Shown here piece after piece: positions 1 to 64,000 of a stretch of DNA of 64,000 nucleotides; position 1 is the stretch's first letter; each line of letters starts with the position of its first letter. A program made the position numbers and the translations under genes. Source of the stretch: Dictyobacter formicarum (GTDB taxonomy: Bacteria > Chloroflexota > Ktedonobacteria > Ktedonobacterales > Ktedonobacteraceae); contig NZ_BNJJ01000026.1 of assembly GCF_016587435.1 (NCBI RefSeq), forward strand, positions 1 through 64,000, given 5' to 3'. The notes beneath the pieces were generated by a model that was not told where the DNA came from, searched no databases, and was given only the letters and a program-made list of their open reading frames with translations.

Positions 1-2
1 GG

Positions 3-644
3 TCGAGCCAGCCCTCTTCGGGGAACGACATGGACGGCTATGCCGACGACCTGGCAGCTGTGATCGAGGCGCTCGATCTCAAGGACGCTACGCTTGTGGG
101 CCACTCCACCGGCGGCGGTGAAGTCACCCGCTACATCGGGCGCCACGGGACGAAGCGGGTCGCCAAAGCGGTCCTCATCTCCGCGGTGGCGCCGATCATG
201 CTGAAGTCCGCGGCCAATCCGGAGGGACTGCCGATAGAGGTGTTTGACAACCTGCGCAGCAACCTCTTCAAGGACCGCTCGCAATTCTACAAGGACCTGG
301 CTCTCATGTTCTATGGTGCCAACAGGCCAGGGGCGAAGGTCTCGCAGGGAATCCTGGATCAGTTCTGGCTCTGGAGCATGCAGGCCGGTCTCAAGAACGC
401 CTATGAAAGCATCAAGGCCTTCTCTGAGACCGATCTCACCGAGGACCTCAAGAAGTTCGATGTTCCAACCCTGGTCATGCATGGTGAGGACGACCAGATC
501 GTTCCCGTCAAGGACTCGGCAAAGAAATCGGCCAGGCTCATCAAGGGCGCGAAGGAAATCTACTATCCGGGCGCACCGCATGGGCTCACGGCCACGCTTC
601 AGGATCAGGTCAACGCCGACCTGCTGGCCTTCCTGAGATCCTAG
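3..644 (+). CDS. Alpha/beta hydrolase, chloroperoxidase-like, 5' end outside window
   Basis: Serine hydrolase of the non-heme chloroperoxidase/arylesterase branch of the alpha/beta hydrolase fold, a soluble enzyme acting on esters or catalysing cofactor-free perhydrolysis; the substrate cannot be told. The reading frame is open to the window edge: the codons before the first ATG (position 30) read SSQPSSGND, which fits the family, so the true start lies upstream. Visible: the nucleophile elbow GHSTGG (serine), an acid-loop [10 protein letters not shown] (aspartate) and a C-terminal PHG (histidine), so all three catalytic residues are present. The C-terminus is normal for the family. The GC-rich codon use differs somewhat from the AT-richer spacer that follows. 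Family certain, exact activity not. Confidence 0.85.
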
Positions 645-896
645 ACCTGGTAGCACGGCGAAGCGTCGGTCAGCCATGAGGATCCGGTGATCCCATATGG
701 AGACGATAATGCCAGCTTGACTCAGATCTGGGTTCTCCGACTGATGTGGTGGTAAGTTCATCTTCAAATTGAGGAAGAGCTAGATCTCAGCACAAAAAAA
801 GGAAAACAGCGAGGCAGACAATCATGTCAGTCACCATAGCGGTTGGAGAACCCAGATTTATATTAAAAGGCCGATTCTGCGGTCTAGAACCTGTAT
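645..896. other. Intergenic region with a distant 13-bp inverted repeat
   Basis: No gene seen. ATCTGGGTTCTCC at 726-738 is repeated inverted at 845-857 (GGAGAACCCAGAT), 106 bases apart. It may be the ends of a small decayed element or a long-range stem. Nothing else is recognisable. Confidence 0.3.
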
Positions 897-1385
897 TCAG
901 GCTAACTGCTTTTCATACAGGATTACCTCGAGCATCTGATAGGTATCCTTGTCTACTCGCTGTTGATACTGATCGCGGCCGACTTCACGGAAGCCGTTCT
1001 TTTCGTAGAGCTTCTGAGCTGGAATCTGGAGAATGGAGGTATCAAGATGCAGGGTCTGGTAGCCGAGAGCACGGGCCCGGTTTTCCAGTTCAGTCAGAAT
1101 GAGCTGACCGTAGCCGCGCCCCTGATAATCAGGATGGATGCGCATGCGTTTGAGCTCGGCGCGTTCCGGACCAGTGCGCTTCAAAGCGCCCATCGCCACC
1201 AACCGGCCATCGCATTCACCAATCAAAAATTCTCCCTGATTCTTGAGATACACATCCTCAATAGCATACACATCATCGTCCCAGGGACCACGGCCCAGAT
1301 AGGCTCCGGTCTGCTGAAGAACAGACACATGCAGACGTTCGACAGCTTCCTGATCAACAGAGGTGTAGCGGCGTAACATAAACAT
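897..1385 (-). CDS. GNAT family N-acetyltransferase
   Basis: Predicted cytosolic acetyl-CoA dependent N-acetyltransferase; the acceptor is unknown. The start chosen is the ATG at 1385 (protein MFMLRRYT..., about 162 aa) because AAAGGA lies nine bases before it; a longer frame to 1436 has no better ribosome site. The acetyl-CoA loop QGRGYGQLIL follows the typical RIHPDY strand, and a C-terminal LYEKNGFREVGRD matches GNAT motif B. Length is normal for a single GNAT domain. It stands alone, transcribed towards the truncated hydrolase; the IS605-type element lies upstream of it. Family call is firm, substrate unknown. Confidence 0.85.
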   Translation of the reverse strand: MFMLRRYTSVDQEAVERLHVSVLQQTGAYLGRGPWDDDVYAIEDVYLKNQGEFLIGECDGRLVAMGALKRTGPERAELKRMRIHPDYQGRGYGQLILTELENRARALGYQTLHLDTSILQIPAQKLYEKNGFREVGRDQYQQRVDKDTYQMLEVILYEKQLA

Positions 1386-1549
1386 GAAGCTTTTTCCTTT
1401 TCCCAACGCCAGGCGGGCGAAAGTCCTTTTCAGCAAACTTGCTTGCCACTATAACATGGCACGCCCTCTCGGACAAGCACTCGCTTCCACCCAAAAAACT
1501 TCTCCTATCTTGCTGATTTATGTGCGATCGATGCGGCATAAGTGACACT

Positions 1550-1666
1550 CCTGTCCCCTAAAGGGTGACAGGCTTCTCAGCATCGTCCGGGCGGTAGCCT
1601 GCCCCCGAAGGGACCACGTCTACAACGTGTGGGTGAGGCTCGGACTCACTGAGACAACAGATCTCG
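1550..1666 (-). ncRNA. Probable reRNA (omegaRNA) / right-end region of tnpB
   Basis: This 117-base stretch directly downstream of tnpB holds several hairpins, including 1550-1572 and a CACAACGTG-type stem further in. In IS200/IS605 elements the tnpB guide RNA is made from exactly this place (3' end of tnpB plus right end). Assigned by position and structure only. Confidence 0.4.
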
Positions 1667-2850
1667 TTATAAGACCAGGGGCATGTCTGCCCTCCTACTA
1701 CTTTTCCTACTTTTGGCAGGACGTAGATACGTAAACGAACGAGGAAAGTTTACTTGTTCATCAAAGGTGATTTTATGCATATTGATCGAACCAACCAGGT
1801 CGCGGTGTCCAGAGAACCCGCACGCTTTGCAGATCCATTGCCTGTTTCTCGGCTTATGTTTATGCCCACATTCCGGACACTGGCTGCTTGTTCCTCGTTC
1901 GGAGCCAGTGAAGCACTCAATGTGAGCCTGTTTTGCTTTGTGGGTCAGGTAGCCGATATCTTTGCCGTATTCCCACAAGCTCATACGCTGGTTGTGGTGG
2001 CGTCCATTGCTCTTCTTGCGCACCCCATGAGGGTTGCCAATGAAGAGGGTCCCGACGTTGTGTTCGATACAAAAATCGATCACTTTATGGGTGGCTTGAT
2101 GCCGCTGGTCACGAATGCGGCGCTCGGCTCGTCGAGATTGCTTGTTTTTGGCCCGTTGCAACTTCTTCCAACGACGGGAGCGTTTGGTGCATCGAGCTTG
2201 TTTCTTGCTGATCGTGCGCAAGGCCTTGGTGCGTCCTCGTTTGAGTGAGCGTATCCCCCGTCCAGTGACGATGATCGCCTCACTGGTGTTGGTTGTGACC
2301 GTCGCAAGGTGGATCTCGCCAAGATCGACCGTGGCGTGGACCTTTCCCGGAGCTTCTTCAGCTTGCGGGACCTCGACACTGACATGCAATTCATAGCCAT
2401 TGTTCCACACCAGTGTCACCGACCGACTGTGTTCAGGCAGTTCGACTGGCAGCACCAGCGAAGCGCGTCCACGTCCCATTGGTAACACGACGCGCTTGCC
2501 TTCTTTGGTCACGGCTTGCGCAGGCCAGGAGACGGGGTAGAATCGCTTTTCTTTGTAGGGATAGCGCATCCGCATTTCCGGATGCGACTGGCGAAGTTGC
2601 CGGGTGGTCTCCACATTGGCAAGAAAAGCATGCGTGACCATTTGAACGACTGGCTATGCAGCCCAAAGCGTCCTTTAGTGGCTTTCTGCAAGGCATCACG
2701 CCCGGGCCACTTCGTATGCTGCATGCGTGCTTGCAGGTGGAGGGCAACACACGCATTCCAGACCAACGCCGCTTCTTGTTGTGCACAACGCAATCGCTGG
2801 TAGTGCTTTACCGGCAGATGATTCAGTTGGTATATTTTTACGGTGTTCAT
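1667..2850 (-). pseudogene. tnpB: TnpB-like RNA-guided nuclease, frameshifted
   Basis: IS605 OrfB/TnpB. The N-terminal part (from ATG at 2850, MNTVKIYQLN...) and the main part (2641 down to 1667) lie in different frames. Homology-like continuity is restored at about 2640-2650 by adding one base: TCGTTCAAATG would read S-V-Q-M if it were TCGGTTCAAATG. The C-terminal part has the RuvC-I aspartate (VDLGEIHLATV), a zinc ribbon CPECG...CKACG and a final GHRDLVGSINM aspartate. Where most TnpBs have the RuvC-II glutamate (VxEDL) this protein reads LFIGNPHGV; the glutamate of the following SLWEYG could replace it. Probably inactive because of the frameshift, unless the shift is programmed or a sequence error. 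Confidence 0.75.
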
Positions 2851-2869
2851 GTGGTAGAGTATATCATAT

Positions 2870-3280
2870 ATGGCAAGTGGCTTACAAGTGGGTAAAACGA
2901 GGTATACCCACTACTCAATCGCATATCACCTCGTATGGATTCCCAAGTATCGGCGGCGTATTCTCACCGGAGAGGTACAAGTGGAGACGAAACGGTTGAT
3001 TGCTGAGTGGTGCGAAAAGCAGGGGTTGACCCTGCTGGCGATGGAAACTGACATCGACCATATTCATGTCTTTGTGAGTGCGCCACCCCGATGTAGCCCG
3101 GCGCTGATTGCCAATCTGCTCAAAGGGTACTCGTCACGTTTCTTACGTGAGCGGTTCCCTCATCTCAAAAAAGGGTGTGGAAAGGACCACTTGTGGACGA
3201 GCAGTTACTACGTGGGAACGGCGGGTAGCGTTTCAGCCGAGACGATCACCCGTTACATCACAGAGTGTCAAGGCAAGTAA
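2870..3280 (+). CDS. tnpA: IS200-type Y1 (HUH) transposase TnpA
   Basis: Single-strand DNA transposase of the HUH/Y1 family, 136 aa, the usual size. It cuts and rejoins element ends using a tyrosine after recognising end hairpins. The metal-binding HUH motif is DHIHVFV; candidate nucleophile tyrosines are in SSYYVGTAG and TRYITEC, the second fitting the usual C-terminal helix position. Entry strand AYHLVWIPKYRR is typical. It is divergent from tnpB with only about 19 bases between starts, so both promoters lie in or overlap that gap. No defect is seen. Confidence 0.9.
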   Translation: MASGLQVGKTRYTHYSIAYHLVWIPKYRRRILTGEVQVETKRLIAEWCEKQGLTLLAMETDIDHIHVFVSAPPRCSPALIANLLKGYSSRFLRERFPHLKKGCGKDHLWTSSYYVGTAGSVSAETITRYITECQGK

Positions 3281-3306
3281 AGAAAGGGTATGCGGGTCGC
3301 TTTCAT

Positions 3307-3329
3307 CCCTCCCCCTGAAACGGGGAGGG
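3307..3329 (+). terminator. Element-end hairpin
   Basis: CCCTCCCC / GGGGAGGG, eight perfect base pairs with a seven-base loop, 27 bases after the tnpA stop. It is both the likely TnpA recognition hairpin of the element end and a possible terminator; there is no U-run. Confidence 0.5.
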
Positions 3330-3401
3330 ACTTCCCGCTCCCATGTTAAAATAGGAAGGTGGCATCTATGTTGAGTCTACTCTGAAAAGGAAGATGCAAC
3401 T

Positions 3402-3956
3402 ATGAATACATCCAATCTCACCAGGAAACGCTCGGCCAGGAGGAGAAGCTGGTTGGTCGGCATTCGGCTTGTGCTGATGCTAGCGGTACTGGTCGCTATC
3501 GCCAGGAGCAACCGGGAACGTCTGCTAAACAGGTTACGTACATTCAACAAGCACTATATGAATCCTCGCGTCTTGAAAATCGCGGGCCGCCACAATAGTC
3601 CCTATGCGGCATTACAACATGTAGGACGTCGCTCCGAGAGTATATACACGACGCCGGTGTTAGCTGATTTCGTGCCACGATTGGGTGGCTTTGTCATTCC
3701 ACTTCCCTATGGCGAGAATACCGATTGGTGCCGCAACGTCATGGCCTCCGGACACTTCACGCTCACAAGGGATCAGGTGGTATACACGCTTATCGAGCCA
3801 ACCCTCATTGACGCAGCCGATGTGCTTCCTGAGCTGCCTGCACCGATGCAGGGGATGTGGCGCTCCCTGGGACTCAAGAAATTTTTGAAGGTACGAATCG
3901 AGCATATCGCTAAAGTGGAAAAACCTGTGGAGCGCGTATCCGCCAATGGGTGGTGA
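3402..3956 (+). CDS. Deazaflavin(F420)-dependent nitroreductase-like protein
   Basis: 184 aa protein of the Ddn / nitroreductase family deazaflavin-dependent oxidoreductases, which use reduced F420 to reduce quinones and similar acceptors. The core runs from NPRVLKIAGRHNSPYAAL through HVGRRSESIYTTPV to YGENTDWCRNVMASG, the characteristic cofactor-binding strings. An N-terminal basic stretch followed by WLVGIRLVLMLAVLVAIA makes one membrane anchor, unlike many soluble homologues. GGAAGA lies just before the ATG. It stands alone after the IS605-type element and ends at a strong hairpin. F420 use is inferred from the family; F420 biosynthesis genes are not in the window. Confidence 0.8.
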   Translation: MNTSNLTRKRSARRRSWLVGIRLVLMLAVLVAIARSNRERLLNRLRTFNKHYMNPRVLKIAGRHNSPYAALQHVGRRSESIYTTPVLADFVPRLGGFVIPLPYGENTDWCRNVMASGHFTLTRDQVVYTLIEPTLIDAADVLPELPAPMQGMWRSLGLKKFLKVRIEHIAKVEKPVERVSANGW

Positions 3957-4015
3957 GCAGGCAAGCGGCACGCGAGCCTCTCCCCTTCCGCTTCGCCTCT
4001 CCTTTTGCGCAAGTT

Positions 4016-4039
4016 GCCATGGTTGTTATCAACCATGGC
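4016..4039 (+). terminator. Hairpin after the deazaflavin oxidoreductase gene
   Basis: GCCATGGTTG / CAACCATGGC, ten perfect pairs with a TTAT loop, about 60 bases past the stop codon. No clear U-run follows, so termination would be weak or factor-assisted. Confidence 0.4.
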
Positions 4040-4191
4040 CTTGTCTGGATTCAGCTTTTCTTCAGCATATCCTTCCTTGCTGTCTCATCTTGAGCAAAAA
4101 AACTCGTGCCATCCCCTATACAATCACAAAAAATAACATTTGTTAACTATATATTAACTCATCGGTTCATTAAAAGATCGATATTGACTTC

Positions 4192-4248
4192 TTTCTATCA
4201 ACATAGTATAGTTTCTATTAACATAATACAGTTTTCATATACTGTATT
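4192..4248 (+). promoter_or_regulatory. 20-bp tandem repeat and 24-bp palindrome
   Basis: Two 20-base copies lie head to tail, TTTCTATCAACATAGTATAG at 4192-4211 and TTTCTATTAACATAATACAG at 4212-4231, differing at three positions. The second runs into a palindrome AATACAGT-8 nt-ACTGTATT (4225-4248). This looks like a regulator binding array about 300 bases upstream of the solute-binding gene. Confidence 0.45.
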
Positions 4249-4462
4249 TTATGTTCAATGACAACGATGGCAACGTATTAAATCATCTACGGTGTCCATT
4301 ACTGGTGGAGGTCTATATGACGACAATCCATGACAGGTTGTCGTTTCTTTACAACTGACTCAGCACTATCTCGGCGAATCACACTCTTGTCATGAGGACG
4401 ATACGTTTTCTGTCACAGAGACACCCCCTTCAGTAAAAGCCCCTTGATCTTTATACGTACCA

Positions 4463-4498
4463 TGACTGTCATTTAGATGCGTTGACTGTCATTTAGAT
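4463..4498 (+). promoter_or_regulatory. 16-bp direct repeat before importer operon
   Basis: TGACTGTCATTTAGAT occurs at 4463-4478 and again at 4483-4498, a spacing of 20 bases or about two DNA turns, ending 33 bases before the start codon. Same-face direct repeats fit a response-regulator or AraC-type activator site; no regulator gene is adjacent. Confidence 0.45.
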
Positions 4499-4531
4499 TG
4501 TCCATACGCTTGAGGGAGAAAGGAGATCACC

Positions 4532-5869
4532 ATGCCAGATCGCTTTGCATTCTCAAAGGCGAAAGTTATACCTCTAGTGTTGCTGGCCGCCTTGTTGCTC
4601 GGAATACTGGCCGCGTGTGACAGCGGCCCGGGTTCAGGGTCAGTCTCTGCTGATGGTGGCTCGTCGGGAAGTCAGGTCACCCTGACATTCTGGAACTGGG
4701 TTACCGGCGTCGATAAGGCAGCGGCCGAGTTCACTAAGCTCCATCCAAATATACACGTAAATGTGATCAACGTAGGTGGAGGCCCAAACGAATACAACAA
4801 GCTCTACACGGCGATCAAAGCCAATAACGAACCTGACATGGCACAGATTGAGTACCAGATCCTACCGACCTTCGAAACAACCGGTTCCCTGATCGATCTT
4901 TCCAAATATGGCGCCAACACGATCAAAGACCAGTTTGTGCCCTGGACCTGGAACCAGGTATCGCTGGGCAATTCGGTCTACGCCATCCCACAGGATACCG
5001 GCCCCCTGGTCCTGTACTATCGGGCGGACCTCTTCCAGAAATATAATCTGCCCATACCTACCACATGGGCTCAGTTTGCCGATGACGCCGCCAAACTGCA
5101 TGCCGCTGATCCCAATGCATACATTACCGATTTCCCCGCCAGGGATGCGGGATGGTTCAACGGGCTTGTGTGGCAGGCTGGCGGGCAGATGTTCAGCATC
5201 GATGGACAGTCCTGGAAAGTGAACATCAATAATCCCCAGGCCCAGCAAGTGGCATCTTACTGGCAGGATCTGCTCAACAAGAAACTTATCAAGACCGAGC
5301 CGGACTTCGCTGATGCCTGGTACCATGACCTGAACTCCGGCACCCTGGCGACCTGGATTTCTGCCGCCTGGGGCGCGGGTACCATCAAGCCCAATGCTCC
5401 GCAGACGACCGGCAAATGGCGCGTAGCCCCTCTTCCACAATGGGAGGCGGGCCAGCACACCAACGGAAACTGGGGTGGGTCTACGACCGCTGTGTTCAAT
5501 AGCACCAAACATCCTAAAGAGGCGGCTGAGTTCGCCATGTGGCTCAATACCAATAAGCAGGCCGTCGGAGAGATGATCAAGGGGAACGCCATTTACCCCG
5601 CCAGCGAGGCAAATTTAGACTCGTCCCTCGTGAACGGCCCTCAGCCTTTCTTTGGCAATCAGAACGTCGGCGCCATATTTAAAGATGGCTCGGAACATGT
5701 GAATGCCAATTACCAGTGGGGACCTACCATTAACCAGGTATACAACGACTTTGGTGACAATTTTGCCGGTGCTGCCAGCGATCAGGGTACCCTGACAAAT
5801 GGGCTGAATTCCGTTCAGCAGAGCACACTCATGTTTATGCGAAACCAGGGCTTTAATGTCAAGAACTGA
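4532..5869 (+). CDS. Sugar ABC transporter solute-binding lipoprotein
   Basis: 445 aa family-1 extracellular solute-binding protein that captures a carbohydrate outside the membrane and hands it to the two permeases encoded next. It has a signal peptide with a lipobox LAAC at about residues 26-29, then a Gly/Ser-rich linker, then the typical entry LTFWNWVTGVDKAAAEF. The C-terminal half contains GNWGGSTTAVF and KEAAEFAMWL, usual for this family. AGGAGATCACC precedes the ATG. It is first in a three-gene operon; no ATPase gene is present, so a shared MsmK/MalK-type ATPase elsewhere is expected. Substrate is not predictable. Confidence 0.92.
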   Translation: MPDRFAFSKAKVIPLVLLAALLLGILAACDSGPGSGSVSADGGSSGSQVTLTFWNWVTGVDKAAAEFTKLHPNIHVNVINVGGGPNEYNKLYTAIKANNEPDMAQIEYQILPTFETTGSLIDLSKYGANTIKDQFVPWTWNQVSLGNSVYAIPQDTGPLVLYYRADLFQKYNLPIPTTWAQFADDAAKLHAADPNAYITDFPARDAGWFNGLVWQAGGQMFSIDGQSWKVNINNPQAQQVASYWQDLLNKKLIKTEPDFADAWYHDLNSGTLATWISAAWGAGTIKPNAPQTTGKWRVAPLPQWEAGQHTNGNWGGSTTAVFNSTKHPKEAAEFAMWLNTNKQAVGEMIKGNAIYPASEANLDSSLVNGPQPFFGNQNVGAIFKDGSEHVNANYQWGPTINQVYNDFGDNFAGAASDQGTLTNGLNSVQQSTLMFMRNQGFNVKN

Positions 5870-5973
5870 ATAGGGAACGATGCTGTCTGGCAGGCAGGCA
5901 ACTGGTGCGCCTTCAGTGCTGCCTGCTACTAAAGGATGCAAAGGCGCGGCAAGCCAAGATAGGAGAACAAGCA

Positions 5974-6912
5974 ATGGCGCTCGCAGCAAACTCCCGTGTG
6001 TCCGCTCGTGGACGCGCACATTCAACTACCTGGAAGCGGGTACGGACACCCTACCTGTTTTTATTTCCCTTTGGGGTGCTTTTCATCCTGTTTTTTCTCG
6101 CCCCCATCGTCTATGCCATTGTCCAGAGTACCTTCCATTTCCAGCGTCAGGGGCTGGGCCTGAGCGGGCCGACCGCTGCCTTCAGTGGCCTGAACAACTA
6201 TGCGGCGGTGCTCAGTGACACGAAATTCTATGCCAGCATCGCTCGCATGTTGCTTTATGGTGTTGTACAGGTCCCGCTGATGTTGATTTTAGCTCTTGTG
6301 CTGGCCCTGCTGCTGGATTCAACCGTGGTGCGCTTCAAGGCCTTCTTCCGCCTGGCCTTCTTCGTGCCCTATGCTGTTCCGGGCATCATCGCCGCCCTGC
6401 TGTGGGGATACCTCTATGACCCGGCCCTCTCCCCCATTGTCAAGGGATTGCAGACGCTGCATTTGCCGGCACCGGATTTTCTGGGCTATAACACTGTGCT
6501 CTGGTCAATTGCGAATATCGCTATCTGGGCCTGGACAGGTTACAATATGCTGATTATCTTTGCGGCCCTGCAGGCCATCCCCGCAGACATTTATGAATCG
6601 GCCCGCATGGATGGCTGTTCGGGGTTGCGCATTGCCTGGTTCATCAAAATACCCCTGGTAGCACCGGCCCTGGTTCTGACGGGCGTTTTCTCGATCATCG
6701 GGACCCTGCAGCTCTTTGCTGAACCACAGGTACTCTCGTCAATCTCGAACAACATTGCAACGTCCTTCACACCGGTGCTGTATGCCTACAACACCGCTTT
6801 TGCTTACAATAACTACTACTACGCGGCCGCGCTATCAGTCGTGCTGGCCCTGGTAACCTTCGTCTTCTCTTTCGGTTTCTTACGCGTGACGCGACGACAG
6901 GCAGGAGTGTAA
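5974..6912 (+). CDS. Sugar ABC transporter permease, MalF/UgpA type
   Basis: Inner-membrane permease subunit with about six membrane helices, 312 aa from the chosen start. The ATG at 5974 (MALAANSR...) is preferred because AGGAGA lies nine bases before it; the open frame extends further up to 5905 without a good ribosome site. The cytoplasmic EAA loop, which docks on the ATPase, reads YESARMDGCSGLRIAWFIKI near residue 210. It sits about 100 bases after the binding protein gene and two bases before the second permease, so it is co-transcribed. Confidence 0.9.
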   Translation: MALAANSRVSARGRAHSTTWKRVRTPYLFLFPFGVLFILFFLAPIVYAIVQSTFHFQRQGLGLSGPTAAFSGLNNYAAVLSDTKFYASIARMLLYGVVQVPLMLILALVLALLLDSTVVRFKAFFRLAFFVPYAVPGIIAALLWGYLYDPALSPIVKGLQTLHLPAPDFLGYNTVLWSIANIAIWAWTGYNMLIIFAALQAIPADIYESARMDGCSGLRIAWFIKIPLVAPALVLTGVFSIIGTLQLFAEPQVLSSISNNIATSFTPVLYAYNTAFAYNNYYYAAALSVVLALVTFVFSFGFLRVTRRQAGV

Positions 6913-6914
6913 AC

Positions 6915-7838
6915 ATGAGTCAACAAACCGCTTCGGCTCCAGTATCAATCAGCCAGGAAACGGCAACCACGCAGGTCAGCAGCCCGAGGTCTCGCCAGTT
7001 TTCCGGCAGCAACGTGGGGGCAATGACGTTCCTGATCATTTGCACGCTGTACTTCCTGATCCCTTTCTTCTGGCTGATCGTTTCGGCAACCAAGAACACG
7101 GGAGATCTGTTCAACACCTTTGGCCTCTGGTTCGCTTCCAGTTTTAACCTGTGGAGTAACTTGCATCAACTGCTCACCTATAGCGATGGCCTCTATGTAC
7201 ACTGGATGCTCAATACGTTGCTCTACGCAGGCGTGGGCTCGGTAGTGGGCACGTTTCTGGCCGCCATGGCTGGCTACGCCCTGGCAAAGTATGATTTCCA
7301 TGGACGCGACCTCATCTTCGCGATGATTCTGGGAGCTATCCTGATTCCAGCAACAGCCCTGGCGCTACCATTGTATCTGATGATGAGCGGGGTGGGCCTG
7401 ACCAACACAATCTGGTCGGTGCTCTTACCCAGCCTCGTCAGTCCCTTCGGAGTCTATCTCTCGCGCATCTATGCGTCGTCTTCCGTGCCCAATGAACTCC
7501 TGGAGTCGGCCCGCATCGACGGAGCCGGCGAGTTTCACACCTTCTTAACAGTAGCGATGCGGCTCATGATCCCCGCGCTGGTGACGATCCTGCTTTTCCA
7601 ATTCGTGGCGATCTGGAACAACTACTTCCTCCCGTTGATCATGTTGAGCAACCAGAATCTCTTCCCGATCTCGGTCGGCCTGGAGACCTGGAATATCACT
7701 ACGGGTGGAGCAAATAACTTTCTCTATCCCCTGATCGTGACCGGGGCCCTGGTCTCCTCGATCCCGCTGCTGATCGGCTGTATCCTCCTGCAGCGCTTCT
7801 GGCGCGGCGGCCTGGGAGCTGGCAGCGTCAAGGGGTAA
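6915..7838 (+). CDS. Sugar ABC transporter permease, MalG/UgpE type
   Basis: 307 aa inner-membrane permease, partner of the preceding subunit. After an N-terminal cytoplasmic tail of about 35 residues come six helices; the EAA motif LLESARIDGAGEFHTF near residue 195 is intact. The start follows AGGAGTG at the end of the upstream permease. The gene closes the operon, followed after 21 bases by a strong hairpin. Confidence 0.92.
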   Translation: MSQQTASAPVSISQETATTQVSSPRSRQFSGSNVGAMTFLIICTLYFLIPFFWLIVSATKNTGDLFNTFGLWFASSFNLWSNLHQLLTYSDGLYVHWMLNTLLYAGVGSVVGTFLAAMAGYALAKYDFHGRDLIFAMILGAILIPATALALPLYLMMSGVGLTNTIWSVLLPSLVSPFGVYLSRIYASSSVPNELLESARIDGAGEFHTFLTVAMRLMIPALVTILLFQFVAIWNNYFLPLIMLSNQNLFPISVGLETWNITTGGANNFLYPLIVTGALVSSIPLLIGCILLQRFWRGGLGAGSVKG

Positions 7839-7859
7839 GCCTATCAATCGTCATCTGTT

Positions 7860-7894
7860 GCTGGTTGCGGCGTGTTTGCTATGCCGCAACCAGC
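7860..7894 (+). terminator. Hairpin terminator of first sugar importer operon
   Basis: GCTGGTTGCGGC / GCCGCAACCAGC, 12 perfect pairs with an 11-base loop, 21 bases after the last permease. A pyrimidine-rich but not U-only tract follows. It overlaps the false N-terminal extension of the next frame, supporting the later start for that gene. Confidence 0.6.
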
Positions 7895-8118
7895 TCCTGT
7901 CCCTCCCCTCCTGGACGCACCCATCGTTCAGGAGGTTCTTTCTTTTTCTCGACTCTGAGTTTTGGTTGGAACCGTCGAAAATAGGAACACATCGACACCA
8001 TCAACTCACTAACCTGATCATTCCCCCTGGGAGCGACCTTCAACGGTTGCCGGAAGCATGCCTGCCTGTTGTTGTGTATAATGGAGGTTCAATACCATTC
8101 ACAAGGAGGCAGGCAGCA

Positions 8119-9486
8119 TTGAGCACTTTACGGAGGGGCGTGTTTGAGGAGCAGAAGCATGACCAGCAGAAAGGCACGATTACGGCGCTAGATGGGGTGA
8201 GAGGCTGCGCCATTCTATTTGTGTTGATCTTCCATATTAATCGTACGAATGGCGATAATCTGTGGGACTGGCATACTAATCCGCTGGCGTCCTCGATCGC
8301 GACGGCCGGTGGGACTGGTGTCACGCTGTTTTTTGTACTTTCGGGCTTCTTGCTTTTTTTGCCCTATGCGAAGGCGCTCCTGACGCGCGGCCGCTGGCCA
8401 CTGGCCAGAACATTTTACCTGCGGCGCGCACTGCGCATCCTACCCGGCTACTATATCTCGCTCTTCCTGCTGATTGCGTTGAGCGCACCACAATACTGGC
8501 AGCCCGCCCACCGGACTGACCTGCTGCTGTTCCTGACCCTGTTCATGGATTCGTCCAGGTCTACGTTCCGCGCCCTCAATGGTCCTTACTGGACCCTGGC
8601 CGTTGAATGGCAATTCTATCTACTCTTGCCGTTGCTGACACTGGGAATCTCGCTGCTGGTCAGGCGCGTACGGCTCGGGCATCGACTGCGCGGGGTCGCA
8701 CTCAGTCTGTGCGCCATCATAGTGGGGGGACTGATTGTACGCTTTGTGGGCTCATATTTCTGGGGCAATCCGACGGCAACATTTCTCCTGCCGCGTCCCA
8801 TCATTGATGTCATACTCTTCTTTACGTATGGACAAACCGGCAAGTATATCGAGGATTTTGCGGTGGGAATGCTGTGCTCGCTCCTGTATGTCTACGCGCA
8901 GAATGGACCCGCGGAACGACCATCTGTGCAAAAGCTGCGCCGCTTGAGTCCCTGGCTGTGGGGGGCGGGTATAGTAATACTGCTCTTCTCGGCCATCTGG
9001 CATTTTCAATCAGATCCCCGAACCCCGGCCTGGCCATTCCTCAATCCTGTGATGCCCTACTTTAACTGGCTGAGCGAAATGCTGCTCTCCTTTGGCTATG
9101 GCATGTGTATTCTCGCCATCCTGTTTGGCGCACAGGCCTTGCAGCGTCCATTTACCTGGCGACCGCTGCGCTGGCTGGGCCTGATCTCATACAGCCTCTA
9201 TATCTGGCATCTGCCGCTGATCGTGTTTTTCCAGACACACGTACAGCAGCCGCTTTTTCCCCATCTGAACCACTACCTCGTGTACCTCCTCTACTGGGTA
9301 TGGGCGTTCGTAGGCATTATACCTTTCTGCATACTCTACTATACGTTGATAGAGAAACCCGGCATGAAACTGGGAGATCGCTGGCGCAGATCGATCGAGT
9401 TACGCCAGCGCGCCCGCGAACAGGCGCAACAGCCTATAATCTCCTCTGAACAGGAGTCTGTTGGGGACCGCGCCCGTACTCCTTGA
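8119..9486 (+). CDS. Acyltransferase-3 family membrane protein
   Basis: Integral membrane O-acyltransferase (OafA/OatA-like), 455 aa, about ten membrane helices, predicted to acylate a cell-surface glycan, lipid or antibiotic-like product. The chosen start is a TTG at 8119 with a perfect AAGGAGG nine bases before; the open frame goes up to 7858 but that part crosses a terminator hairpin and looks non-coding. Family signatures: ALDGVRGCAILFVLIFHI at the N-terminus (the histidine is the conserved one), FYLRRALRILPGYY, and GPYWTLAVEWQFYL. The C-terminal tail RQRAREQAQQ is charged and cytoplasmic. It stands alone and its substrate is unknown. Confidence 0.85.
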   Translation: MSTLRRGVFEEQKHDQQKGTITALDGVRGCAILFVLIFHINRTNGDNLWDWHTNPLASSIATAGGTGVTLFFVLSGFLLFLPYAKALLTRGRWPLARTFYLRRALRILPGYYISLFLLIALSAPQYWQPAHRTDLLLFLTLFMDSSRSTFRALNGPYWTLAVEWQFYLLLPLLTLGISLLVRRVRLGHRLRGVALSLCAIIVGGLIVRFVGSYFWGNPTATFLLPRPIIDVILFFTYGQTGKYIEDFAVGMLCSLLYVYAQNGPAERPSVQKLRRLSPWLWGAGIVILLFSAIWHFQSDPRTPAWPFLNPVMPYFNWLSEMLLSFGYGMCILAILFGAQALQRPFTWRPLRWLGLISYSLYIWHLPLIVFFQTHVQQPLFPHLNHYLVYLLYWVWAFVGIIPFCILYYTLIEKPGMKLGDRWRRSIELRQRAREQAQQPIISSEQESVGDRARTP

Positions 9487-9548
9487 AATGCAAATAGATG
9501 AGGGGAAACATGACATCGTCTCTTGAACATATTCGCGCGTGAGCAAAA

Positions 9549-9689
9549 AAATCGGGGGCAAGCCCCGATTTCTCTCTCGAAGCCCGAAACCGCCTCCCCC
9601 ATAGGTTCGGGCCTTGCACCCGATTTCTCTCTCGAAGCCCGAAACCGCCTCCCCCATAGGTTCGGGCCTTGCACCCGATTTCTCTCTTG
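9549..9689. repeat. 55-bp tandem repeat of the dispersed palindromic family
   Basis: Two complete 55-base units (9564-9618 and 9619-9673) and a partial third follow a hairpin AATCGGGG/CCCCGATT at 9550-9570. Each unit carries CCATAGGTTCGGGCCTTGCA, the same end found in the palindromic repeats near 22.0, 52.0 and 61.7 kb. There are no unique spacers between units, so this is not a CRISPR array. The same region lies between two convergent genes and may also stop transcription. Confidence 0.75.
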
Positions 9690-9762
9690 ACAAGCGATAC
9701 CGTCTCCTCATGGAGAGGATATGCTTGAAAGGCGTCAGCACCCCTTTCAAGCAGGCGCATTG

Positions 9763-10728
9763 CTACGCCTGTTGAGCAATAAGTAAACGTAAACCTGCGG
9801 CCAGCAGATCCAAACCTTCCTGGTAGGAAGGAGGAGCTTCACGGCCGCTGAGCGCCGCCATGAGCGTCCAGAAACGCTGCATGAGATCATTCCTGGAGGC
9901 GGAAAACTTAGCAGAAAGATCCTGTACAAAGGCCGGTGTGATGGCCTGCTGCGTTGATGCAGCGACGAATCTGATCCAGTCCCATAGCAACGCTTGCACC
10001 TCCTTGCTCTCGAGAGGTTCTCCTCGTAATGCAGCTGACTGCGCCTGCTGGATCAACTTGAGAGCCTGCTGATTATATTCATCAATATCTATCTGCCTGC
10101 TTGCCTGGTGGAGTGCGGGCGAGTTGAAACGGAGAGCTTCCTCGCTGAAGGCCGGATCGTTGAGGATGCGGACAACCTCGGTCCAGGCGGCGATCTGCTG
10201 CGTCGTGAGGCTCTCTGGCGATTGCCAGGTGAAGTGGTCGAGGAGCTGACGACGCCATTCATCTGGCAGGTTGGCCTGTTCCACTAGCGCATGCAGCTTC
10301 GCGGTCACAAAGTGGCTACGGTCGGCCACATTCTCACTCAACGCCAGTCCCAGTTCATAAAGGGTATGGATTGATTGCTCTGGCTGCTGGCTGCCCTCTT
10401 TCGCCTGCTGTAGCACCTCCTGGACCCGTTGCAGCCGATTGATGTGCTGCGCGACCGCCTCCAGCTGCCAGTCGATGGCTGTATCCACAGAGAGGTTACC
10501 TCCGATGATAGCGCGGATCTCTTCCAGGCTGAACTCGAGCTGGCGCAGCACGCGAATCAATTGGAGTTGCCAGATCGCTGCGGTTGAATAGAGGCGAAAG
10601 CGCGCCTCTGTTCTGTCGGTGGCAGGTAAGAGGCCGATATCGGTATAATAGCGGATCGTCTTGATGGGAACGCCCGTCAGTTTGGCGACGGCGCCAATGG
10701 TATATAACTTCTCTTGCGGCTCGCTCAT
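9763..10728 (-). CDS. MerR family transcriptional regulator
   Basis: 321 aa MerR-type regulator. Residues 8-75 form the winged helix DNA-binding domain (YTIGAVAKLTGVPIKTIRYY, then FRLYSTAAIWQLQLIRVLRQ). A helical linker follows and then a C-terminal helical domain with no metal-binding cysteines, so a drug- or ligand-type sensor (TipAS-like in size) is more likely than a metal sensor. AGGAGA precedes the ATG. It is divergent from the hydrolase at 10828, and the spacer carries a 19-bp-spaced promoter with a central dyad, the hallmark of MerR activation. So it probably activates the hydrolase in response to a small molecule. Confidence 0.88.
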   Translation of the reverse strand: MSEPQEKLYTIGAVAKLTGVPIKTIRYYTDIGLLPATDRTEARFRLYSTAAIWQLQLIRVLRQLEFSLEEIRAIIGGNLSVDTAIDWQLEAVAQHINRLQRVQEVLQQAKEGSQQPEQSIHTLYELGLALSENVADRSHFVTAKLHALVEQANLPDEWRRQLLDHFTWQSPESLTTQQIAAWTEVVRILNDPAFSEEALRFNSPALHQASRQIDIDEYNQQALKLIQQAQSAALRGEPLESKEVQALLWDWIRFVAASTQQAITPAFVQDLSAKFSASRNDLMQRFWTLMAALSGREAPPSYQEGLDLLAAGLRLLIAQQA

Positions 10729-10745
10729 ATTCTCCTCACACAGGC

Positions 10746-10780
10746 TTGATTCTCCAGTTACTGGAGAGTGTACACTCTCC
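10746..10780 (+). promoter_or_regulatory. MerR-type promoter and operator
   Basis: A -35 like TTGATT (10746-10751) and a -10 like TACACT (10771-10776) are 19 bases apart, the overlong spacing that MerR proteins correct by twisting DNA. An 8-bp inverted repeat TCTCCAGT-T-ACTGGAGA (10751-10767) fills the spacer. A second perfect 18-bp palindrome GGAGAGTGTACACTCTCC (10763-10780) overlaps the -10. The promoter points at the hydrolase gene. Confidence 0.7.
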
Positions 10781-10827
10781 TCTAGTTCTTAGTCAAAAGA
10801 CAGCGTGTGAAAAGGAGCGGTCAACAG

Positions 10828-11832
10828 ATGGAACAATCCTATAAAGAAGAACGCTTTATGTTTGAAGCAGAGGGATATCGGCTTCCGGCGGTACTGTCCC
10901 TGCCGCAGGGGCAGGTGGTGAAGTGGAGTATCCTGCTTCTTCCCGGCTCCATGGCCAACGACGTAGATGGCAACTATCCAGGCATACCGATGCGGCCCCA
11001 TATGTACGCGGACCTGGCGCGGCAGTTGGCGGGGCACGGACATGCGGTGCTGCGCTACGCCAAATATGGTGAAGGGACAGGGGCAGAGATTGTGGACGAG
11101 CAGCAAGTCAAGGCGCATCGTTTCTTTGCGCGGCAAAGATATATCGCCGAGGCAGCGGTCGGCAAACTGCGCGCGATGGTACCACAGGCGAAGGGACTGG
11201 CTCTCGCAGGACATAGCGAGGGTAGCGTGCATGCTATGCTGATCGAGCAGCAGTCCGCGAGCGGCATAGATGCCCTCATCAGCCTCTCTGGACCAGCACT
11301 GCGCTATATGGATCTCTTCATTTATAAAGCGCAGGCAATGGCAAAGGAACAGGGCGAGATCATTGACTTTGGGGCGTTCAAAGTCAATGCTAGAAACTAT
11401 ATCCGCGCCTTCGAGCTGATGCGTGCCGGAGAGCCATTCACAGAGGAAATCAAAGCTGATCCAACTATGGAGTTCTTTGTGAAGAGCTGGGACCCCGCCA
11501 ACCCGCTGGCGCAAGATGGACAGCAGTACATGCGCGACTATGACGCGATCGATCCCTGCAGCGAGATCGCCAGGGTAACCAGCCCGGTGCTCATCGTGCA
11601 GGGAGGCATGGATGAATCGGGGGTGCATGCCGACAATGGCGAGCGGCTCTACCAGGCACGGCATACGATATATCCCGAGACAACGCAACTGGCCTTCTTC
11701 CCTGATCTCCAACACTTCTACAAACGTGTCCAGCCCGGCGTCTCCTGGCAAGAAACGCAGGCCATGAGTGAGGAAACAGATAGTCGCGTAAGCGAAGCGA
11801 TAAGCACCTGGCTGGATGGGTTAAATGACTGA
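10828..11832 (+). CDS. Alpha/beta hydrolase
   Basis: 334 aa serine hydrolase resembling the peptidase S9/dienelactone-type hydrolases. The ATG at 10828 is chosen because AAGGAG lies upstream; a GTG at 10807 is possible in frame. Visible: SILLLPGSMAND near the oxyanion loop, the nucleophile elbow LAGHSEGSVHAM, the acid region VLIVQGGMDESGVH and a histidine in FPDLQHFYKR. No signal peptide, so cytosolic. It is controlled by the MerR-type promoter just upstream and ends 21 bases from the convergent ArsR gene. A detoxifying esterase induced by its substrate is a fair guess only. Confidence 0.82.
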   Translation: MEQSYKEERFMFEAEGYRLPAVLSLPQGQVVKWSILLLPGSMANDVDGNYPGIPMRPHMYADLARQLAGHGHAVLRYAKYGEGTGAEIVDEQQVKAHRFFARQRYIAEAAVGKLRAMVPQAKGLALAGHSEGSVHAMLIEQQSASGIDALISLSGPALRYMDLFIYKAQAMAKEQGEIIDFGAFKVNARNYIRAFELMRAGEPFTEEIKADPTMEFFVKSWDPANPLAQDGQQYMRDYDAIDPCSEIARVTSPVLIVQGGMDESGVHADNGERLYQARHTIYPETTQLAFFPDLQHFYKRVQPGVSWQETQAMSEETDSRVSEAISTWLDGLND

Positions 11833-11853
11833 ACAAACCGCTGGCGGGATACG

Positions 11854-12411
11854 CTATACCCGCCAGTACGTTCCGTTCTCACGTTGCATCAACTTCTCAC
11901 CAATCAGCTCGCGACGTATCGAGGAGGCATCCTCGTGGTGACGCTGGATGATCTCATTAACCTGCTTTTCCGTGTAGCGCGTCCCCTCCTCAAATTGGGT
12001 CGCGAACCATCTCAACACCACCGAACGCTTCTTACGACTGGCAGGGATCTCCTTGAGTCGGGAACCTTCAAAGAAATCCTTCAATACCTTGCGTTCCCAG
12101 GCATCACCCGCCACATCGTCAACCAGCGAAGCCATTCTCTCGGACGAGAGGAGCCCCTTGCTCATCGTTTGCAGCGCCTCGGAGTCAAGCCAGTACAGAT
12201 GCGTATTACCATCAGGTCGCATCCCCACCAGACCCGTCTCCTTCAATCTGGCCAGATGATGCGAGACGGTTGGAGCCCTCAACTGCAGTTGCGCGGCCAG
12301 CTCCTCAACACTCTGCTCTCGATTGGCAAGCAACCCCAGAAGCTTGAGACGCGTCTCATCCGCCAGCACCTTAAAAAATTGCAGCAATATTTGAAAATCT
12401 TCCGCCGACAT
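11854..12411 (-). CDS. ArsR family regulator with DUF2087 domain
   Basis: 185 aa fusion: an ArsR winged helix (residues about 5-85; LADETRLKLLGLLANREQSV and PTVSHHLARLKETGLV) and a C-terminal DUF2087 domain (RSVVLRWFATQFEEGTRYTE ... ELIGEKLMQRENGTYWRV). No cysteine metal site is visible. GAGGAGGAG precedes the ATG. A 15-bp-arm inverted repeat sits 26 bases upstream, so it most likely represses its own transcription; no other target gene is adjacent. Confidence 0.88.
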   Translation of the reverse strand: MSAEDFQILLQFFKVLADETRLKLLGLLANREQSVEELAAQLQLRAPTVSHHLARLKETGLVGMRPDGNTHLYWLDSEALQTMSKGLLSSERMASLVDDVAGDAWERKVLKDFFEGSRLKEIPASRKKRSVVLRWFATQFEEGTRYTEKQVNEIIQRHHEDASSIRRELIGEKLMQRENGTYWRV

Positions 12412-12436
12412 ATTTTGCTCCTCCTCTAACTTTTAT

Positions 12437-12472
12437 GTATATCTACGTAGACTTCAATCTACATAGATATAC
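12437..12472 (-). promoter_or_regulatory. Probable operator of the ArsR-DUF2087 regulator
   Basis: GTATATCTACGTAGA (12437-12451) and TCTACATAGATATAC (12458-12472) form an inverted repeat with one mismatch and a six-base centre. Each arm also contains the short dyad TCTACRTAGA. Size and position just before the regulator gene fit an autoregulatory ArsR operator. Confidence 0.65.
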
Positions 12473-12853
12473 GTCAAAACAGATCAGATGTCAAGCGGTG
12501 AAAAGAGGTGGGGTGCCATTCAAATTTTTGCCCAAAAGGAAATGCGACCGTAGCTTGCCGGGCTAGCCCCGGCTTGGAGCCCGCGCAGCGTGGCGACCCC
12601 GTTCCCGCCCGGTTCGGCTTCTCGTGCCAGCACCCCTCGGCCCCTGTGATACCCCGTAGCCGATCGCGCGTTCCTTGTCTCCAAAACAAATAAGCAACCT
12701 GTGAGCAGCGAACACCATTCTTATTGGAAACTCAAAGAATGGATGCGTTTATATTTTAATATATTGTGGTGAGAATGCGGCAAAAACATTAATCTCTTTA
12801 TGCCAATAAAAATGAAAAAATTGTATCGATCAGGGAAGGGGAAGGCAGCTTTT
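12473..12853. other. Intergenic region, GC-rich block then AT-rich leader
   Basis: 12530-12690 is GC-rich with short palindromes (CCGGGCTAGCCCCGG) and might be a decayed dispersed repeat; the rest is AT-rich leader of the following small gene. No gene seen. Confidence 0.35.
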
Positions 12854-13207
12854 ATGATAAAAAATAAATGTACAACATTACTTATTCATGGTAGTATAGG
12901 CCTGATTGTGCTGATAGGGTTAATTTGTGGCTTTCTCGCATTCGACGCGTCACAGCATACAGCCAGGGCGGCAACGCTTTCAATACAATCCAGCCACCAT
13001 GCCCACAATAGCGATGGCAAGAGTCCCAGTAGAAGGAGAAGTACAAGCCGCTATCATTACAGCACCACTCACTATTATCATAGCAGCGGCACGAGCGGGT
13101 CGCTAGACTCTGGAACCACGATAGTCATCATCATTGTGGGCATCATTATACTCGCCTTCTGGGCCATTTTTAAGTGGCTGCGACAAGGTGATTATAATGA
13201 TGAATAA
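12854..13207 (+). CDS. Small exported protein with C-terminal membrane anchor
   Basis: 117 aa from the ATG at 12854, preferred because AGGGGAAGG precedes it; the frame is open to 12800. No family recognised. The protein begins with a signal or anchor helix (LLIHGSIGLIVLIGLICGFL), then a hydrophilic Ser/His/Arg/Tyr-rich stretch (SRYHYSTTHYYHSS), then a second helix TTIVIIIVGIIILAFWAIF and an acidic tail. The middle would lie outside the cell between two membrane helices. Isolated gene; nothing indicates a role. Confidence 0.6.
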   Translation: MIKNKCTTLLIHGSIGLIVLIGLICGFLAFDASQHTARAATLSIQSSHHAHNSDGKSPSRRRSTSRYHYSTTHYYHSSGTSGSLDSGTTIVIIIVGIIILAFWAIFKWLRQGDYNDE

Positions 13208-13285
13208 CATACAATAATCACTTGATAGAGACCATAATGCGAGTATCTCATCATCTGGTAGTACATAATAATAAAGGAAAAGGGA

Positions 13286-14311
13286 ATGCATGGAATGCAA
13301 GGAAACTCCAGGTATACGCTTTCGGATCAGCAGGCTGAGGCCCTGATGGGGCTGCTCGATCTGCATGGTCCACTGCAGATCACCCAGGTGCGAGAACAGA
13401 ATCATACCTATCGTATTACCTGCCAGCAGCAAACCTTCTACCTCAAGCTCCACACCAAAGATTGGTACCCGCCGGATGAGGGGCAAACGGGCTATTCGGT
13501 AAGACACGAAGTAAGCGCCTGGAACATCCTCGCGCGGCATGATCTGGCCACACCCGAGATAGTACTGGCGGGATTCGATCACAACAATCCACTGGGACAT
13601 GCCTATATCTTGACTCGTGAAGTTCCCGGAATATTGATGAACGAGTTGCTCGGGGAAGCCTCCCGGCAAGAGATTGCGCAGATACTATACACAGTTGGAA
13701 ACTATCTGCGCCGCATGCATGAGATTACATTTGCCTATCCGGGCTATCTGCTGCTTGAAGATGGTCCCACAGCACCTCCGGATGAGCAAGGCTGGCAGCA
13801 CTTCACCTGGACACTACAAGCGCGCCGCCAGGTTATCCACCAATGGATTCAGCAGCACCAGGACGAACTGACACCATCCTTGCTCTCTCAACTTGATGGG
13901 TTAATACAACAGCTACCGGAACTTCTTGCCCCGGCCTATACGCCGCCCCGCTTCACGCAGGGAGACTTCAAGATCGACCAGATCATCATAGCACAGCAAG
14001 ATGGATCATGGGCAGTTGCAGCCTCCCTGGATATGGAGGTCGCCTCCGCCGGCGACTGCATCTCCGATCTGGTAAGCTTATGCGTCAGCCTGGCTCAAGT
14101 GCTGTCCCCCACCCTGCGCTGGTGGGAGCCACTCTTCGCAGGCTATGGCCAGGAACCCGATTTCGCCGCCTTCCGGCTGCGCCTCCTGGGCGGCTGGTAT
14201 CCCTACCAGCCACATATCTGGCCAGGAATCGGAGAAAACGGCTTCGCCCACCTGCTGCAGGCCCAGGACTGGCAGACGCTCTTCTCACACTCCCATCTTC
14301 CCAGTGACTAA
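13286..14311 (+). CDS. APH-like phosphotransferase family protein with altered catalytic motif
   Basis: 341 aa protein with the aminoglycoside phosphotransferase/choline kinase fold. N-lobe features include FYLKLHTKD with the ATP-contact lysine; the catalytic loop reads FTQGDFKIDQIII where the family normally has HGDxxxxN, so the histidine and the asparagine are replaced by glutamines while the aspartate stays. The metal loop is LDMEVASAGD in place of the usual IDFE. It could be a divergent small-molecule kinase or a binding-only relative. Start chosen at the ATG after AAAGGAAAAGGGA. Stands alone. Confidence 0.75.
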   Translation: MHGMQGNSRYTLSDQQAEALMGLLDLHGPLQITQVREQNHTYRITCQQQTFYLKLHTKDWYPPDEGQTGYSVRHEVSAWNILARHDLATPEIVLAGFDHNNPLGHAYILTREVPGILMNELLGEASRQEIAQILYTVGNYLRRMHEITFAYPGYLLLEDGPTAPPDEQGWQHFTWTLQARRQVIHQWIQQHQDELTPSLLSQLDGLIQQLPELLAPAYTPPRFTQGDFKIDQIIIAQQDGSWAVAASLDMEVASAGDCISDLVSLCVSLAQVLSPTLRWWEPLFAGYGQEPDFAAFRLRLLGGWYPYQPHIWPGIGENGFAHLLQAQDWQTLFSHSHLPSD

Positions 14312-14465
14312 TCCTACGGATGCATCGCCCCGGCCGGTCTGGATGTCAACTTTTAAGGCGCTTGAAGAACAGCCGGATAATCTCTGAAGGTCGCGCGATG
14401 GCCAGGTCCACGTGCGTGGAGACCAGCTCCCATCCCTGGTCTCCTACCTGCTTCAGCTAACCTTC

Positions 14466-16385
14466 CTATAATTGCCAGACTTTTGCGTTACGATAGGCGA
14501 CATCACCCGCTGTGGTATTAACACTGGCGAGAAGAGCGAACCAGCCTTCCTCATCCGAATTTGTATCAATGACGCTTGTGAGTTGCTGCTGGTTCGCGTA
14601 CATCGAGATTGTACTCCCGTTTGCGACGACAGCAATGGTATTCAATTGGTTTAGCCCGCTATGAATCGCGGAAGAAAATGTTGTAGATACTGCGGTTTTG
14701 GCATCAAGGGAATGAGTATCCACCCAATAGTTTAAACTGTAATATCCGCCCTGACAAACCTCAAACATATACTCACGGTTGAAATTGCTGAATGAACCCC
14801 TAAAGAGAATTCCACCACAATTGCCCTCAAGGATATTCATCTGCACTTCAAAAGCGAAGTTTCTAGCCCTCAATAATGTTGAAGACCCACGACTATATTT
14901 AGCCTGGCACGCGGAGAAGGTTTTATGAGACGGCGTTAGGGTGACATGAAATGTACCGTCTTTAAACATACAAGCACCACCAAAAGAGGTATCATAATAC
15001 TCACGCCAATTATTAGGGTTATCGAGTGGATCAGAGACGATAGCCGTTCCCGTTCCTGGTAGATAGGAAGGATAAGGATTTGCGGCTACGAACGTGGCAG
15101 TTGCATTTGCTTGATATCGCGCGTATGCAGTGGCAGTCGCCTGGTGAGAATATTGCGCGTATGCAGTGGCAGAGTTTGCATCGGCAGTCGCCTGTGCGTT
15201 AACCGTATTGACATGAATTTGATAACTTCCAAGTCCCACAATGCTCGTAAGGATAAGGACAATGACGAGAGCAACGATGAGCATCCTTCGCTGCCCGCCT
15301 TTCTGGGGTGTCTCTGTTTTTTTGGGGGAAACAGGCGATATATCCGGCTCCTTCTCTACGGGTTCGGGGGCGGCCACCGTTGGAGGCAGATCAGTTGCCT
15401 GTGAGGCTTTGTCGGGAAGGACCGTCTCCTGCTGTTGAGGCAGTATCGTTGGCTCCAGGGACGGCGAAGACGGCGAAACAGGCGGGGTCGGAACGCCGGT
15501 ACTGCTGTGTGAGGACGGATCATGCACTGCCTGCTGGAAGGCTTGCGCAAACTCAAGAATCGAAGGAAAGCGCTCCTCCGGCTGTTTCGCGAGAGCACGC
15601 AAGACAACGTCAGCAAGAGCGACAGGAATATCTGGCCTGAGTGCGCTCGGCGGTTTTGGCTGCGCGGTAAAATGCTGTCGCATGACTTGCATTGTGCTCC
15701 CCTGGAAGGGCAAGTAGCCTGTCAGGAGCTGATACGCCATCACGGCGAGCGCATACTGATCAGTTGCGGGCACCGGCTGACCATCCCACTGTTCTGGTGA
15801 CATATATGCCGGTGTGCCGCGTACGGTTTGACTCGCCGTTGCAGTGGCGGTGGTCAGTTTAGAGACGCCAAAGTCCGCGAGCAGCAAGTCAGGGCGATTG
15901 GGGTGATCTCTCCTGACACGAATAAGAAAGTTGGAAGGCTTGATATCCTGGTGAATCAATTGTTGGTTGTGTGCCTCCTGTAGAGCATCGGCAGCCTGGT
16001 ACACAATGAAGGCAACGTCCTCTAATGAGAGCAGATCACTCCCCTCTCGCTTTGCTAACCAATCAGCCAGCGATCCTTCGGGGCGAAAAGGCATGACCAT
16101 ATAGCTCATCAGCACACCGTTGATCGTTTCCTCGCCAAAGTCATAGAGAGATAACACGTGTGGATGGTCAAGCCTGGATATTGCCTTCATCTCACGCTGG
16201 AAGAGTCGCGCAGCCTCATGAGCCGCGCTGCTGTTTGGATAAGGAGAAACTTCGTTGCGCACGATCTTGATTGCCACGTGCCGAGCGATACGTATATCTT
16301 CTGCCAGATAGACCTCCCCCATACCACCGCTTCCAATCTGACGCAAAAGCTTATAATGTCCAAATTGCATGTTTTCGAACGGCAT
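14466..16385 (-). CDS. Membrane Ser/Thr protein kinase with extracellular domain
   Basis: 639 aa from the ATG at 16385 (MPFENMQFGHY...), chosen because a G-rich ribosome site precedes it and the kinase fold starts at once; the open frame extends up to 16520. The cytosolic kinase spans about 10-270: GSGGMGEVYLAED (ATP loop), VAIKIV lysine 40, IHQDIKPSN with catalytic Asp147 (HQD instead of the common HRD), DFG at 171-173, and GTPAYMSPEQ. A Pro/Ser-rich linker, one helix at about 368-388, a repetitive Ala/Thr stalk and a roughly 190-residue extracellular beta-rich domain follow, resembling concanavalin-like folds. No PASTA repeats. It likely senses an outside ligand; its targets are unknown. 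Confidence 0.88.
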   Translation of the reverse strand: MPFENMQFGHYKLLRQIGSGGMGEVYLAEDIRIARHVAIKIVRNEVSPYPNSSAAHEAARLFQREMKAISRLDHPHVLSLYDFGEETINGVLMSYMVMPFRPEGSLADWLAKREGSDLLSLEDVAFIVYQAADALQEAHNQQLIHQDIKPSNFLIRVRRDHPNRPDLLLADFGVSKLTTATATASQTVRGTPAYMSPEQWDGQPVPATDQYALAVMAYQLLTGYLPFQGSTMQVMRQHFTAQPKPPSALRPDIPVALADVVLRALAKQPEERFPSILEFAQAFQQAVHDPSSHSSTGVPTPPVSPSSPSLEPTILPQQQETVLPDKASQATDLPPTVAAPEPVEKEPDISPVSPKKTETPQKGGQRRMLIVALVIVLILTSIVGLGSYQIHVNTVNAQATADANSATAYAQYSHQATATAYARYQANATATFVAANPYPSYLPGTGTAIVSDPLDNPNNWREYYDTSFGGACMFKDGTFHVTLTPSHKTFSACQAKYSRGSSTLLRARNFAFEVQMNILEGNCGGILFRGSFSNFNREYMFEVCQGGYYSLNYWVDTHSLDAKTAVSTTFSSAIHSGLNQLNTIAVVANGSTISMYANQQQLTSVIDTNSDEEGWFALLASVNTTAGDVAYRNAKVWQL

Positions 16386-16740
16386 ACATCCCCCCAGAAA
16401 AAATAGTGGGCGTACGGAATAGGAGTGCTTCAATACGAAACTGATAGGGACCAGGAACAGGTGCTGGCCCCGAGTACGTGAACCGGTAGGGCTTGAGGGG
16501 ATCGAGAGCCGATTGCGCAATCTGGCGAAAGTTTTTGAGCTCCAAATGAAAGGCGCGCCTCATCCGCTCGCGGGTGGTTCATGACTGAGCATGACTCCCT
16601 CCTCTGTATGCTTTCACAGCCAGTGGACAACTGGGCCTCTCCCTCAAAAAGGGGGGAAACGAGCAAAACTGAGCATTTTCTAAGTGTAATACTACCCGAT
16701 TCGACAAAAATATTCAAGAGATGGATGAGTACAAAAACAC

Positions 16741-16763
16741 ATGAGCATCCAAGGAATGCTCAT
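16741..16763 (-). terminator. Hairpin after the esterase remnant
   Basis: ATGAGCAT / ATGCTCAT, eight pairs with a seven-base loop, located beyond the 3' end of the duplicated esterase fragment just as a terminator lies beyond the intact gene. Probably a relic. Confidence 0.3.
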
Positions 16764-16784
16764 GCATCCTCTATTACATCAAAA

Positions 16785-16891
16785 TGTTGGCACACTATAT
16801 TGGATCGATCAGACTAAACTCTTGCGTAGCGCCCAGACGGCTTGTATAATGCCAGCACGAACTGGCGCTGTTTCCGTGATAGGGTTGAGCT
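16785..16891 (-). pseudogene. 3'-terminal remnant of an HSL-type esterase gene
   Basis: About 107 bases match the 3' end of the intact esterase gene at 18549 with over 90 percent identity by eye, for example TGGATCGATCAGACTAAACT at 16801 and 18541. It is on the same strand, lacks everything upstream of the last roughly 30 codons and is therefore a dead fragment of a paralogue or a partial duplication. Confidence 0.75.
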
Positions 16892-16934
16892 CAGAGCGTC
16901 CTTGGGCCTGGAGAACGCAGGCGTCCCCACACTC

Positions 16935-16992
16935 TTTTTATGGTTGGTGCAGCAGGTGCACATTCGCGCACCTGCTGCACCAACCATAAAAA
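16935..16992. repeat. 25-bp perfect palindrome
   Basis: Arms at 16935-16959 and 16968-16992 are exact reverse complements with an eight-base loop; the outer ends are T5 and A5, so it would act as an intrinsic terminator in both directions. The core is TGGTTGGTGCAGCAGGTGC. It may also be a dispersed REP-like element. Confidence 0.6.
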
Positions 16993-17089
16993 ACCTTTTG
17001 AGCGCCAAAGGCGCGTAGTGTCAGGGGCCGAAGGCGCGAAACGTCCGGCTTTCAGACACATTCTAAGCATCGAGGATATGAACAGGAAA

Positions 17090-17947
17090 TTATCTATGCA
17101 AAACGAGCGACGAGACTGTTTTTCTAATTGTGCCAACTGTTAAAAATAATCCTTTGCTTAGCTGCGATGATTCGTAAGATAGTGGTGTGGGTGGAACGTC
17201 GAAATCAAGCAGATATGGCTCATTTTGCTTCGTTAATTCTATAACAGCTATAGCACGTGCTCCACTCAACATGTCATCATAACGTACTTCTGCAAGTTCT
17301 TCAGGCATCGCCTCAACCCAGATTTGACGTGGATTATTCCAGACAGGTTCGCTCGTTATGCGCCTGAGCAATCCAATGGAAATAGCCTCTTGAGGAATGC
17401 GATAACTGGTAGTAAGGAGCTGTAAATAGTCAGAACTAAACTGAATGTACCATCCTCCGTCGATAAGTTTGCCGAATGGAACAGTAATCAGTGCCCGTCC
17501 CCCCACTTCTAACAGATCATAGACCTTGGCAATGGCTTTAAGAGGCGCCTCCCGATCAGAGATCTGCTTCTGTTCTCCAAAGACACCACTAGGATCACAA
17601 TGTTGTCCAACGTGTTCGACTGTTGAGACGCTAACGATAGCATGATATTTTTTTTGCGGATCTAAATGCATGATATCAAGGTTCTCAACGGCTAAATCAA
17701 CCTCAAATTTGTCAATGATGAGTCGGGAGTGCAGACCGTATGCATCACTTAACATATTTTCATAATATTGGAGCGTATTGCCAATCTCCAAAATGTTTGC
17801 CTGCATTGAGCTCCTCTTAAGGAACTCAAATGCAAGTGGAATTTCCACCGCGCGTTCAGCCCGATTATTAAAAGGAATACGATTGTAGAAATATGGCCGA
17901 CCCTGGAATGTAAACTTCCTACGCCAGGCTGCAGGTTTTCTTATCAT
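17090..17947 (-). CDS. SAM-dependent methyltransferase-like protein
   Basis: 285 aa with a class I methyltransferase core: ANILEIGNTLQYYEN (motif I region), LDIMHLDPQKKYHAIVSVST (motif III/IV region) and LLEVGGRALITVPFGK (post IV). Glycine-poor motif I is unusual, so SAM binding is probable rather than certain. Substrate unknown; similar proteins lie in glycan or polysaccharide clusters, but no such cluster is here. AAAGGATA precedes the ATG. Monocistronic, AT-richer than its neighbours. Confidence 0.7.
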   Translation of the reverse strand: MIRKPAAWRRKFTFQGRPYFYNRIPFNNRAERAVEIPLAFEFLKRSSMQANILEIGNTLQYYENMLSDAYGLHSRLIIDKFEVDLAVENLDIMHLDPQKKYHAIVSVSTVEHVGQHCDPSGVFGEQKQISDREAPLKAIAKVYDLLEVGGRALITVPFGKLIDGGWYIQFSSDYLQLLTTSYRIPQEAISIGLLRRITSEPVWNNPRQIWVEAMPEELAEVRYDDMLSGARAIAVIELTKQNEPYLLDFDVPPTPLSYESSQLSKGLFLTVGTIRKTVSSLVLHR

Positions 17948-18548
17948 GAAAAATATCCTTTACACACTAAATTTGAGAGCCATAGCTTCTTTCAATGTAG
18001 ATCTCTCAAAAAGGTATAATCATATTTTTGCATCCGTAATCGTCAAAAAAGAGCAACGGAAAATAGGGGGGTAAATAAAAAAGAAGTTTACCCTCTATAC
18101 TTTTCGCTGGTTTTGCTCTATTTATGCATGACTAGAAAAGATCTGATATTGAATGTAACATATTGTTCACTGCTCCGGCAAGCCTTCCCTTTAGACGTGG
18201 GGGCCCTGGCGACATGTATTGAGTGTCATCTAAGATGGAAGATGCGATTAATCAGCACCATTGTGATGGCTATAACACCCAGTACAATCAGTTTGCTGGT
18301 TAATACAAAATGATATGTATTGGCATCAATACCAGTCCATATCCCCCCTCATGTATAATTTGTTTCACCTTCCCTATAACACAAAAAAGCAGTGGAAGGT
18401 TTCACAAAAGTATTTTTTTGTCGAGGCACTGATAGTGGATTTGCGCAGGAAAGGCTGGATGAATGTAAAAGAAGACGCATGTGTATTTGTCGGATTGCTC
18501 ATGCGTCTTCTTTTGTATCAATGATGTTGGCACTCAATACTGGATCGA
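17948..18548. other. 600-bp AT-rich spacer
   Basis: Apart from the terminator at 18467-18514 nothing is recognised. Two short open frames (18113-18313 and 18315-18524) lack ribosome sites and family resemblance and are not called. Confidence 0.5.
18467..18514 (-). terminator. Terminator of the esterase gene
   Basis: AAAAGAAGACGCATG pairs perfectly with CATGCGTCTTCTTTT (15 bp, 18-base loop). On the minus strand it ends in TTTTAC, 35 bases after the esterase stop, so an intrinsic terminator for that gene. Confidence 0.7.
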
Positions 18549-19529
18549 TCAGACTAAACTCTTGCGTAACGCCCAGATGGCTTGTGCGATGCCAGCACGA
18601 ACTGGCGCTGTTTCCGCAATGGGGTTGAGCAAGGCAAAATCATGAATAGTACCCAGGACACGCATAGGTGCAACAGAAACACCGGCTTGCTGCAACTTGT
18701 GAGCATACGCTTCCCCTTCATCGCGTAGCACATCGTTCTCGTCCACGATAATGCAGGCCGGTGGGAGCTCTTTCAACAGCTCAGGCGGCGCCTGCAAGGG
18801 CGAGAGATGGTAATCGTTGCGCAAAGCGACGTTAGGTGCATAGCTGTCCCAGAACCATTTCATGGCGGCTGCGGAAAGCCAGTAAGCGCCATCGCCATAG
18901 CGCTGATAGGAAGGGGTATTCATGCCCGCATCTGTGACTGGATACAAGAGCACTTGAGAGGTCAGTTTGGGGCCCTGGCGCTCTTTGGCCAGGATGGTCA
19001 GTACCGTTGCCATGTTTCCGCCAACGCTATCACCACAGACAGCCAGGCGCGATGAATTAATACCGATAGCTGGCCCCTGCTCAGCTGCCCAGAGCAATGC
19101 AGCGTACGCCTGTTCGACCGCCACAGGATACTGTGCTTCCGGGGATCGATCATAGTCCACGAACACCACCGTTGCCTGCACGCCATTCGCGATTTCACGC
19201 ACCAGGCGATCATGGGTCTCTTTATCACCAAGCACCCAGCCGCCACCATGACAATACACAATACCAGACAATGCTCCGAGTGCACCCTGAGGGCGCACAA
19301 TTCGCAACGAGATCTCGCCCGTTGGGCCACCAGAAATCTTACGATCCTCAATCTCAGCCGGAAGCTTCGTAACCTTCACACTCTCTTGTACAGAGACGAG
19401 CACCTGACGTGCCTGGTCAGGAGTTAAAGTGTAGAGGGGAGGCCCACCCTGGGCCTCCAGGTTTTTGAGGAAGGCCAGGGTCGTCTTATCAAGCAAAGAC
19501 TCGCGGGGATCGCTAGCGACAGTTGCCAT
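18549..19529 (-). CDS. Alpha/beta hydrolase, HSL-type acetyl esterase
   Basis: 326 aa esterase/lipase of the hormone-sensitive lipase group (alpha/beta hydrolase fold-3), cytosolic, cleaving short acyl esters. The ATG at 19529 (MATVASDP...) has AAAGGA eight bases before it; a longer frame to 19580 starts without one. Oxyanion loop YCHGGGWVLG, nucleophile elbow GDSVGGN, acid DENDVLRDEG and histidine GTIHDFALLNP are all present. Its 3' end is duplicated 1.7 kb away at 16785. Followed by a strong terminator; monocistronic. Confidence 0.9.
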   Translation of the reverse strand: MATVASDPRESLLDKTTLAFLKNLEAQGGPPLYTLTPDQARQVLVSVQESVKVTKLPAEIEDRKISGGPTGEISLRIVRPQGALGALSGIVYCHGGGWVLGDKETHDRLVREIANGVQATVVFVDYDRSPEAQYPVAVEQAYAALLWAAEQGPAIGINSSRLAVCGDSVGGNMATVLTILAKERQGPKLTSQVLLYPVTDAGMNTPSYQRYGDGAYWLSAAAMKWFWDSYAPNVALRNDYHLSPLQAPPELLKELPPACIIVDENDVLRDEGEAYAHKLQQAGVSVAPMRVLGTIHDFALLNPIAETAPVRAGIAQAIWALRKSLV

Positions 19530-19774
19530 GGAAAACATCCTTTCTGATGCCACTTCTGAAGATGAGCTTTTTGTGCTCACTCAACACCAAAAGGCCCCTC
19601 CATACGTACACAGCGAGGCCTTTGAGCGCACCACTGACTGTATACTAACCAGTTCGCCCTTTACTCCTTCCTTGCCGAGAAGTAAGCAACCAGTATATGT
19701 TTTCCAGCGTATCGCAGAAGTGAAATCAGATGCAAGGTGTTCATTTTCCAACGAGCGCCTTGCATGTTTTTTGC
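19530..19774. other. Spacer between ahcY and esterase with a hairpin
   Basis: ATGCAAGG (19730-19737) pairs with CCTTGCAT (19758-19765) ten bases beyond the ahcY stop, a possible ahcY terminator though the T-run lies on the wrong side for it. Otherwise it is the esterase promoter region with no recognised motif. Confidence 0.4.
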
Positions 19775-21025
19775 TCAGGCGGTCCCCACTTGCCAGGCAT
19801 GTTGATAGGCCAGTTGATCCTGGTTGAGCGTGTCCAGCTGTACGCCCAGGGCACGCAGCTTGAGGGCGGCCACACGCTCGTCGATCTCGGACGGCACATC
19901 ATAGACGCCCGGGGCAAGCTGCTGATACGATTCCAGCAGGTAGCGCGTGGAGAGCGCCTGATCGGCAAAGCTGAGGTCCATGATGGCGGCCGGACTGGCT
20001 TCTGCGGCCGCCTGACCGATCAGGCGCCCCTGGCCGAGCAAGTAGACTTTACGTTGGTTGGGCAACTCAAACTCTGTCATGTGCTCACGTAGCTGCGCCT
20101 CCCCAATCGCCAGGTCGCGTAGGCCGGCAGTATCGACTTCGACATCGAAATGACCCGAGTTGGCCAGGATGGCGCCATCCTTCATGGTCAGAAAGTGTTC
20201 GCGGCGAATCACGCCCGCCATGCCGGTGGCGGTCACAAAAATGTCGCCCAGGGGAGCCGCCTCATGCATCGGCAGGACCTGGAAGCCATCCATGATCGCC
20301 TCCAGGGCACGCGTGGCGTTGATCTCGCTGACAATGACGCGAGATCCCATGCCACGGGCGCGCATGGCGATGCCGCGTCCACACCAGCCATAGCCGGCCA
20401 CGACGAAGGTCGCGCCTGCCAGCAGCGCATTGGTGGCGCGCAAAATGCCATCGATCGTGTTCTGGCCCGTCCCATAGCGATTATCGAAATAGCGCTTGGT
20501 TGGCGTATCGTTGACCGCGACTACAGGAAAGCGCAGCACCTTCTGGTCGGCCATGGCTCTAGCCCGCATCACCCCGGATGTGGTTTCTTCGATCCCGGCC
20601 AGCACCGTGTTTTCCTCGGGACGGCTATGCAGGACAGCGATGAGGTCGGCGCCGTCATCCATCACCAGGTGCGGCTGAATAGCCAGCGTCTGCTCCATGT
20701 GGCGCTGATAGGTGGCCAGGTCCTCTCCATAACGGGCATAGACCGCGATGCCACGCTCAACCAGGGCTGCACAGACATCATCGCGCGTCGAGAGCGGATT
20801 CGAGGCACACAGCGCGACCTCCGCCCCGCCGGCCTGCAGTGCGGAGAGCAACACAGCAGTCTCGGTCGTGATATGCAAGGAGGCCGCGATGCGCCTGCCC
20901 TGAAATGGTTTTTCGGCCGCGAACTCATCAGTGATCTGGCGCAGCACCGGCATATGGCGCGCCGCCCAATTGATCCGCTGCTGGCCACGCTCGGCCAGGG
21001 CCAGGTCATGAATATCGTATGACAT
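19775..21025 (-). CDS. ahcY: Adenosylhomocysteinase
   Basis: 416 aa S-adenosyl-L-homocysteine hydrolase, an NAD-dependent cytosolic enzyme that splits SAH into adenosine and homocysteine, relieving product inhibition of methyltransferases. Visible: substrate region ITTETAVLLSALQAGGAEVA, RYGTGQNTIDGILRATN before the cofactor domain, and the NAD loop VVAGYGWCGRGIAMRARGMG; the C-terminal VYDVPSEIDERVAALKLRALG is typical. Length fits the shorter archaeal/thermophile-type form lacking the eukaryotic insertion. It follows a TrmB regulator by 41 bases on the same strand, so it is probably regulated with it. No SAH riboswitch is recognised upstream. Confidence 0.95.
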   Translation of the reverse strand: MSYDIHDLALAERGQQRINWAARHMPVLRQITDEFAAEKPFQGRRIAASLHITTETAVLLSALQAGGAEVALCASNPLSTRDDVCAALVERGIAVYARYGEDLATYQRHMEQTLAIQPHLVMDDGADLIAVLHSRPEENTVLAGIEETTSGVMRARAMADQKVLRFPVVAVNDTPTKRYFDNRYGTGQNTIDGILRATNALLAGATFVVAGYGWCGRGIAMRARGMGSRVIVSEINATRALEAIMDGFQVLPMHEAAPLGDIFVTATGMAGVIRREHFLTMKDGAILANSGHFDVEVDTAGLRDLAIGEAQLREHMTEFELPNQRKVYLLGQGRLIGQAAAEASPAAIMDLSFADQALSTRYLLESYQQLAPGVYDVPSEIDERVAALKLRALGVQLDTLNQDQLAYQHAWQVGTA

Positions 21026-21066
21026 GATAAAGGAATATCCTTTCCTCTCACTAACTCAACATAAGA

Positions 21067-21822
21067 TTACGCAACCCGATTTCCAGCACTATTGCGCAGT
21101 TGACGCTGTTTGCGGGCCTCCCAATCCATCCACGCCACATCCTGCTGATGCATCGATGCCGTCGCCACCTCAGACGGTAGCCAGTCGGGCAACTGCCGGT
21201 AGAGAAAATACCCATGCAGCGTTTCCAGTAACGCCTGGTTAGAGCTCAGCACGGCCTGGCAAGACTCAGCGGGGATCAGCGTCCCGACCAACGCTTCACG
21301 GCCATCGCGCACCAGCAGGACAACATTGTCGTCTTGCACATCCGTAGGAGCATGGAAGATGCGGCAGCCACGCGCTCGCGCCTGGTCGATGGCTTGCACC
21401 AGATCGCGATGCGCAGGGATAATCAGATCAAGGCTGGTGCGGGCCTGTGAGACCAGCGTCACCGCCTGCGCCAGGATATGCTGCTGACCACGCACCACCC
21501 AGAACTCACTCAGGCTGTTGGAGCGGGCCAGCGCGGCCAGTGTCGTCGTCAACGTCGTTAGAGTCGACTCCATCGAAGCGCGGAAGCGCGCAAACACCGT
21601 CTGCGGGTCCTGGGCCGTATAGCGCGGCGGATCTCCCGGCTGAACCAGGGCCAGCCCCTTCTCCAGCAAACGCTCCAGCACCTCATAGCTACGCGAACCC
21701 GGCACCTGCGAATACTTCCCCACCTCATACCCTGTCAGCGCCCCCCGCGTCAGCAACGTATAGTATGCCTCCGCCTCGTACTTATTCAGACCGAGCTGCT
21801 GCAAAAGATCAACCGTCGTCAT
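21067..21822 (-). CDS. TrmB family transcriptional regulator
   Basis: 251 aa from the ATG at 21822 with GGAGG five bases before. Residues 1-75 form the TrmB-type winged helix (LLQQLGLNKYEAEAYYTLLT, SQVPGSRSYEVLERLLEKGL); the rest is a C-terminal ligand domain (VVRGQQHILAQAV ... RGCRIFHAPTDVQ) of the PLD-like TrmB type. Most characterised TrmB proteins sense sugars; here the downstream gene is ahcY, which is unusual. A perfect 32-bp palindrome ends 12 bases before the start codon. Confidence 0.88.
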   Translation of the reverse strand: MTTVDLLQQLGLNKYEAEAYYTLLTRGALTGYEVGKYSQVPGSRSYEVLERLLEKGLALVQPGDPPRYTAQDPQTVFARFRASMESTLTTLTTTLAALARSNSLSEFWVVRGQQHILAQAVTLVSQARTSLDLIIPAHRDLVQAIDQARARGCRIFHAPTDVQDDNVVLLVRDGREALVGTLIPAESCQAVLSSNQALLETLHGYFLYRQLPDWLPSEVATASMHQQDVAWMDWEARKQRQLRNSAGNRVA

Positions 21823-21833
21823 AAAGCCCTCCA

Positions 21834-21865
21834 ATACTAGTAACCACTATAGTGGTTACTAGTAT
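21834..21865 (-). promoter_or_regulatory. Perfect 32-bp palindrome, probable TrmB operator
   Basis: Positions 21834-21849 are the exact reverse complement of 21850-21865; the half-site is ATACTAGTAACCACTA. It lies immediately upstream of the trmB ribosome site, so binding would block the trmB-ahcY transcript. No loop, which favours a protein site over an RNA hairpin. Confidence 0.75.
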
Positions 21866-21943
21866 ACAATGGAACACCAGACAATACAACCCTCCCAATT
21901 TTCGTGCCGCAAACGAAAAGGAACAATAAAAGAGAAAAAAAAC

Positions 21944-22177
21944 ATAGGTGCTGGGCTTGCCCCAGCTTGCCCCACCGTTTGTGGGGCCCCGTATCCCAGC
22001 GACTATGTACCTCGTATAATGATCCCTCGCCCCACGCGGTGCCCAAAAGGAACCCTCGCTTTTGGGCACAGAAACCGCCACGAGGTACCGAACGACGAGG
22101 GCGAGCATGCTGGGGGCATGATCAACGGGGCCGCCTCGCTGCGGCTCGCGGCAAGCTGGGGCAAGCCCAGCACCTAT
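21944..22177. repeat. Miniature element, dispersed palindromic family, copy A
   Basis: 234 bp bounded by perfect 28-bp inverted repeats (21944-21971 and 22150-22177) starting ATAGGTGCTGGGCTTGCCCC. Inside are further nested inverted pairs: GGGGCCCCGT/ACGGGGCC, GTACCTCGT/ACGAGGTAC and GTGCCCAAAAG/CTTTTGGGCAC. About 90 internal bases are nearly the same as in copy C near 52.0 kb (for example GGCGAGCATGCTGGGGGCAT). No coding frame. It reads as a non-autonomous MITE or a structured RNA gene. Confidence 0.75.
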
Positions 22178-22223
22178 GAATCTTCTTTTGTTGTGAGCAC
22201 AAAACATATTGGGGTGCCGAGAG
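22171..22223. repeat. 53-bp segment duplicated at 28547-28599
   Basis: The two 53-base segments differ at one position. At 28.5 kb it encodes the last codons of the 501-aa protein; here the same reading (LGTPICFVLTTKEDS, stop) is a stray gene end abutting miniature element copy A. A remnant of a paralogue or a recombination scar. Confidence 0.75.
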
Positions 22224-22383
22224 CGTTTCTTGAGAAACAATCTGGCCGAGAGAGGGTTACTGGTCTCGTGTCTGTTGCATTTTATCTGGTGTGCAGAACA
22301 GCTTGATGGCAATCATTGATGCGGCCATCCAACCAATGAGCACCCCGAGCCGCACGAGACGCGCCATAAACGCCGCATTGGTA

Positions 22384-22531
22384 AACCGTTATCTAGAACT
22401 TAGACAAATATGGACACGCCACATGTGCTGTCTAGTTCCTGCTTCATCCAGGGCAGTTTCACTTGATATTCCGACCAAGCCAGCGCTGCCCTGTCCACAG
22501 GCTTCAATCCCGTGTAACTCACGGTACTCTC
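22384..22531 (-). ncRNA. Predicted reRNA of TnpB element 1
   Basis: Between the tnpB stop and the element end the sequence is nearly identical to that of element 2 (for example TTACACGGGATTGAAGCCTG and CAAGTGAAACTGCCCTGGAT on the minus strand), although no protein is encoded. This conservation plus position fits the tnpB guide-RNA scaffold. The guide would start at 22383 and read TACCAATGCGGCGTTTATGG, i.e. the interrupted DUF998 gene. Confidence 0.6.
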
Positions 22532-23656
22532 TCAAGCCAAGTCTGCCAGATTGTAAGAGGCGTTCAAATCACGGTCGATGACCAAACCACATACATGGCA
22601 GACAAAGACACGTTCGCTTACATCTAATTCTTCTCGGACAACTTTGCAGCTTGAGCAGGTCTTGCTGGAAGGTTCCCAGCGAGACACAAATTTTACCTGG
22701 ACACCTGATTGTTGAGCTTTATATTCAATTTGGCGTCGAAATTCATAGAAGCCGACATCGGCAATAGCCCTTGAGAGATGCCTGTTCTTGAGCATCCCTG
22801 ACACATTCAAATCTTCTAACACAATCACAGAAGGCTTCTTGTTCGGTGACTTGGTTTTCATCACCAGTTGCGACGTTGCCTTGTGGAGCGTGTCTTTCCG
22901 AATATTCGCAATGTGCGCATGCAGGCGGGCTAACTTCCGGGTAGCTTTTGTTCGATTCTTGCTCCCTTTTTGTTTACGGGAATGCTGACGCGACGCCCGC
23001 CTCAATTTCTTGAGATTGGATCGTAACGCCTTGGGATTAGCAATCGTTATCCCGTTGGACACCGTTGCCAACGCCTTCACACCCAGATCAACGCCAATGA
23101 CTGTTCCCGTTGCCTCTTGGGGTTCAGGGATGGACTCCTCTACCTGGACACTGACAAACCAGCGGCCCGCCTGCTCGGAGACAGTTGCGGATAAGATCTT
23201 CGCTGCCGTGGGAAGATATCCACGTTCATGCAGTTGCACTATCCCGATGCGGGGGAGCTGAATGCGATCCTCAAAGACGTGAATCGTGCCCGTCAAGCGG
23301 AAGGAGCCAATGCCCTTCTTCTTGCTCTTAAACCTGGGATAACCAAGCTTGCCACGATATTTACCCTGTTTCTTGAGCTTGGTTTTTCCAAAGAAGTTTT
23401 TAAATGCTTTTTCGAGATTACGCAATGCCTCTTGAGGCGCGCACTTGCTGACTTCATACATCCATGACAGTTTGGTTTGTTTGAGGGCATTGAGTTCTTT
23501 TGCATTGGGGGTTTTGCGACCAGCTTGATACTCTTCCTGGTACCGTTTGAGTCCCCAGTTGTATGCCCACCGAGCTGCGCCAGCATGTTGAAGACACGTC
23601 GTTTTTTGCGCATTATTCAGATCCAGTTCGGTTCTGTATCCGCGTGTCATCTTCAT
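22532..23656 (-). CDS. tnpB: TnpB RNA-guided endonuclease, copy 1
   Basis: 374 aa, full-length TnpB. RuvC residues: Asp about 190 in GVDLGVKALA, Glu about 281 in VLEDLNVSGM, Asp about 363 in DRDLNASYN; zinc ribbon CSSC (334-337) and CHVC (352-355). The N-terminal domain (RGYRTELDLNNAQKTTCLQH) is complete. In IS200/IS605 biology TnpB cuts element-free donor sites guided by reRNA so the element is copied back. Translation starts inside the 3' end of the RHH ORF (44-base overlap), which implies coupling. No defect seen, so it is likely active. Confidence 0.92.
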   Translation of the reverse strand: MKMTRGYRTELDLNNAQKTTCLQHAGAARWAYNWGLKRYQEEYQAGRKTPNAKELNALKQTKLSWMYEVSKCAPQEALRNLEKAFKNFFGKTKLKKQGKYRGKLGYPRFKSKKKGIGSFRLTGTIHVFEDRIQLPRIGIVQLHERGYLPTAAKILSATVSEQAGRWFVSVQVEESIPEPQEATGTVIGVDLGVKALATVSNGITIANPKALRSNLKKLRRASRQHSRKQKGSKNRTKATRKLARLHAHIANIRKDTLHKATSQLVMKTKSPNKKPSVIVLEDLNVSGMLKNRHLSRAIADVGFYEFRRQIEYKAQQSGVQVKFVSRWEPSSKTCSSCKVVREELDVSERVFVCHVCGLVIDRDLNASYNLADLA

Positions 23657-23822
23657 GCCTGAGCTCCCTCCCTTTCACTCGTTCATATTCCTGGTCGATG
23701 ATCCGCTCTAGCAAATCAATCATCAACTCATTATTCGTGGCGGCAGCAATTTTTAATTTCTGTAAAGAGTGCCGCCAGATTTTTGTGGTCACACGTTCTT
23801 TTTCCATGTACCCATTGTACAC
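23613..23822 (-). CDS. Small ribbon-helix-helix protein upstream of tnpB, copy 1
   Basis: 69 aa (GTG start; an in-frame ATG is five codons in). The strand KERVTTKIWRHSLQKLKI and helix MIDLLERIIDQEYERVKG resemble the ribbon-helix-helix DNA-binding fold (CopG/Arc type), which binds DNA as a dimer. It overlaps tnpB by 44 bases. A nearly identical ORF precedes tnpB copy 2. Likely a repressor of the element or a partner of TnpB; this is inference. Confidence 0.72.
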   Translation of the reverse strand: MYNGYMEKERVTTKIWRHSLQKLKIAAATNNELMIDLLERIIDQEYERVKGRELRHEDDTRIQNRTGSE

Positions 23823-24463
23823 TATTTACCCCATTATTTCAAGGGAATATATGCCAAGAAAAGGGCATGGATGTCTGTATATTTTAAAATTAGTTACGAC
23901 CCCACAAAAAAGCACAGGAGGAGAAGAACTGCACTTGCCAGACAATAGAGCGCCCACCCGCGCTCCTTGTGTGCGAGGAAGAGCCGGACAAAGACCGCCA
24001 AGGCTGCCGCCAGAACAACGAAGACGAAAAGGGCGCCCAGAGCATGGATCGCACCGTGCCAGGAGGGACCAGTTCCGGCAAGAGATCCTGGAGGAAACCC
24101 ATTGGCAGGGTCAGTCCGACAAAAACCAACAGTCACAAGACCGAGTCCATAGGCCCCGATCAAGAGCGGTCCCCATGTTCCGGCTCGCCCAGGATGCAGT
24201 CTCCTCCAGAGACCAACCGCATAGAGGAGATTGAGTACTCCAGCAAGTACGAAGTTCACCATCTGAACCCATCCCCAGTCCCCAAGAGAGAGAAGGCTCA
24301 GCATATCGAGCCGTGGGTCAAAACCCGGACGCGTGTAGTCCTGAATGAGCACGGTCAAGATAAAGAGGGGACCGGCGATGGCTCCGCAGAGCAACAATAG
24401 TCTGGTCAGTGACAGGGGTTTTCGTGTATTGCCGACAACAGATGATGCTTGCATGGTATTCAT

Positions 24464-24837
24464 GCTATTTGCTCCTTTTTCTAGATCTTCGATAGGAAGT
24501 TATTCATTATCCCAAGCATAAGCGATCAACAGATTTTTCTGATGCGTCTGGAGATGTGTTTCCAACAAGTCTCTAGTTGGGATGAGCGGGTTCAAGAAGC
24601 AGCATTGAGTTGGTAGTTCGGATAACTCCACCAGACCGGCTCTGTCAACTTGGTAAATAGCATGAATGTTCGACGGTTTTTGAGCTCAAGGGTGGGAATT
24701 TAGCGCGAATGTTTGGAATCGACTGGCTCTTTCAAAGTGAATCCGCGCTGGAAGCGGCCTGTTGCGCATACCTATTGTGAATTCGGGCCCACCCGCACGT
24801 TGGGTGATAAACTGTGCAAGAGAGCGACGAGGGGTTG
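24464..24837. other. Spacer with an unidentified ORF remnant and left 63-bp repeat arm
   Basis: On the minus strand 24674-24500 is an open reading end without a start (… IHAIYQVDRAGLVELSELPT ... LLIAYAWDNE, stop); it lies upstream of DUF998 and is a truncated gene I cannot name. The last 63 bases (24775-24837) are the left arm of a perfect inverted repeat. Confidence 0.45.
24775..24837 (+). repeat. Left arm of a 63-bp perfect inverted repeat
   Basis: Exact reverse complement of 27476-27538, beginning TTGTGAATTCGGGCCCACCC and ending GGGGTTG directly at the left end of TnpB element 2. The pair encloses 2,764 bp (24775-27538) carrying RHH, tnpB and a histidine-kinase-like pseudogene. Confidence 0.9.
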
Positions 24838-24908
24838 AAATCAATTTTAAAATTTATGGACATGTATATCCTTTTATCAGCGATTATTCTCTTGATAAAA
24901 AGGAGTAA

Positions 24909-25121
24909 ATGGTGTACAATGAGTACATGAAAAAAGAGCGTGTTACCACAAAAATCTGGCGACATTCCTTGCAAAAATTGAAGATCGTTGCTGCCATCAA
25001 CAACATATCAATGATTGATTTACTCGAACAATTAATCGATCAGGAATACGAAAAGGTCAAAGGGAAGGAACCCAGGCATGAAAGTCATACGCGGATACAA
25101 GACAGAACTGGATCTCAATAA
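24909..25121 (+). CDS. Small ribbon-helix-helix protein upstream of tnpB, copy 2
   Basis: 70 aa, starting at an ATG four bases after AAAAAGGAG. Compared with copy 1 the fold-defining part KERVTTKIWRHSLQKLKI is identical and later residues vary conservatively (SMIDLLEQLIDQEYEKVKG), so the protein is under selection rather than a chance frame. It overlaps tnpB by 44 bases. Predicted DNA-binding dimer; role inferred as element autorepressor or TnpB accessory. Confidence 0.75.
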   Translation: MVYNEYMKKERVTTKIWRHSLQKLKIVAAINNISMIDLLEQLIDQEYEKVKGKEPRHESHTRIQDRTGSQ

Positions 25122-26214
25122 TGCGCAAAAGACTGCATGCCTGAAACATGCAGGTGCAGCTCGATATACATACAATTGGGGGCTTCAACGGTATCAGGAG
25201 GAATACCAGGCTGGCCGGAAAACTCCCAACGCCATGAGCTTGCATAAGGAATTAAACGCCCTGAAGCAGACCGAACTGTCGTGGATGTACGAAGTGAGCA
25301 AGTGCGCTCCTCAAGAAGCCTTGCGCAATCTCGAAAAGGCATTTAAGAACTTCTTTGGAAAAGCCAAACTGAAGGCGCAAGGCACATATCGAGGCAAACT
25401 CGGCTATCCCCGTTTCAAATCCAAAAAGAAAGGCATCGGTTCCTTTCGCCTCACAGGTGCGATCCATGTTTTCGCGGATGGTATTCAACTTCCCCGCCTG
25501 GGAACCCTGCGACTCCATGAGCATGGCTATCTCCCAACCACCGCCAAGGTTTTATCAGCCACCGTCTCGGAGCAAGCAGGTCGCTGGTTTGTGAGTGTGC
25601 AGGTTGAGGTGACTGTCCCTGATCCAGTACAAGCTACTGGTCAGGTCATCGGTATTGATTTGGGCATCAAGGCGTTGGCCACCGCCTCTGATGGTACTGT
25701 CATTGCAAATCCAAAAGCATTGCGCTCTCACCTCAAGAAGTTACGACGTGCTTCTCGTCAGCATTCCCGCAAGCAGAAAGGAAGCAAGCATAGAGTGAAA
25801 GCCACGCGCAAACTTGCTCGTCTGCATGCTCATATTGCCAATATACGCAAAGATACGCTTCACAAAGCCACCTCACAGATCGTGATGAAAACCAAGTCGC
25901 GTGATGTGAGACCCGCCGTGATCGTATTGGAAGATCTCAACGTTGCAGGTATGCTCAAAAACAGAAGTCTTTCCAGAGCAATTGCCGATGTTGGATTTGC
26001 TGAGTTTCGACGTCAGGTAGAATACAAAGCCCTGGAGACAGGCATCCAAGTGAAATTTGTCTCACAGTGGGAGCCATCCAGTAAAACATGTTCAAGTTGC
26101 AAAGCCGTGCGGGAAGAACTGGATTTAAGCGAACGCGTCTTTGTTTGCCATGCATGCGGTTTGGTGATCGATCGTGATGTCAACGCATCCTATAATCTGG
26201 CAGACCTGGCATAA
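25078..26214 (+). CDS. tnpB: TnpB RNA-guided endonuclease, copy 2
   Basis: 378 aa, closely related to copy 1 with a four-codon insertion (MSLH) near residue 53. All catalytic residues remain: IDLGIKALA, VLEDLNVAGM, DRDVNASYN; zinc ribbon CSSC and CHAC. AAGGAA precedes the ATG inside the RHH ORF. The many silent and conservative differences from copy 1 show both copies have evolved under purifying selection. Likely a functional nuclease whose guide would come from sequence after 26365. Confidence 0.92.
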   Translation: MKVIRGYKTELDLNNAQKTACLKHAGAARYTYNWGLQRYQEEYQAGRKTPNAMSLHKELNALKQTELSWMYEVSKCAPQEALRNLEKAFKNFFGKAKLKAQGTYRGKLGYPRFKSKKKGIGSFRLTGAIHVFADGIQLPRLGTLRLHEHGYLPTTAKVLSATVSEQAGRWFVSVQVEVTVPDPVQATGQVIGIDLGIKALATASDGTVIANPKALRSHLKKLRRASRQHSRKQKGSKHRVKATRKLARLHAHIANIRKDTLHKATSQIVMKTKSRDVRPAVIVLEDLNVAGMLKNRSLSRAIADVGFAEFRRQVEYKALETGIQVKFVSQWEPSSKTCSSCKAVREELDLSERVFVCHACGLVIDRDVNASYNLADLA

Positions 26215-26365
26215 GCGAGGAGTACCGTGAGTTACACGGGATTGAAGCCTGTGGACAGGGCAGCGCTGGCTTGATAGCAATATCAAGTGAAACTGCCCTG
26301 GATGAAGCAGGAACCAGACATCAGATATGGCTTGTCCATAAATGTCTAAGTTCTGGATAACGGTT
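26215..26365 (+). ncRNA. Predicted reRNA of TnpB element 2
   Basis: Conserved with element 1 downstream of tnpB despite lack of coding, ending TCTAAGTTCTGGATAACGGT(T). The guide would begin at 26366 (ACGAAGTCGTAAGAGAAAGG). Confidence 0.6.
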
Positions 26366-26614
26366 ACGAAGTCGTAAGAGAAAGGCACCTCTCTACCGAA
26401 GAGGAGAAGCATCTGGCCGACAACCAGGTGTTTCTTTTGTGAGTGAGACGTGTTCTTCTGGTCGAGTTCATTGTGTAGGGTGGAAAAGGAAAGCCAAGCA
26501 AAAGCCACGCGAGAAAGGGGCTTTGGCCATGTATCAGAGTTAGCTTGCGCCATCGTGTAGACAAGAGAGGGTTTCAAAAGTGAAAAAGTGCTGGGATAGA
26601 GAGGAAAAACGAAC
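26366..26614. other. Spacer after TnpB element 2
   Basis: About 250 bases without a recognisable gene; carries the presumed guide segment at its start and the leader of the following pseudogene. Confidence 0.4.
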
Positions 26615-27393
26615 ATGGCAATAAGCGAAAGCGACCTGGTCAAGCGCATCAGAGAGGCTCCGATCAATTACGCGCTGCTCAAACTGATCCATCATGAAGT
26701 GGGCAATGGGCTGGCCGTGCTTTCCGGATATCGGCACCTGTTACAGAAGGCGATCTCAGCTCAGGCTCAAGAACCCTTCCCCCAACACGGGATGTCTGGC
26801 AAGTTCGAAATGAGCGCGAGTTAGGCTATTTGCGAACGATGCAAGATCGAGAAATACGCTTGAATAATCTGCTAGTTCAACTGCGCAAGCTCTCGTCTGA
26901 GGCAACAGATGAGCCGCTCTGTCAGCACTTTGTCCGAACTGATCTCGTGGTCTTACTTGGACTAGTCATAGAGCAACGCGTTCTACTCTGTCCCAATTGT
27001 GTCTTGCAAGTGTACATGCCTGCTCAGCCGCTTTTTATTATGTGTGATCCTTTCTGGATGCAGGTGCTTTTTGAACATATCCTCTTCAACCAAATAATCG
27101 TAAGATATACGGATACTGTGCCTGCCGAGATCCATCTTGAGCCCTTTCCAAATTCCATGGGTCGGGAAGCGAAAATAACGTCTCGCTTTGGAAGTGATCT
27201 GCCAAAACTCACCCCCGAAAGAGAAAGGGAGTTTGAAGCACTGGTACGGCAACTTGAACAGGACGAGATGGAAGCTTGTCTTGCGCTGGATCATAAGATT
27301 TTGCACGAACATGGAGGATATCTCTGGAGTGAGAAAGAAGGGAGTATTTCTCTTGCTTTGCCGCTAGCGGAAGAGAGCAAAGAGAGATTGTAA
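26615..27393 (+). pseudogene. Histidine-kinase-like protein, frameshifted
   Basis: First frame (26615-26824) has a HisKA-like dimerisation helix, LLKLIHHEVGNGLAVLSGY, after a ribosome site GAGAGG. The frame is lost near the C5 run at 26779-26783; in the shifted frame the protein continues (DVWQVRNERELGYLRTMQDR) to 27393. The second part looks like a degenerate HATPase domain (FIMCDPFWMQVLFEHILFN ... KILHEHGGYLWSEKEG) without a clear G1 box. One base change in the C-run would restore about 259 aa. No response regulator adjacent. Enclosed by the 63-bp inverted repeat with TnpB element 2. Confidence 0.6.
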
Positions 27394-27475
27394 ATCCCAA
27401 CATTCTGCGACTCACTTGCATTGCAGGTGAAACCTCTCGCCTATCTGCGCTGCCAGAATCGCTGACCAGGTTTCG

Positions 27476-27538
27476 CAACCCCTCGTCGCTCTCTTGCACA
27501 GTTTATCACCCAACGTGCGGGTGGGCCCGAATTCACAA
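27476..27538 (-). repeat. Right arm of the 63-bp perfect inverted repeat
   Basis: Reverse complement of 24775-24837 without mismatch. A tnpB fragment starts two bases beyond it. Confidence 0.9.
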
Positions 27539-27539
27539 A

Positions 27540-27665
27540 CGGAACGTATCTTCCCAATGGAGCGGCGGCGAAAGCCGGATTAAACAAGTCGATTCTCGAT
27601 GCTGGATGGAGTACGTTTACAGCAATGGTGAGCATCAAGGCAGCATGGGCCGGACGCACCGTCAT
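27540..27665 (+). pseudogene. Internal fragment of another TnpB gene
   Basis: Translation GTYLPNGAAAKAGLNKSILD followed by AGWSTFTAMVSIKAAWAGRT matches the conserved stretch before the zinc ribbon of a different TnpB subfamily. Neither start, catalytic Glu nor zinc ribbon remains. It is cut on the left at the 63-bp repeat and on the right before the hydrolase-VOC ORF. Confidence 0.7.
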
Positions 27666-27692
27666 TTCATTTTTCTTTCTCGGAGAAGATCT

Positions 27693-28322
27693 ATGGCAAT
27701 ATTTGTTCTTGTTCATGGAGCCTGGTCGGGTGGCTGGATTTGGAAGAAAGTCTCTCCATTGCTCCGGTCTGCTGGTCACGAGGTTTTTACCCCGACGCTT
27801 TCCGGATTAGGCGAGCGAGTCCATCTTGGTTCCCCTGGCGTGAGTCTCACCACCCATATTCAGGACATTGTCAATGTTTTGCAGTATGAAGAGAAGATGA
27901 TGAAGGTCTTGTTCGTCGTCGGCTTCGGGCCGATCGTCTCAGATAGGCAGAAAAGCGCAACGTTCTATCAAGAGAGCCTGGGCCTTTCTTTCCAAGAAGA
28001 AACTGACGGCTATTTGCACACTGAAGGTCTTCAGGGAGTCAAAACATTTGCCCTGTGGCCGCTTTCACAGGCAGCTCAGTCCTGTTTTGGCGTGAACGAA
28101 TGGCCAGCCGATCTGCCAGTTCCCACCTCCTGGCTCGAATTTGATGTCGAAGACGTTGCCCAGGCATCTGAAGAGCTAAAGGCAAAAGGCTATCAGCTCC
28201 TGATAGTAGCGAAGAAGGAGCCATGGGGCCAGACAGTGACCCGTCTCCTGAGCCCTGAGGGTATCCTGGTCGGTCTGACCTATACGCCATCGATGCACGA
28301 AAGCGAAGCGGAGTCTGAATAG
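27693..28322 (+). CDS. In-frame chimera: truncated alpha/beta hydrolase joined to VOC protein
   Basis: Starts at ATG 27693 with GGAGAAGATCT before it. Residues 1-68 are the N-terminal third of an alpha/beta hydrolase (MAIFVLVHGAWSGGWIWKKV ... GLGERVHLGSPGVSLTTHIQ), stopping just before the nucleophile strand. From MMKVLFVVGFGPIVSDRQKS (ATG 27897) onward it is a complete glyoxalase/VOC protein (FYQESLGLSFQEE, SWLEFDVEDVAQASEELKAK, RLLSPEGILVGLTY). A deletion has joined two genes without a stop. The VOC part may be translated alone from 27897 (141 aa); the hydrolase part cannot be active. Confidence 0.75.
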   Translation: MAIFVLVHGAWSGGWIWKKVSPLLRSAGHEVFTPTLSGLGERVHLGSPGVSLTTHIQDIVNVLQYEEKMMKVLFVVGFGPIVSDRQKSATFYQESLGLSFQEETDGYLHTEGLQGVKTFALWPLSQAAQSCFGVNEWPADLPVPTSWLEFDVEDVAQASEELKAKGYQLLIVAKKEPWGQTVTRLLSPEGILVGLTYTPSMHESEAESE

Positions 28323-28546
28323 CCACTCCATCTGAGGAGCCTGACGGATACCGATTGCTCCTCGTCTTGACCAGCCTCATGGTTCCTCATTGCTCTTCCC
28401 GCGAGTATGCCAATTTACCAAATGTTCATGGAAAAGCAAGATGGGGAGCAGTTTTTCAAGCAGCCAATGGTTGAGCTGCCCACGCTTCGCGCCGATTGCG
28501 CTCTCTTCGCCCTAAAACCTGACCACTCTTCCTTCGCGCTTACTAC

Positions 28547-28599
28547 CACCTATGAATCTTCTTTTGTTGTGAGCACAAAACGTATTGGGGTGCCGAGAG
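28547..28599. repeat. 53-bp segment shared with 22171-22223
   Basis: See the partner copy. Here it forms the 3' end of the 501-aa gene; its first bases CACCTAT equal the outer end of the dispersed palindromic repeat and supply the TAG stop. Confidence 0.75.
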
Positions 28600-30055
28600 G
28601 AATGTCTGCGGAGGTATAATGTAGGTCGTAATGGGGACCGTCGGCCTGTATGCTGGTATGCAACGAGGCATTCGTTTCCACATCAACGGTTAGCCCGGCA
28701 AGTTGCCAGCGGTCATGTTGAAATGCGGCCCGGTGGACATCTGGTGTAAAAATCTGGAAGATAACGTCAGGGTTCTCATCGCTGTCTCCAATGATAGAGC
28801 AAACAATGCGGTTCTTTTCGGCGCGTGCATTGATCAGTATATTGGTGCGATACAGCAGCCGGATCCAATCGATCTGGCCCTGTTCGCTTGTCCACTGGAT
28901 CGTGACAGGATGAAATTGATCGCTCGCGGGAAAGCTATAACTGGTCTCTTCACTACCCAGCAAGAGACGCTGGCCGATCCAGGCGCTTACCACCCGGCGC
29001 GGATCATCGGCGATCACGCGCTCAACCTGGCGCTCTCCCTGGAAGGTCTTGAGGTGGGGCAGCACGTCTCCCGGTACGCTAACGCCTACGGCCACATAGC
29101 ACGGCACATACGCGAAATCGTGGTGATGAGCAAATGGTCGCGTGACATCTGGAAATGGCGCGAACGCTCTCCCGGCCGCCAGCCAGATCCACATGCCGAT
29201 AAGCGAAGCATACTTTTGCATATCCATGCCATAGGCACGATCGAACGGGCCGGTCATATTTTTCATCCCCGCGTGATACATCAACGCGATGTCTCGCCAG
29301 AGAGTCGCTTCCATTTCTGCTCCCAACCGTTGCAGTAGCGCGGACGCTGAATAGCTCCGCCACAGACCCAGGGCATAAAGATCCACGCCATAATAGGTCG
29401 GGGCGTTAAATTCCGCGAAAGCATGGTTCGGCACGAAAAGGTGATAGATCTCGCGCGCGTATGCCTCGCCCATGCCCACCCAGTCGGGATTGCCAAACCG
29501 CTTACCGGTAAAGTCCAGTAGGAAGGCATGCATCAGCGCGATATTGGTGTATGAAGCGGACAACCCACGAGCTAACGCTCCCCGAATCGCTTTGCGCAGT
29601 GCCTCATCGATGCTCGCCACCAATTCCGGGGGCAGTTCCGTCTCATAGTCCCACAGGATGATCGCCAGGCTGCTGCCAATGAATTCCCGCCAGTTGGGAT
29701 CATAATCGCGCCAGATGATCCCCTCGCCGGGGTGTGGCTCTTCCAAAAAACGATACCACGTACCATCATAGGGCTTCCCCGGCTCATCGAACTGATAGTG
29801 CAGCACCGTTTGAATTGCTTGCAGCGCGCGTGCATGATCGCCATCTGCCTGGCGTTGCAGCAATCCTAGCGCATACCAGATCGTTTCACGGATATGGTGC
29901 ACAAAAGGAATCGGTGTGGACATACTGTCCTCATCTTTGTCCGACTCCATCTTGAGCAAACCGGTTTCAGCGTTCCAGTAGCGATCCTGCCAGGTCAGCG
30001 AAAGGTCCACCATCTCCCGAGCCATTGGACTAAAACTCGAAAACTGCTTTGTCAT
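28550..30055 (-). CDS. Uncharacterised 501-aa protein, possible alpha/alpha-barrel
   Basis: I do not recognise a named family. No signal peptide or membrane helix. The N-terminal two thirds is helical and aromatic-rich with motifs such as WQDRYWNAETGL, IWRDYDPNWREFIGSSLAII and FAEFNAPTYYGVDLYALGLW, in the style of alpha/alpha-toroid glycan lyases or hydrolases; the last 150 residues look beta-rich (VTIQWTSEQGQIDWIRLLYR, YDLHYTSADIPLGTP). A polysaccharide-related enzyme is a guess from fold style only. GGAGA precedes the ATG. The stop codon is provided by a dispersed repeat end. Confidence 0.65.
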   Translation of the reverse strand: MTKQFSSFSPMAREMVDLSLTWQDRYWNAETGLLKMESDKDEDSMSTPIPFVHHIRETIWYALGLLQRQADGDHARALQAIQTVLHYQFDEPGKPYDGTWYRFLEEPHPGEGIIWRDYDPNWREFIGSSLAIILWDYETELPPELVASIDEALRKAIRGALARGLSASYTNIALMHAFLLDFTGKRFGNPDWVGMGEAYAREIYHLFVPNHAFAEFNAPTYYGVDLYALGLWRSYSASALLQRLGAEMEATLWRDIALMYHAGMKNMTGPFDRAYGMDMQKYASLIGMWIWLAAGRAFAPFPDVTRPFAHHHDFAYVPCYVAVGVSVPGDVLPHLKTFQGERQVERVIADDPRRVVSAWIGQRLLLGSEETSYSFPASDQFHPVTIQWTSEQGQIDWIRLLYRTNILINARAEKNRIVCSIIGDSDENPDVIFQIFTPDVHRAAFQHDRWQLAGLTVDVETNASLHTSIQADGPHYDLHYTSADIPLGTPIRFVLTTKEDS

Positions 30056-30094
30056 GATATCAAGTCTCCGCGCTAAAAGATGAAACTCCGGCTG

Positions 30095-31159
30095 CTAAAT
30101 AGATGGATACTGCGCCACAAATTCAGCGTGTTCGTCCTTTAAGAGCGCCAGGGTTTTAAGAAAGAAGCGCAACTGGCCTTGCTTCAGGGAATAATCTATG
30201 GCTCTCGCGGCCTCGTCGTAGCGTCCCAGCGCAGCTAGCGCCATTCCAGACCAGAAATAGTTGTCCTCGTTATGGTATGGCTCGCTCTCTATCCCTAGTT
30301 CAAACTGTGTTAGCGCCTGCTCGTACTCACCCCGTAGCCAGTAGAGCATGCCTTGATATGAATGGCGCAAAGAGGCTTTTTGGGGCTCCAGCGTAGATAG
30401 AGCTGCAAATTCTTCCACTCGGACAGGGGTTAGCCGGGGATCAATGCAGAATTCAAACCATGCTTTAGACAAACGGTGTATTAATTCCGATGGATGAAGC
30501 TCACAGCTCTTGCAGATATCAGCGTAGCCGCGCTCGACATCATCTATAGCCATATAGGCATATGCTCGATTGTGGTAAGCATTCCAGGCGCGCGCGTTCA
30601 ACTCAATACCCCTGGTATAGTCTTGAATCGCGAGCTCATATTGTTGAAGGCGAAGATAACAGTCGGCCCGGCCAAAGTATTGATTGGGCACGTTTGGCTG
30701 CTGCTCAATACAAAGATCAAAGTCTTTTACTGCCTGTTCGTTGGCCTTTAAACGAGACAAGGCACACCCGCGATTACAATAGGCTAACCACAACTTATCA
30801 TCCAGTTGAATGGCATGCTGGGCATCCCGGATCGCATCCTGATATCGATTTAAACCCAGATAGGCCGCCGCCCGATTGTTATAGGCCATCGCGATTTGAT
30901 CGTTCAGCTTGATGGCCTGCTCACAATCCGCCAGTGCGTGCTCGTACTCGCGAAGGCACAGCCAGGCCCAGGAACGATTGATATACAGAGTTGTACGAGA
31001 CGGCAACACCACCAGCAGAGTAGAATAATAGTTAGCAGCCCAGCGGTATTTCTTCCAATAGCGGATCAAGGCATAGCCGATACCTGCAAGTAAAACTATA
31101 AGAATAATGGCAACTAGAAAAACATTCCCTACCAGATTAAACAGGCCTACAACGTCCAT
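30095..31159 (-). CDS. Membrane-anchored TPR repeat protein
   Basis: 354 aa. Residues 8-32 make one membrane helix (FLVAIILIVLLAGIGYALIR); the rest is at least seven tetratricopeptide repeats facing the cytosol, e.g. AMAYNNRAAAYLGLNRYQDA, WLAYCNRGCALSRLKANEQA and WNAYHNRAYAYMAIDDVERG. TPR arrays bind other proteins; no partner is indicated. CAGGAG precedes the ATG. Alone between the 501-aa gene and a GNAT, all on the minus strand. Confidence 0.85.
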   Translation of the reverse strand: MDVVGLFNLVGNVFLVAIILIVLLAGIGYALIRYWKKYRWAANYYSTLLVVLPSRTTLYINRSWAWLCLREYEHALADCEQAIKLNDQIAMAYNNRAAAYLGLNRYQDAIRDAQHAIQLDDKLWLAYCNRGCALSRLKANEQAVKDFDLCIEQQPNVPNQYFGRADCYLRLQQYELAIQDYTRGIELNARAWNAYHNRAYAYMAIDDVERGYADICKSCELHPSELIHRLSKAWFEFCIDPRLTPVRVEEFAALSTLEPQKASLRHSYQGMLYWLRGEYEQALTQFELGIESEPYHNEDNYFWSGMALAALGRYDEAARAIDYSLKQGQLRFFLKTLALLKDEHAEFVAQYPSI

Positions 31160-31227
31160 GCTCGCTCCTGTATCTACCTTTTACTTTTTGCTGACGATCA
31201 TCAAGCAAAAATGCAGCTCTTCCATAA

Positions 31228-32022
31228 TTATAGCGCAGCTAATCCATGCCCGCGATTTTCAAATGTTTGAACAGTACCAACAGCTCTGAAGCCCGCCTTC
31301 TCATAGATTCCCAGACCCTCTTGTGAAGCTTGCAGCACACAGAAGCGGCGGTTCCAGGTACAGGCCTCTTTCAACAGATACTGAAACATGGCGCTGCCAA
31401 AGCCTCTTCGGCGGTAGTCGGCGTGGGTAGCAATATCATAGATCCCGATCGTCTCGCTGCCAACAAAGAGCGTGCCGGTGGCAACGACGGTACCATGAAA
31501 CGTGCCAAGGTAGTGGAGCATAGCAGGGAACATGCCGGGTGAGTGTTCACTGAGACGCTGAAAATATGTGAGCACTTGACGCCCTTCGTCTGAATCTCCA
31601 AAAAGAGCAGCTATCGCTTCTCCGAACTGCAACAGGCCGCTCGCTGTTATGGCCTGCTTGATCTCTAATTCCGTGATAGGAAGAGAAAGCGCCTGGATCT
31701 CAGAGAGATCTGCACACATAGCAACGTGAGTTTCGGCATGCCAGGGTCCATGCCGGGTAAACTCTGCAAGATCGGCGTCCTCAACGTCGTTCTTCCAGAA
31801 CCATACCGCCAGAGGAAAGCCTTTGGCGTTAAAACGGTCAACCGTCGCCAATAACTCGGCTCGTGCGGACATATCCCTGATCACCAGGACGTTAAATGTA
31901 TCGCTTGGCAAGCCGCAGTCAACCGCGAGGAAACTGCTATGATCCGTAATCGTCATGCCCGTGACAGCTCGAGCAATATAGGAAACTTTCTCTTCAAAGT
32001 TTGTGCGAACGTCCTTTTGCAT
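31228..32022 (-). CDS. GNAT family N-acetyltransferase with long N-terminal domain
   Basis: 264 aa from the ATG at 32022 (MQKDVRTN...), preceded by AAGGATG; a GTG at 32055 is possible. The C-terminal GNAT domain (from about residue 125) has the acetyl-CoA motif THADYRRRGFGSAMFQYLLK and a typical CVLQASQEGLGIYEKAGFRA. The first 120 residues (SSFLAVDCGLPSDTFNVLVI, WFWKNDVEDADLAEFTRHGP) resemble the regulatory half seen in double-GNAT proteins that lost catalysis. Substrate unknown. Confidence 0.82.
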   Translation of the reverse strand: MQKDVRTNFEEKVSYIARAVTGMTITDHSSFLAVDCGLPSDTFNVLVIRDMSARAELLATVDRFNAKGFPLAVWFWKNDVEDADLAEFTRHGPWHAETHVAMCADLSEIQALSLPITELEIKQAITASGLLQFGEAIAALFGDSDEGRQVLTYFQRLSEHSPGMFPAMLHYLGTFHGTVVATGTLFVGSETIGIYDIATHADYRRRGFGSAMFQYLLKEACTWNRRFCVLQASQEGLGIYEKAGFRAVGTVQTFENRGHGLAAL

Positions 32023-32145
32023 ACACCCATCCTTACGCTTGATATGCAACCTCACCAGTATTATAGAACAACCTTACCAGGTGTCATAGAAAGAACCCCA
32101 AACACAAAAGCGTTAATCGCACGGGATGGACGCACCTTAAACCTT

Positions 32146-32196
32146 AACCACGAAACGGTTGATCATGTCCCTGGCATGATCAACCGTTTCGTGGTT
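32146..32196. terminator. 22-bp perfect hairpin
   Basis: Arms 32146-32167 and 32175-32196 are exact complements with a seven-base loop (AACCACGAAACGGTTGATCA...). There is no U-run on either side, so a second, stronger stop or a palindromic repeat rather than a classical terminator. Confidence 0.45.
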
Positions 32197-32249
32197 TGAG
32201 AGCGGCCGTTGCTGGAGCCTTTTGTCTTCCATCAATATGCTTCTTATGA

Positions 32250-32281
32250 GGAAGCAGGCACTTTCGAAGGTGCCTACTTCC
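32250..32281 (-). terminator. Hairpin terminator of second sugar importer operon
   Basis: GGAAGCAGGCAC pairs with GTGCCTACTTCC with one mismatch, nine bases after the solute-binding gene stop; the loop is TTTCGAAG. No long U-run. Confidence 0.5.
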
Positions 32282-32289
32282 AAACAAGG

Positions 32290-33651
32290 TTATTGATAGG
32301 CTTCGTTGTAGTCACTGAGCGATGAGTTGGCTTTTTTGGCTGCATCATCCAATGCGCTCTGGGGATCTTTGACTTTGCCGGTCAAGTATTGATCCGTGGC
32401 CTGCTGGATGTAGGTTCTTACCGAGGTCAGGTTGCCCGCGACGCAACCGGCGTTCCGGTTGTTGGTCGAGGACGCACGAATCTGTTCGGTTGCCATGATG
32501 AATTGTGGATATTTTGAGAGCGTGGCCTTCATGTCTGGCAGGTTGTAGGTTGACAGGCGTACAGGAATGTAGCCTGTGTTTGATGACCAGTAGGCCTGTG
32601 TCTCTGGTTGGATGGCGTATTTTATGAAGTCCCAGGCCCCATCTTGCTGCGCGCTTGATCCCTGGTTGGTTACCCACAAGGAGGCGCCACCGATGATGTT
32701 GCGCCCTTTGGCATCCGCGGGCCGTGGCAGATAAGCGGTCCCAATATCAATTTTGCCACCATTCTTCTCGGCCGTGGTGGTATAGCCGCGCAGACTGGCG
32801 ATTGAGTCAAACATAATCGCGGCTTTCCCACTCAAGAATGCAGAGCTTGCATCGGTGCTGGCACTACTGCTTGAATAGGTGGCGCTGCCCTGGTCCATGA
32901 GCTGCTTCTGGAAAGTCAGCCACTGATCGCCTGCCTGATTATTAAAGATAAATTTGCTGGCACGCCCGGTGCGTCCATTCTCAGGCTGCGCCTGCAGAGT
33001 GTCGCTAATGGCTTGCTCTTGTTCATAGAGCCAGCTATAGTCATACAGGGCGACCCCGGTGCGCGATACCTTGCCGCTGGCATCCTTTACGGTCAGTTTT
33101 TTCGCGGCATCCAGTAGCTGATCATAGGTCCATAGTTTCTGATCAGGATTCAAGCCAGCCTTGCGGAAGGCGTTTTTGTCGAAATACATGACAGCGGTCG
33201 AAGAGTTAAAGGGCATTGAATAGAGGGTATTATTGATTGTGTAGTAGCTGCGGATGGCGGGCTCGATATCATCGATCGCGCTTTGCAGATGGTCGCGCTC
33301 AACCAGGGTTTGCACTGGAACGATCTTCTTGGTATCGATCATGCGCTGCGTCCCAATGTCGTAGATCTGTACCAGGTTCGGCAGGTTGTTGCCAGCGATC
33401 GATGAATTGAATTTATTTAATGTATCATCATAAGATGACTGGAAAACCCCCACCACATGATATTTTTTTTGGCTCTTATTATATTTGTCTATCAGAGACT
33501 GGACTACTTTGCCATTATTACCACCCAGACCATACCAGAAAGTGATCTGTGTTGGGCCGTTAGATTGTGACTGGGTGGTGTTAGCCTCACCACAGCCTGC
33601 CAGGATCACCATGAGCATGGCGAGCAACAGGAATGGTTTAAAATGTCGCAT
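32290..33651 (-). CDS. Sugar ABC transporter solute-binding lipoprotein (second system)
   Basis: 453 aa family-1 solute-binding lipoprotein with signal peptide and lipobox LAGC (residues about 18-21), followed by QITFWYGLGGNNGKVVQSLI. Later motifs include FNSSTAVMYFDKNAF and AFLSGKAAIMFDSIASL; resembles UgpB-type (glycerol-3-phosphate or sugar) binding proteins. GGAGGA precedes the ATG. It is the last gene of the operon here (order permease, permease, binding protein), the reverse of the first system. No ATPase gene adjacent. Confidence 0.9.
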   Translation of the reverse strand: MRHFKPFLLLAMLMVILAGCGEANTTQSQSNGPTQITFWYGLGGNNGKVVQSLIDKYNKSQKKYHVVGVFQSSYDDTLNKFNSSIAGNNLPNLVQIYDIGTQRMIDTKKIVPVQTLVERDHLQSAIDDIEPAIRSYYTINNTLYSMPFNSSTAVMYFDKNAFRKAGLNPDQKLWTYDQLLDAAKKLTVKDASGKVSRTGVALYDYSWLYEQEQAISDTLQAQPENGRTGRASKFIFNNQAGDQWLTFQKQLMDQGSATYSSSSASTDASSAFLSGKAAIMFDSIASLRGYTTTAEKNGGKIDIGTAYLPRPADAKGRNIIGGASLWVTNQGSSAQQDGAWDFIKYAIQPETQAYWSSNTGYIPVRLSTYNLPDMKATLSKYPQFIMATEQIRASSTNNRNAGCVAGNLTSVRTYIQQATDQYLTGKVKDPQSALDDAAKKANSSLSDYNEAYQ

Positions 33652-33688
33652 GAAATATTGTCCTCCAAAAAAACCAGGAATTATTCAA

Positions 33689-34513
33689 TTATTTAAAAAT
33701 GCCCGCGGTTAAACCGCGTACAAGTTGGCGTTGTCCAAAGATTAAGGGGATGAGCGTTGGTAGAATGATGATTAAGGTCGCCGCCATTTGCGTGTTCAGG
33801 ATCTGAACCTCATTCGAGTGAAATATGGTGATACCGACTTGTGTGGTACGCCATGGCGAACTATCGGTAACGAGCAATGGCCAGTAAAACTGATTCCAGG
33901 TACTCAGAAAGGTGTAGAGTCCCAGGGTCGCCAGTGCCGGTTTGGAGATCGGGAGCAGAATACTCCATAAATAACGGGTGCGCCCACAGCCATCTATGCG
34001 AGCGGCCTCATAGAGTTCATGGGGAATGGTCAGGAAATATTGGCGCAGGAGAAAAATGCCGAAACCACTGGCCAGAAATGGCGCAATTAATCCTTGATAA
34101 CTATCAATCCATCCCATATGCGAGATAAACAGGAAGTTCGGAATAATGGTGGCTTCAAAAGGGATCATCAGCGTGCCAAGGGCCAGCAGAAAGAAAAAGG
34201 ATTTTCCCCAGAACTCCAGGGTCGCAAATGCATACGCAGCCAGTGCCGAGGTAATAATAACACCCAGGGTGACGACCAGCGACACTACAAAGGAGTTAAT
34301 GGTCCAGCGAACCAGGTCCGGTTGCTGCTCCAGCACTTTAGCGAAGACGCTCCAATCCAGATTTCCCAGATCCGGCAAGAAATGCGGCGTGACCGTCTCT
34401 CCTTGTAGCGCCACGGAGAGCGCAAAGAAGAATGGGAAGAGCAGCAAAATCGACGCCAGGACGAGCAATACATAGGTGGTACCCGTTTTGAGTGCACGTA
34501 AAGAATAACTCAT
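33689..34513 (-). CDS. Sugar ABC transporter permease, MalG/UgpE type (second system)
   Basis: 274 aa, six membrane helices, EAA loop ELYEAARIDGCGRTRYLWSI. AAGGAGG precedes the ATG, which overlaps the upstream permease stop by ATGA. It pairs with the MalF-type subunit to form the channel and docks on a separately encoded ATPase. Confidence 0.92.
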   Translation of the reverse strand: MSYSLRALKTGTTYVLLVLASILLLFPFFFALSVALQGETVTPHFLPDLGNLDWSVFAKVLEQQPDLVRWTINSFVVSLVVTLGVIITSALAAYAFATLEFWGKSFFFLLALGTLMIPFEATIIPNFLFISHMGWIDSYQGLIAPFLASGFGIFLLRQYFLTIPHELYEAARIDGCGRTRYLWSILLPISKPALATLGLYTFLSTWNQFYWPLLVTDSSPWRTTQVGITIFHSNEVQILNTQMAATLIIILPTLIPLIFGQRQLVRGLTAGIFK

Positions 34514-35520
34514 TGATAGTTGACCCTCCTTCCCAGAAAACCAAGTTGCAAGGCACTGAGCAGTAAGAGGATCAAAAACAGGACGATAGACATGGCCGAG
34601 GCAAAGCCATCCCGATGATCCATCCAGAAAGATAGAAATGTCTGGTAGATGAAGACATTGGTGGCATCGTCGGGCCCCGGTCCTCCCATCAACACGTTAA
34701 ACTGGGTGAATGCTTGAAAGCTTTGAATCGTGTTGACCACTAACAGAAATAGTAGAATCGGTGTCAGCAAAGGCAGGGTGATATGGCGGAATATCTTCCA
34801 GGTACCTGCCCCGTCCAGGGCGGCACTTTCATGCAGTTCCACGGGAATGGCCTGGATGCCTGCGAACGTAATCACAAAGTTGAAGCCTAAGCCGGACCAG
34901 ACTGTCATGATGGCCATTGCGGGCAGGGCGGTCGAGGCGTTGTTGAGCACGCCTGGTTGGGCCAGGTGCAAAGCATTGCTCAACCAGCTCATGAAAGCTG
35001 TACTTGGATTGTAGAGAAGCGACCAGAATACGCCTGCGCTGGCCAGCGAAACCGCGATACTCACGGTGAAGATGACACGAAAGATGCCGATGCCCTTTAC
35101 TCTGGCCTGAGCCAGCAGGGCTAGCCCGATCCCCAGAACAATTTGTAGCACCACCACCATGAGCGCAAACCGACAGCTCGTCAACAGGCTTTGTAGATAT
35201 GTTGTATTTCCACTTCCGTCCAGGTTAAAAATACTCAAATAATAGCGGAGCCCCACAAAACGTACCGGATTCCCAACCTCATCCGTCACATGAAGGCTCA
35301 ACCAGATAGCCTGGAAAAAAGGAAAATAAGAGAAAAGAGCAAACAAAATCAAAGCCGGAGCCAGGTAGAGTAATGCCCAGGCAAAGTTCCTTGCTTGCCG
35401 CAGACGGGCTTGACGTAGCTGATCGTGGATTTGTACAGTTTGCGGTGATACGTTGATCTCATCAATCTCTAGCGCTGAATCGTTACGATTCTGAGTCTGC
35501 CCAGAGATGTGTCGTTCCAA
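34510..35520 (-). CDS. Sugar ABC transporter permease, MalF/UgpA type (second system)
   Basis: 336 aa with a long cytoplasmic N-terminus (about 55 residues) and six helices; EAA loop ELHESAALDGAGTWKIFRHI. The start codon is TTG at 35520 with AAAGGA seven bases before; no ATG is available in that region. First gene of the operon; upstream spacer has a 11-bp tandem repeat AAAGAAGTTAA at 35601-35622. Confidence 0.9.
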   Translation of the reverse strand: MERHISGQTQNRNDSALEIDEINVSPQTVQIHDQLRQARLRQARNFAWALLYLAPALILFALFSYFPFFQAIWLSLHVTDEVGNPVRFVGLRYYLSIFNLDGSGNTTYLQSLLTSCRFALMVVVLQIVLGIGLALLAQARVKGIGIFRVIFTVSIAVSLASAGVFWSLLYNPSTAFMSWLSNALHLAQPGVLNNASTALPAMAIMTVWSGLGFNFVITFAGIQAIPVELHESAALDGAGTWKIFRHITLPLLTPILLFLLVVNTIQSFQAFTQFNVLMGGPGPDDATNVFIYQTFLSFWMDHRDGFASAMSIVLFLILLLLSALQLGFLGRRVNYQ

Positions 35521-35721
35521 TTAAAAATCCTTTCTAATTTCTCAAATGACTATACATTCAACCACATAAATATAGAGATGTACTATTAATACACAGCTAT
35601 AAAGAAGTTAAAAAGAAGTTAATAGATTAATAAAAAAGGATGTAATGTTGAAACGCCCCTATAGGTGGCATGTTTGGTTTCTCTGGTTCGTCTTTGGGGT
35701 CGGTTAGATTAGATTAGAATT

Positions 35722-35817
35722 AGATATGACGTGAAAGCGGATAAAGGGTGCGCTGGTTGGGGCCACGCCCTGCTGCTCCAGCCAGGCTGACACTTCTCCG
35801 AGCGAAGGTGGGATCAC
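35722..35817 (-). pseudogene. Fragment of a GyrI-like/AraC effector-binding domain gene
   Basis: The minus strand reads VIPPSLGEVSAWLEQQGVAP then TSAPFIRFHV, matching the short helix-strand stretch of GyrI-like small-molecule-binding domains. About 30 codons remain with no start, stop or rest of the domain. Confidence 0.5.
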
Positions 35818-36202
35818 TCCTTTACTCAATTCTTAAGGATTACGCCTTTTTTCAGGGCATGAATGGTTCTTTCAACACTTCATGTGTTACGTAATCATTG
35901 ACTCATTTTATCATTTTTTTGAGAGATTTTCAAGAGCTTTCAACAGCTCGGGTGTCATTCATTTTTCCAGGGCCGCATCTTTCTCTGGAATAGCGCGAGG
36001 AGCGGACGTAATACAGAAGTCGAAGAGAGAAAAAAGTGCGGTATTTCTCAAACAGCACGAGCCCCAGGAGGTAAGAAAAGCAAAATTTCTTGCCGAAAAG
36101 ATATGACTGTGTTATACTGGCGCAACCACCTGGGCGGGAGAAACGCAACAGTTCGTGGCCGATAGTTGATTGTTGGAGAGCAAGAAAGGAGGGATGGACT
36201 GT

Positions 36203-36265
36203 ATGAATGATTTTCCTCATCTACATCTTGATACCATTATGCCTTCTTCAGGAGCAGGAGTGTAA
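36203..36265 (+). CDS. Possible 20-aa peptide
   Basis: MNDFPHLHLDTIMPSSGAGV, with AAAGGAGGG 10 or more bases before the ATG (an in-frame ATG also lies at 36194). No family recognised. Could be a leader peptide or a leftover of a longer gene; it precedes a methyltransferase gene by about 185 bases. Confidence 0.25.
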   Translation: MNDFPHLHLDTIMPSSGAGV

Positions 36266-36450
36266 CTTTTCGAGATGGCCTGGAGAAGTGCTGTCGAGAT
36301 GCGGGTGAAACGTCGTCTGTTTCCATCTCATTGACATCCCTCCTTCCACACCAAAGCAGTGTCGCACACTCATGGTGGCGTGCGTTTCACAGCAACAGTG
36401 GATCGGAGAAGAACATCGGTGAGTATTCTCACCATTTGAGAGGAATATTT

Positions 36451-37191
36451 GTGGATCGACATAAGTACTCTGCCATTTCTCATCAAGGCTCACGATATTG
36501 CAATCCCTTTAGCGTGGAAAAAATGGAGGAATTCATCACCCTTCTGCAACTCACCCCAGAGGCTCGAGTGCTCGATATCGGAGCAGGCAAGGCCGAATTG
36601 CTCATTCGTCTTGTCGAGCGTTATCAGGTCACGGCTCTCGGAGTTGATTTCTCTTCTCCTTCCTTGCAGGAAGCACATGAGCAAGCTGCGGCGCGTCTTC
36701 CTCAAGGGATGCTGGAACTGCAAGAATGCGATGCATCCCTCTTCCGCGCAGCCCCCGAGACATTCGATCTTGCTATCTGTCTGGGAGCATCTGAGATTTA
36801 TGGTGGCTTCAAAGGAACGCTTGAGCGCCTGTCCCAATATGTTCGTCCAGGTGGGCAAGTATTCGTGGGGGATGGGTACTGGAAACAAGAGCCAGCACCC
36901 GAGTACCTTGCTGCGATAGGGGCGTCTCGTGAGGAGCTCCTCACCCATGCGGAAAATGTCACTGCTGGCGTCACGCTCGGCCTTATCCCTCTGTATACCC
37001 TGGTATGTAGCGATGACGAGTGGGATCGGTATGAATGGTCCCATTTACTAACAATGGAACGCTATGCCCGGCAGCATCCCGATGATCCAGATGTGCCAGC
37101 CCTTCTCGCACGCAGACGTGCCTGGCGCGATATCTCTCTGCGTTGGGGACGAGATACCTTGGGGTTTGGATTGTATCTGTTTCAAAAATAG
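36451..37191 (+). CDS. SAM-dependent methyltransferase
   Basis: 246 aa from the GTG at 36451 (protein MDRHKYSAISHQGSRYCNPF), which has GAGAGGA before it and begins where relatives begin; the open frame runs up to 36331. Class I fold: motif I VLDIGAGKAELLIRL, an acidic end of strand two in LGVDFSSPSL, motif IV ETFDLAICLGASEIYGG and post-IV LSQYVRPGGQVFVGDGYW. Probably a small-molecule methyltransferase; substrate unknown. Followed by a hairpin at 37220. Confidence 0.82.
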   Translation: MDRHKYSAISHQGSRYCNPFSVEKMEEFITLLQLTPEARVLDIGAGKAELLIRLVERYQVTALGVDFSSPSLQEAHEQAAARLPQGMLELQECDASLFRAAPETFDLAICLGASEIYGGFKGTLERLSQYVRPGGQVFVGDGYWKQEPAPEYLAAIGASREELLTHAENVTAGVTLGLIPLYTLVCSDDEWDRYEWSHLLTMERYARQHPDDPDVPALLARRRAWRDISLRWGRDTLGFGLYLFQK

Positions 37192-37219
37192 CTGCTCACA
37201 ACTCAAGCGCAAAACGATC

Positions 37220-37255
37220 AGAAGCCTCATCAGTTGATCAACCGATGAGGCTTCT
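37220..37255 (+). terminator. Hairpin after the methyltransferase gene
   Basis: AGAAGCCTCATC / GATGAGGCTTCT, 12 perfect pairs, with an internally self-complementary loop (GTTGATCAAC), 28 bases after the stop. No U-run. Confidence 0.5.
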
Positions 37256-37359
37256 GGGTGTGCAGTTGGCACAACTAGATTAATTCAACGTTCCTTTCCC
37301 AATCACCGTTGTACTTATGCCCTGGAAACAGAGCGGTGCTGGATCAATCTCACCATCAC

Positions 37360-38199
37360 TCAGCGCAGCCCCAACTCGATGAGCAGATCTTTTAGCAGGT
37401 CGGGCCGATTGGTGAAGAGCCCGTCGGCGCCCATCTCGATCAGCTGGCGCATCAGATCGGGCTCATCGATGGTCCAGTAGTAGAGCTCCATTCCCTTGCG
37501 CCGCGCTCCCCGGACCAGCGCGGGGTCCTTGAGGTCGACTCCGCTGTGGGCGTCCGGGATGGAAAGGACCGTTGAGCGGCGGCGATAGAGCCAGGGCAGA
37601 CGGGCCTTATGGGTCAGCACAAAGCTGGTTACTTCTGGACGACCAGCGCCGGTGACGACTCGGCCACCACTCAGGGCCTGGAAGCGCGCCACCACCGCCT
37701 GCACAAACGACGACACGATCACGCGCTGCTCCATCTGATACTTCTGGATTAGCGCCCATAGCTTCGCTTCGATCTGCGATGACCCCTGCCTGGGATAGGC
37801 ATCTTTGACCTCAAAGTGCAAATAGTATTTTGAGCTGTAAGCCTGAAACACCTCCTCCAGGGCCGGAATATACACGCCCTTGCCGCGATAGCTATACTGG
37901 CCCTGCAAATCCTGGAAGTGATAGCCAGCATCCAACTGCTGCAGCTCGGCCAGCGTAAAACTATCTACGCGGCCCTGCCCATTGGTGGTCCGATCCACCG
38001 TCGCATCATGGATGCCCACCAGGTGCCCATCCCGCGTCATATGAACATCCACGTCTAAGAAATCTATGCCCCCGATGGCATCGGCCACCGCAAAGGCTGC
38101 CATGGTATTGGTCGGCGCCAGCAGCTCGCCGCCCTGATGCGCAAAAATATATGGCCGGCGCAACCCTGGAAACAACGTCGATTCAGCACTCGTCACCAT
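37360..38199 (-). CDS. Glycerophosphodiester phosphodiesterase-like protein
   Basis: 279 aa GDPD-family TIM barrel, cytosolic (no signal peptide), hydrolysing glycerophosphodiesters in known members. The N-terminal signature reads FAHQGGELLAPTNTMAAF instead of AHRGG...PENT, so the usual metal-binding glutamate of PENT is threonine; DVDVHMTRDGHLVGIHDATV DRTTNG (with the catalytic His) is retained. It may use a shifted ligand or act on another phosphodiester. The end ELYYWTIDEPDLMRQLIEMG is typical. Confidence 0.85.
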   Translation of the reverse strand: MVTSAESTLFPGLRRPYIFAHQGGELLAPTNTMAAFAVADAIGGIDFLDVDVHMTRDGHLVGIHDATVDRTTNGQGRVDSFTLAELQQLDAGYHFQDLQGQYSYRGKGVYIPALEEVFQAYSSKYYLHFEVKDAYPRQGSSQIEAKLWALIQKYQMEQRVIVSSFVQAVVARFQALSGGRVVTGAGRPEVTSFVLTHKARLPWLYRRRSTVLSIPDAHSGVDLKDPALVRGARRKGMELYYWTIDEPDLMRQLIEMGADGLFTNRPDLLKDLLIELGLR

Positions 38200-38332
38200 A
38201 AATAGTTCAATACAATCCTTTGACTAGCCGTCCGCCCCTGGCGAGCGGCAACCATCCATTATATATACTCATCTAAATAATAGCATGTCATGTATACGCA
38301 CCTCCTGAAAGCAAAGGAATGGTCCGGCCACG

Positions 38333-38368
38333 AACGCACTAACGCACCAACGCACCAACGCATGAGTG
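38333..38368. repeat. 9-bp tandem repeat AACGCACYA
   Basis: Three to four head-to-tail units followed by degenerate copies up to about 38408, between the TMEM175-like and GDPD genes. An open frame across it (38259-38525) is repeat-derived and not called. Confidence 0.55.
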
Positions 38369-38451
38369 CGATCACGCACGATGCCACCAACGCAGCAACG
38401 CACCTTCGCACAAGAGCAGCAGCGTGAAAGCGCACAGCAGCCCCTTCGGCC

Positions 38452-39144
38452 TCACGCCTCGCTTTCAGGAGCCGTCTGCTCGTCTTGCCCTCCTGCAAGA
38501 CGACGTGGACTCGGGCTGCGTACATAGTAGGCGAAGGCCCAGAAGATCCACAGGCAACTGCACAAGCCCAGACTTACATAGGGATTCCAGAAAGCCAGCA
38601 GAGTCGCCAGCAGGTAGAGCGGCAATCCCAGCAGTTGGTTGCGTGTCACGCTCTTTACCTGGTGGGAAGTCACGGCAGGGTGCAGCAGACGGCGCTGATG
38701 CGTGGCTGCCCACCAGAGCAGGTTGTAGGCCACATTGATCACAACAAAGACCCCGGCATAGACGGCACACGCCAGGGGCGCCGCGGGCGTGATGAGGTAC
38801 TGGGCCACCAGAGAGGTGGGAAAGGGCACCACGGTGACTAACAACAGTAGCAAGCCATTGGCGAACAGAAAGGGGGTGTTGGTCCTGTACACCAATTTGA
38901 AAAGGCTATGATGGCTTACCCACATGATCAAGATCGTGGCAAAACTCGTCATGAACGTGAGGTAAGACGGCCACCGCGCAAGCAGCGCGCTGCCCAACGC
39001 GGGCACGGAGATCGCTCCCGGCAGGTGTGGCACCTGTAAATTGAACACCAGCAACGTAATGGCGACGGCAAAGACGCCATCGCTGAAGGATTCGAGGCGA
39101 CCGGTCTCTTTTTCGACGGCCCCTGCTCGCTGTTCACGGCTCAT
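38452..39144 (-). CDS. TMEM175/DUF1211 family membrane protein
   Basis: 230 aa from the ATG at 39144 with AAGGAGAG before it. Six membrane helices and the signature RLESFSDGVFAVAITLLVFN, whose FSDGVFA stretch lines the pore in bacterial and animal TMEM175 potassium channels. So a probable tetrameric cation (potassium) channel of the plasma membrane. C-terminal charged tail (SPSPRRLAGGQDEQTAPESE). Monocistronic. Confidence 0.88.
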   Translation of the reverse strand: MSREQRAGAVEKETGRLESFSDGVFAVAITLLVFNLQVPHLPGAISVPALGSALLARWPSYLTFMTSFATILIMWVSHHSLFKLVYRTNTPFLFANGLLLLLVTVVPFPTSLVAQYLITPAAPLACAVYAGVFVVINVAYNLLWWAATHQRRLLHPAVTSHQVKSVTRNQLLGLPLYLLATLLAFWNPYVSLGLCSCLWIFWAFAYYVRSPSPRRLAGGQDEQTAPESEA

Positions 39145-39548
39145 TCTCTCTCCTTGCAGATACGCCAGGTACGTTGCCGCACATCTTGGGGTAATGGGAG
39201 CATCTGTGTCATGTACTGAAAAGTACATGGAGTTCATCTAATTTTCGTTCCCTGAACAAAATTTTTGTTGCAATGATTCCTATCGGTATGTGCAAACCAT
39301 GTCTTGATCAAGTTTCCGGCAAGAAGTTTGTGTTCCAGAGATCGTGAAAGAGCTTGATTACCTGCGCGGCCTGGGGATGCGCGGTAACTTCGTGCATGGG
39401 CCAGCCTTCTATCGAGAGGTCGTGGGCAGAACAGAAATTGGTATCATAAGAAACAGCTCTGAGTAGCATGATGGGTCTCTATCCCTTGGGAAAAGAGACC
39501 CGCTTCATTAACATGTTGAGCGCTCAATATTTAGTCGGTAGATATAAC
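39145..39548. other. 404-bp spacer
   Basis: On the plus strand 39330-39465 an open stretch without start reads EIVKELDYLRGLGMRGNFVH ... EVVGRTEIGIIRNS; it looks like the end of a lost gene but I cannot name it. TTGAGCGCTCAA (39517-39528) is a perfect 12-bp palindrome near the VOC gene end. Confidence 0.35.
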
Positions 39549-39914
39549 CTAATTTTTGGGCGATTGAAGCATGACGAGCGCGTGTTGGTCGGGCGATTGC
39601 ACGCCGAAGATTGAGCCAAAGGGCATTTGCACAACTGACGTTGTCCCGGCCCCTTTCGCGGTGAGCGTGGTGTGAAGCTCGGCAATATCATTGGTCTTGA
39701 AGTATAGCTCGACAGTGCCGGCTGGCGGCGTGTCCTCACCTGCCAGGTTCAAGCCAAAACCGATTCGTTCTTCGTTGCCTCGCAGGCCGCGAAAAACGGG
39801 GCCGCTCTGCTCGGGAACGGGCTTGAAGCCGAGCTTTTCCGTGAAGTATGCGAACGACTCCTCGAGATCCGAGACGTAGAAAACCACAAAGTCGAGTACT
39901 GGCATAGTTGACAT
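39549..39914 (-). CDS. VOC (glyoxalase/bleomycin-resistance) family protein
   Basis: 121 aa, one vicinal-oxygen-chelate domain (two beta-alpha-beta-beta-beta modules), normally a dimer. Visible: VLDFVVFYVSDLEESFAYFT, GTVELYFKTNDIAELHTTL, and a C-terminal FGVQSPDQHALVML. Metal-ligand positions are not clearly conserved. Function could be resistance by binding or an isomerase; unknown. AAGGAG precedes the ATG. Confidence 0.85.
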   Translation of the reverse strand: MSTMPVLDFVVFYVSDLEESFAYFTEKLGFKPVPEQSGPVFRGLRGNEERIGFGLNLAGEDTPPAGTVELYFKTNDIAELHTTLTAKGAGTTSVVQMPFGSIFGVQSPDQHALVMLQSPKN

Positions 39915-40039
39915 AATTTCTTTTCTCCTTCTTTTCTGCTATATCAACGCTCGGTCGATATATACTTGTTTAGCGGCTCGCGTTTATCTATACCAGTAGT
40001 GTACTGTATGGTTGTGACAGCATTATGTCAGCAGCGTTT

Positions 40040-41008
40040 TCATTTTGTGAGATTATTTTCAATCTGGTAATTCTGCAGCATACGTCGCGTTTCTTCGGCT
40101 AGAAGCTCCCTCAGCGAGGCTGGCTCCAGTATCTTGACGTGGCTTCCCCAGCTCAGCAGCCATTGGAGGATCTCGCGCTCCTGGCGAACTTTCAGGGTCA
40201 CCAGCAAACCATCTGCGGTCTCTTCTTCGGCGGTGACATAGTAGGAGCGACTCTCGCGTACCCAGCGGGCGATTTCACTGTCGAAGAGCACGCGCGCGGT
40301 CATTGTTCGCTGCTGGTCGCGCTCGCTCTGACCAAAATTCACGTTGGCCGGACGCGTGAAGGTGCGCGTCAACAACTCCAGTTCTTCGATGCGATCAAGA
40401 CGAAAGTTGCGGATATCCTGGCGCAGGTGGCAGTAGGCAGTCAGGTGCCAGGCGCTCATGATATACGCCAATCCATAAGGATCGGCCTCACGCGTCTGAG
40501 GAGCGCTCTGTTCGTCGCTGCGATGGCGTGTATGGTAGCGAAAGCGGATGGTATTGCGATCCAGCAGTGCCCGGCGCAATTGTTGCAGGGTTTCATGCTC
40601 TTTAGCATCGGGAGCTGTAATGGGTCCAATGAAGCGAATATTGCTCTGCAAATACTGCACGTCAGCACGCAAGGTCTCGGGCAGCACGCCCTCAATTTTG
40701 CGCACGGCCGACTCGGCGGCGGCGCGATACTGGGCGTCAAAATTTTTCGCCATAAAGTTTCCGCCAAGGAGCAGCATGGTTGCCTCCTCCGTCGTGAAGC
40801 TTAGCGGCGGCAAAAAATAGCCCTTCATCAGCGAGTAGCCCTGGCCCGGCACAGAAACGACCGGCACCCCGGCCTCACACAAAGCCAGGATATCACGATA
40901 GATCGTACGCTTGCTGGTCTCAAACGTCTCCGCCAGGTCCTCGGCGCGCCGCCGCCCCTTGCGCTGCAATTCCAGTACAATCGCTAACAAACGATCAGTT
41001 TTATTCAT
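40040..41008 (-). CDS. HTH-11/WYL domain transcriptional regulator
   Basis: 322 aa YafY-type regulator. N-terminal winged helix (LAETFETSKRTIYRDILALC, VPVVSVPGQGYSLMKGYF), a middle helical region, then the WYL domain (IRFRYHTRH ... YGLAYIMSAWHLTAYCHLRQ; FRLDRIEELELL) that binds ligands or nucleic acid, and the WCX C-terminal extension (VRQEREILQWLLSWGSHVKI). No target is evident; it lies beside the VOC gene on the same strand with 125 bases between. Confidence 0.9.
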   Translation of the reverse strand: MNKTDRLLAIVLELQRKGRRRAEDLAETFETSKRTIYRDILALCEAGVPVVSVPGQGYSLMKGYFLPPLSFTTEEATMLLLGGNFMAKNFDAQYRAAAESAVRKIEGVLPETLRADVQYLQSNIRFIGPITAPDAKEHETLQQLRRALLDRNTIRFRYHTRHRSDEQSAPQTREADPYGLAYIMSAWHLTAYCHLRQDIRNFRLDRIEELELLTRTFTRPANVNFGQSERDQQRTMTARVLFDSEIARWVRESRSYYVTAEEETADGLLVTLKVRQEREILQWLLSWGSHVKILEPASLRELLAEETRRMLQNYQIENNLTK

Positions 41009-41248
41009 CGATTCTACCTCAACGCTTCAATGTATAGATAATGCCTGGCACGCGATACGAGAGGGACCGATCGGTGTCAGGCAACTAGAACACAAATAAT
41101 GCTTCAGAAAATACACACTCCAAATTACCTATCTCATCTCTTACATGAGGATAACATGATACAATGCATTTTTATATAAATTTCAATCTATAAAGCTGAC
41201 ATCTATTTATGTTTACCCTCAAAATGTTGTGAAAGAGGACGCACGCGT

Positions 41249-42955
41249 ATGGCTCAATCCCAAAGTGATCAAAATATTCTGTTGGCGGTGTTGAGACAGA
41301 TGGGTATATCAATCGATAGTGAAATGCAGATGGTGGATGGGCAGTGGACGTTTCTACAAGATGGTGTACAGGTGATAGCCCATTTCGATGAGGCTTCATC
41401 CTTTCTCACTACACTCTATTTAACGGCCGATACACTTGTTATTCCAGCTGAACTCAATCAACTGGTACATATAGAGGATCTACGCTTGTGGGGGCGCGAA
41501 GCGATCAAGCTCCCTGCTGACCTGGATCAATTATCACGCTTGCAGCAGCTACAGATGGCGTGCGCGACGGTCCCGGCGCTGCCACCTTCTCTGGCGGAGC
41601 TGCCACACCTCCGTTCGCTGATGCTGTCTGGCTATAGCTTCTGGACGGAACTACCTGAGACGCTCTGGCAGTTGACGCGGCTCGAGGTGTTGACGGTGGG
41701 ACAGTGCCAGTTGCAAACTGTTCCCTCTGGGCTGGGCAATCTGCATCAGCTGCGCCAGCTTTCGCTGCGCGAGTGCGGTCTGCAAGAGCTGCCAGACGAG
41801 CTCGGGCAGTTGACCAACCTGGAACAGCTCTACCTCAATCAGAATGAGCTGCACGCAGTACCCGCCACGATCGGCAACCTGATCCACCTGCGGCTACTGC
41901 GCCTGGAAAACAATCGCCTTACCACCCTGCCGGAGGAGCTCCGAGCCCTGAAGGCACTGGAAGAACTGGCGTTGACGGGCAATCCTCTCCAGCAACTGCC
42001 CGAGGGACTGGGAGAACTGACGCAGCTCCACACCCTGCTGGCAGCCACACGGGCCTTTCCCTATCCAGTAGCGCGCCTGGCTCAGCTCCACACTCTTTAC
42101 CTGAGTAACCTGCATATGGAAGCGGAAGAAGCGGCCAACGATGCCTGGGCCAGTGCTATAGGCCAGTTGCCGCGTCTGCGCCACCTGTCCCTTGAGAACT
42201 GTAGGTTGCCGGTGCTACCGGCGACCGTGGGCTTATGGACCAGTGTTGAGGAGCTCGATCTGCGCCGCAACCAGCTCCAGACCCTGCCACCGGAAGTTGG
42301 CAACTGGTTGCATCTCCAGGTGCTGTACCTGGCTTTTAATCCCTTGCAATTCCTGCCGGATGAGGTAGGGCGGTGGTCAAAGCTGCATAAGCTCCACTTG
42401 ATGCGTACCCGGCTGAGTACGCTGCCCGCAACCGTCGGAGGGTGGCGACAGTTGCGCGAGCTGGTCATCAGCGATAGCCAGCTAGAGATGCTTCCTGCAG
42501 AAGTGGGACAATGGAGCGAGCTGCAACAACTTTATGGACACAAAAACCGTCTGACCGCGCTTCCCGCCGAGGTAGGGCGGTGGGAAAAGTTGCGCATGTT
42601 GCGCCTGAACAATAATCGCCTGACCACGCTTCCGGCCACACTGGTAGGCTGGCAGGAACTGGAAGAATTAATCTTGACCACCAATCGCTTATGCGCGCTG
42701 CCAGCCGAGTTAGGTCAACTTGCACAATTACGCGACCTGGAGCTGGCCAACAACTATCTGCGCACACTGCCCGCACAGCTTGGTGAGCTTCACCATTTGC
42801 ACACACTCAATGTCATGCAGAATGCCCTGACGACACTACCTGGCGAAATCGCCCGGCTCAGCACACTCGAGCATCTACACCTTTATGGCAACCCGCTGGC
42901 GGAAGTTCCATCATCAATACAAACTCAGCTCGCCAACTGCGACATTCATATCTAA
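41249..42955 (+). CDS. Leucine-rich repeat protein
   Basis: 568 aa, almost entirely about 20 leucine-rich repeats of 23 residues with the pattern LPxxLGxLxxLxxLxLxxNxL, after an N-terminal 70-residue cap (DQNILLAVLRQMGISIDSEM). No signal peptide, so a cytosolic protein-binding solenoid; similar to bacterial ROCO/LRR proteins but without a GTPase or kinase domain. The repeats carry a run of near-identical DNA, so the number may vary between strains. Ribosome site AAAGAGGA before the ATG. Confidence 0.9.
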   Translation: MAQSQSDQNILLAVLRQMGISIDSEMQMVDGQWTFLQDGVQVIAHFDEASSFLTTLYLTADTLVIPAELNQLVHIEDLRLWGREAIKLPADLDQLSRLQQLQMACATVPALPPSLAELPHLRSLMLSGYSFWTELPETLWQLTRLEVLTVGQCQLQTVPSGLGNLHQLRQLSLRECGLQELPDELGQLTNLEQLYLNQNELHAVPATIGNLIHLRLLRLENNRLTTLPEELRALKALEELALTGNPLQQLPEGLGELTQLHTLLAATRAFPYPVARLAQLHTLYLSNLHMEAEEAANDAWASAIGQLPRLRHLSLENCRLPVLPATVGLWTSVEELDLRRNQLQTLPPEVGNWLHLQVLYLAFNPLQFLPDEVGRWSKLHKLHLMRTRLSTLPATVGGWRQLRELVISDSQLEMLPAEVGQWSELQQLYGHKNRLTALPAEVGRWEKLRMLRLNNNRLTTLPATLVGWQELEELILTTNRLCALPAELGQLAQLRDLELANNYLRTLPAQLGELHHLHTLNVMQNALTTLPGEIARLSTLEHLHLYGNPLAEVPSSIQTQLANCDIHI

Positions 42956-42965
42956 CAACACCAAT

Positions 42966-43079
42966 TTTCTTCGTCTGATGCGGAGACCGCGCAGACCAGG
43001 GGGTGCAAGGACCCTCAGCAGAAGGAAGGCAAGGACCTGCGTCCAAAGCTGGCCGGGATTACCAAAGAGAAGGCCGTCC
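42966..43079 (-). pseudogene. Remnant of an ammonium transporter gene end
   Basis: Minus-strand reading LLFGNPGQLWTQVLAFLLLR and VLAPPGLRGL mirrors the end of the intact amt gene 3.2 kb away (LLFGNPGQLGTQVLAVLVTL ... VLSPLGLRVS) with an internal deletion of about 45 bases. Same strand as amt. Dead. Confidence 0.75.
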
Positions 43080-43228
43080 TGAGCGCCCTCTCTACATCCA
43101 GAGTAGGGTAAGAAACCCCTCTCCAGGGGCATCTCAGCGTGCGGTTTCCGCTATATCCTTTGCTCTAGTAATGATCATTTTGTGACATGTTGGCGTCATA
43201 GAGACGCTCAGAGGAAAGGATAATTGCG

Positions 43229-43753
43229 ATGATACAAACATCTCCGACTCCATCAAATGTGACTGGTGCCAGCAAGCCATGGTGGGTGGTGGGCAGCGGT
43301 TACGCGGCGTGTGCCTGGGCATTGTTGTTCGCGATAGCGAACGTCTATCTCCAGCTTGGGGGACCAGATCCCCTGCAGCACTGGCGCGTGCATCACATCG
43401 TCGGCTGGATCATGCTGATGAATCTGGCGGTGATTCCCTTGAAACTTCTAGCCTGCCTGGTGGCGCTCGCGCTGGTCCAGCCGTGGGGTGAGCAGCTCTC
43501 ACGTCCGTTGCGCTGGCTCCTGCTCACGGCCGCCTGGAGCGGCTGCGCAATTCTGATCGGCTACCCGCTGCTCGGTTCAGTATCGACCGCACTCGTCCAG
43601 AACGGTCTGCTGGCCTCGCCGCCCGCGGGCATTCTTGTCGGCGGCGGCTTTCAGCTGCGCGTCATACTCTATGGATCATTCTTCCTTTGTGCGGGCCTGC
43701 TGTTTTTGATCCCGACCTGGCATTATCAGCGCCGCACCGCGCGCACCCGCTGA
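43229..43753 (+). CDS. Hypothetical four-helix membrane protein
   Basis: 174 aa, no family recognised with confidence. Four membrane helices: GYAACAWALLFAIANVYL, HHIVGWIMLMNLAVIPLKLL, LLLTAAWSGCAILIGYPLLG, VILYGSFFLCAGLLFLIPTW. N-terminal tail cytosolic. AAAGGATAATTGCG precedes the ATG. It lies 170 bases before a two-component pair on the same strand, possibly co-regulated. Confidence 0.7.
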   Translation: MIQTSPTPSNVTGASKPWWVVGSGYAACAWALLFAIANVYLQLGGPDPLQHWRVHHIVGWIMLMNLAVIPLKLLACLVALALVQPWGEQLSRPLRWLLLTAAWSGCAILIGYPLLGSVSTALVQNGLLASPPAGILVGGGFQLRVILYGSFFLCAGLLFLIPTWHYQRRTARTR

Positions 43754-43924
43754 TCCCCCTCCCAGGCGTTCGCAAGAGAGCATATCTCCCCCATGGGAGG
43801 TAACCCGGTCCCGACTGTTGTGCTATGCTTCCATTGTCATCGTTGAGCGGGGGATGGAAGCATCGCCTCCTTGCAGGCGAGGGATTTCAACTATTCGCAA
43901 CAACAGAGAAAACAGGAGTGTGCT

Positions 43925-45424
43925 GTGCAGAAAAACGTATCGAAAGCCTTCCGACCGCTGCATTGGCGCCTGGCTCGCTCATATATGTTTATCAGTATGG
44001 CGGCCTGGCTCGTGATGGAGCTGCTGCTCCTTATCGTGCTGATCTGGGGTCTGTATTTTTTCCACACCTTCTTGCTCACGAGCGCGCTGGAAAGCAATAC
44101 GGATGTGACGACCTCTTTACTGGCCAGCGACCATGGACCGGACCAGGCTGGATTGGCGCTCTGGCTGCAACAGCAGCAGCGTACCGTTGCCAGGGTGTTT
44201 TCCTATACCGGCATCCTTGCGGTCGTTGACGGGCAGGGACGCGTCCTGACCTCGACCGGAGTGGGCACTCAGCGGCTTTCGTCGGGGACGCCGTTCTCGC
44301 GTGTGCTCTCCAACCAGGATGCGCAGCTTCTGCGCACGACCCTCAATCGCCGGATGAGTAGCGAGGTGGTCGCGCACGAGGACGCGGCAACGGGCATACT
44401 GATCCTGATTCCACTCAAGGGGCAGGATATGCGGCTCAATGGCATGCTGGTCCTTCATGCCACCAACCTGATGATTCGCGCCCCACTGATAACGGGCATC
44501 GCCCTCACCATCTTGCTGCCAGCCTCGATCGTGATTGTTCTATGCGTTGGGGCCGCGGGAGCGATTTTTGGCGCCGTCACCTCTCGACCGCTCATCCGAC
44601 GCCTGGGAAACCTGGCGCAGGCCACCGATCACTGGAGCCACGGCGACTTCTCAGCACTGGTAAATGATCCACAGGAAGATGAAATTGGACAACTGATGCG
44701 CGGCCTGAATCGGATGGCCGAACAGCTTCAGCAACTCGTCCAGGTGCGTCAGGAGCAGGCAGCCCTGGATGAGCGGGGGCGAATGGCGCGTGATCTGCAT
44801 GATAGCATCAAACAACAGGCCTTTGCTATCTTTATGCAGATCAGTGGCGCAAAGGCCCTGCTTCTACAGGGAAAAGAAGGCGTATCAGGACGCCTGGAGC
44901 AGGCCGAGAGCCTGCTTGGACAGATGCAAGATGACCTGACGGCCCTGATTCATGCACTGCGTCCCACAATACTCGCAGGCAGGACGTTTCCACACGTGTT
45001 ACGGGAGCAGATAGAGCAGTGGAGCCAGCAAACCAGCATCGAGGCCACCTTGCAGGTCGATGGGATACACGCGGTACCCATGGCGTTGGAAGACGCCCTG
45101 TACCGGCTGACACAAGAGGCATTGTCGAATGTCGCGCGCCATAGCCATGCCAGCAGCGTGCATCTTCAGTTGCTGCTGCACCAGGATGCCACGACCCTGA
45201 AGATCACCGATAACGGCCGAGGATGTCATGTCTCAAGCAAGATAGGAAAAGGTATCGGCCTCCTTTCCATGTCTGAGCGCTTGCTACCATTCAGTGGCGT
45301 GGTACGCTATCAGAGCAGACCGGGGCAGGGGTTTGTCATTACCGCCACAGTGCCAGGTGGAGATCCGCCACGAGATGGAACCGACAAAACCATGCTGGCA
45401 CGTGAAAGAAACATACAAGCATGA
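43925..45424 (+). CDS. NarL-type sensor histidine kinase
   Basis: 499 aa from the GTG at 43925 with CAGGAG upstream (open frame continues to 43871). Two membrane helices (SYMFISMAAWLVMELLLLIV; LITGIALTILLPASIVIVLC) enclose an outside sensor of about 150 residues; then HAMP (TSRPLIRRLGNLAQATDHWS), HisKA_3 with the phospho-acceptor in MARDLHDSIKQQAFAIFMQI and a HATPase (ITDNGRGCHV; GKGIGLLSMSERLLPF). Eighteen bases before its response regulator, clearly partners. Signal unknown. Confidence 0.92.
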   Translation: MQKNVSKAFRPLHWRLARSYMFISMAAWLVMELLLLIVLIWGLYFFHTFLLTSALESNTDVTTSLLASDHGPDQAGLALWLQQQQRTVARVFSYTGILAVVDGQGRVLTSTGVGTQRLSSGTPFSRVLSNQDAQLLRTTLNRRMSSEVVAHEDAATGILILIPLKGQDMRLNGMLVLHATNLMIRAPLITGIALTILLPASIVIVLCVGAAGAIFGAVTSRPLIRRLGNLAQATDHWSHGDFSALVNDPQEDEIGQLMRGLNRMAEQLQQLVQVRQEQAALDERGRMARDLHDSIKQQAFAIFMQISGAKALLLQGKEGVSGRLEQAESLLGQMQDDLTALIHALRPTILAGRTFPHVLREQIEQWSQQTSIEATLQVDGIHAVPMALEDALYRLTQEALSNVARHSHASSVHLQLLLHQDATTLKITDNGRGCHVSSKIGKGIGLLSMSERLLPFSGVVRYQSRPGQGFVITATVPGGDPPRDGTDKTMLARERNIQA

Positions 45425-45442
45425 AATCGTTAAGGATAGACC

Positions 45443-46111
45443 ATGACTGAGAATACCTGTATCTTACTGGTTGATGATCACAGCCTGGTGCGTCAGGGGG
45501 TGCGCTCATTTCTTGAAACGCAGTCTGACCTGCACATCGTGGGCGAAGCTGCCTCTGGCGAAGAGGCGGAACGCCTGGTTGCCGACCTGGTGCCCGATGT
45601 GGTCCTGATGGATCTTTCTATGCCGGGGATGGGAGGGATCGAAGCCATTCGCCGCATCAAGGAGAAAAGTCCCCACACCCAGATTGTTGTCCTGACCTCT
45701 TTCCAGGAAGACGACTATATCTTCCCCGCCCTGCGCGCGGGTGCCCTCTCCTATGTATTAAAGAACGTCCAGGCAGGCGATCTCGCCGATATTATTAGAA
45801 GCGCCCATCGCGGCGAGGCATTTCTTCATCCGCGCGTCGCCGCCCGCGTCGTCCAGGAGATACGTGGTGGGCGCAAGGATGTTCCCAATGTTTTTACCGA
45901 GCTCAGTGATCGCGAATTGGAAGTACTGCGTCTCATCGCGCAGGGTAACACCAATGCAACCATCGCGCAGATGTTGACCATTAGCGAACAAACGGTGAAA
46001 GGGCATGTCAGTAATATCCTGGGCAAATTGCACCTGGCTGATCGTACCCAGGCGGCCGTCTTTGCCTGGGAACAGGGGGTGGTTCAGCGCGGTCAAAGGA
46101 AAAACACATAG
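45443..46111 (+). CDS. NarL/LuxR family response regulator
   Basis: 222 aa: receiver (1-120) with LVDDH, phospho-acceptor Asp in VVLMDLSMPGMGG and Lys in LSYVLKN; LuxR helix-turn-helix ELSDRELEVLRLIAQGNTNA, TISEQTVKGHVSNILGKLHL. Partner of the preceding kinase; AAGGATAGACC precedes the ATG. It is convergent with amt, 80 bases apart. Targets unknown. Confidence 0.95.
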   Translation: MTENTCILLVDDHSLVRQGVRSFLETQSDLHIVGEAASGEEAERLVADLVPDVVLMDLSMPGMGGIEAIRRIKEKSPHTQIVVLTSFQEDDYIFPALRAGALSYVLKNVQAGDLADIIRSAHRGEAFLHPRVAARVVQEIRGGRKDVPNVFTELSDRELEVLRLIAQGNTNATIAQMLTISEQTVKGHVSNILGKLHLADRTQAAVFAWEQGVVQRGQRKNT

Positions 46112-46191
46112 GCCCCGGCGACCGTTCCCGCCCTTGCAACCAACGCTGGTTACAGGAGCAGAAACGATCGCCAGGACCCATATTGTGCTGT

Positions 46192-47574
46192 TTAGAGGCG
46201 ATAGCCTTCTTCGCCGTGTACGGCGATATCCAGGCCTTTTTCTTCGTCTGAGGCGGAGACGCGCAGACCAAGGGGCGACAGGACTTTCAGCATAAGGAAT
46301 GTGAGAACAAAGGAGTAGGTCAGGGTGACCAGGACGGCCAGGACCTGCGTCCCGAGCTGGCCGGGGTTGCCGAAGAGGAGGCCGTTGTTGCCGGCGCTGT
46401 TGATGGCCTTTTCGGCGAAGAGGCCGGTCAGGATGGCTCCGGTTACGCCGCCCATGCCGTGGGCTGCCCAGACATCCAGGGTGTCGTCGATGCGGATCCA
46501 TTTGTTGCGAATAAAGAGCATGACGTAGGTGACGACGCCTGCACCGATGCCGATGGCGATACTGGCTACGGGTCCGACGAAACCACTGGCCGGGGTGATG
46601 GCTACCAGGCCGCACACGGCTCCAGTAGCGGTCGCCATGGCGCTGGGCTTCTTGTGCTCAGCCCAACTCAGGGCCATCCAGGTCAGAGCAGCTGCGGCTG
46701 CGGCAGTATTGGTGACAATGAAGGCACTCACCGCCAGGGGAGAGGCAGCCAGGGCGCTACCGGCATTAAAGCCGAACCAGCCAAACCAGAGCAGGCCCGC
46801 GCCCAGCAGCACGAATGGGACGTTGTTAGAGGCCAGGGGCTCACCCTGCTGCATGTTGCGACGCTTGCCAATGACGATGGCTGAGGCCAGGCCCGCAAAG
46901 CCTGCGCTGATATGGACGACGGTTCCACCAGCAAAATCGAGGGCGCCCATATTATGGAGCCAGCCACCGGTGCCCCAGACCCAGTGGGCGATAGGGTCAT
47001 AGACCAGGGTTGTCCAGGCCAGTACAAAGATGACCAGAGTGCGGAAACGGATGCGTTCAACGAACGAGCCAATAATCAGGGCTGGCGTAATGATGGCGAA
47101 CATGGCCTGGAAAGCCATAAAGGCCAGGTGTGGAACGGTCGGAGCGTAAATACTGGGCGCGTAGCCAACTCCTCGCAGGCCAGCGTAGTTCAGGCCGCCG
47201 ATCACACCACCAATGTCGTTGCCAAACACCAGGCTATATCCAAGAAAAACCCATTGAATACTGACAATCGCCAGAATCAACAGGGTCTGCTTGATCACGC
47301 TGACAACGTTCTTGCTGGTCACCATGCCGCCATAGAAAAAGCCTACCGCAGGCGTCATAATCATGACCAGCGCCGCCGAGGTCAGCACCCAGGCCGTATC
47401 TCCGCTGTTGATGGCTTTGGCATCGAAGCTGCCAGCCGACGCACCAGCAAAGAAGGTCGAAGCATAGCCAACAATAATACCCAAGCCCAATAAGACAAGT
47501 AATTGGATAATGAATGTACGATTCCGAGTCGCAACTTTCTTTTCTGAGATGGGTGTAGCTTCCGTTGTTATCAT
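46192..47574 (-). CDS. amt: Ammonium transporter
   Basis: 460 aa Amt/MEP/Rh channel, 11 membrane helices, trimeric in known members, conducting ammonium/ammonia across the plasma membrane. Family signatures: TPAVGFFYGGMVTSKNVVSV, DFAGGTVVHISAGFAGLASA (pore-facing His), and WFGWFGFNAGSALAAS, VDDTL-like region IRIDDTLDVWAAHGMGGVTG (second pore His). A cytosolic tail KGLDIAVHGEEGYRL carries the conserved DxxxHGExAY. No glnK gene lies adjacent, unlike most amt loci. A decayed 3' piece is at 42966. Confidence 0.95.
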   Translation of the reverse strand: MITTEATPISEKKVATRNRTFIIQLLVLLGLGIIVGYASTFFAGASAGSFDAKAINSGDTAWVLTSAALVMIMTPAVGFFYGGMVTSKNVVSVIKQTLLILAIVSIQWVFLGYSLVFGNDIGGVIGGLNYAGLRGVGYAPSIYAPTVPHLAFMAFQAMFAIITPALIIGSFVERIRFRTLVIFVLAWTTLVYDPIAHWVWGTGGWLHNMGALDFAGGTVVHISAGFAGLASAIVIGKRRNMQQGEPLASNNVPFVLLGAGLLWFGWFGFNAGSALAASPLAVSAFIVTNTAAAAAALTWMALSWAEHKKPSAMATATGAVCGLVAITPASGFVGPVASIAIGIGAGVVTYVMLFIRNKWIRIDDTLDVWAAHGMGGVTGAILTGLFAEKAINSAGNNGLLFGNPGQLGTQVLAVLVTLTYSFVLTFLMLKVLSPLGLRVSASDEEKGLDIAVHGEEGYRL

Positions 47575-48402
47575 CTGTTTCCGCTCACTTTCTCACTATA
47601 AATATGTGATGCCTGTAATCCGCGTCCAGGAACTGATATCGCTTCTATAAAAAAACACTTTCTTCGACCGAGTATGTATGTAATACAAAGTACACAACCT
47701 CTCTTACGGGCATCCATACAAAAGGACAAGCGTGCAGCAGCCTGCTAGCAGAGATAACAGTTGTTAACAAAGCTATGTGCGACGCACCCTTACAGTATCT
47801 AGATTGCCAATGGAAGAAATCGTTTGAGCCGCTGAGCGGGAATAAGGCCCATTTACGCATCGGAATTGCAGCATTGCCTGGAGAACAATTCGGCATCGAT
47901 TTGTTTCTTTACATGCGTCTTGCTAGAAGTATAATAGCCTGCCCCTGTCAGTTCCTAGGGACAATCTATTCAAATAATGCCGGTGCGCTTTTGTGCAATT
48001 TGCACATTCCCATCTACTTATTGAAGGTTTTTTTGAAAATCCAGGCCACATTTAAGACTTCTTTAAGGTTTTTTGAGCGTTTTTTTAGAAAATATTACGA
48101 CCACTGGTTAGTTTATGTGCACAATAACCGGTTTATTGTGGATATTATCCATGCGAAGGGCACGAAAAGTTAGCCAGGTATGGGGCAAAAGTGACAAAAA
48201 ACGGTAGGGGTTGGTGAAAAGTAGCAGCACAGCTATAGCTAAAGTAGCTATATGATGCCCAATGCTTGCCAGCTATACTATTGACGGCCCATGCATCACT
48301 TTCTATACTTCATGCGAGGGATACGCTGTCGCAACAAAGAGATGGTTAGAAGCGTACCGGTGGTGTCAAAGATGGGATCAATCAAGCAAACGGGGAGGTT
48401 CA
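47575..48402. other. 828-bp spacer upstream of KdpD-like kinase
   Basis: No gene recognised. T-rich direct repeats (AAGGTTTTTTTGA near 48024 and AAGGTTTTTTGA near 48065) and a palindrome CACAATAA-5 nt-TTATTGTG (48120-48140) could bind the downstream regulator or others. The frame 47775-48173 is not supported. Confidence 0.45.
48120..48140 (+). promoter_or_regulatory. Operator-like palindrome before the KdpD-like gene
   Basis: CACAATAA (48120-48127) and TTATTGTG (48133-48140), perfect arms around CCGGT, 260 bases before the kinase start. Confidence 0.35.
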
Positions 48403-50106
48403 ATGGAACAATTGTTGCCATTGCCATGGTTTTTGAGACGCAAGCAAAGTTCATGGCGATGGCGTGCGCGCGAAAGCCTACTGGCGGTGGGCAGTATTTT
48501 CCTGGCCACGCTGATTATGTACATCTGCCAGCTGCCACAACATCTCCCGGATACCCTGCTGCTCTACATTTTAGTCATCCTGGTGCTAGCTGCCTTTCGG
48601 AGCTTCTATACAGCCTGCCTGGCTTCGGTGCTAGCCTTTTTCTCCTTTGACCTCTTCTTTGTCCCCCCGTTCTACAGCTTCCAGGCCTCGAAGTTTGAGG
48701 ATATTCTGAGCCTGCTGGCCTTTCTGTTTAGTGCCCTGCTAGCCAGCTATCTGGCCTCGGCCCTACATAGACAAATTGAACATTCTCAACAAAAGGAACG
48801 CGAAGCGCGCCTGCTCTATCAACTGGCCCAGACCTCTAATCGCCAGGAGACGCTGGAGAAGCAGCTCTCGCTGTTCTCACGCTACCTGGTCGAGGTTTTC
48901 CAGCCGCTTGGCCTGTTGCAATGTACATTTCTCTTGCTCGATGCACAGCAGCAACTGGTCTCCGTGCCGGCGCAAACCAATCAGCAGACCTTCGCGCCGC
49001 CCGATGAGTATTATGCGCTCAACTGGGTCCGGGAGCAGGGCCGTAGCCTGGTATTGCACGAACCGATCCGCCAGATACCGGTTCCGCGCACTCTGCCGCT
49101 GGTGGCGCGCTTCTTCAGGGAGGAGCGGCGCCCCATTCGTAGCTATATCCAGTTGATTCCGCTGCAGGTCAATCAGCAGGTCAAGGGGATCTTGCGCCTG
49201 CATGTACTCATCAATAGCCGGGGGGAACATTTCTGGTCAACGATCGGACTCTCGACTTCGGCCTCCCACCTTTTCTTTGCAACCTTGCTTGAGCATGCCA
49301 GCACCATTATCCAGCAGGAGCAGGTGCGCCAGGAGCGGATGCAGCTTCAGATCTATCAACAGACCGAGAAGCTACGTTCGGCCCTGGTGACTTCGGTCTC
49401 GCATGATCTGCGCAAACCGCTCACGACCATTAAAGCCGCGGCGACCAGCCTGCGCATCCAGCGTACGATCACGGACCAGGACCTGGAGCCGGGAGGGCTG
49501 ATCAGCGCCATTGAGTACGAGGCCGAGTGGCTGGATGGTCTGATCGAAAATCTGTTGGATATGTCGCGCATCGAGTCAGGTGTGCTGCGGCCACAGAAGA
49601 CCTGGTACGCCTTCGATATACTGCTGCAAGATGTCTTGCTACGACTACGACCAGCTATCGGCTCGCGCCGGGTCCAGCTCACGCTCCCACCCGACATAAC
49701 GCCGATCCCTATCGATGTAGTCCTGATCGAGCAGGTTCTGACCAACCTGCTCAACAACGCCCTCAGTTACACGCCGGCGGACTCACCACTCGATATTCAA
49801 GTCCGCAATGAGGTGGCCGCGCTAGAAGTACGTATACTTGATCGAGGGCCTGGCATTCCGGAGCGAGAACGAGAACAGATCTTTGAAAAATTTTACCGCC
49901 TCACAACGCCATCCGGAGGACAGCAACAGTCGGGGGGAATGGGCCTGGGCCTGGCCATTTGCCGTGGCATCATTGAAGCGCACGCCGGGCGCATCTGGGT
50001 GGAAGCTCGACCCGGCGGCGGCGCTATTTTCGTGTTCACGCTACCACTTCCCGCTTTTGAAGGAGGATCTATCGATGACCAGGAAGATACGCATTTTGAT
50101 TGCTGA
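48403..50106 (+). CDS. KdpD-like sensor histidine kinase
   Basis: 567 aa from the ATG at 48403 (MEQLLPLPWF) behind GGGGAGG; the frame is open to 48262. A DUF4118 block of four helices (LLAVGSIFLATLIMYICQLP ... FFSFDLFFVPPFYSF) as in KdpD, a GAF-like region (about 200-330), HisKA with SHDLRKPLTTIKAA and a HATPase (NLLNNALSYTP, ILDRGPGIPE, GMGLGLAICRG). The cytosolic KdpD sensor/Usp N-terminus is absent, as is kdpFABC, so potassium control is not shown. Overlaps its regulator gene by 32 bases. Confidence 0.92.
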   Translation: MEQLLPLPWFLRRKQSSWRWRARESLLAVGSIFLATLIMYICQLPQHLPDTLLLYILVILVLAAFRSFYTACLASVLAFFSFDLFFVPPFYSFQASKFEDILSLLAFLFSALLASYLASALHRQIEHSQQKEREARLLYQLAQTSNRQETLEKQLSLFSRYLVEVFQPLGLLQCTFLLLDAQQQLVSVPAQTNQQTFAPPDEYYALNWVREQGRSLVLHEPIRQIPVPRTLPLVARFFREERRPIRSYIQLIPLQVNQQVKGILRLHVLINSRGEHFWSTIGLSTSASHLFFATLLEHASTIIQQEQVRQERMQLQIYQQTEKLRSALVTSVSHDLRKPLTTIKAAATSLRIQRTITDQDLEPGGLISAIEYEAEWLDGLIENLLDMSRIESGVLRPQKTWYAFDILLQDVLLRLRPAIGSRRVQLTLPPDITPIPIDVVLIEQVLTNLLNNALSYTPADSPLDIQVRNEVAALEVRILDRGPGIPEREREQIFEKFYRLTTPSGGQQQSGGMGLGLAICRGIIEAHAGRIWVEARPGGGAIFVFTLPLPAFEGGSIDDQEDTHFDC

Positions 50107-50791
50107 GGATGATCCGGCCATTACCCGCATCCTGCAAAGAAATCTGGTCGCGCAAAAATATGAAGTGTTTACCACCGCCAACGGGAACGCGGCCCTATCC
50201 CTGGCAGAGCAGAAGAGTCCTGAACTGATCCTGTTGGATCTCGGACTGCCGGGGATGAACGGTCTGGATGTCTGCAAAAACCTGCGGACACGCTCGCAGC
50301 TGCCCGCAATCATCGTTATTTCGGTGCGCAGCAAGGAGCAGGAAAAAGTGCAGGCCCTGGACCTGGGGGCCGACGACTATATTGCCAAGCCCTTTGGCAT
50401 CGATGAAGTCATGGCCCGGGTGCGCGTTGCCCTGCGCCATAGCGCTTATCTTACACCCACGACCAGCTCGGCCAGCTTCGAGATTGGTCCCCTCAGCGTC
50501 GATACCGCACGACACCATGTCCAGCTCAACGCACAGGACATCAAACTCACGCCCACCGAATATAAACTACTCGTTTTCTTCCTGTACAACCAGGACAAGA
50601 TTCTTACCCAGCAGATGCTGCTGCGACACATCTGGGGCAACGAAGAGGCCGCGCAAGCCAGCTACCTGCACGTCTACATTGCTCACCTGCGCCGCAAACT
50701 CGAGCCAGATACGACCAGTCCTCGTTTCTTCCACACCATCTCTGGCGTCGGCTACCGCTTCCAGAGCACGCTGGAAACCACGATAACATAA
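50075..50791 (+). CDS. KdpE/OmpR-type response regulator
   Basis: 238 aa from the ATG at 50075 with AAGGAGG before it, inside the kinase gene end, so translation is coupled. Receiver: IAEDD, LILLDLGLPGMNG, ISVRSKEQEKVQALDLGADDYIAKPF; C-terminal winged helix: LTPTEYKLLVFFLYNQDKI, QASYLHVYIAHLRRKLEPD, ISGVGYRF. Cognate of the KdpD-like kinase. No kdpFABC in the window. Confidence 0.94.
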   Translation: MTRKIRILIAEDDPAITRILQRNLVAQKYEVFTTANGNAALSLAEQKSPELILLDLGLPGMNGLDVCKNLRTRSQLPAIIVISVRSKEQEKVQALDLGADDYIAKPFGIDEVMARVRVALRHSAYLTPTTSSASFEIGPLSVDTARHHVQLNAQDIKLTPTEYKLLVFFLYNQDKILTQQMLLRHIWGNEEAAQASYLHVYIAHLRRKLEPDTTSPRFFHTISGVGYRFQSTLETTIT

Positions 50792-51019
50792 CCACCCCAC
50801 CTCATCACTGACAAGGCGCCGAACACTGCTTGCTAACGGCAATCACATTTATCTCCACAATATTCGAGTAACAAATCACTTTGAGATAGAGAAAAAACAT
50901 CATTATTCATCGTTGTTTAATGTATGAGATATATGTTATCATGTAATACAAGGAACATTATATCTTTCCTCTGGTTTTCAGGCATGCATCGTTCTTATTT
51001 CGACAGGGAATGGAATTTT

Positions 51020-51571
51020 ATGCGATCGTCACTGCTACGTTGTCCTCGCTGTGGGCAGGTCGATGCCGTACAGAAGGTCAGCGCGATTATCGCCAGTAAC
51101 CACGCATATGAGCTGTATACAAAAAGTGGCAGCCTTCCGCTCGCCAATGAGGAAATACCCTTCACGACCCGGGGCAGCCCTTATCAGACGCCTTTGAGTG
51201 AGCGCCTGGCGTTTCCTGAGCATCACTATGGCTGCTCAACCTTGCTCTTGATTGCCTTTGCAGGGATACTGGCTCCGGGCACCAGCATCGTGGCCTGGTT
51301 TACCTATAGCGCGGCCGCCAGAGATCCTTCGCCTGCCAATCAAATGGCGATGCTGATGAATATCACCCTGGCGCTCGTCTGCATCGCTATCGCGATGATC
51401 TGCTCCCTGCTGCGCTCGCGCCAGAAACAACTGGATAAACCCAGACGCGAACGAGCGCTGGCGATCTGGAATGCCCTGTATTATTGTCACCGCGACGACA
51501 CCGTTTTTGTCGCCGATAATCCTCTGCAGCTAGCAACCTCGAGAACGATGCACACGCTCATCGGCTACTGA
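51020..51571 (+). CDS. Zinc-ribbon membrane protein, hypothetical
   Basis: 183 aa from the ATG at 51020 (MRSSLLRCPRCGQ), chosen because the zinc ribbon should be N-terminal; the frame is open to 50924 without a good start. One CPRC pair, then a conserved-looking VDAVQKVSAII, then two helices (TLLLIAFAGILAPGTSIVAW; MLMNITLALVCIAIAMICSL), then a soluble tail with WNALYYCHRDDTVF. No family function known to me; the cysteine pair plus CHRD may bind zinc. Confidence 0.65.
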   Translation: MRSSLLRCPRCGQVDAVQKVSAIIASNHAYELYTKSGSLPLANEEIPFTTRGSPYQTPLSERLAFPEHHYGCSTLLLIAFAGILAPGTSIVAWFTYSAAARDPSPANQMAMLMNITLALVCIAIAMICSLLRSRQKQLDKPRRERALAIWNALYYCHRDDTVFVADNPLQLATSRTMHTLIGY

Positions 51572-51895
51572 GGAAATCTGTATTGATTATATAGTTGCAT
51601 CCCCTCGCGCCCACCCAATCACTCACGCTCTCCATATAATCAAATCAGCATATCCTCTCTCGCCGCTACCGTCACCACTTGTCATAGTCCACAAAAATAT
51701 GAAACTAAATACAGAAAATCTATATATTCTTTATTAACTACCATTTCATCTTTTCCTGTAACAGCCTGGTTGGTAATCGTGGAAATCATCTCTTATTGCA
51801 AACGTTTTCGTGTATCTATGACAAATCGGGCGCAAGACACAGTCCATTTCATTGAGAGACGACAATAAGAAGAGAAGGCAACGAGCAAAGAGAAC
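51572..51895. other. Spacer, nothing recognised
   Basis: About 320 AT-rich bases without gene, palindrome or repeat that I can support. Confidence 0.5.
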
Positions 51896-51897
51896 AT

Positions 51898-52203
51898 CCG
51901 TAGGTTCGACCCTTGCGGTCGATTTGCCGCCCGCCCATAGGTTCGGGGCTTGCCCCCGATTGGCGGCCCTGTGTCCCTATGACCGAGCTCCGCTTTTTCC
52001 CATCACGTCGCCGCACGCGGTGCCCAAAAGCGGACCTTCCTTTTGGGCACCATGTCACGCCACGAGCGGCCGAACGACGAAGGCGAGCATGCTGGGGGCA
52101 TGATCAACAGGGCCGCCAATCGGGCGCAAGGCCCGAACCTATGGGCGGGCGGCAAGCTGCGGCAAGGAGATGATGTCCCCGACATCCTCGCCAGCACCTA
52201 CGC
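51898..52203. repeat. Miniature element, dispersed palindromic family, copy C
   Basis: Long inverted arms 51927-51972 and 52107-52152 (44 of 46 pair) carry CCCATAGGTTCGGGGCTTGC. Outside are looser arms starting CGTAGGTTCG and ending GCACCTACG. The core (GTGCCCAAAAG/CTTTTGGGCAC-type hairpin, GCCACGAGCGGCCGAACGAC, GGCGAGCATGCTGGGGGCAT) matches copy A at 22.0 kb closely. No coding frame. Confidence 0.72.
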
Positions 52204-52281
52204 GTTGTGTCTCTTATCTCTTAAATAGAATGTGTTGTTTCTCTCGCCCGATTTGTCCTCGATGAGCGATACCGTTCCCAG

Positions 52282-52461
52282 GTGGGACTCCCTCCGGTCT
52301 ATATCGGCTTCAGCAGCATAAATAGCCAGCGGTCGGAGAAGACGCTGGCTATTGCCGTCAAGGCGCTGCCACGGGCCGGACAGCGCGGCATTATCCTGGT
52401 CGATAAAAAGACGCTGGCCGAGCAATGCCTCTCCCATTTAGTTGATGATGAAGGTGGGTGA
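52282..52461 (+). pseudogene. C-terminal fragment of a UDP-glycosyltransferase gene
   Basis: About 59 codons, VGLPPVYIGFSSINSQRSEK then TLAIAVKALPRAGQRGIILV, match the donor-domain entry of MGT/sterol-type glycosyltransferases. No start or further C-terminus with the sugar-donor motif. It overlaps the end of the convergent anti-sigma gene by 24 bases. Confidence 0.65.
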
Positions 52462-54057
52462 GATTGCCTTTTGGAGGCCTCCACTCGTTTTGGGATAACC
52501 GGTAGTGCTATAGTTCGTGCTGATACGGTAGATACCTGGTTGCCAGCTGCTAGCGCTGTGCTGCCATCCAAAGGAGTTCTGAGGTTGGAGGTGCTGATAT
52601 GTGGCTTTGCCTGCCTCTACCGGCATCATGGGAGAGGGAGGCATACCGGCACAATGCCCAACCGGGCTCCAGACGCCGTTTACCAGCATCTCTAACTGGA
52701 CCATCATAGTGCAACTCCCTCTGGGCGAGCTCACAAAGACCGTATAAGGAAAATCACTGGTGATGGTTACAGTAATCGAGTCTGATCTTCTATAGCTCGC
52801 TTTGTTCACTGACACATGAACGGTGCTACCAGGTGCCGCCGTTGGTCTCGGTGTAGGCGTTGGTTGTGGGCCCGCCAGACGCATGTAGTCTGCGTATGAA
52901 ATCGCTGTCACTTGCAAGGCTGCATGCTTCACAGAATAATCCACGCGCACGTAGAGAGGTGTGGCAATAGATCCTGTCTGTGGACGAGATGACAGTACAA
53001 AACCAAACAAACCCCATAGATGATTATCGCCAGTAGTGTTCTTCTCCTCAGTTGAAGGATTCATGAATGGATACACTTGAGTGATTTCTGGCAGGGATTT
53101 CGGATCTATATAAAACATAGATGCGCCATAGGGCTGGTTGCTTACAGGAGGTAATTTGCTGTTCTGGTCAAGGATCGTCAGATGCCAGGGAGTTGCTTGA
53201 TCGGGGAACGTTCCCTGCAATGTTATTGACTGTCCAAGCCGATCAGGCATTTGCACATGAATGACTCCTATTGCAAAATCGCCAACACTTCCCAGTGCCT
53301 GGACACGATCAGGGATAGTGATACTTTCCCCAGGCTGCGCTGGCAACGTAGAAACAACTTTCACCTGTGGTGACATACCTGGATGGGATGTGCGAAACGC
53401 ATAGAACAAAACAAATTCGCGCTCATTCACAACAGAAGCAAACAGCAACGCAAACACGTCCTGTCCGTGTCGCGCCACAGTCTGATCTTGATGAACACGC
53501 CAGATGATTGGCGCTTGTTGTTTCATCACCCCTCCGGCTCCGTTATGGGTGTTCGTTGATATGAATTGGCTGATAGGAGGAATGCACAAAACACTCAACA
53601 CCGCTACACACATAGCCGCTGCGACGAGTGCCAATAGCCTCGGCCAACGCTTTCTGCGCGCCAGTGTGTGTCGTGATGCCGTCGGATGAGCCTGTTGCGA
53701 TTGTCCAATTGATGGGAGGGCTTTGATGGCGGCATCTTCTTGATCCTGTTGAGCCAGTCTGTCAAGCACGCTGTCCGCCAGGTCGGATATCCCCCGTTTA
53801 TACTCTGGCATGGTACTATATCCTTTCAATGTTGCCGCCTGGATATCCACATCTGGCAACTTGAGCAAGCTATGCAGGCGCGAGATATCATCTAATTCTC
53901 GCTGGCACTGCTGGCATGACTCCAGGTGATGCGCCACCAGTGACTTTTCATTTTCCACGAGTTCAGCAGCCGAATAGGCATCAAGCAATGCCTTAACTGT
54001 GTGATGCTCTTTAGGAGTCGATGTCTGCATATCTGCTCGGTCATCTTTCTGGTTCAT
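52438..54057 (-). CDS. Anti-sigma factor with extracellular domain
   Basis: 539 aa. N-terminal zinc-binding anti-sigma domain with HHLESCQQC (HxxxCxxC), a membrane helix near residue 145 (LLALVAAAMCVAVLSVLCIP), then about 380 residues outside the cell containing a DUF4179-like stretch and a Pro/Thr linker (TPTPRPTAAP) before a C-terminal beta domain. It would hold the partner sigma factor at the membrane and release it on an outside signal. Start overlaps the sigma stop (ATGA). Confidence 0.85.
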   Translation of the reverse strand: MNQKDDRADMQTSTPKEHHTVKALLDAYSAAELVENEKSLVAHHLESCQQCQRELDDISRLHSLLKLPDVDIQAATLKGYSTMPEYKRGISDLADSVLDRLAQQDQEDAAIKALPSIGQSQQAHPTASRHTLARRKRWPRLLALVAAAMCVAVLSVLCIPPISQFISTNTHNGAGGVMKQQAPIIWRVHQDQTVARHGQDVFALLFASVVNEREFVLFYAFRTSHPGMSPQVKVVSTLPAQPGESITIPDRVQALGSVGDFAIGVIHVQMPDRLGQSITLQGTFPDQATPWHLTILDQNSKLPPVSNQPYGASMFYIDPKSLPEITQVYPFMNPSTEEKNTTGDNHLWGLFGFVLSSRPQTGSIATPLYVRVDYSVKHAALQVTAISYADYMRLAGPQPTPTPRPTAAPGSTVHVSVNKASYRRSDSITVTITSDFPYTVFVSSPRGSCTMMVQLEMLVNGVWSPVGHCAGMPPSPMMPVEAGKATYQHLQPQNSFGWQHSASSWQPGIYRISTNYSTTGYPKTSGGLQKAISPTFIIN

Positions 54058-54686
54058 AACAGCGCTTTCCTCTCGGTCATCCTGGTGTAGGCGGAACGCA
54101 GGGTAATCAGTCCGCGAGCAATCCGTTTGCGCGTGGCTTCTTCACTTGCGTGAATCTTTTTTGCGATTTCGTTATATTGTTCATCAAAACCAAAGCGCAG
54201 AATAATGCACATGGCATCTTCCTCTGACAGACAACTTAACACTTCCCGAAGTAGCTCTCTCACTAAATAGTGTTCTTCAGGAGTAGCATCATCTGTCGAT
54301 GAGTCCACAGAGGCATGGGAAAGTGTAGGCGTTTGGTGGGCCTGTTTCTTAAGGAAGGTCAGGGCACTATTGGTAGCAATACGATAGAGCCAGGGAGCGA
54401 GTGGATGAAGCATGACGTTGCTCCATTCATCGACCAAAGCAGAAGATGATGGCTTCTTAGCGCCCTTCGTCGATCGGCTCTCTGGCGGTTGCCAGCGCGG
54501 CAACGCATAATAGGCTGCGATAAAGGTCTCCTGCAGCACATCGCGTGCGTACTCCCAATCGCGGAGCATCGAATATATATATGTCAACAACGGGCGCTCA
54601 TACACCAGTATCAAAGCGCCAAAAGCATCGTGATCACCATTCACAGCCCGCCGTATTAAATCTAACTCATAAGCATCCAATGGCAT
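54054..54686 (-). CDS. ECF-type RNA polymerase sigma factor
   Basis: 210 aa. Region 2: LLTYIYSMLRDWEYARDVLQ ETFIAAYYALPRW; region 4: VLSCLSEEDAMCIILRFGFD and a helix-turn-helix EIAKKIHASEEATRKRIARG. An unusual 40-residue linker with PPESRSTKGAKK. Directs core polymerase to its own regulon, usually including its own operon. Translationally coupled to the downstream anti-sigma gene. Confidence 0.92.
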   Translation of the reverse strand: MPLDAYELDLIRRAVNGDHDAFGALILVYERPLLTYIYSMLRDWEYARDVLQETFIAAYYALPRWQPPESRSTKGAKKPSSSALVDEWSNVMLHPLAPWLYRIATNSALTFLKKQAHQTPTLSHASVDSSTDDATPEEHYLVRELLREVLSCLSEEDAMCIILRFGFDEQYNEIAKKIHASEEATRKRIARGLITLRSAYTRMTERKALL

Positions 54687-54860
54687 CTATTTATATCCAT
54701 TTCTACAGCTATCTTCTTCAAAAAGGAGAAGCACCATTCGCAAAGAAGATTTTCTATCCATAATAACCATTGAAAAGAGCAAAAGCGGACAAATTGTGAC
54801 CATGCGAGAATATCTACACAGCGAGTGCGCACCCCATAATTATAGGATGCGCACTCGCTA

Positions 54861-55869
54861 GAGCGTTGTTCATAACGATTGAACCTTATCTGTCGAGCGA
54901 GCAAGCGGATAGCCACAATGAGTGAACCAACCGAGCGCATCCGCGGAAGTAATGCAGTCCAGTGCAGTTGCAATGGCCTCTTGGAGTGCTTCCCTACTGC
55001 GCGCACCTGCCCGCCGCAACAACGTCTTGAGCTTGGAGAAGGCCTCTTCGATGGGCGAAAAGTCCGGCGAGTAGGCAGGCAGAAACAGGAGACGACAGCC
55101 GCGAGCTTCAATGGCTTGCTTGACACGCGGTCCCAGATGAATCGAGAGATTATCCAGGATCACGATTTGCCCGGGACGCAAGCTGGGGGCAAGAAGCTGC
55201 TCGACGTAGACCGTAAACGCGGCGCTATCAGCAGCTCCATCCAGTACCAGTGCTGGCCCCATGCCGCTGGGCGACAGCGAGGCGATCGTGGTTATGATGG
55301 CCCCATAATTGCGAGGCACCTTGCCGACCGCCCGCGCTCCTCTTGGAGCGTAGGCATACAAAGGAGTCATGGCGATGTGGGCGCCGGTCTCGTCGACAAA
55401 GACCAGGTCCTGGCTCGGCAGGTGAGCGGATTGCTTGCGCCAAGCGGCGCGTTCAGCTTCCTTCTGCTCGCTTGCTCTCAGTGTCTTTTTTTTCGCGTCC
55501 ATCCCAACGCCATTCTGGCTCGACTGATGCTGGCTGGGCTGACTTTGGTGCCGTGGGAAGCTTCCCACATCTGGCAATGCTGTTCTCGGGTCGCATCGGG
55601 ATGGGCTCTCAACTGCTCGAGCAGACCAGCCTGCAATGCAGCTCCTTTGACGCTCGGACGCCCAGGGATCGATTTGGGCAAGACATGGCCGCTCTCTCGT
55701 TGTTGTCTGAGATATCGCTTGATGGTAGCTGTGGAAATGGCAAACGTTTCGGCGACTTCGGCTTGGCTCTTCCCTTGCTCGATCGCTCGCAGCACACGTT
55801 GCCGCAAATCTTGGGAGTACGCTTTCATGCTTCCAGTTTATCATAGATCAACCCTTATGAACAGTGCTC
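54861..55869 (-). mobile_element. IS630-family element 1
   Basis: 1,009 bp. Ends GAGCGTTGTTCATAACGATTGA (left) and, inverted, GAGCACTGTTCATAAGGGTTGA (right), flanked by TA at 54859-54860 and 55870-55871 as expected for Tc1/mariner-like IS630 targets. The right TA is shared with IS630 element 2. Confidence 0.85.
54870..55828 (-). CDS. IS630 transposase, probable programmed -1 frameshift
   Basis: Two overlapping frames. orfA (55828-55478, 116 aa) has the helix-turn-helix region MKAYSQDLRQRVLRAIEQGK and TIKRYLRQQRESGH. orfB holds the DDE core: LVFVDETGAHI, VILDNLSIHLG and YSPDFSPIEEAFSKLK. They join at an A8 run (55486-55493 on the complement), an A AAA AAA slip site of the kind IS630 elements use for -1 frameshifting; the fused protein would have about 319 aa. 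Cut-and-paste transposase acting on TA sites. No other defect. Confidence 0.85.
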
Positions 55870-55871
55870 TA

Positions 55872-57078
55872 GTGCTCTGTTCCTCAAGTCGTGATAGAAT
55901 CAGAAAGGGGGCGATCAAGGAAAGGAACAAAGAGATGGCAAAAATCTTGCGAGCGCGAGCGGCTCATGATGAGAAGGAAGAGCGATGGGTCCGCAAAATG
56001 GCCGCGAGTCGGCATGGTCCAGCCGACTGGATTTTTCATGCGAAGATCGTGGCCCGCAGTTGGGATAGTGCGCGGGTAGAGACAATCGCCAAGGAGTTGG
56101 ACTGTAGCCCACAGACCGTTCGCCGGAGACTGCACCGCTTCGATGCAGAAGGAATTGAAGGGTTGGGGGATCGCCCCAAAGCTGGCCGCCCCCGCCGCTT
56201 GACGACGGAAGACGACAGTCGGATCCTTGCCCTGGCTCGGTCTACCCCACCTGGTAAATTGGAGCGACTTTCTGATGGCAGCCTAGACGTGCGCGATGAG
56301 CAGGGGGCGGCTCAGTGGAGTCTGGATGCCCTGGCGCAAGCAGCCAAAGAGGCAGGAATCCAGGTCAAACGCAGCCAGATCCGCCGTATTTGCCGGCGTG
56401 AAGGGGTACGCTGGCGCCGTACCCATAGTTGGGGAGCAGTGATGACAAAAACTTTGTCCCAAAAGGATAGCAGTCGTCAGCCACTACATGGCGCCCCCCG
56501 ACGGCTCGACGACCATCTGTACCGATGAATTAGGGCCCGTTCTGCCCCGGAGCTTTCCCCCAGCGCCAGGATGGTCAGCGGATGGGCACCGGATAAAAGC
56601 ACCTCTGGAGTACAGTCGAGGGCTTGAGAAGACCTGGATCTATGGAGCCTTACGCGTGCGCGATGGCAAGGAACTGACCCGGTGTGCCGCTTCGCGCAAT
56701 TCCAAAGGCTACATTGCTCTGCTGAACGATATCGAGGTTGACAATCCGAAAGGAGATCTGTTCGTGATCACGGATAACCTGACCAGTCACCTGAGCGCCG
56801 AAACCAATGCTTGGCTCGCAGAACATCCCCGCATCCACCAGATCTTCATTCCCAAAAGAGCTTGCTGGCTCAATCTGCAAGAGGGCTGGTGGAGGCTCTT
56901 TCGCCGTGATGCGCTGGCTGGACAGAGTTTTGCCAATCCGACCGAGATCGACCAGGCCAGGAGCGTGGCTACGGCACAACTGAATGCTCGTGCCAAGCCC
57001 TGGGTCTGGGGGCGGCCACCCAAGTCGCCTCGACATCGTCGCTGTCTCTTTTGTTACAGGATTTAAGGAACACAGCAC
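55872..57078 (+). mobile_element. IS630-family element 2
   Basis: 1,207 bp. Ends GTGCTCTGTTCCTCAAGTCG and, inverted, GTGCTGTGTTCCTTAAATCC; TA at 55870-55871 (shared with element 1) and 57079-57080. The transposase is broken. Confidence 0.8.
55935..57066 (+). pseudogene. IS630 transposase, multiply frameshifted
   Basis: N-terminal part (55935 on) has a winged-helix region VETIAKELDCSPQTVRRRLH and RIALxx-like IRRICRREGVRWRRTHSW. The DDE part is in another frame from 56488: TTICTDELGPV, FVITDNLTSHLS, ACWLNLQEGWWRLF. Between them at least two frame changes are needed (near 56440 and at the CCCAAAAGG near 56460). All DDE residues persist but no intact product is possible without recoding. Confidence 0.75.
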
Positions 57079-57081
57079 TAG

Positions 57082-58631
57082 CGGTAGTTTGTTGACAGTG
57101 GGCCAAGAGTGATAAAATGCGGGGAGAGGAGGCATGTGAGATGACAAAACGACGAGCTATCCCGACGGCGCCCGAGCCACTGGAAACCTACGCCAGACAC
57201 TTTGATGAGCTGTTTGGAAAGAGCAACCAGCGGGAAGGGTTTCGGCAGTATCTGGAAGGCTTGCTGTTGCCCTCGGAGCGCAACAAGACGCTGACCGGGT
57301 TGGTGAACACCGAGCCACTGGTCGGAGCGCAGTTGCCGCGTGCCCAAAAGTTGCAATGGTTTCTCTCCGAAGCGGATTGGGATGCGCGCCAGGTGCAGGG
57401 GGTGCGGCTCAAGCTGCTGCGCGAAGATCCCGCAACAGCGCCCAATGCGCAGGGAGTGTTGGTCATCGATGAGACTGGTGATCGGAAGGACGGTGACAAA
57501 ACGGCACATGTGGCGCGTCAGTATCTGGGAAATAGAGGCAAGATCGAGAATGGGGTCGTTTCCGTGACCAGCCTGTGGGCCGACGAACGAGTCTATTACC
57601 CGTTGGAGGTGGAGCCATACACGCCGGAGGGTTGCTTTGCCAAAGGCAAGAACGATCCGGTGTTTCGCACCAAGCTGAAGATCGCCTTCGAACAGGTAAA
57701 GCAAGCCACGCAGGAGGGCATTCTTTTTCGTGCGGTGGTGGCGGACAACTTCTACGGGGAGGATCGCGGCTTGAAACGCGGGCTGCGCGAGTTGAATGTG
57801 CCGTATGTCATGGCGCTTAAACCCTCCCATGCGTGGTACCATCCTGAGGAGGTGGCAGGGACGCTGCAGGACGTGGCGCAGGAGGCCGGTTGGGTAAGCC
57901 CTGAGCAACCGGGGAAGTGGGTGCGCATCGTCAGACGCTTTCGCGATGGGAGTACGCAGGAGTGGTGGGCTGTGGAGATTGTCTCTGGACCTTATGGCCC
58001 TGACAAGAAAGAGCGTGCCATTGTGGCGAGCACCGATCCCAAGACGCTCCCCGACCTCTCCACCTGGTACCTGGTCACCAATCTGCCCGCCCCAACTGAA
58101 CGCCCGGGAAGGGAGATGCCGTTCTCGCCCGCCAGCCTGGAAGAGGTGCTCCGCCTGTATGGGCTGCGCATGTGGGTCGAGCAAAGCTACAAACACGTCA
58201 AACACGCCCTCGGCTGGTCTCAGTACCAGGTGCGCAGCGATCAAGCCATCCAACGACATTGGCAACTGGTGTGCTGTGCCTTCTCGTTCTGCTGGTATCA
58301 CGCCAGCCACCCCTGCGTTCCCAGCCCGGCAGACCAGCTGCTCACGCCAGCGGAGCCGGATCTCTCCTCTGAGAGGGATGTTCCTCCAGAGCGAGGGCAA
58401 ATGGGGAAAAAAAATCAGCAAGCGCACAAGCATGAGGCCGCAGGTGTCCTGGCCTATGGCACTGCGAGCGGTACGGGCATGGTTGGAACCCTGGATCATG
58501 TTGCGGCGTTACTGGAACGGCTGGTCGTCACTGCCCCCTCCTCCTGCTCTCCAGAGCCTTCTTCGTCAACTTGAACAGGGTCAGGCTATCGCTCTCTACA
58601 ACTCTTCCTGACCCTTGTCAACAAAGTACCG
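57082..58631 (+). mobile_element. IS701-family element
   Basis: 1,550 bp bounded by CGGTAGTTTGTTGACAGTG and inverted CGGTACTTTGTTGACAAGG, flanked by CTAG on both sides (57078-57081 and 58632-58635), the 4-bp YTAR-type target duplication of IS701. It inserted on the very junction of IS630 element 2. Confidence 0.85.
57141..58574 (+). CDS. IS701 family transposase
   Basis: 477 aa from the ATG at 57141 behind AGGAGG (frame open to 57117). DDE residues: GVLVIDETGDRKDGDKTAHV, FRAVVADNFYGEDRGLKRGL, and YGLRMWVEQSYKHVKHALGW. RQYLGNRGKIENGVVSV is typical. Complete and undamaged, so probably active; the most recent arrival of the three stacked elements. Confidence 0.92.
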   Translation: MTKRRAIPTAPEPLETYARHFDELFGKSNQREGFRQYLEGLLLPSERNKTLTGLVNTEPLVGAQLPRAQKLQWFLSEADWDARQVQGVRLKLLREDPATAPNAQGVLVIDETGDRKDGDKTAHVARQYLGNRGKIENGVVSVTSLWADERVYYPLEVEPYTPEGCFAKGKNDPVFRTKLKIAFEQVKQATQEGILFRAVVADNFYGEDRGLKRGLRELNVPYVMALKPSHAWYHPEEVAGTLQDVAQEAGWVSPEQPGKWVRIVRRFRDGSTQEWWAVEIVSGPYGPDKKERAIVASTDPKTLPDLSTWYLVTNLPAPTERPGREMPFSPASLEEVLRLYGLRMWVEQSYKHVKHALGWSQYQVRSDQAIQRHWQLVCCAFSFCWYHASHPCVPSPADQLLTPAEPDLSSERDVPPERGQMGKKNQQAHKHEAAGVLAYGTASGTGMVGTLDHVAALLERLVVTAPSSCSPEPSSST

Positions 58632-58698
58632 CTAGCTGACAGGCGCTCTTAAAGTAGGTACCGTGCTTCTGGCGGTCAGAAGTACAGCGAGATCGAGG

Positions 58699-59487
58699 CT
58701 AAAGCGCCTGACCCTCCAGAATCGGTCGGATATAGCGATAGGTCGCTAGCTCGGAACGGTAGAAGTCGAGGTGGCCCTCCTCGACCATCTTTTGGAAGGC
58801 CGGACTGTAGGCCGCGCGCTCGATGATGATGTCGTACATGCGCTGCAGGCGCTGTTCAACCATGGCCAGAACGGGATGGGCATCAACACCGTATGTGGCA
58901 CAAAAGAGGCGCAGGCGCTGTCCCTGTCGCACAGGATCAACCAGGCCCAGACGCTGCAGGTCTGGATCATTGGTATGCACCAGGGGCACAAAACAATAGG
59001 CCGCGTAGGCCAGGTCCCAGATGCGCGGTCCCGGACCGGCCTCGTCAAAGTCGATCAGGGCCACAGGCCGATTCTGGGCATAGACCGTGTTATAGGGGGC
59101 GATATCATTGTGGCAGATGATCTCGTGGGCGCTTGCATCGGGAAAGGACTGCTTCCACTGCGCATCGGCAGGCGGCACAAAGCTACTTACGGCGTCATGG
59201 TAGCGGCGCACAAAGTGGGCCACCTCCACCATCGTCTCTTCTGACCACCAGGCATCCTGCAGTGGATAATGTCCCATCTCGCCCTCGATGAAAGACAAAA
59301 TTTCGCGCCCCTGCTGATCGATGCCCAGGAAGCGTGGCGCGCCCGCAAAACCCTGCTCCTCCAGGTGCCGCAACAGACTCTGCACAACCGGGCTCCAGAA
59401 TCCCAGCGGACGACGCGTCGTCTGACCTACGCGCACAATTCCACTTGAAACATTACCACCAGATAAAGGAATTTCCGCTTCGTACAC
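58699..59487 (-). CDS. APH/choline kinase-family phosphotransferase
   Basis: 262 aa with an aminoglycoside-phosphotransferase fold, soluble. Catalytic loop IICHNDIAPYNTVY (HND and the metal Asn) and metal loop LIDFDEAGPGPRIWDLAYAA are intact; N-lobe shortened, with GNVSSGIVRVGQTTRR. Likely phosphorylates a small hydroxylated molecule (antibiotic, choline or sugar-like); which one cannot be told. Ribosome site GGAGCG before the ATG. Unlike the relative at 13286 it keeps all catalytic residues. Confidence 0.85.
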   Translation of the reverse strand: MYEAEIPLSGGNVSSGIVRVGQTTRRPLGFWSPVVQSLLRHLEEQGFAGAPRFLGIDQQGREILSFIEGEMGHYPLQDAWWSEETMVEVAHFVRRYHDAVSSFVPPADAQWKQSFPDASAHEIICHNDIAPYNTVYAQNRPVALIDFDEAGPGPRIWDLAYAAYCFVPLVHTNDPDLQRLGLVDPVRQGQRLRLFCATYGVDAHPVLAMVEQRLQRMYDIIIERAAYSPAFQKMVEEGHLDFYRSELATYRYIRPILEGQAL

Positions 59488-60038
59488 AGCTCGCTCCTTA
59501 CATGAATTTCAACGTTATACATTCCACAGCTAATCGAATACACAAAGATACAGGAGAAAGAGTGTGGGCAGAAGCGAGGGCAGGGATAGAGATCGCGCGA
59601 GGCAATAAAAAAACACTGCGAGCAACCTTCTGCCCACAGCGTCAATCAATAAAAAAGCACAAACATACCAGGCATGTTGACCCAACCTATCAACCGGGCG
59701 CGCGGGCGTCTAGCGGAAGTGAATCAAAAAGCCTGCCATCGATGTTTATACCATTACCTTTCCCAACGTTTATTACAGGCTTAAGCTTAACAGAGCTTCA
59801 ACCCATTGTCAATCAACGCAAACACCATATATCACTTTTTCGTGATGATATATGTATTTTTTAGATTTAGATGCGCCCAAAAGGCCTATTTGTTATTGAC
59901 TGATAAATTGATGCGTCTCAATATATAAGACCAAACCCGTAATCACTTTTGCGGTGCCGACAGAAAACGGCCTGAGGCCATATATTATGTTTACTTACTA
60001 TTTTATATCTACCTATAATATATTACGAGGAGATTTCA
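59488..60038. other. 551-bp AT-rich spacer
   Basis: Nothing coding. The hairpin 59826-59862 (CATATATCAC/GTGATATATG with one bulge, then T6) is terminator-like on the plus strand though no plus-strand gene ends before it except the IS701 transposase. Confidence 0.4.
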
Positions 60039-61652
60039 TTGAGTACCACACTTGAAGAAGCATTACATAGTGGAAGTGAGGAACCTGCGAGCAAAGAGGT
60101 TCCAGAGGAGCGCAAAACACTGCTAAAAAACACGAAGCATGTGAATTATACTACCGGTGTCCTGGTTGGGGCGTTCATCCTCTTTCTGTTCATTGTCCTG
60201 AAGGATGCCTGGCTCAGTGATGACGCCTATATCTCGCTCAGGACCGTCGATAACTGGATACATGGCTATGGTCTCACCTGGAACATCGATGAACGGATTC
60301 AGACCTATACACATCCACTCTGGTTTTTTCTGCTCACTGGTGCCAACCTCTTAGAGCACAATATTTATTTCTCAACGCTGATGTTGTCGCTGACCGTTAC
60401 TATTCTGGCCGTGGTAATCCTGGTATTGCGCCTGGCACCATCGATGAAGATGGCCCTGTTTGGCCTGGCCGCTATGGTGGCTTCAAAGGCCTTCGTTGAT
60501 TTTTCGACCAGCGGGCTGGAGAATCCCATGACGCACCTGCTGATCGTCGTTTTTGCCCTGCTCTATTTTCGTCATCAGGACAAGAAACGCTATGTGCTCT
60601 GGATGTCGTTGCTCGGCTGCGCCATGATCCTCAATCGCATGGATACGGTCTTGCTCTTCATTCCGACACTGGCGTGGACGCTCTGGCAGCGTCGCTCCTG
60701 GCGCACGCTACGAACGATGGCGCTCTCGTTTATCCCGTTCCTGGTCTGGGAGGCGTTCTCCCTTTTCTATTATGGCTTTCTGTTTCCCAATACGGCCTAT
60801 GCCAAGCTGAATACGGGCGTGCCAGGGAACGAGTTGTTCGCCCAGGGCATCGGCTACCTGATCAGTTCCTTCACCTTTGATCCGGTGTTGTTTCTGGTGA
60901 TCACGGCGGGTATCCTGTTCGTGGTCGTGCGGAGAGATTGGAAGAGTATGCCGCTACTGATCGGGCTGGTGCTCTACATGATCTATACGGTGAAGGTCGG
61001 CGGCGACTTCATGGCCGGGCGCTTCCTGACGCCACCGATGCTGATCGCGATCATCCTGCTCATGCGTAACCTGCCAGAGAACACCGTCTTCATCACTGCG
61101 ACTATGGGCACACTTCTGCTGGTTGGTATCCTGGTGCCCAACTCGCGCATCTACGCCATAAATGTCCAGACCACCAACTTGATTGACACCAGGGGAATCG
61201 CCGATGAGCGGCTCTGGTACGTCGACAGAACCGGACTCTTAAACTACACCCGCACAAATGATCTCTCAAATCCTGTTTCGACGTATGAAAATGTGCACGC
61301 GCTACCAGATAGGTACTATATACAGATGGCCGTCGGCATGGTCGGGTATACCGCTGGACCAAAGGTGCATGTGTTCGACATAGTTGGTCTGGGTGATCCG
61401 CTGCTGGCACGGCTACCAGCCATGCGGCAAAACTGGAGGATCGGGCACTTTAAACGTGAAATCCCCAACGGCTACGTTCAGACGATCATGAGCGGCCACA
61501 ACCAGATTAAAGATAAGAACATCGCCGAGTACTATAACCATTTACATAATGTTACCAGCGGCGATCTCTTTAGCTGGTCGCGCATGGTGGATATCTGGAA
61601 TTTGAACATCGGAACATATAACTATCTCTTGCCCAAAGCAGCCCAACAATAG
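60039..61652 (+). CDS. GT-C membrane glycosyltransferase, AftB/ZomB-like
   Basis: 537 aa with about ten membrane helices and an outside C-terminal domain. The first outside loop carries LSDDAYISLRTVDNWIHGYG and ERIQTYTHPLWFF, the DD and THPLW pattern shared with mycobacterial AftB arabinosyltransferases and ZomB. Such enzymes use lipid-linked sugars to decorate surface polymers; the sugar here is unknown. Start is TTG with GAGGAG six bases before. Last codons run into a palindromic repeat, which provides the TAG stop. Confidence 0.78.
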   Translation: MSTTLEEALHSGSEEPASKEVPEERKTLLKNTKHVNYTTGVLVGAFILFLFIVLKDAWLSDDAYISLRTVDNWIHGYGLTWNIDERIQTYTHPLWFFLLTGANLLEHNIYFSTLMLSLTVTILAVVILVLRLAPSMKMALFGLAAMVASKAFVDFSTSGLENPMTHLLIVVFALLYFRHQDKKRYVLWMSLLGCAMILNRMDTVLLFIPTLAWTLWQRRSWRTLRTMALSFIPFLVWEAFSLFYYGFLFPNTAYAKLNTGVPGNELFAQGIGYLISSFTFDPVLFLVITAGILFVVVRRDWKSMPLLIGLVLYMIYTVKVGGDFMAGRFLTPPMLIAIILLMRNLPENTVFITATMGTLLLVGILVPNSRIYAINVQTTNLIDTRGIADERLWYVDRTGLLNYTRTNDLSNPVSTYENVHALPDRYYIQMAVGMVGYTAGPKVHVFDIVGLGDPLLARLPAMRQNWRIGHFKREIPNGYVQTIMSGHNQIKDKNIAEYYNHLHNVTSGDLFSWSRMVDIWNLNIGTYNYLLPKAAQQ

Positions 61653-61718
61653 GTTCGGAGCTTGCCTCCGATTAGCCCACCAACGGTGGGGCCAATCGGA
61701 GGCAAGCTCCGAACCTAT
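61649..61718. repeat. Solo palindrome of the dispersed family
   Basis: 70 bases, arms of about 27 bp (ATAGGTTCGGAGCTTGCCTC and its complement) around AGCCCACCAACGGTGGGGCC. Between two convergent genes, so it may terminate both; its first bases give the stop codon of the GT-C gene. Confidence 0.75.
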
Positions 61719-61728
61719 GTGGGTGCGT

Positions 61729-64000
61729 TTATCTCTGTATTACCGGTTGCGGTGCGCTGTTGTTGCGTTCTATCATGGTGCGCTTCAGGTACTGGCCGGT
61801 AACGGAGCGTGTGGCGTTGACCAGTTGGGCGACTGTGCCCTCAAAGACGATCTGGCCGCCTTCGTGCCCGGCGCCGGGTCCCATGTCGATGATCCAATCG
61901 GCGCGCGCGATAACGTCAAGGTTATGCTCGATCACAATGACGGTGCTGCCACTATCCACCAGCCGGTCGAGCAGGGCGATGAGATTGTCGACATCATTCA
62001 TGTGCAGGCCCGTAGTCGGTTCATCGAGCACATAGACCTGGGACACGTTGCCGAGCTCGATGGCTAGCTTGAGCCTCTGCCGCTCGCCGCCGGAGAGGGT
62101 GCTGAGCGGCTGCCAGAGGGTGACATAACCCAGGCCGACATCTTCGAGCGCGGTCAACATCTTCGTCAGGGGAGGGTCGGTGAAGAACTCCTTCGCCTCA
62201 ACGACCGTCATCTCAAGCACATCGCTGATCGACTTGCCGCGCAGGGTGTAGGCCAGCACTTCGCTCGTGAAGCGTTTTCCTCCGCACACTTCGCAGGTGC
62301 TGATCATGGGGTCCATGAACGCGAGATCGGTGTAGATCAGCCCCAGCCCCTGACACTCGGGACACGCCCCCTTCGAGTTGGCACTGAAGAGCGCGGCACT
62401 CACCTTGTTCTCGCTGGCGAAGCGCTTGCGAATCACATCCAACATCCCGGTGTAGGTCGCTAGATTTGAGCGTCGCGAGCCGCGAATCAGGCCCTGATCG
62501 ATGGAGACCACGCCGGGATGGCGCTGTGGCAAAACTTCCTGCATCAGCGAGCTCTTACCTGAGCCTGCCACGCCGGTCACGACGGTCAGCACACCCATAG
62601 GGATGTTGACGCTCACATCGCGCAGGTTGTGCAGGGTGGCGTGTTCGATGGAGAGCGTGCCCGTTGGTATCCTGGGATTTGCCTTGAACGGCTGGCGGTT
62701 GTGCATATGCTTACCGGTAAGCGTATCCGCTGCCAAAAGTCCAGCGAGGCTTCCCTCGTACACGATCTCTCCGCCGCTGCGACCAGCGCCTGGTCCCATG
62801 TCAACGATATGGTCCGCGATAGCGATGACCGCGGGCTTGTGCTCGACCACCAACACGGTGTTGCCCTTGTCGCGCAGTTGCTGCATCAATTCATTCAGCC
62901 GATGAATATCCTGGGGATGCAGGCCAATGCTTGGCTCATCGAACACATAGGTCACGTCGGTCAGGCTGGAACCGAGATGGCGCACCATTCTTACCCGCTG
63001 CGATTCTCCGCCCGATAAGGTGGAGCTCTCTCGATTGAGACTGAGGTAGCCCAGGCCGATATCAACCAGGTGGTCCAGTTTCTCAGCCAGGGACGAGACC
63101 AGCGGGGCTACGGTGGGCTCGCCGATGCTACGAATGAACTGCACGAGCTCGCTGACCTCCATGGCGGCACACTCGGCAATGTTCTTGCCCTTAATCAAAC
63201 AACTCAACGCAGCCTGGTTGAGCCGGGTGCCGTGGCACAGCATGCAGTCGGCCCGGGACACTATTGCCTCAAAGGGTACGCGCATATGCGAGGCCATCTG
63301 CTCAACGTCCTTCGTGAGATAGAGCCGCTTGAACTTCGGGACCAGCCCTTCGTACGTCGAGTTCATTGTGCCAACCACGCTCTTCAATTTAATTTTAGTT
63401 TCCTCGCCGTTGACGAATTTTTCCCACTCGTCCTCGCTATAGTCGCGCAACTTTTTGTCCGGATCGAAGAAACCAGATTGCACAAAAATGGTCCAGAACC
63501 AGGTGCCAATGGCAAAGGTCGGGAAGCGAATAGCCCCATCATTAAGAGACTTCTCTCGATCAACGAGCGCATCGATATCGATGGTCGAGACCTGTCCCAG
63601 TCCCTCACAATCGGGACACATGCCCTGAGGCTCGTTGAACGAGAACATACTGGAATGGCCGATATGTGGCTGACCAAGGCGCGCATACAACAGCCGCAGC
63701 AGCGTGTAGGTATCAGTAACCGTGCCAATGGTGGAGCGTACATTCCCGCCAAGGCGCTTCTGGTCAATAACGATCGCCGTCGAGAGATTCTGTAGCGAAT
63801 CGACGTCCGGCTGCCCATAGCGAGGCAGGAAACCTTGAATGAAAGCCGTAAACGTCTCGTTCAGCAGCCGCTGAGACTCAGCCGCGATCGTGCCGAACAC
63901 GAGCGAAGACTTTCCCGATCCGGATACGCCAGTAAAGACAGTGATTTTTCGCTTCGGGATGTCCAGTGATATACTCTTCAGGTTGTTCTCGCGTGCGCCT
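61729..64000 (-). CDS. UvrA-like ABC ATPase, 5' end outside window
   Basis: At least 757 aa; the coding frame continues past the window end (…LKSISLDIPKRKITVFTGVSGSGKSSL contains the first Walker A). Second Walker A TGVAGSGKSSLMQEV; signature motifs STLSGGESQRVRMV and STLSGGERQRLKLA; Walker B YVFDEPSIGLHPQD and YVLDEPTTGLHMND; zinc modules CPDCEGLGQ, CMLCHG, CPECQGLG and CEVCGGKR. Lacks the length of repair UvrA and looks like the short UvrA2/drug-resistance type (DrrC-like). No uvrB or uvrC nearby; a role in DNA-drug adduct handling is inferred from family. Confidence 0.9.
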   Translation of the reverse strand, partial: GARENNLKSISLDIPKRKITVFTGVSGSGKSSLVFGTIAAESQRLLNETFTAFIQGFLPRYGQPDVDSLQNLSTAIVIDQKRLGGNVRSTIGTVTDTYTLLRLLYARLGQPHIGHSSMFSFNEPQGMCPDCEGLGQVSTIDIDALVDREKSLNDGAIRFPTFAIGTWFWTIFVQSGFFDPDKKLRDYSEDEWEKFVNGEETKIKLKSVVGTMNSTYEGLVPKFKRLYLTKDVEQMASHMRVPFEAIVSRADCMLCHGTRLNQAALSCLIKGKNIAECAAMEVSELVQFIRSIGEPTVAPLVSSLAEKLDHLVDIGLGYLSLNRESSTLSGGESQRVRMVRHLGSSLTDVTYVFDEPSIGLHPQDIHRLNELMQQLRDKGNTVLVVEHKPAVIAIADHIVDMGPGAGRSGGEIVYEGSLAGLLAADTLTGKHMHNRQPFKANPRIPTGTLSIEHATLHNLRDVSVNIPMGVLTVVTGVAGSGKSSLMQEVLPQRHPGVVSIDQGLIRGSRRSNLATYTGMLDVIRKRFASENKVSAALFSANSKGACPECQGLGLIYTDLAFMDPMISTCEVCGGKRFTSEVLAYTLRGKSISDVLEMTVVEAKEFFTDPPLTKMLTALEDVGLGYVTLWQPLSTLSGGERQRLKLAIELGNVSQVYVLDEPTTGLHMNDVDNLIALLDRLVDSGSTVIVIEHNLDVIARADWIIDMGPGAGHEGGQIVFEGTVAQLVNATRSVTGQYLKRTMIERNNSAPQPVIQR

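Follow-up and report, generated by a model that had tools for sequence, protein, structure and literature searches.

The two RHH-TnpB elements of the window (the 64-kb stretch of DNA analysed here) are, in the reading that we regard as somewhat probable, transposase-less IS607 elements that are moved in trans, encode a guide-directed nuclease and carry an RHH protein as its probable autorepressor. Sequence comparison establishes the boundaries of element 1, its GG crossover, a conserved structure in the predicted reRNA and the position of the RHH gene in the tnpA slot. In the proposed mechanism, the elements have IS607-type ends in a GGG target, intact tnpB motifs and a right-end reRNA whose predicted guide comes from the adjoining host DNA. 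The serine TnpA of an intact relative would move RHH-tnpB elements in trans. TnpB and its reRNA would cut the empty allele next to GGG, and this cut would lead to recombination that keeps or restores the element. The RHH protein would bind the promoter in the left-end region and repress the transcript that carries RHH, tnpB and reRNA, which would hold the nuclease at a low level once the element has settled.

The elements bear on two wider questions, how hosts escape harm from TnpB nucleases and how TnpB elements survive with no transposase of their own. A recurrent DNA-binding partner makes the control of TnpB testable, with a defined promoter, a target allele and a TAM prediction at hand, and the DUF998 alleles of K. 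racemifer are a natural target for the predicted guide of element 1.

Table 1. Features of the two elements and of the interrupted gene (window positions)
Feature	Position	Strand	Size and basis
DUF998 gene, 3' part	22257..22385	-	129 nt, starts TTTACCAATGCG; empty-allele comparison
Element 1, predicted 20-nt guide TTTACCAATGCGGCGTTTAT	22366..22385	-	Analogy with ISXfa1 (PMC10711439); allele match
Element 1, whole insert including one GG of the crossover	22386..23899	-	1514 bp; two empty alleles
Element 1, right end and reRNA scaffold, ending GATAACGG	22386..22531	-	RAGATH-18, sub-threshold, E 0.0087
Element 1, TnpB	22532..23656	-	374 aa; Pfam OrfB_IS605, Cas12f1-like_TNB, HTH_OrfB; motifs
Element 1, RHH gene	23613..23807	-	64 aa; profile, selection; fold modelled on the element 2 copy
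Element 1, predicted promoter TTGAAA-17-TACAAT	23814..23842	-	Ends 6 nt before ATG (leaderless); spanned by 9-bp repeats
Element 1, left end	23843..23899	-	Left-end alignment with six others
DUF998 gene, 5' part	23900..24463	-	564 nt; Pfam PF06197 and empty alleles L127, L155
Element 2, whole insert	24835..26363	+	1529 bp; left flank GAGGGG, right end GATAACGG; collinear with element 1
Element 2, predicted promoter TTGATA-17-TACAAT	24892..24920	+	6 nt before ATG
Element 2, RHH gene	24927..25121	+	64 aa; profile, selection, Pfam, fold model
Element 2, TnpB	25078..26214	+	378 aa; Pfam; relatives
Element 2, right end and reRNA scaffold	26218..26363	+	Fold z -3.6; RAGATH-18 E 0.0058
Element 2, predicted 20-nt guide	26364..26383	+	Position after AACGG

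The interrupted gene and the exact joint

The gene interrupted by element 1, on the minus strand, belongs to DUF998 (Pfam PF06197, E 1.7e-36), and its two parts together make 231 codons including the stop. A search with the N-terminal part across 47 Ktedonobacteria genomes found two uninterrupted copies in K. racemifer (G033), whose proteins are 98% and 97% identical to this query and whose DNA is 94-96% identical to the gene in the window. Together with the Pfam assignment, these two genes bear out the proposal of the first-pass annotation that the element splits a DUF998 gene. The two K. racemifer copies (L257, L258) lie in different places and are 94% identical to each other over about 1 kb.

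Both empty alleles carry the joint GTGGGG/TTTACCAATGCG (read there as GTGGGGTTTACCAATGCGGCG), and the 5' part in the window ends in the same GTGGGG, which holds the predicted TAM GGG and the GG of the crossover. When the window is aligned to these alleles, the left flank matches through GGGGT and the right flank from GGTTTACC, leaving an overlap of GGT. By this alignment the overlap is the trace of a 2-bp GG crossover, the T being common to both sides by chance. Against the two empty alleles, element 1 is inserted without target duplication, TCG belongs to the element and TTT to the host.

The joint had first been placed at GTGGGGTCG/ACCAATGCG, after GGGGTCG and before ACCAAT. Comparison with uninterrupted DUF998 alleles, named beforehand as the test that could refute it, went against both this joint and the TAM claimed with it. 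Coding does rejoin in frame as had been claimed, and this says nothing for the proposed cut point, since the true joint keeps the frame as well. Both joins being in frame explains the misplacement, as reading alone could not separate them.

Organization of the two elements

Elements 1 and 2 are collinear, with 75.9% identity over 1521 nt, and their TnpBs are 85% identical, with a dS for tnpB that is too high to compute. RHH and tnpB are the only ORFs recognised within either insert. In element 1 the RHH gene sits in the tnpA slot and overlaps tnpB by 44 nt. Its TnpB carries the motifs GVDLG, VLEDLN and DRDLN together with two CxxC pairs, which we take to be the RuvC triad and the zinc site, respectively. 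When up to 3 mismatches are allowed, the window contains two occurrences of the 20-nt right-end motif of element 2, one in each element, and 100 shuffles contain none. No transposase TnpA was found within the 64-kb window. A third TnpB gene of another kind (1667-2653, minus strand, 324 aa counted from ATG, profile E 2.6e-39) lies elsewhere in the window and has no RHH match beside it.

A joined query for the empty sites of four elements succeeded in a single case, the relative L002, whose empty site in G026 aligned across the joint with no gap there (69% over 360 nt). It found no empty site for element 2, whose left flank matches several places and is thus partly repetitive, and established none for the relatives L018 and L001.

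Ends, predicted TAM and family placement

GGGG stands at the left joint of both window elements. Among relatives, the left joint has GGG in all 16 left ends obtained from copy alignment, a count that omits eight relatives whose ends were found by a GGG-containing pattern or by eye; 4 of 20 loci yielded no left end. In such an alignment a G common to all copies could belong to the element, so that only empty alleles decide. The right end reads AACGG, followed by unrelated DNA, in the 13 of 13 relatives with displayed right ends (judged by eye), and again AACGG in 18 of 20 further loci. These insertion sites support GGG as the predicted TAM.

A TAM of the form GGGGTYG had been read from the base runs GGGGTCG and GGGGTTG before the two left ends. 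The GGGG of these runs is indeed the left-joint sequence, while TCG and TTG lie inside the elements; by the empty alleles, TYG forms the left terminus of the element itself. The broader expectation of a G-rich TAM in the left flank holds up, with GGGG beside the guide match in both empty alleles.

The family placement changes as well. IS200/IS605 elements are marked by a Y1 TnpA, subterminal hairpins and a target site just 3' of a motif resembling TTAC or TTGAT. Membership in that group was considered and rejected, the target here being GGG with a GG crossover, unlike a TTAC/TTGAT-type target. The TnpB nearest to that of element 2 is L001 from Dictyobacter arantiisoli (87% identical), which is preceded by a 193-aa serine TnpA. 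Upstream of the 80 closest TnpB loci there is a serine TnpA in 28, RHH in 2 and neither in 44, the remaining 6 running into a contig edge. A tree of the TnpBs joins L001 to element 2 and L002 (support 95/93) within a clade that includes element 1 (100/99); in it the placement of L269 and L274 is unsure, a long-branch join is flagged, and L018, with its broken tnpB, is omitted. Ends, predicted reRNA and nearest TnpB place both elements with IS607 rather than IS200/IS605, and the original IS200/IS605 framing gives way to the serine-recombinase relatives, the GG crossover, the AACGG right end and the RAGATH-18-like reRNA. As no TnpA was found in the window and one is present in the close relative L001, 'IS607-derived, non-autonomous' describes them better than autonomous IS607.

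An IS200/IS605-type element with TAM GGGGTYG and the joint GGGGTCG/ACCAAT could appeal to a joint that is in frame on paper and to GGGGTYG standing left of both elements. It is very improbable: the empty alleles read GTGGGGTTTACC, which refutes that joint, the relatives have GGG in common at the left joint and not TYG, and serine TnpA genes occur in the closest relative and at 28 of the 80 TnpB loci.

The homology of L001 to the four RHH elements starts 0-10 nt into tnpB which, with the tree, indicates that RHH and tnpA have been exchanged for each other ahead of one kind of tnpB. Imperfectly inverted similarity between the two ends of an element was matched by none of 300 shuffles for element 2, by 11 for element 1, 16 for L001, 146 for L018 and 238 for L002. 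In L010 (2902-3001) from Thermogemmatispora tikiterensis, tnpA is seemingly cut down to its first codons before tnpB (by eye), and this element seems to be an independent loss of tnpA.

reRNA, guide and natural target

The right end of both elements gives a full-length RAGATH-18 covariance match (E values in Table 1), at 30.7 bits for element 2 and 30.0 bits for element 1 against a cut-off of 44.9, and none reaches the gathering threshold. Between the two elements, the last 146 nt, counted to the final base of AACGG, show 91% identity. Scaffold and guide of element 2 (26218-26383) fold with a z of -3.6, and none of 200 shuffles folds as well. A compensatory change occurs somewhere among 12 sequences in 26 of the 38 predicted pairs, several pairs being broken in some sequences.

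Genome G032 contains 222-bp elements (L243-L250) that have IS607-type ends and no tnpB (three displayed), with a shortened reRNA-like scaffold ending in AACGG beside a private flank. They are apparently reRNA-only miniature elements; 18 matches were scored out of 122 first-look candidates in this genome.

Following the example of ISXfa1 (PMC10711439), the guide of element 1 was taken to begin directly after GG. The guide predicted in this way, TTTACCAATGCGGCGTTTAT, matches K. racemifer at 20 of 20 positions in L155/L258 and 19 of 20 in L127/L257, both after GGGG. These matches support the earlier proposals that the guide is taken from the right flank and that the uninterrupted DUF998 allele is its natural target. 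The guide is the DUF998 continuation, as had been said, and the empty alleles move its start from 22383 to 22385. The reRNA would thus address exactly those alleles that lack the element, and the full match beside GGGG makes it plausible that TnpB cuts the empty DUF998 allele. From this we infer, in line with the first-pass annotation, that element 1 may protect itself by cutting the healed allele. Should the organism of the window, too, possess a second DUF998 copy, the guide of element 1 would find a target within the same genome. For element 2, no target of the guide was found in the window or in the relatives' loci examined.

The RHH protein: selection, fold and pairing with TnpB

Outside the overlap with tnpB, the RHH gene has a dN of 0.06-0.14 against a dS that runs from 0.8 to too high to compute; by these rates it is under strong purifying selection. 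The 64-aa protein models as an RHH fold. In the model of the element 2 copy, helices at residues 12-25 and 29-45 follow an extended N-terminus, with no strand assigned in the monomer; pLDDT is 91-99 over residues 1-40 and 82 on average, and the tail is of low confidence. The best-ranked Foldseek neighbours are mostly RHH proteins (CopASO, Arc, CopG and RHH antitoxins), at E values of 0.15 and above and none below 0.1, and AtaR, TacA and KacA are further solved folds near the model. Pfam gives only sub-threshold matches to RHH_10 (E 0.0078 and 0.11).

A profile of the protein finds 24 places in 15 of the 47 Ktedonobacteria genomes, matches 16 of 400 Chloroflexota genomes at 1e-8 (one of them new), and matches 143 of 5.8 billion proteins at 1e-6, with no Pfam domain in the 120 matches listed of these 143. 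A TnpB on the same strand lies directly behind the RHH gene in 20 of 25 genomic places, as judged with a profile of six TnpBs, five of which come from loci later scored. Independent Pfam support was obtained for 8 of 10 downstream TnpB ORFs tested, and the two misses (L200, L201) are incomplete ORFs. In the remaining places TnpB is interrupted (L277) or was undetected (L195, L276, L202, L206); L195 ends at a contig edge and L206 shows no TnpB. At L276 (the same as L190) and at L202 from K. racemifer, RHH is followed by about 20 TnpB codons and then by a group II intron-type gene (by eye), with a similar TnpB/intron joint in both. L187/L018 from Dictyobacter kobayashii keeps the RHH core intact in front of a tnpB disrupted by stop codons and a shift of frame.

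The TnpBs behind RHH are diverse in the tree. The multi-copy RHH families differ in their ends, which indicates that RHH travels with TnpB and not with one kind of end. Three other families with both ends readable have elements of about 1.5-1.6 kb, leaving room for RHH and tnpB only. Most TnpBs seem to be without RHH, as in G002, with 28 TnpB matches (some of them pieces of one gene) and a single RHH.

The comparison family, Pfam RHH_1, has 26 matches in 13 of the 47 genomes, and 16 of these adjoin a TnpB and 10 do not, which makes RHH_1 unfit as an unlinked control. Fifteen of the RHH_1 genes beside TnpB (L280-L304) are divergent and one is co-directional, some being copies of one element. 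In IS605 elements with divergent genes, tnpA occupies this position beside tnpB. Palindromes in ten of the divergent intergenic stretches between RHH_1 and TnpB were not significant (P 0.063-0.983).

Three readings of the RHH protein other than an autorepressor bear on these data. The least probable of them takes RHH for a passenger without function in the element, left behind by some unrelated recombination event; the many related TnpBs without RHH would fit it, and the strong purifying selection and the recurrent pairing with diverse TnpBs speak against it, so that we hold it to be quite improbable. In a second reading, which we count as improbable though less so, RHH and TnpB form a toxin-antitoxin-like pair, in which RHH would bind both the promoter and, through its variable tail, TnpB itself, holding the nuclease inactive. 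Gene order, overlap, a model resembling type II antitoxins (AtaR, CopASO, TacA, KacA) and the low confidence of the tail in that model would agree with this; part of the tail overlaps tnpB in this clade, however, and the overlap alone may explain tail conservation. The third, a role in transposition, is considered with the promoter below.

A wider view, which we hold to be unlikely, would see in RHH-TnpB a selfish module that is portable and has no transposase. It would combine a guided nuclease with a dedicated repressor-antitoxin, join different transposon ends by way of the tnpA slot and maintain itself through cleavage of empty alleles. Its persistence would resemble that of homing endonucleases and of toxin-antitoxin pairs.

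Promoter and candidate operator

The best predicted promoter ends 6-7 nt before the ATG in all 23 distinct RHH upstream regions, and its spacer is 17 bp in 20 of the 23, the weakest fits being L206 and L193; the fit was made without a shuffle control, and for L195 the start codon was chosen manually. With the promoter so close to the ATG, RHH transcripts should be leaderless. By eye, tnpA of L001 apparently has the same promoter layout.

L188, L190, L193 and L196 have long palindromes over the -10 box, with the centre 13 nt ahead of the ATG, and for each none of 300 shuffles does as well. L113 has a palindrome one base off this common centre (P 0.037), and the other 18 of the 23 regions have P values of 0.22 or more, those of the window's clade being 0.43-1.0. 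At least 6 of 8 positions pair at the common centre in 7 of 22 families, against 2 to 4 in the four families of the window's clade. A palindromic operator for all RHH-TnpB families was rejected on this count. Averaged over the 22 families, the best centre scores 0.511 and the largest of 500 shuffle values 0.409; shuffling erases the promoter motifs that the families have in common, and some of the families are closely related. The shuffles are also beaten by three further centres (0.448, 0.429 and 0.426), which indicates that the shuffle is too lenient and the family mean weak evidence.

The window's clade has instead three weak-to-moderate 9-bp repeats across the promoter, which were noticed first and tested afterwards (P 0.015 for element 1, 0.019 for element 2 and 0.13 for L018, with none of 5000 shuffles as good for L002). 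It is likely, judging from these upstream sequences, that RHH autorepresses tnpB and the reRNA through a candidate operator at the promoter.

Lying about 57-85 bp from the left joint, the promoter overlaps the stretch that TnpA covers in IS1535, and RHH might on that account be a transposition factor, which would bind the left end and help or block TnpA acting in trans. Its relatives sit in elements with quite different ends, and we regard this role as rather improbable, slightly more so than the toxin-antitoxin-like pair.

Comparison with known systems

According to PMC6188088, IS607 inserts by a GG crossover into (G)GG and the TnpA of IS1535 covers 8 to 78 bp as judged by exonuclease, and according to PMC10711439 ISXfa1 has the TAM GGG and a flanking nucleotide that is part of the scaffold. 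IS607, IS1535 and ISXfa1 resemble the window elements in the GG crossover without duplication, the (G)GG target, the tnpB and a reRNA that runs into the right flank. In the same accounts the three have common sequences in both ends, where the window elements give shuffle counts of 0 and 11 of 300. IS607 TnpBs with a RAGATH-18-derived reRNA, such as ISFba1, have a TAM of AGGAG or GAGGG and a TnpB of 387 aa according to PMC11061315. The likeness to ISFba1 extends to TnpB size, a RAGATH-18-like scaffold and a G-rich TAM (taken here from insertion sites); the differences from it are the RAGATH-18 score, which here lies below the Rfam cut-off, and the RHH partner. Unlike IS607, the window elements have no tnpA, and in its slot they carry a 64-aa RHH gene that overlaps tnpB.

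The IS1341 group comprises TnpB-only IS elements. In having tnpB without tnpA and in being presumably moved in trans, the window elements are like this group (PMC3119063, PMC9956272). They depart from it in their second gene, RHH, and in their IS607-type ends.

In the open-licence PMC literature searched, to the extent of the texts retrieved, no RHH or CopG protein paired with TnpB is described. In type II toxin-antitoxin operons with an RHH antitoxin, the short RHH gene comes first and overlaps its partner's gene. The RHH-TnpB pairs are like these operons in having RHH first and overlapping genes and, in some families, operator-like repeats at the promoter, and unlike them in that the partner is a predicted RNA-guided DNA nuclease. 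The IS607 TnpB and its reRNA are of a known kind, and the RHH partner in the tnpA slot would be the new part, within the open-licence texts covered by the search.
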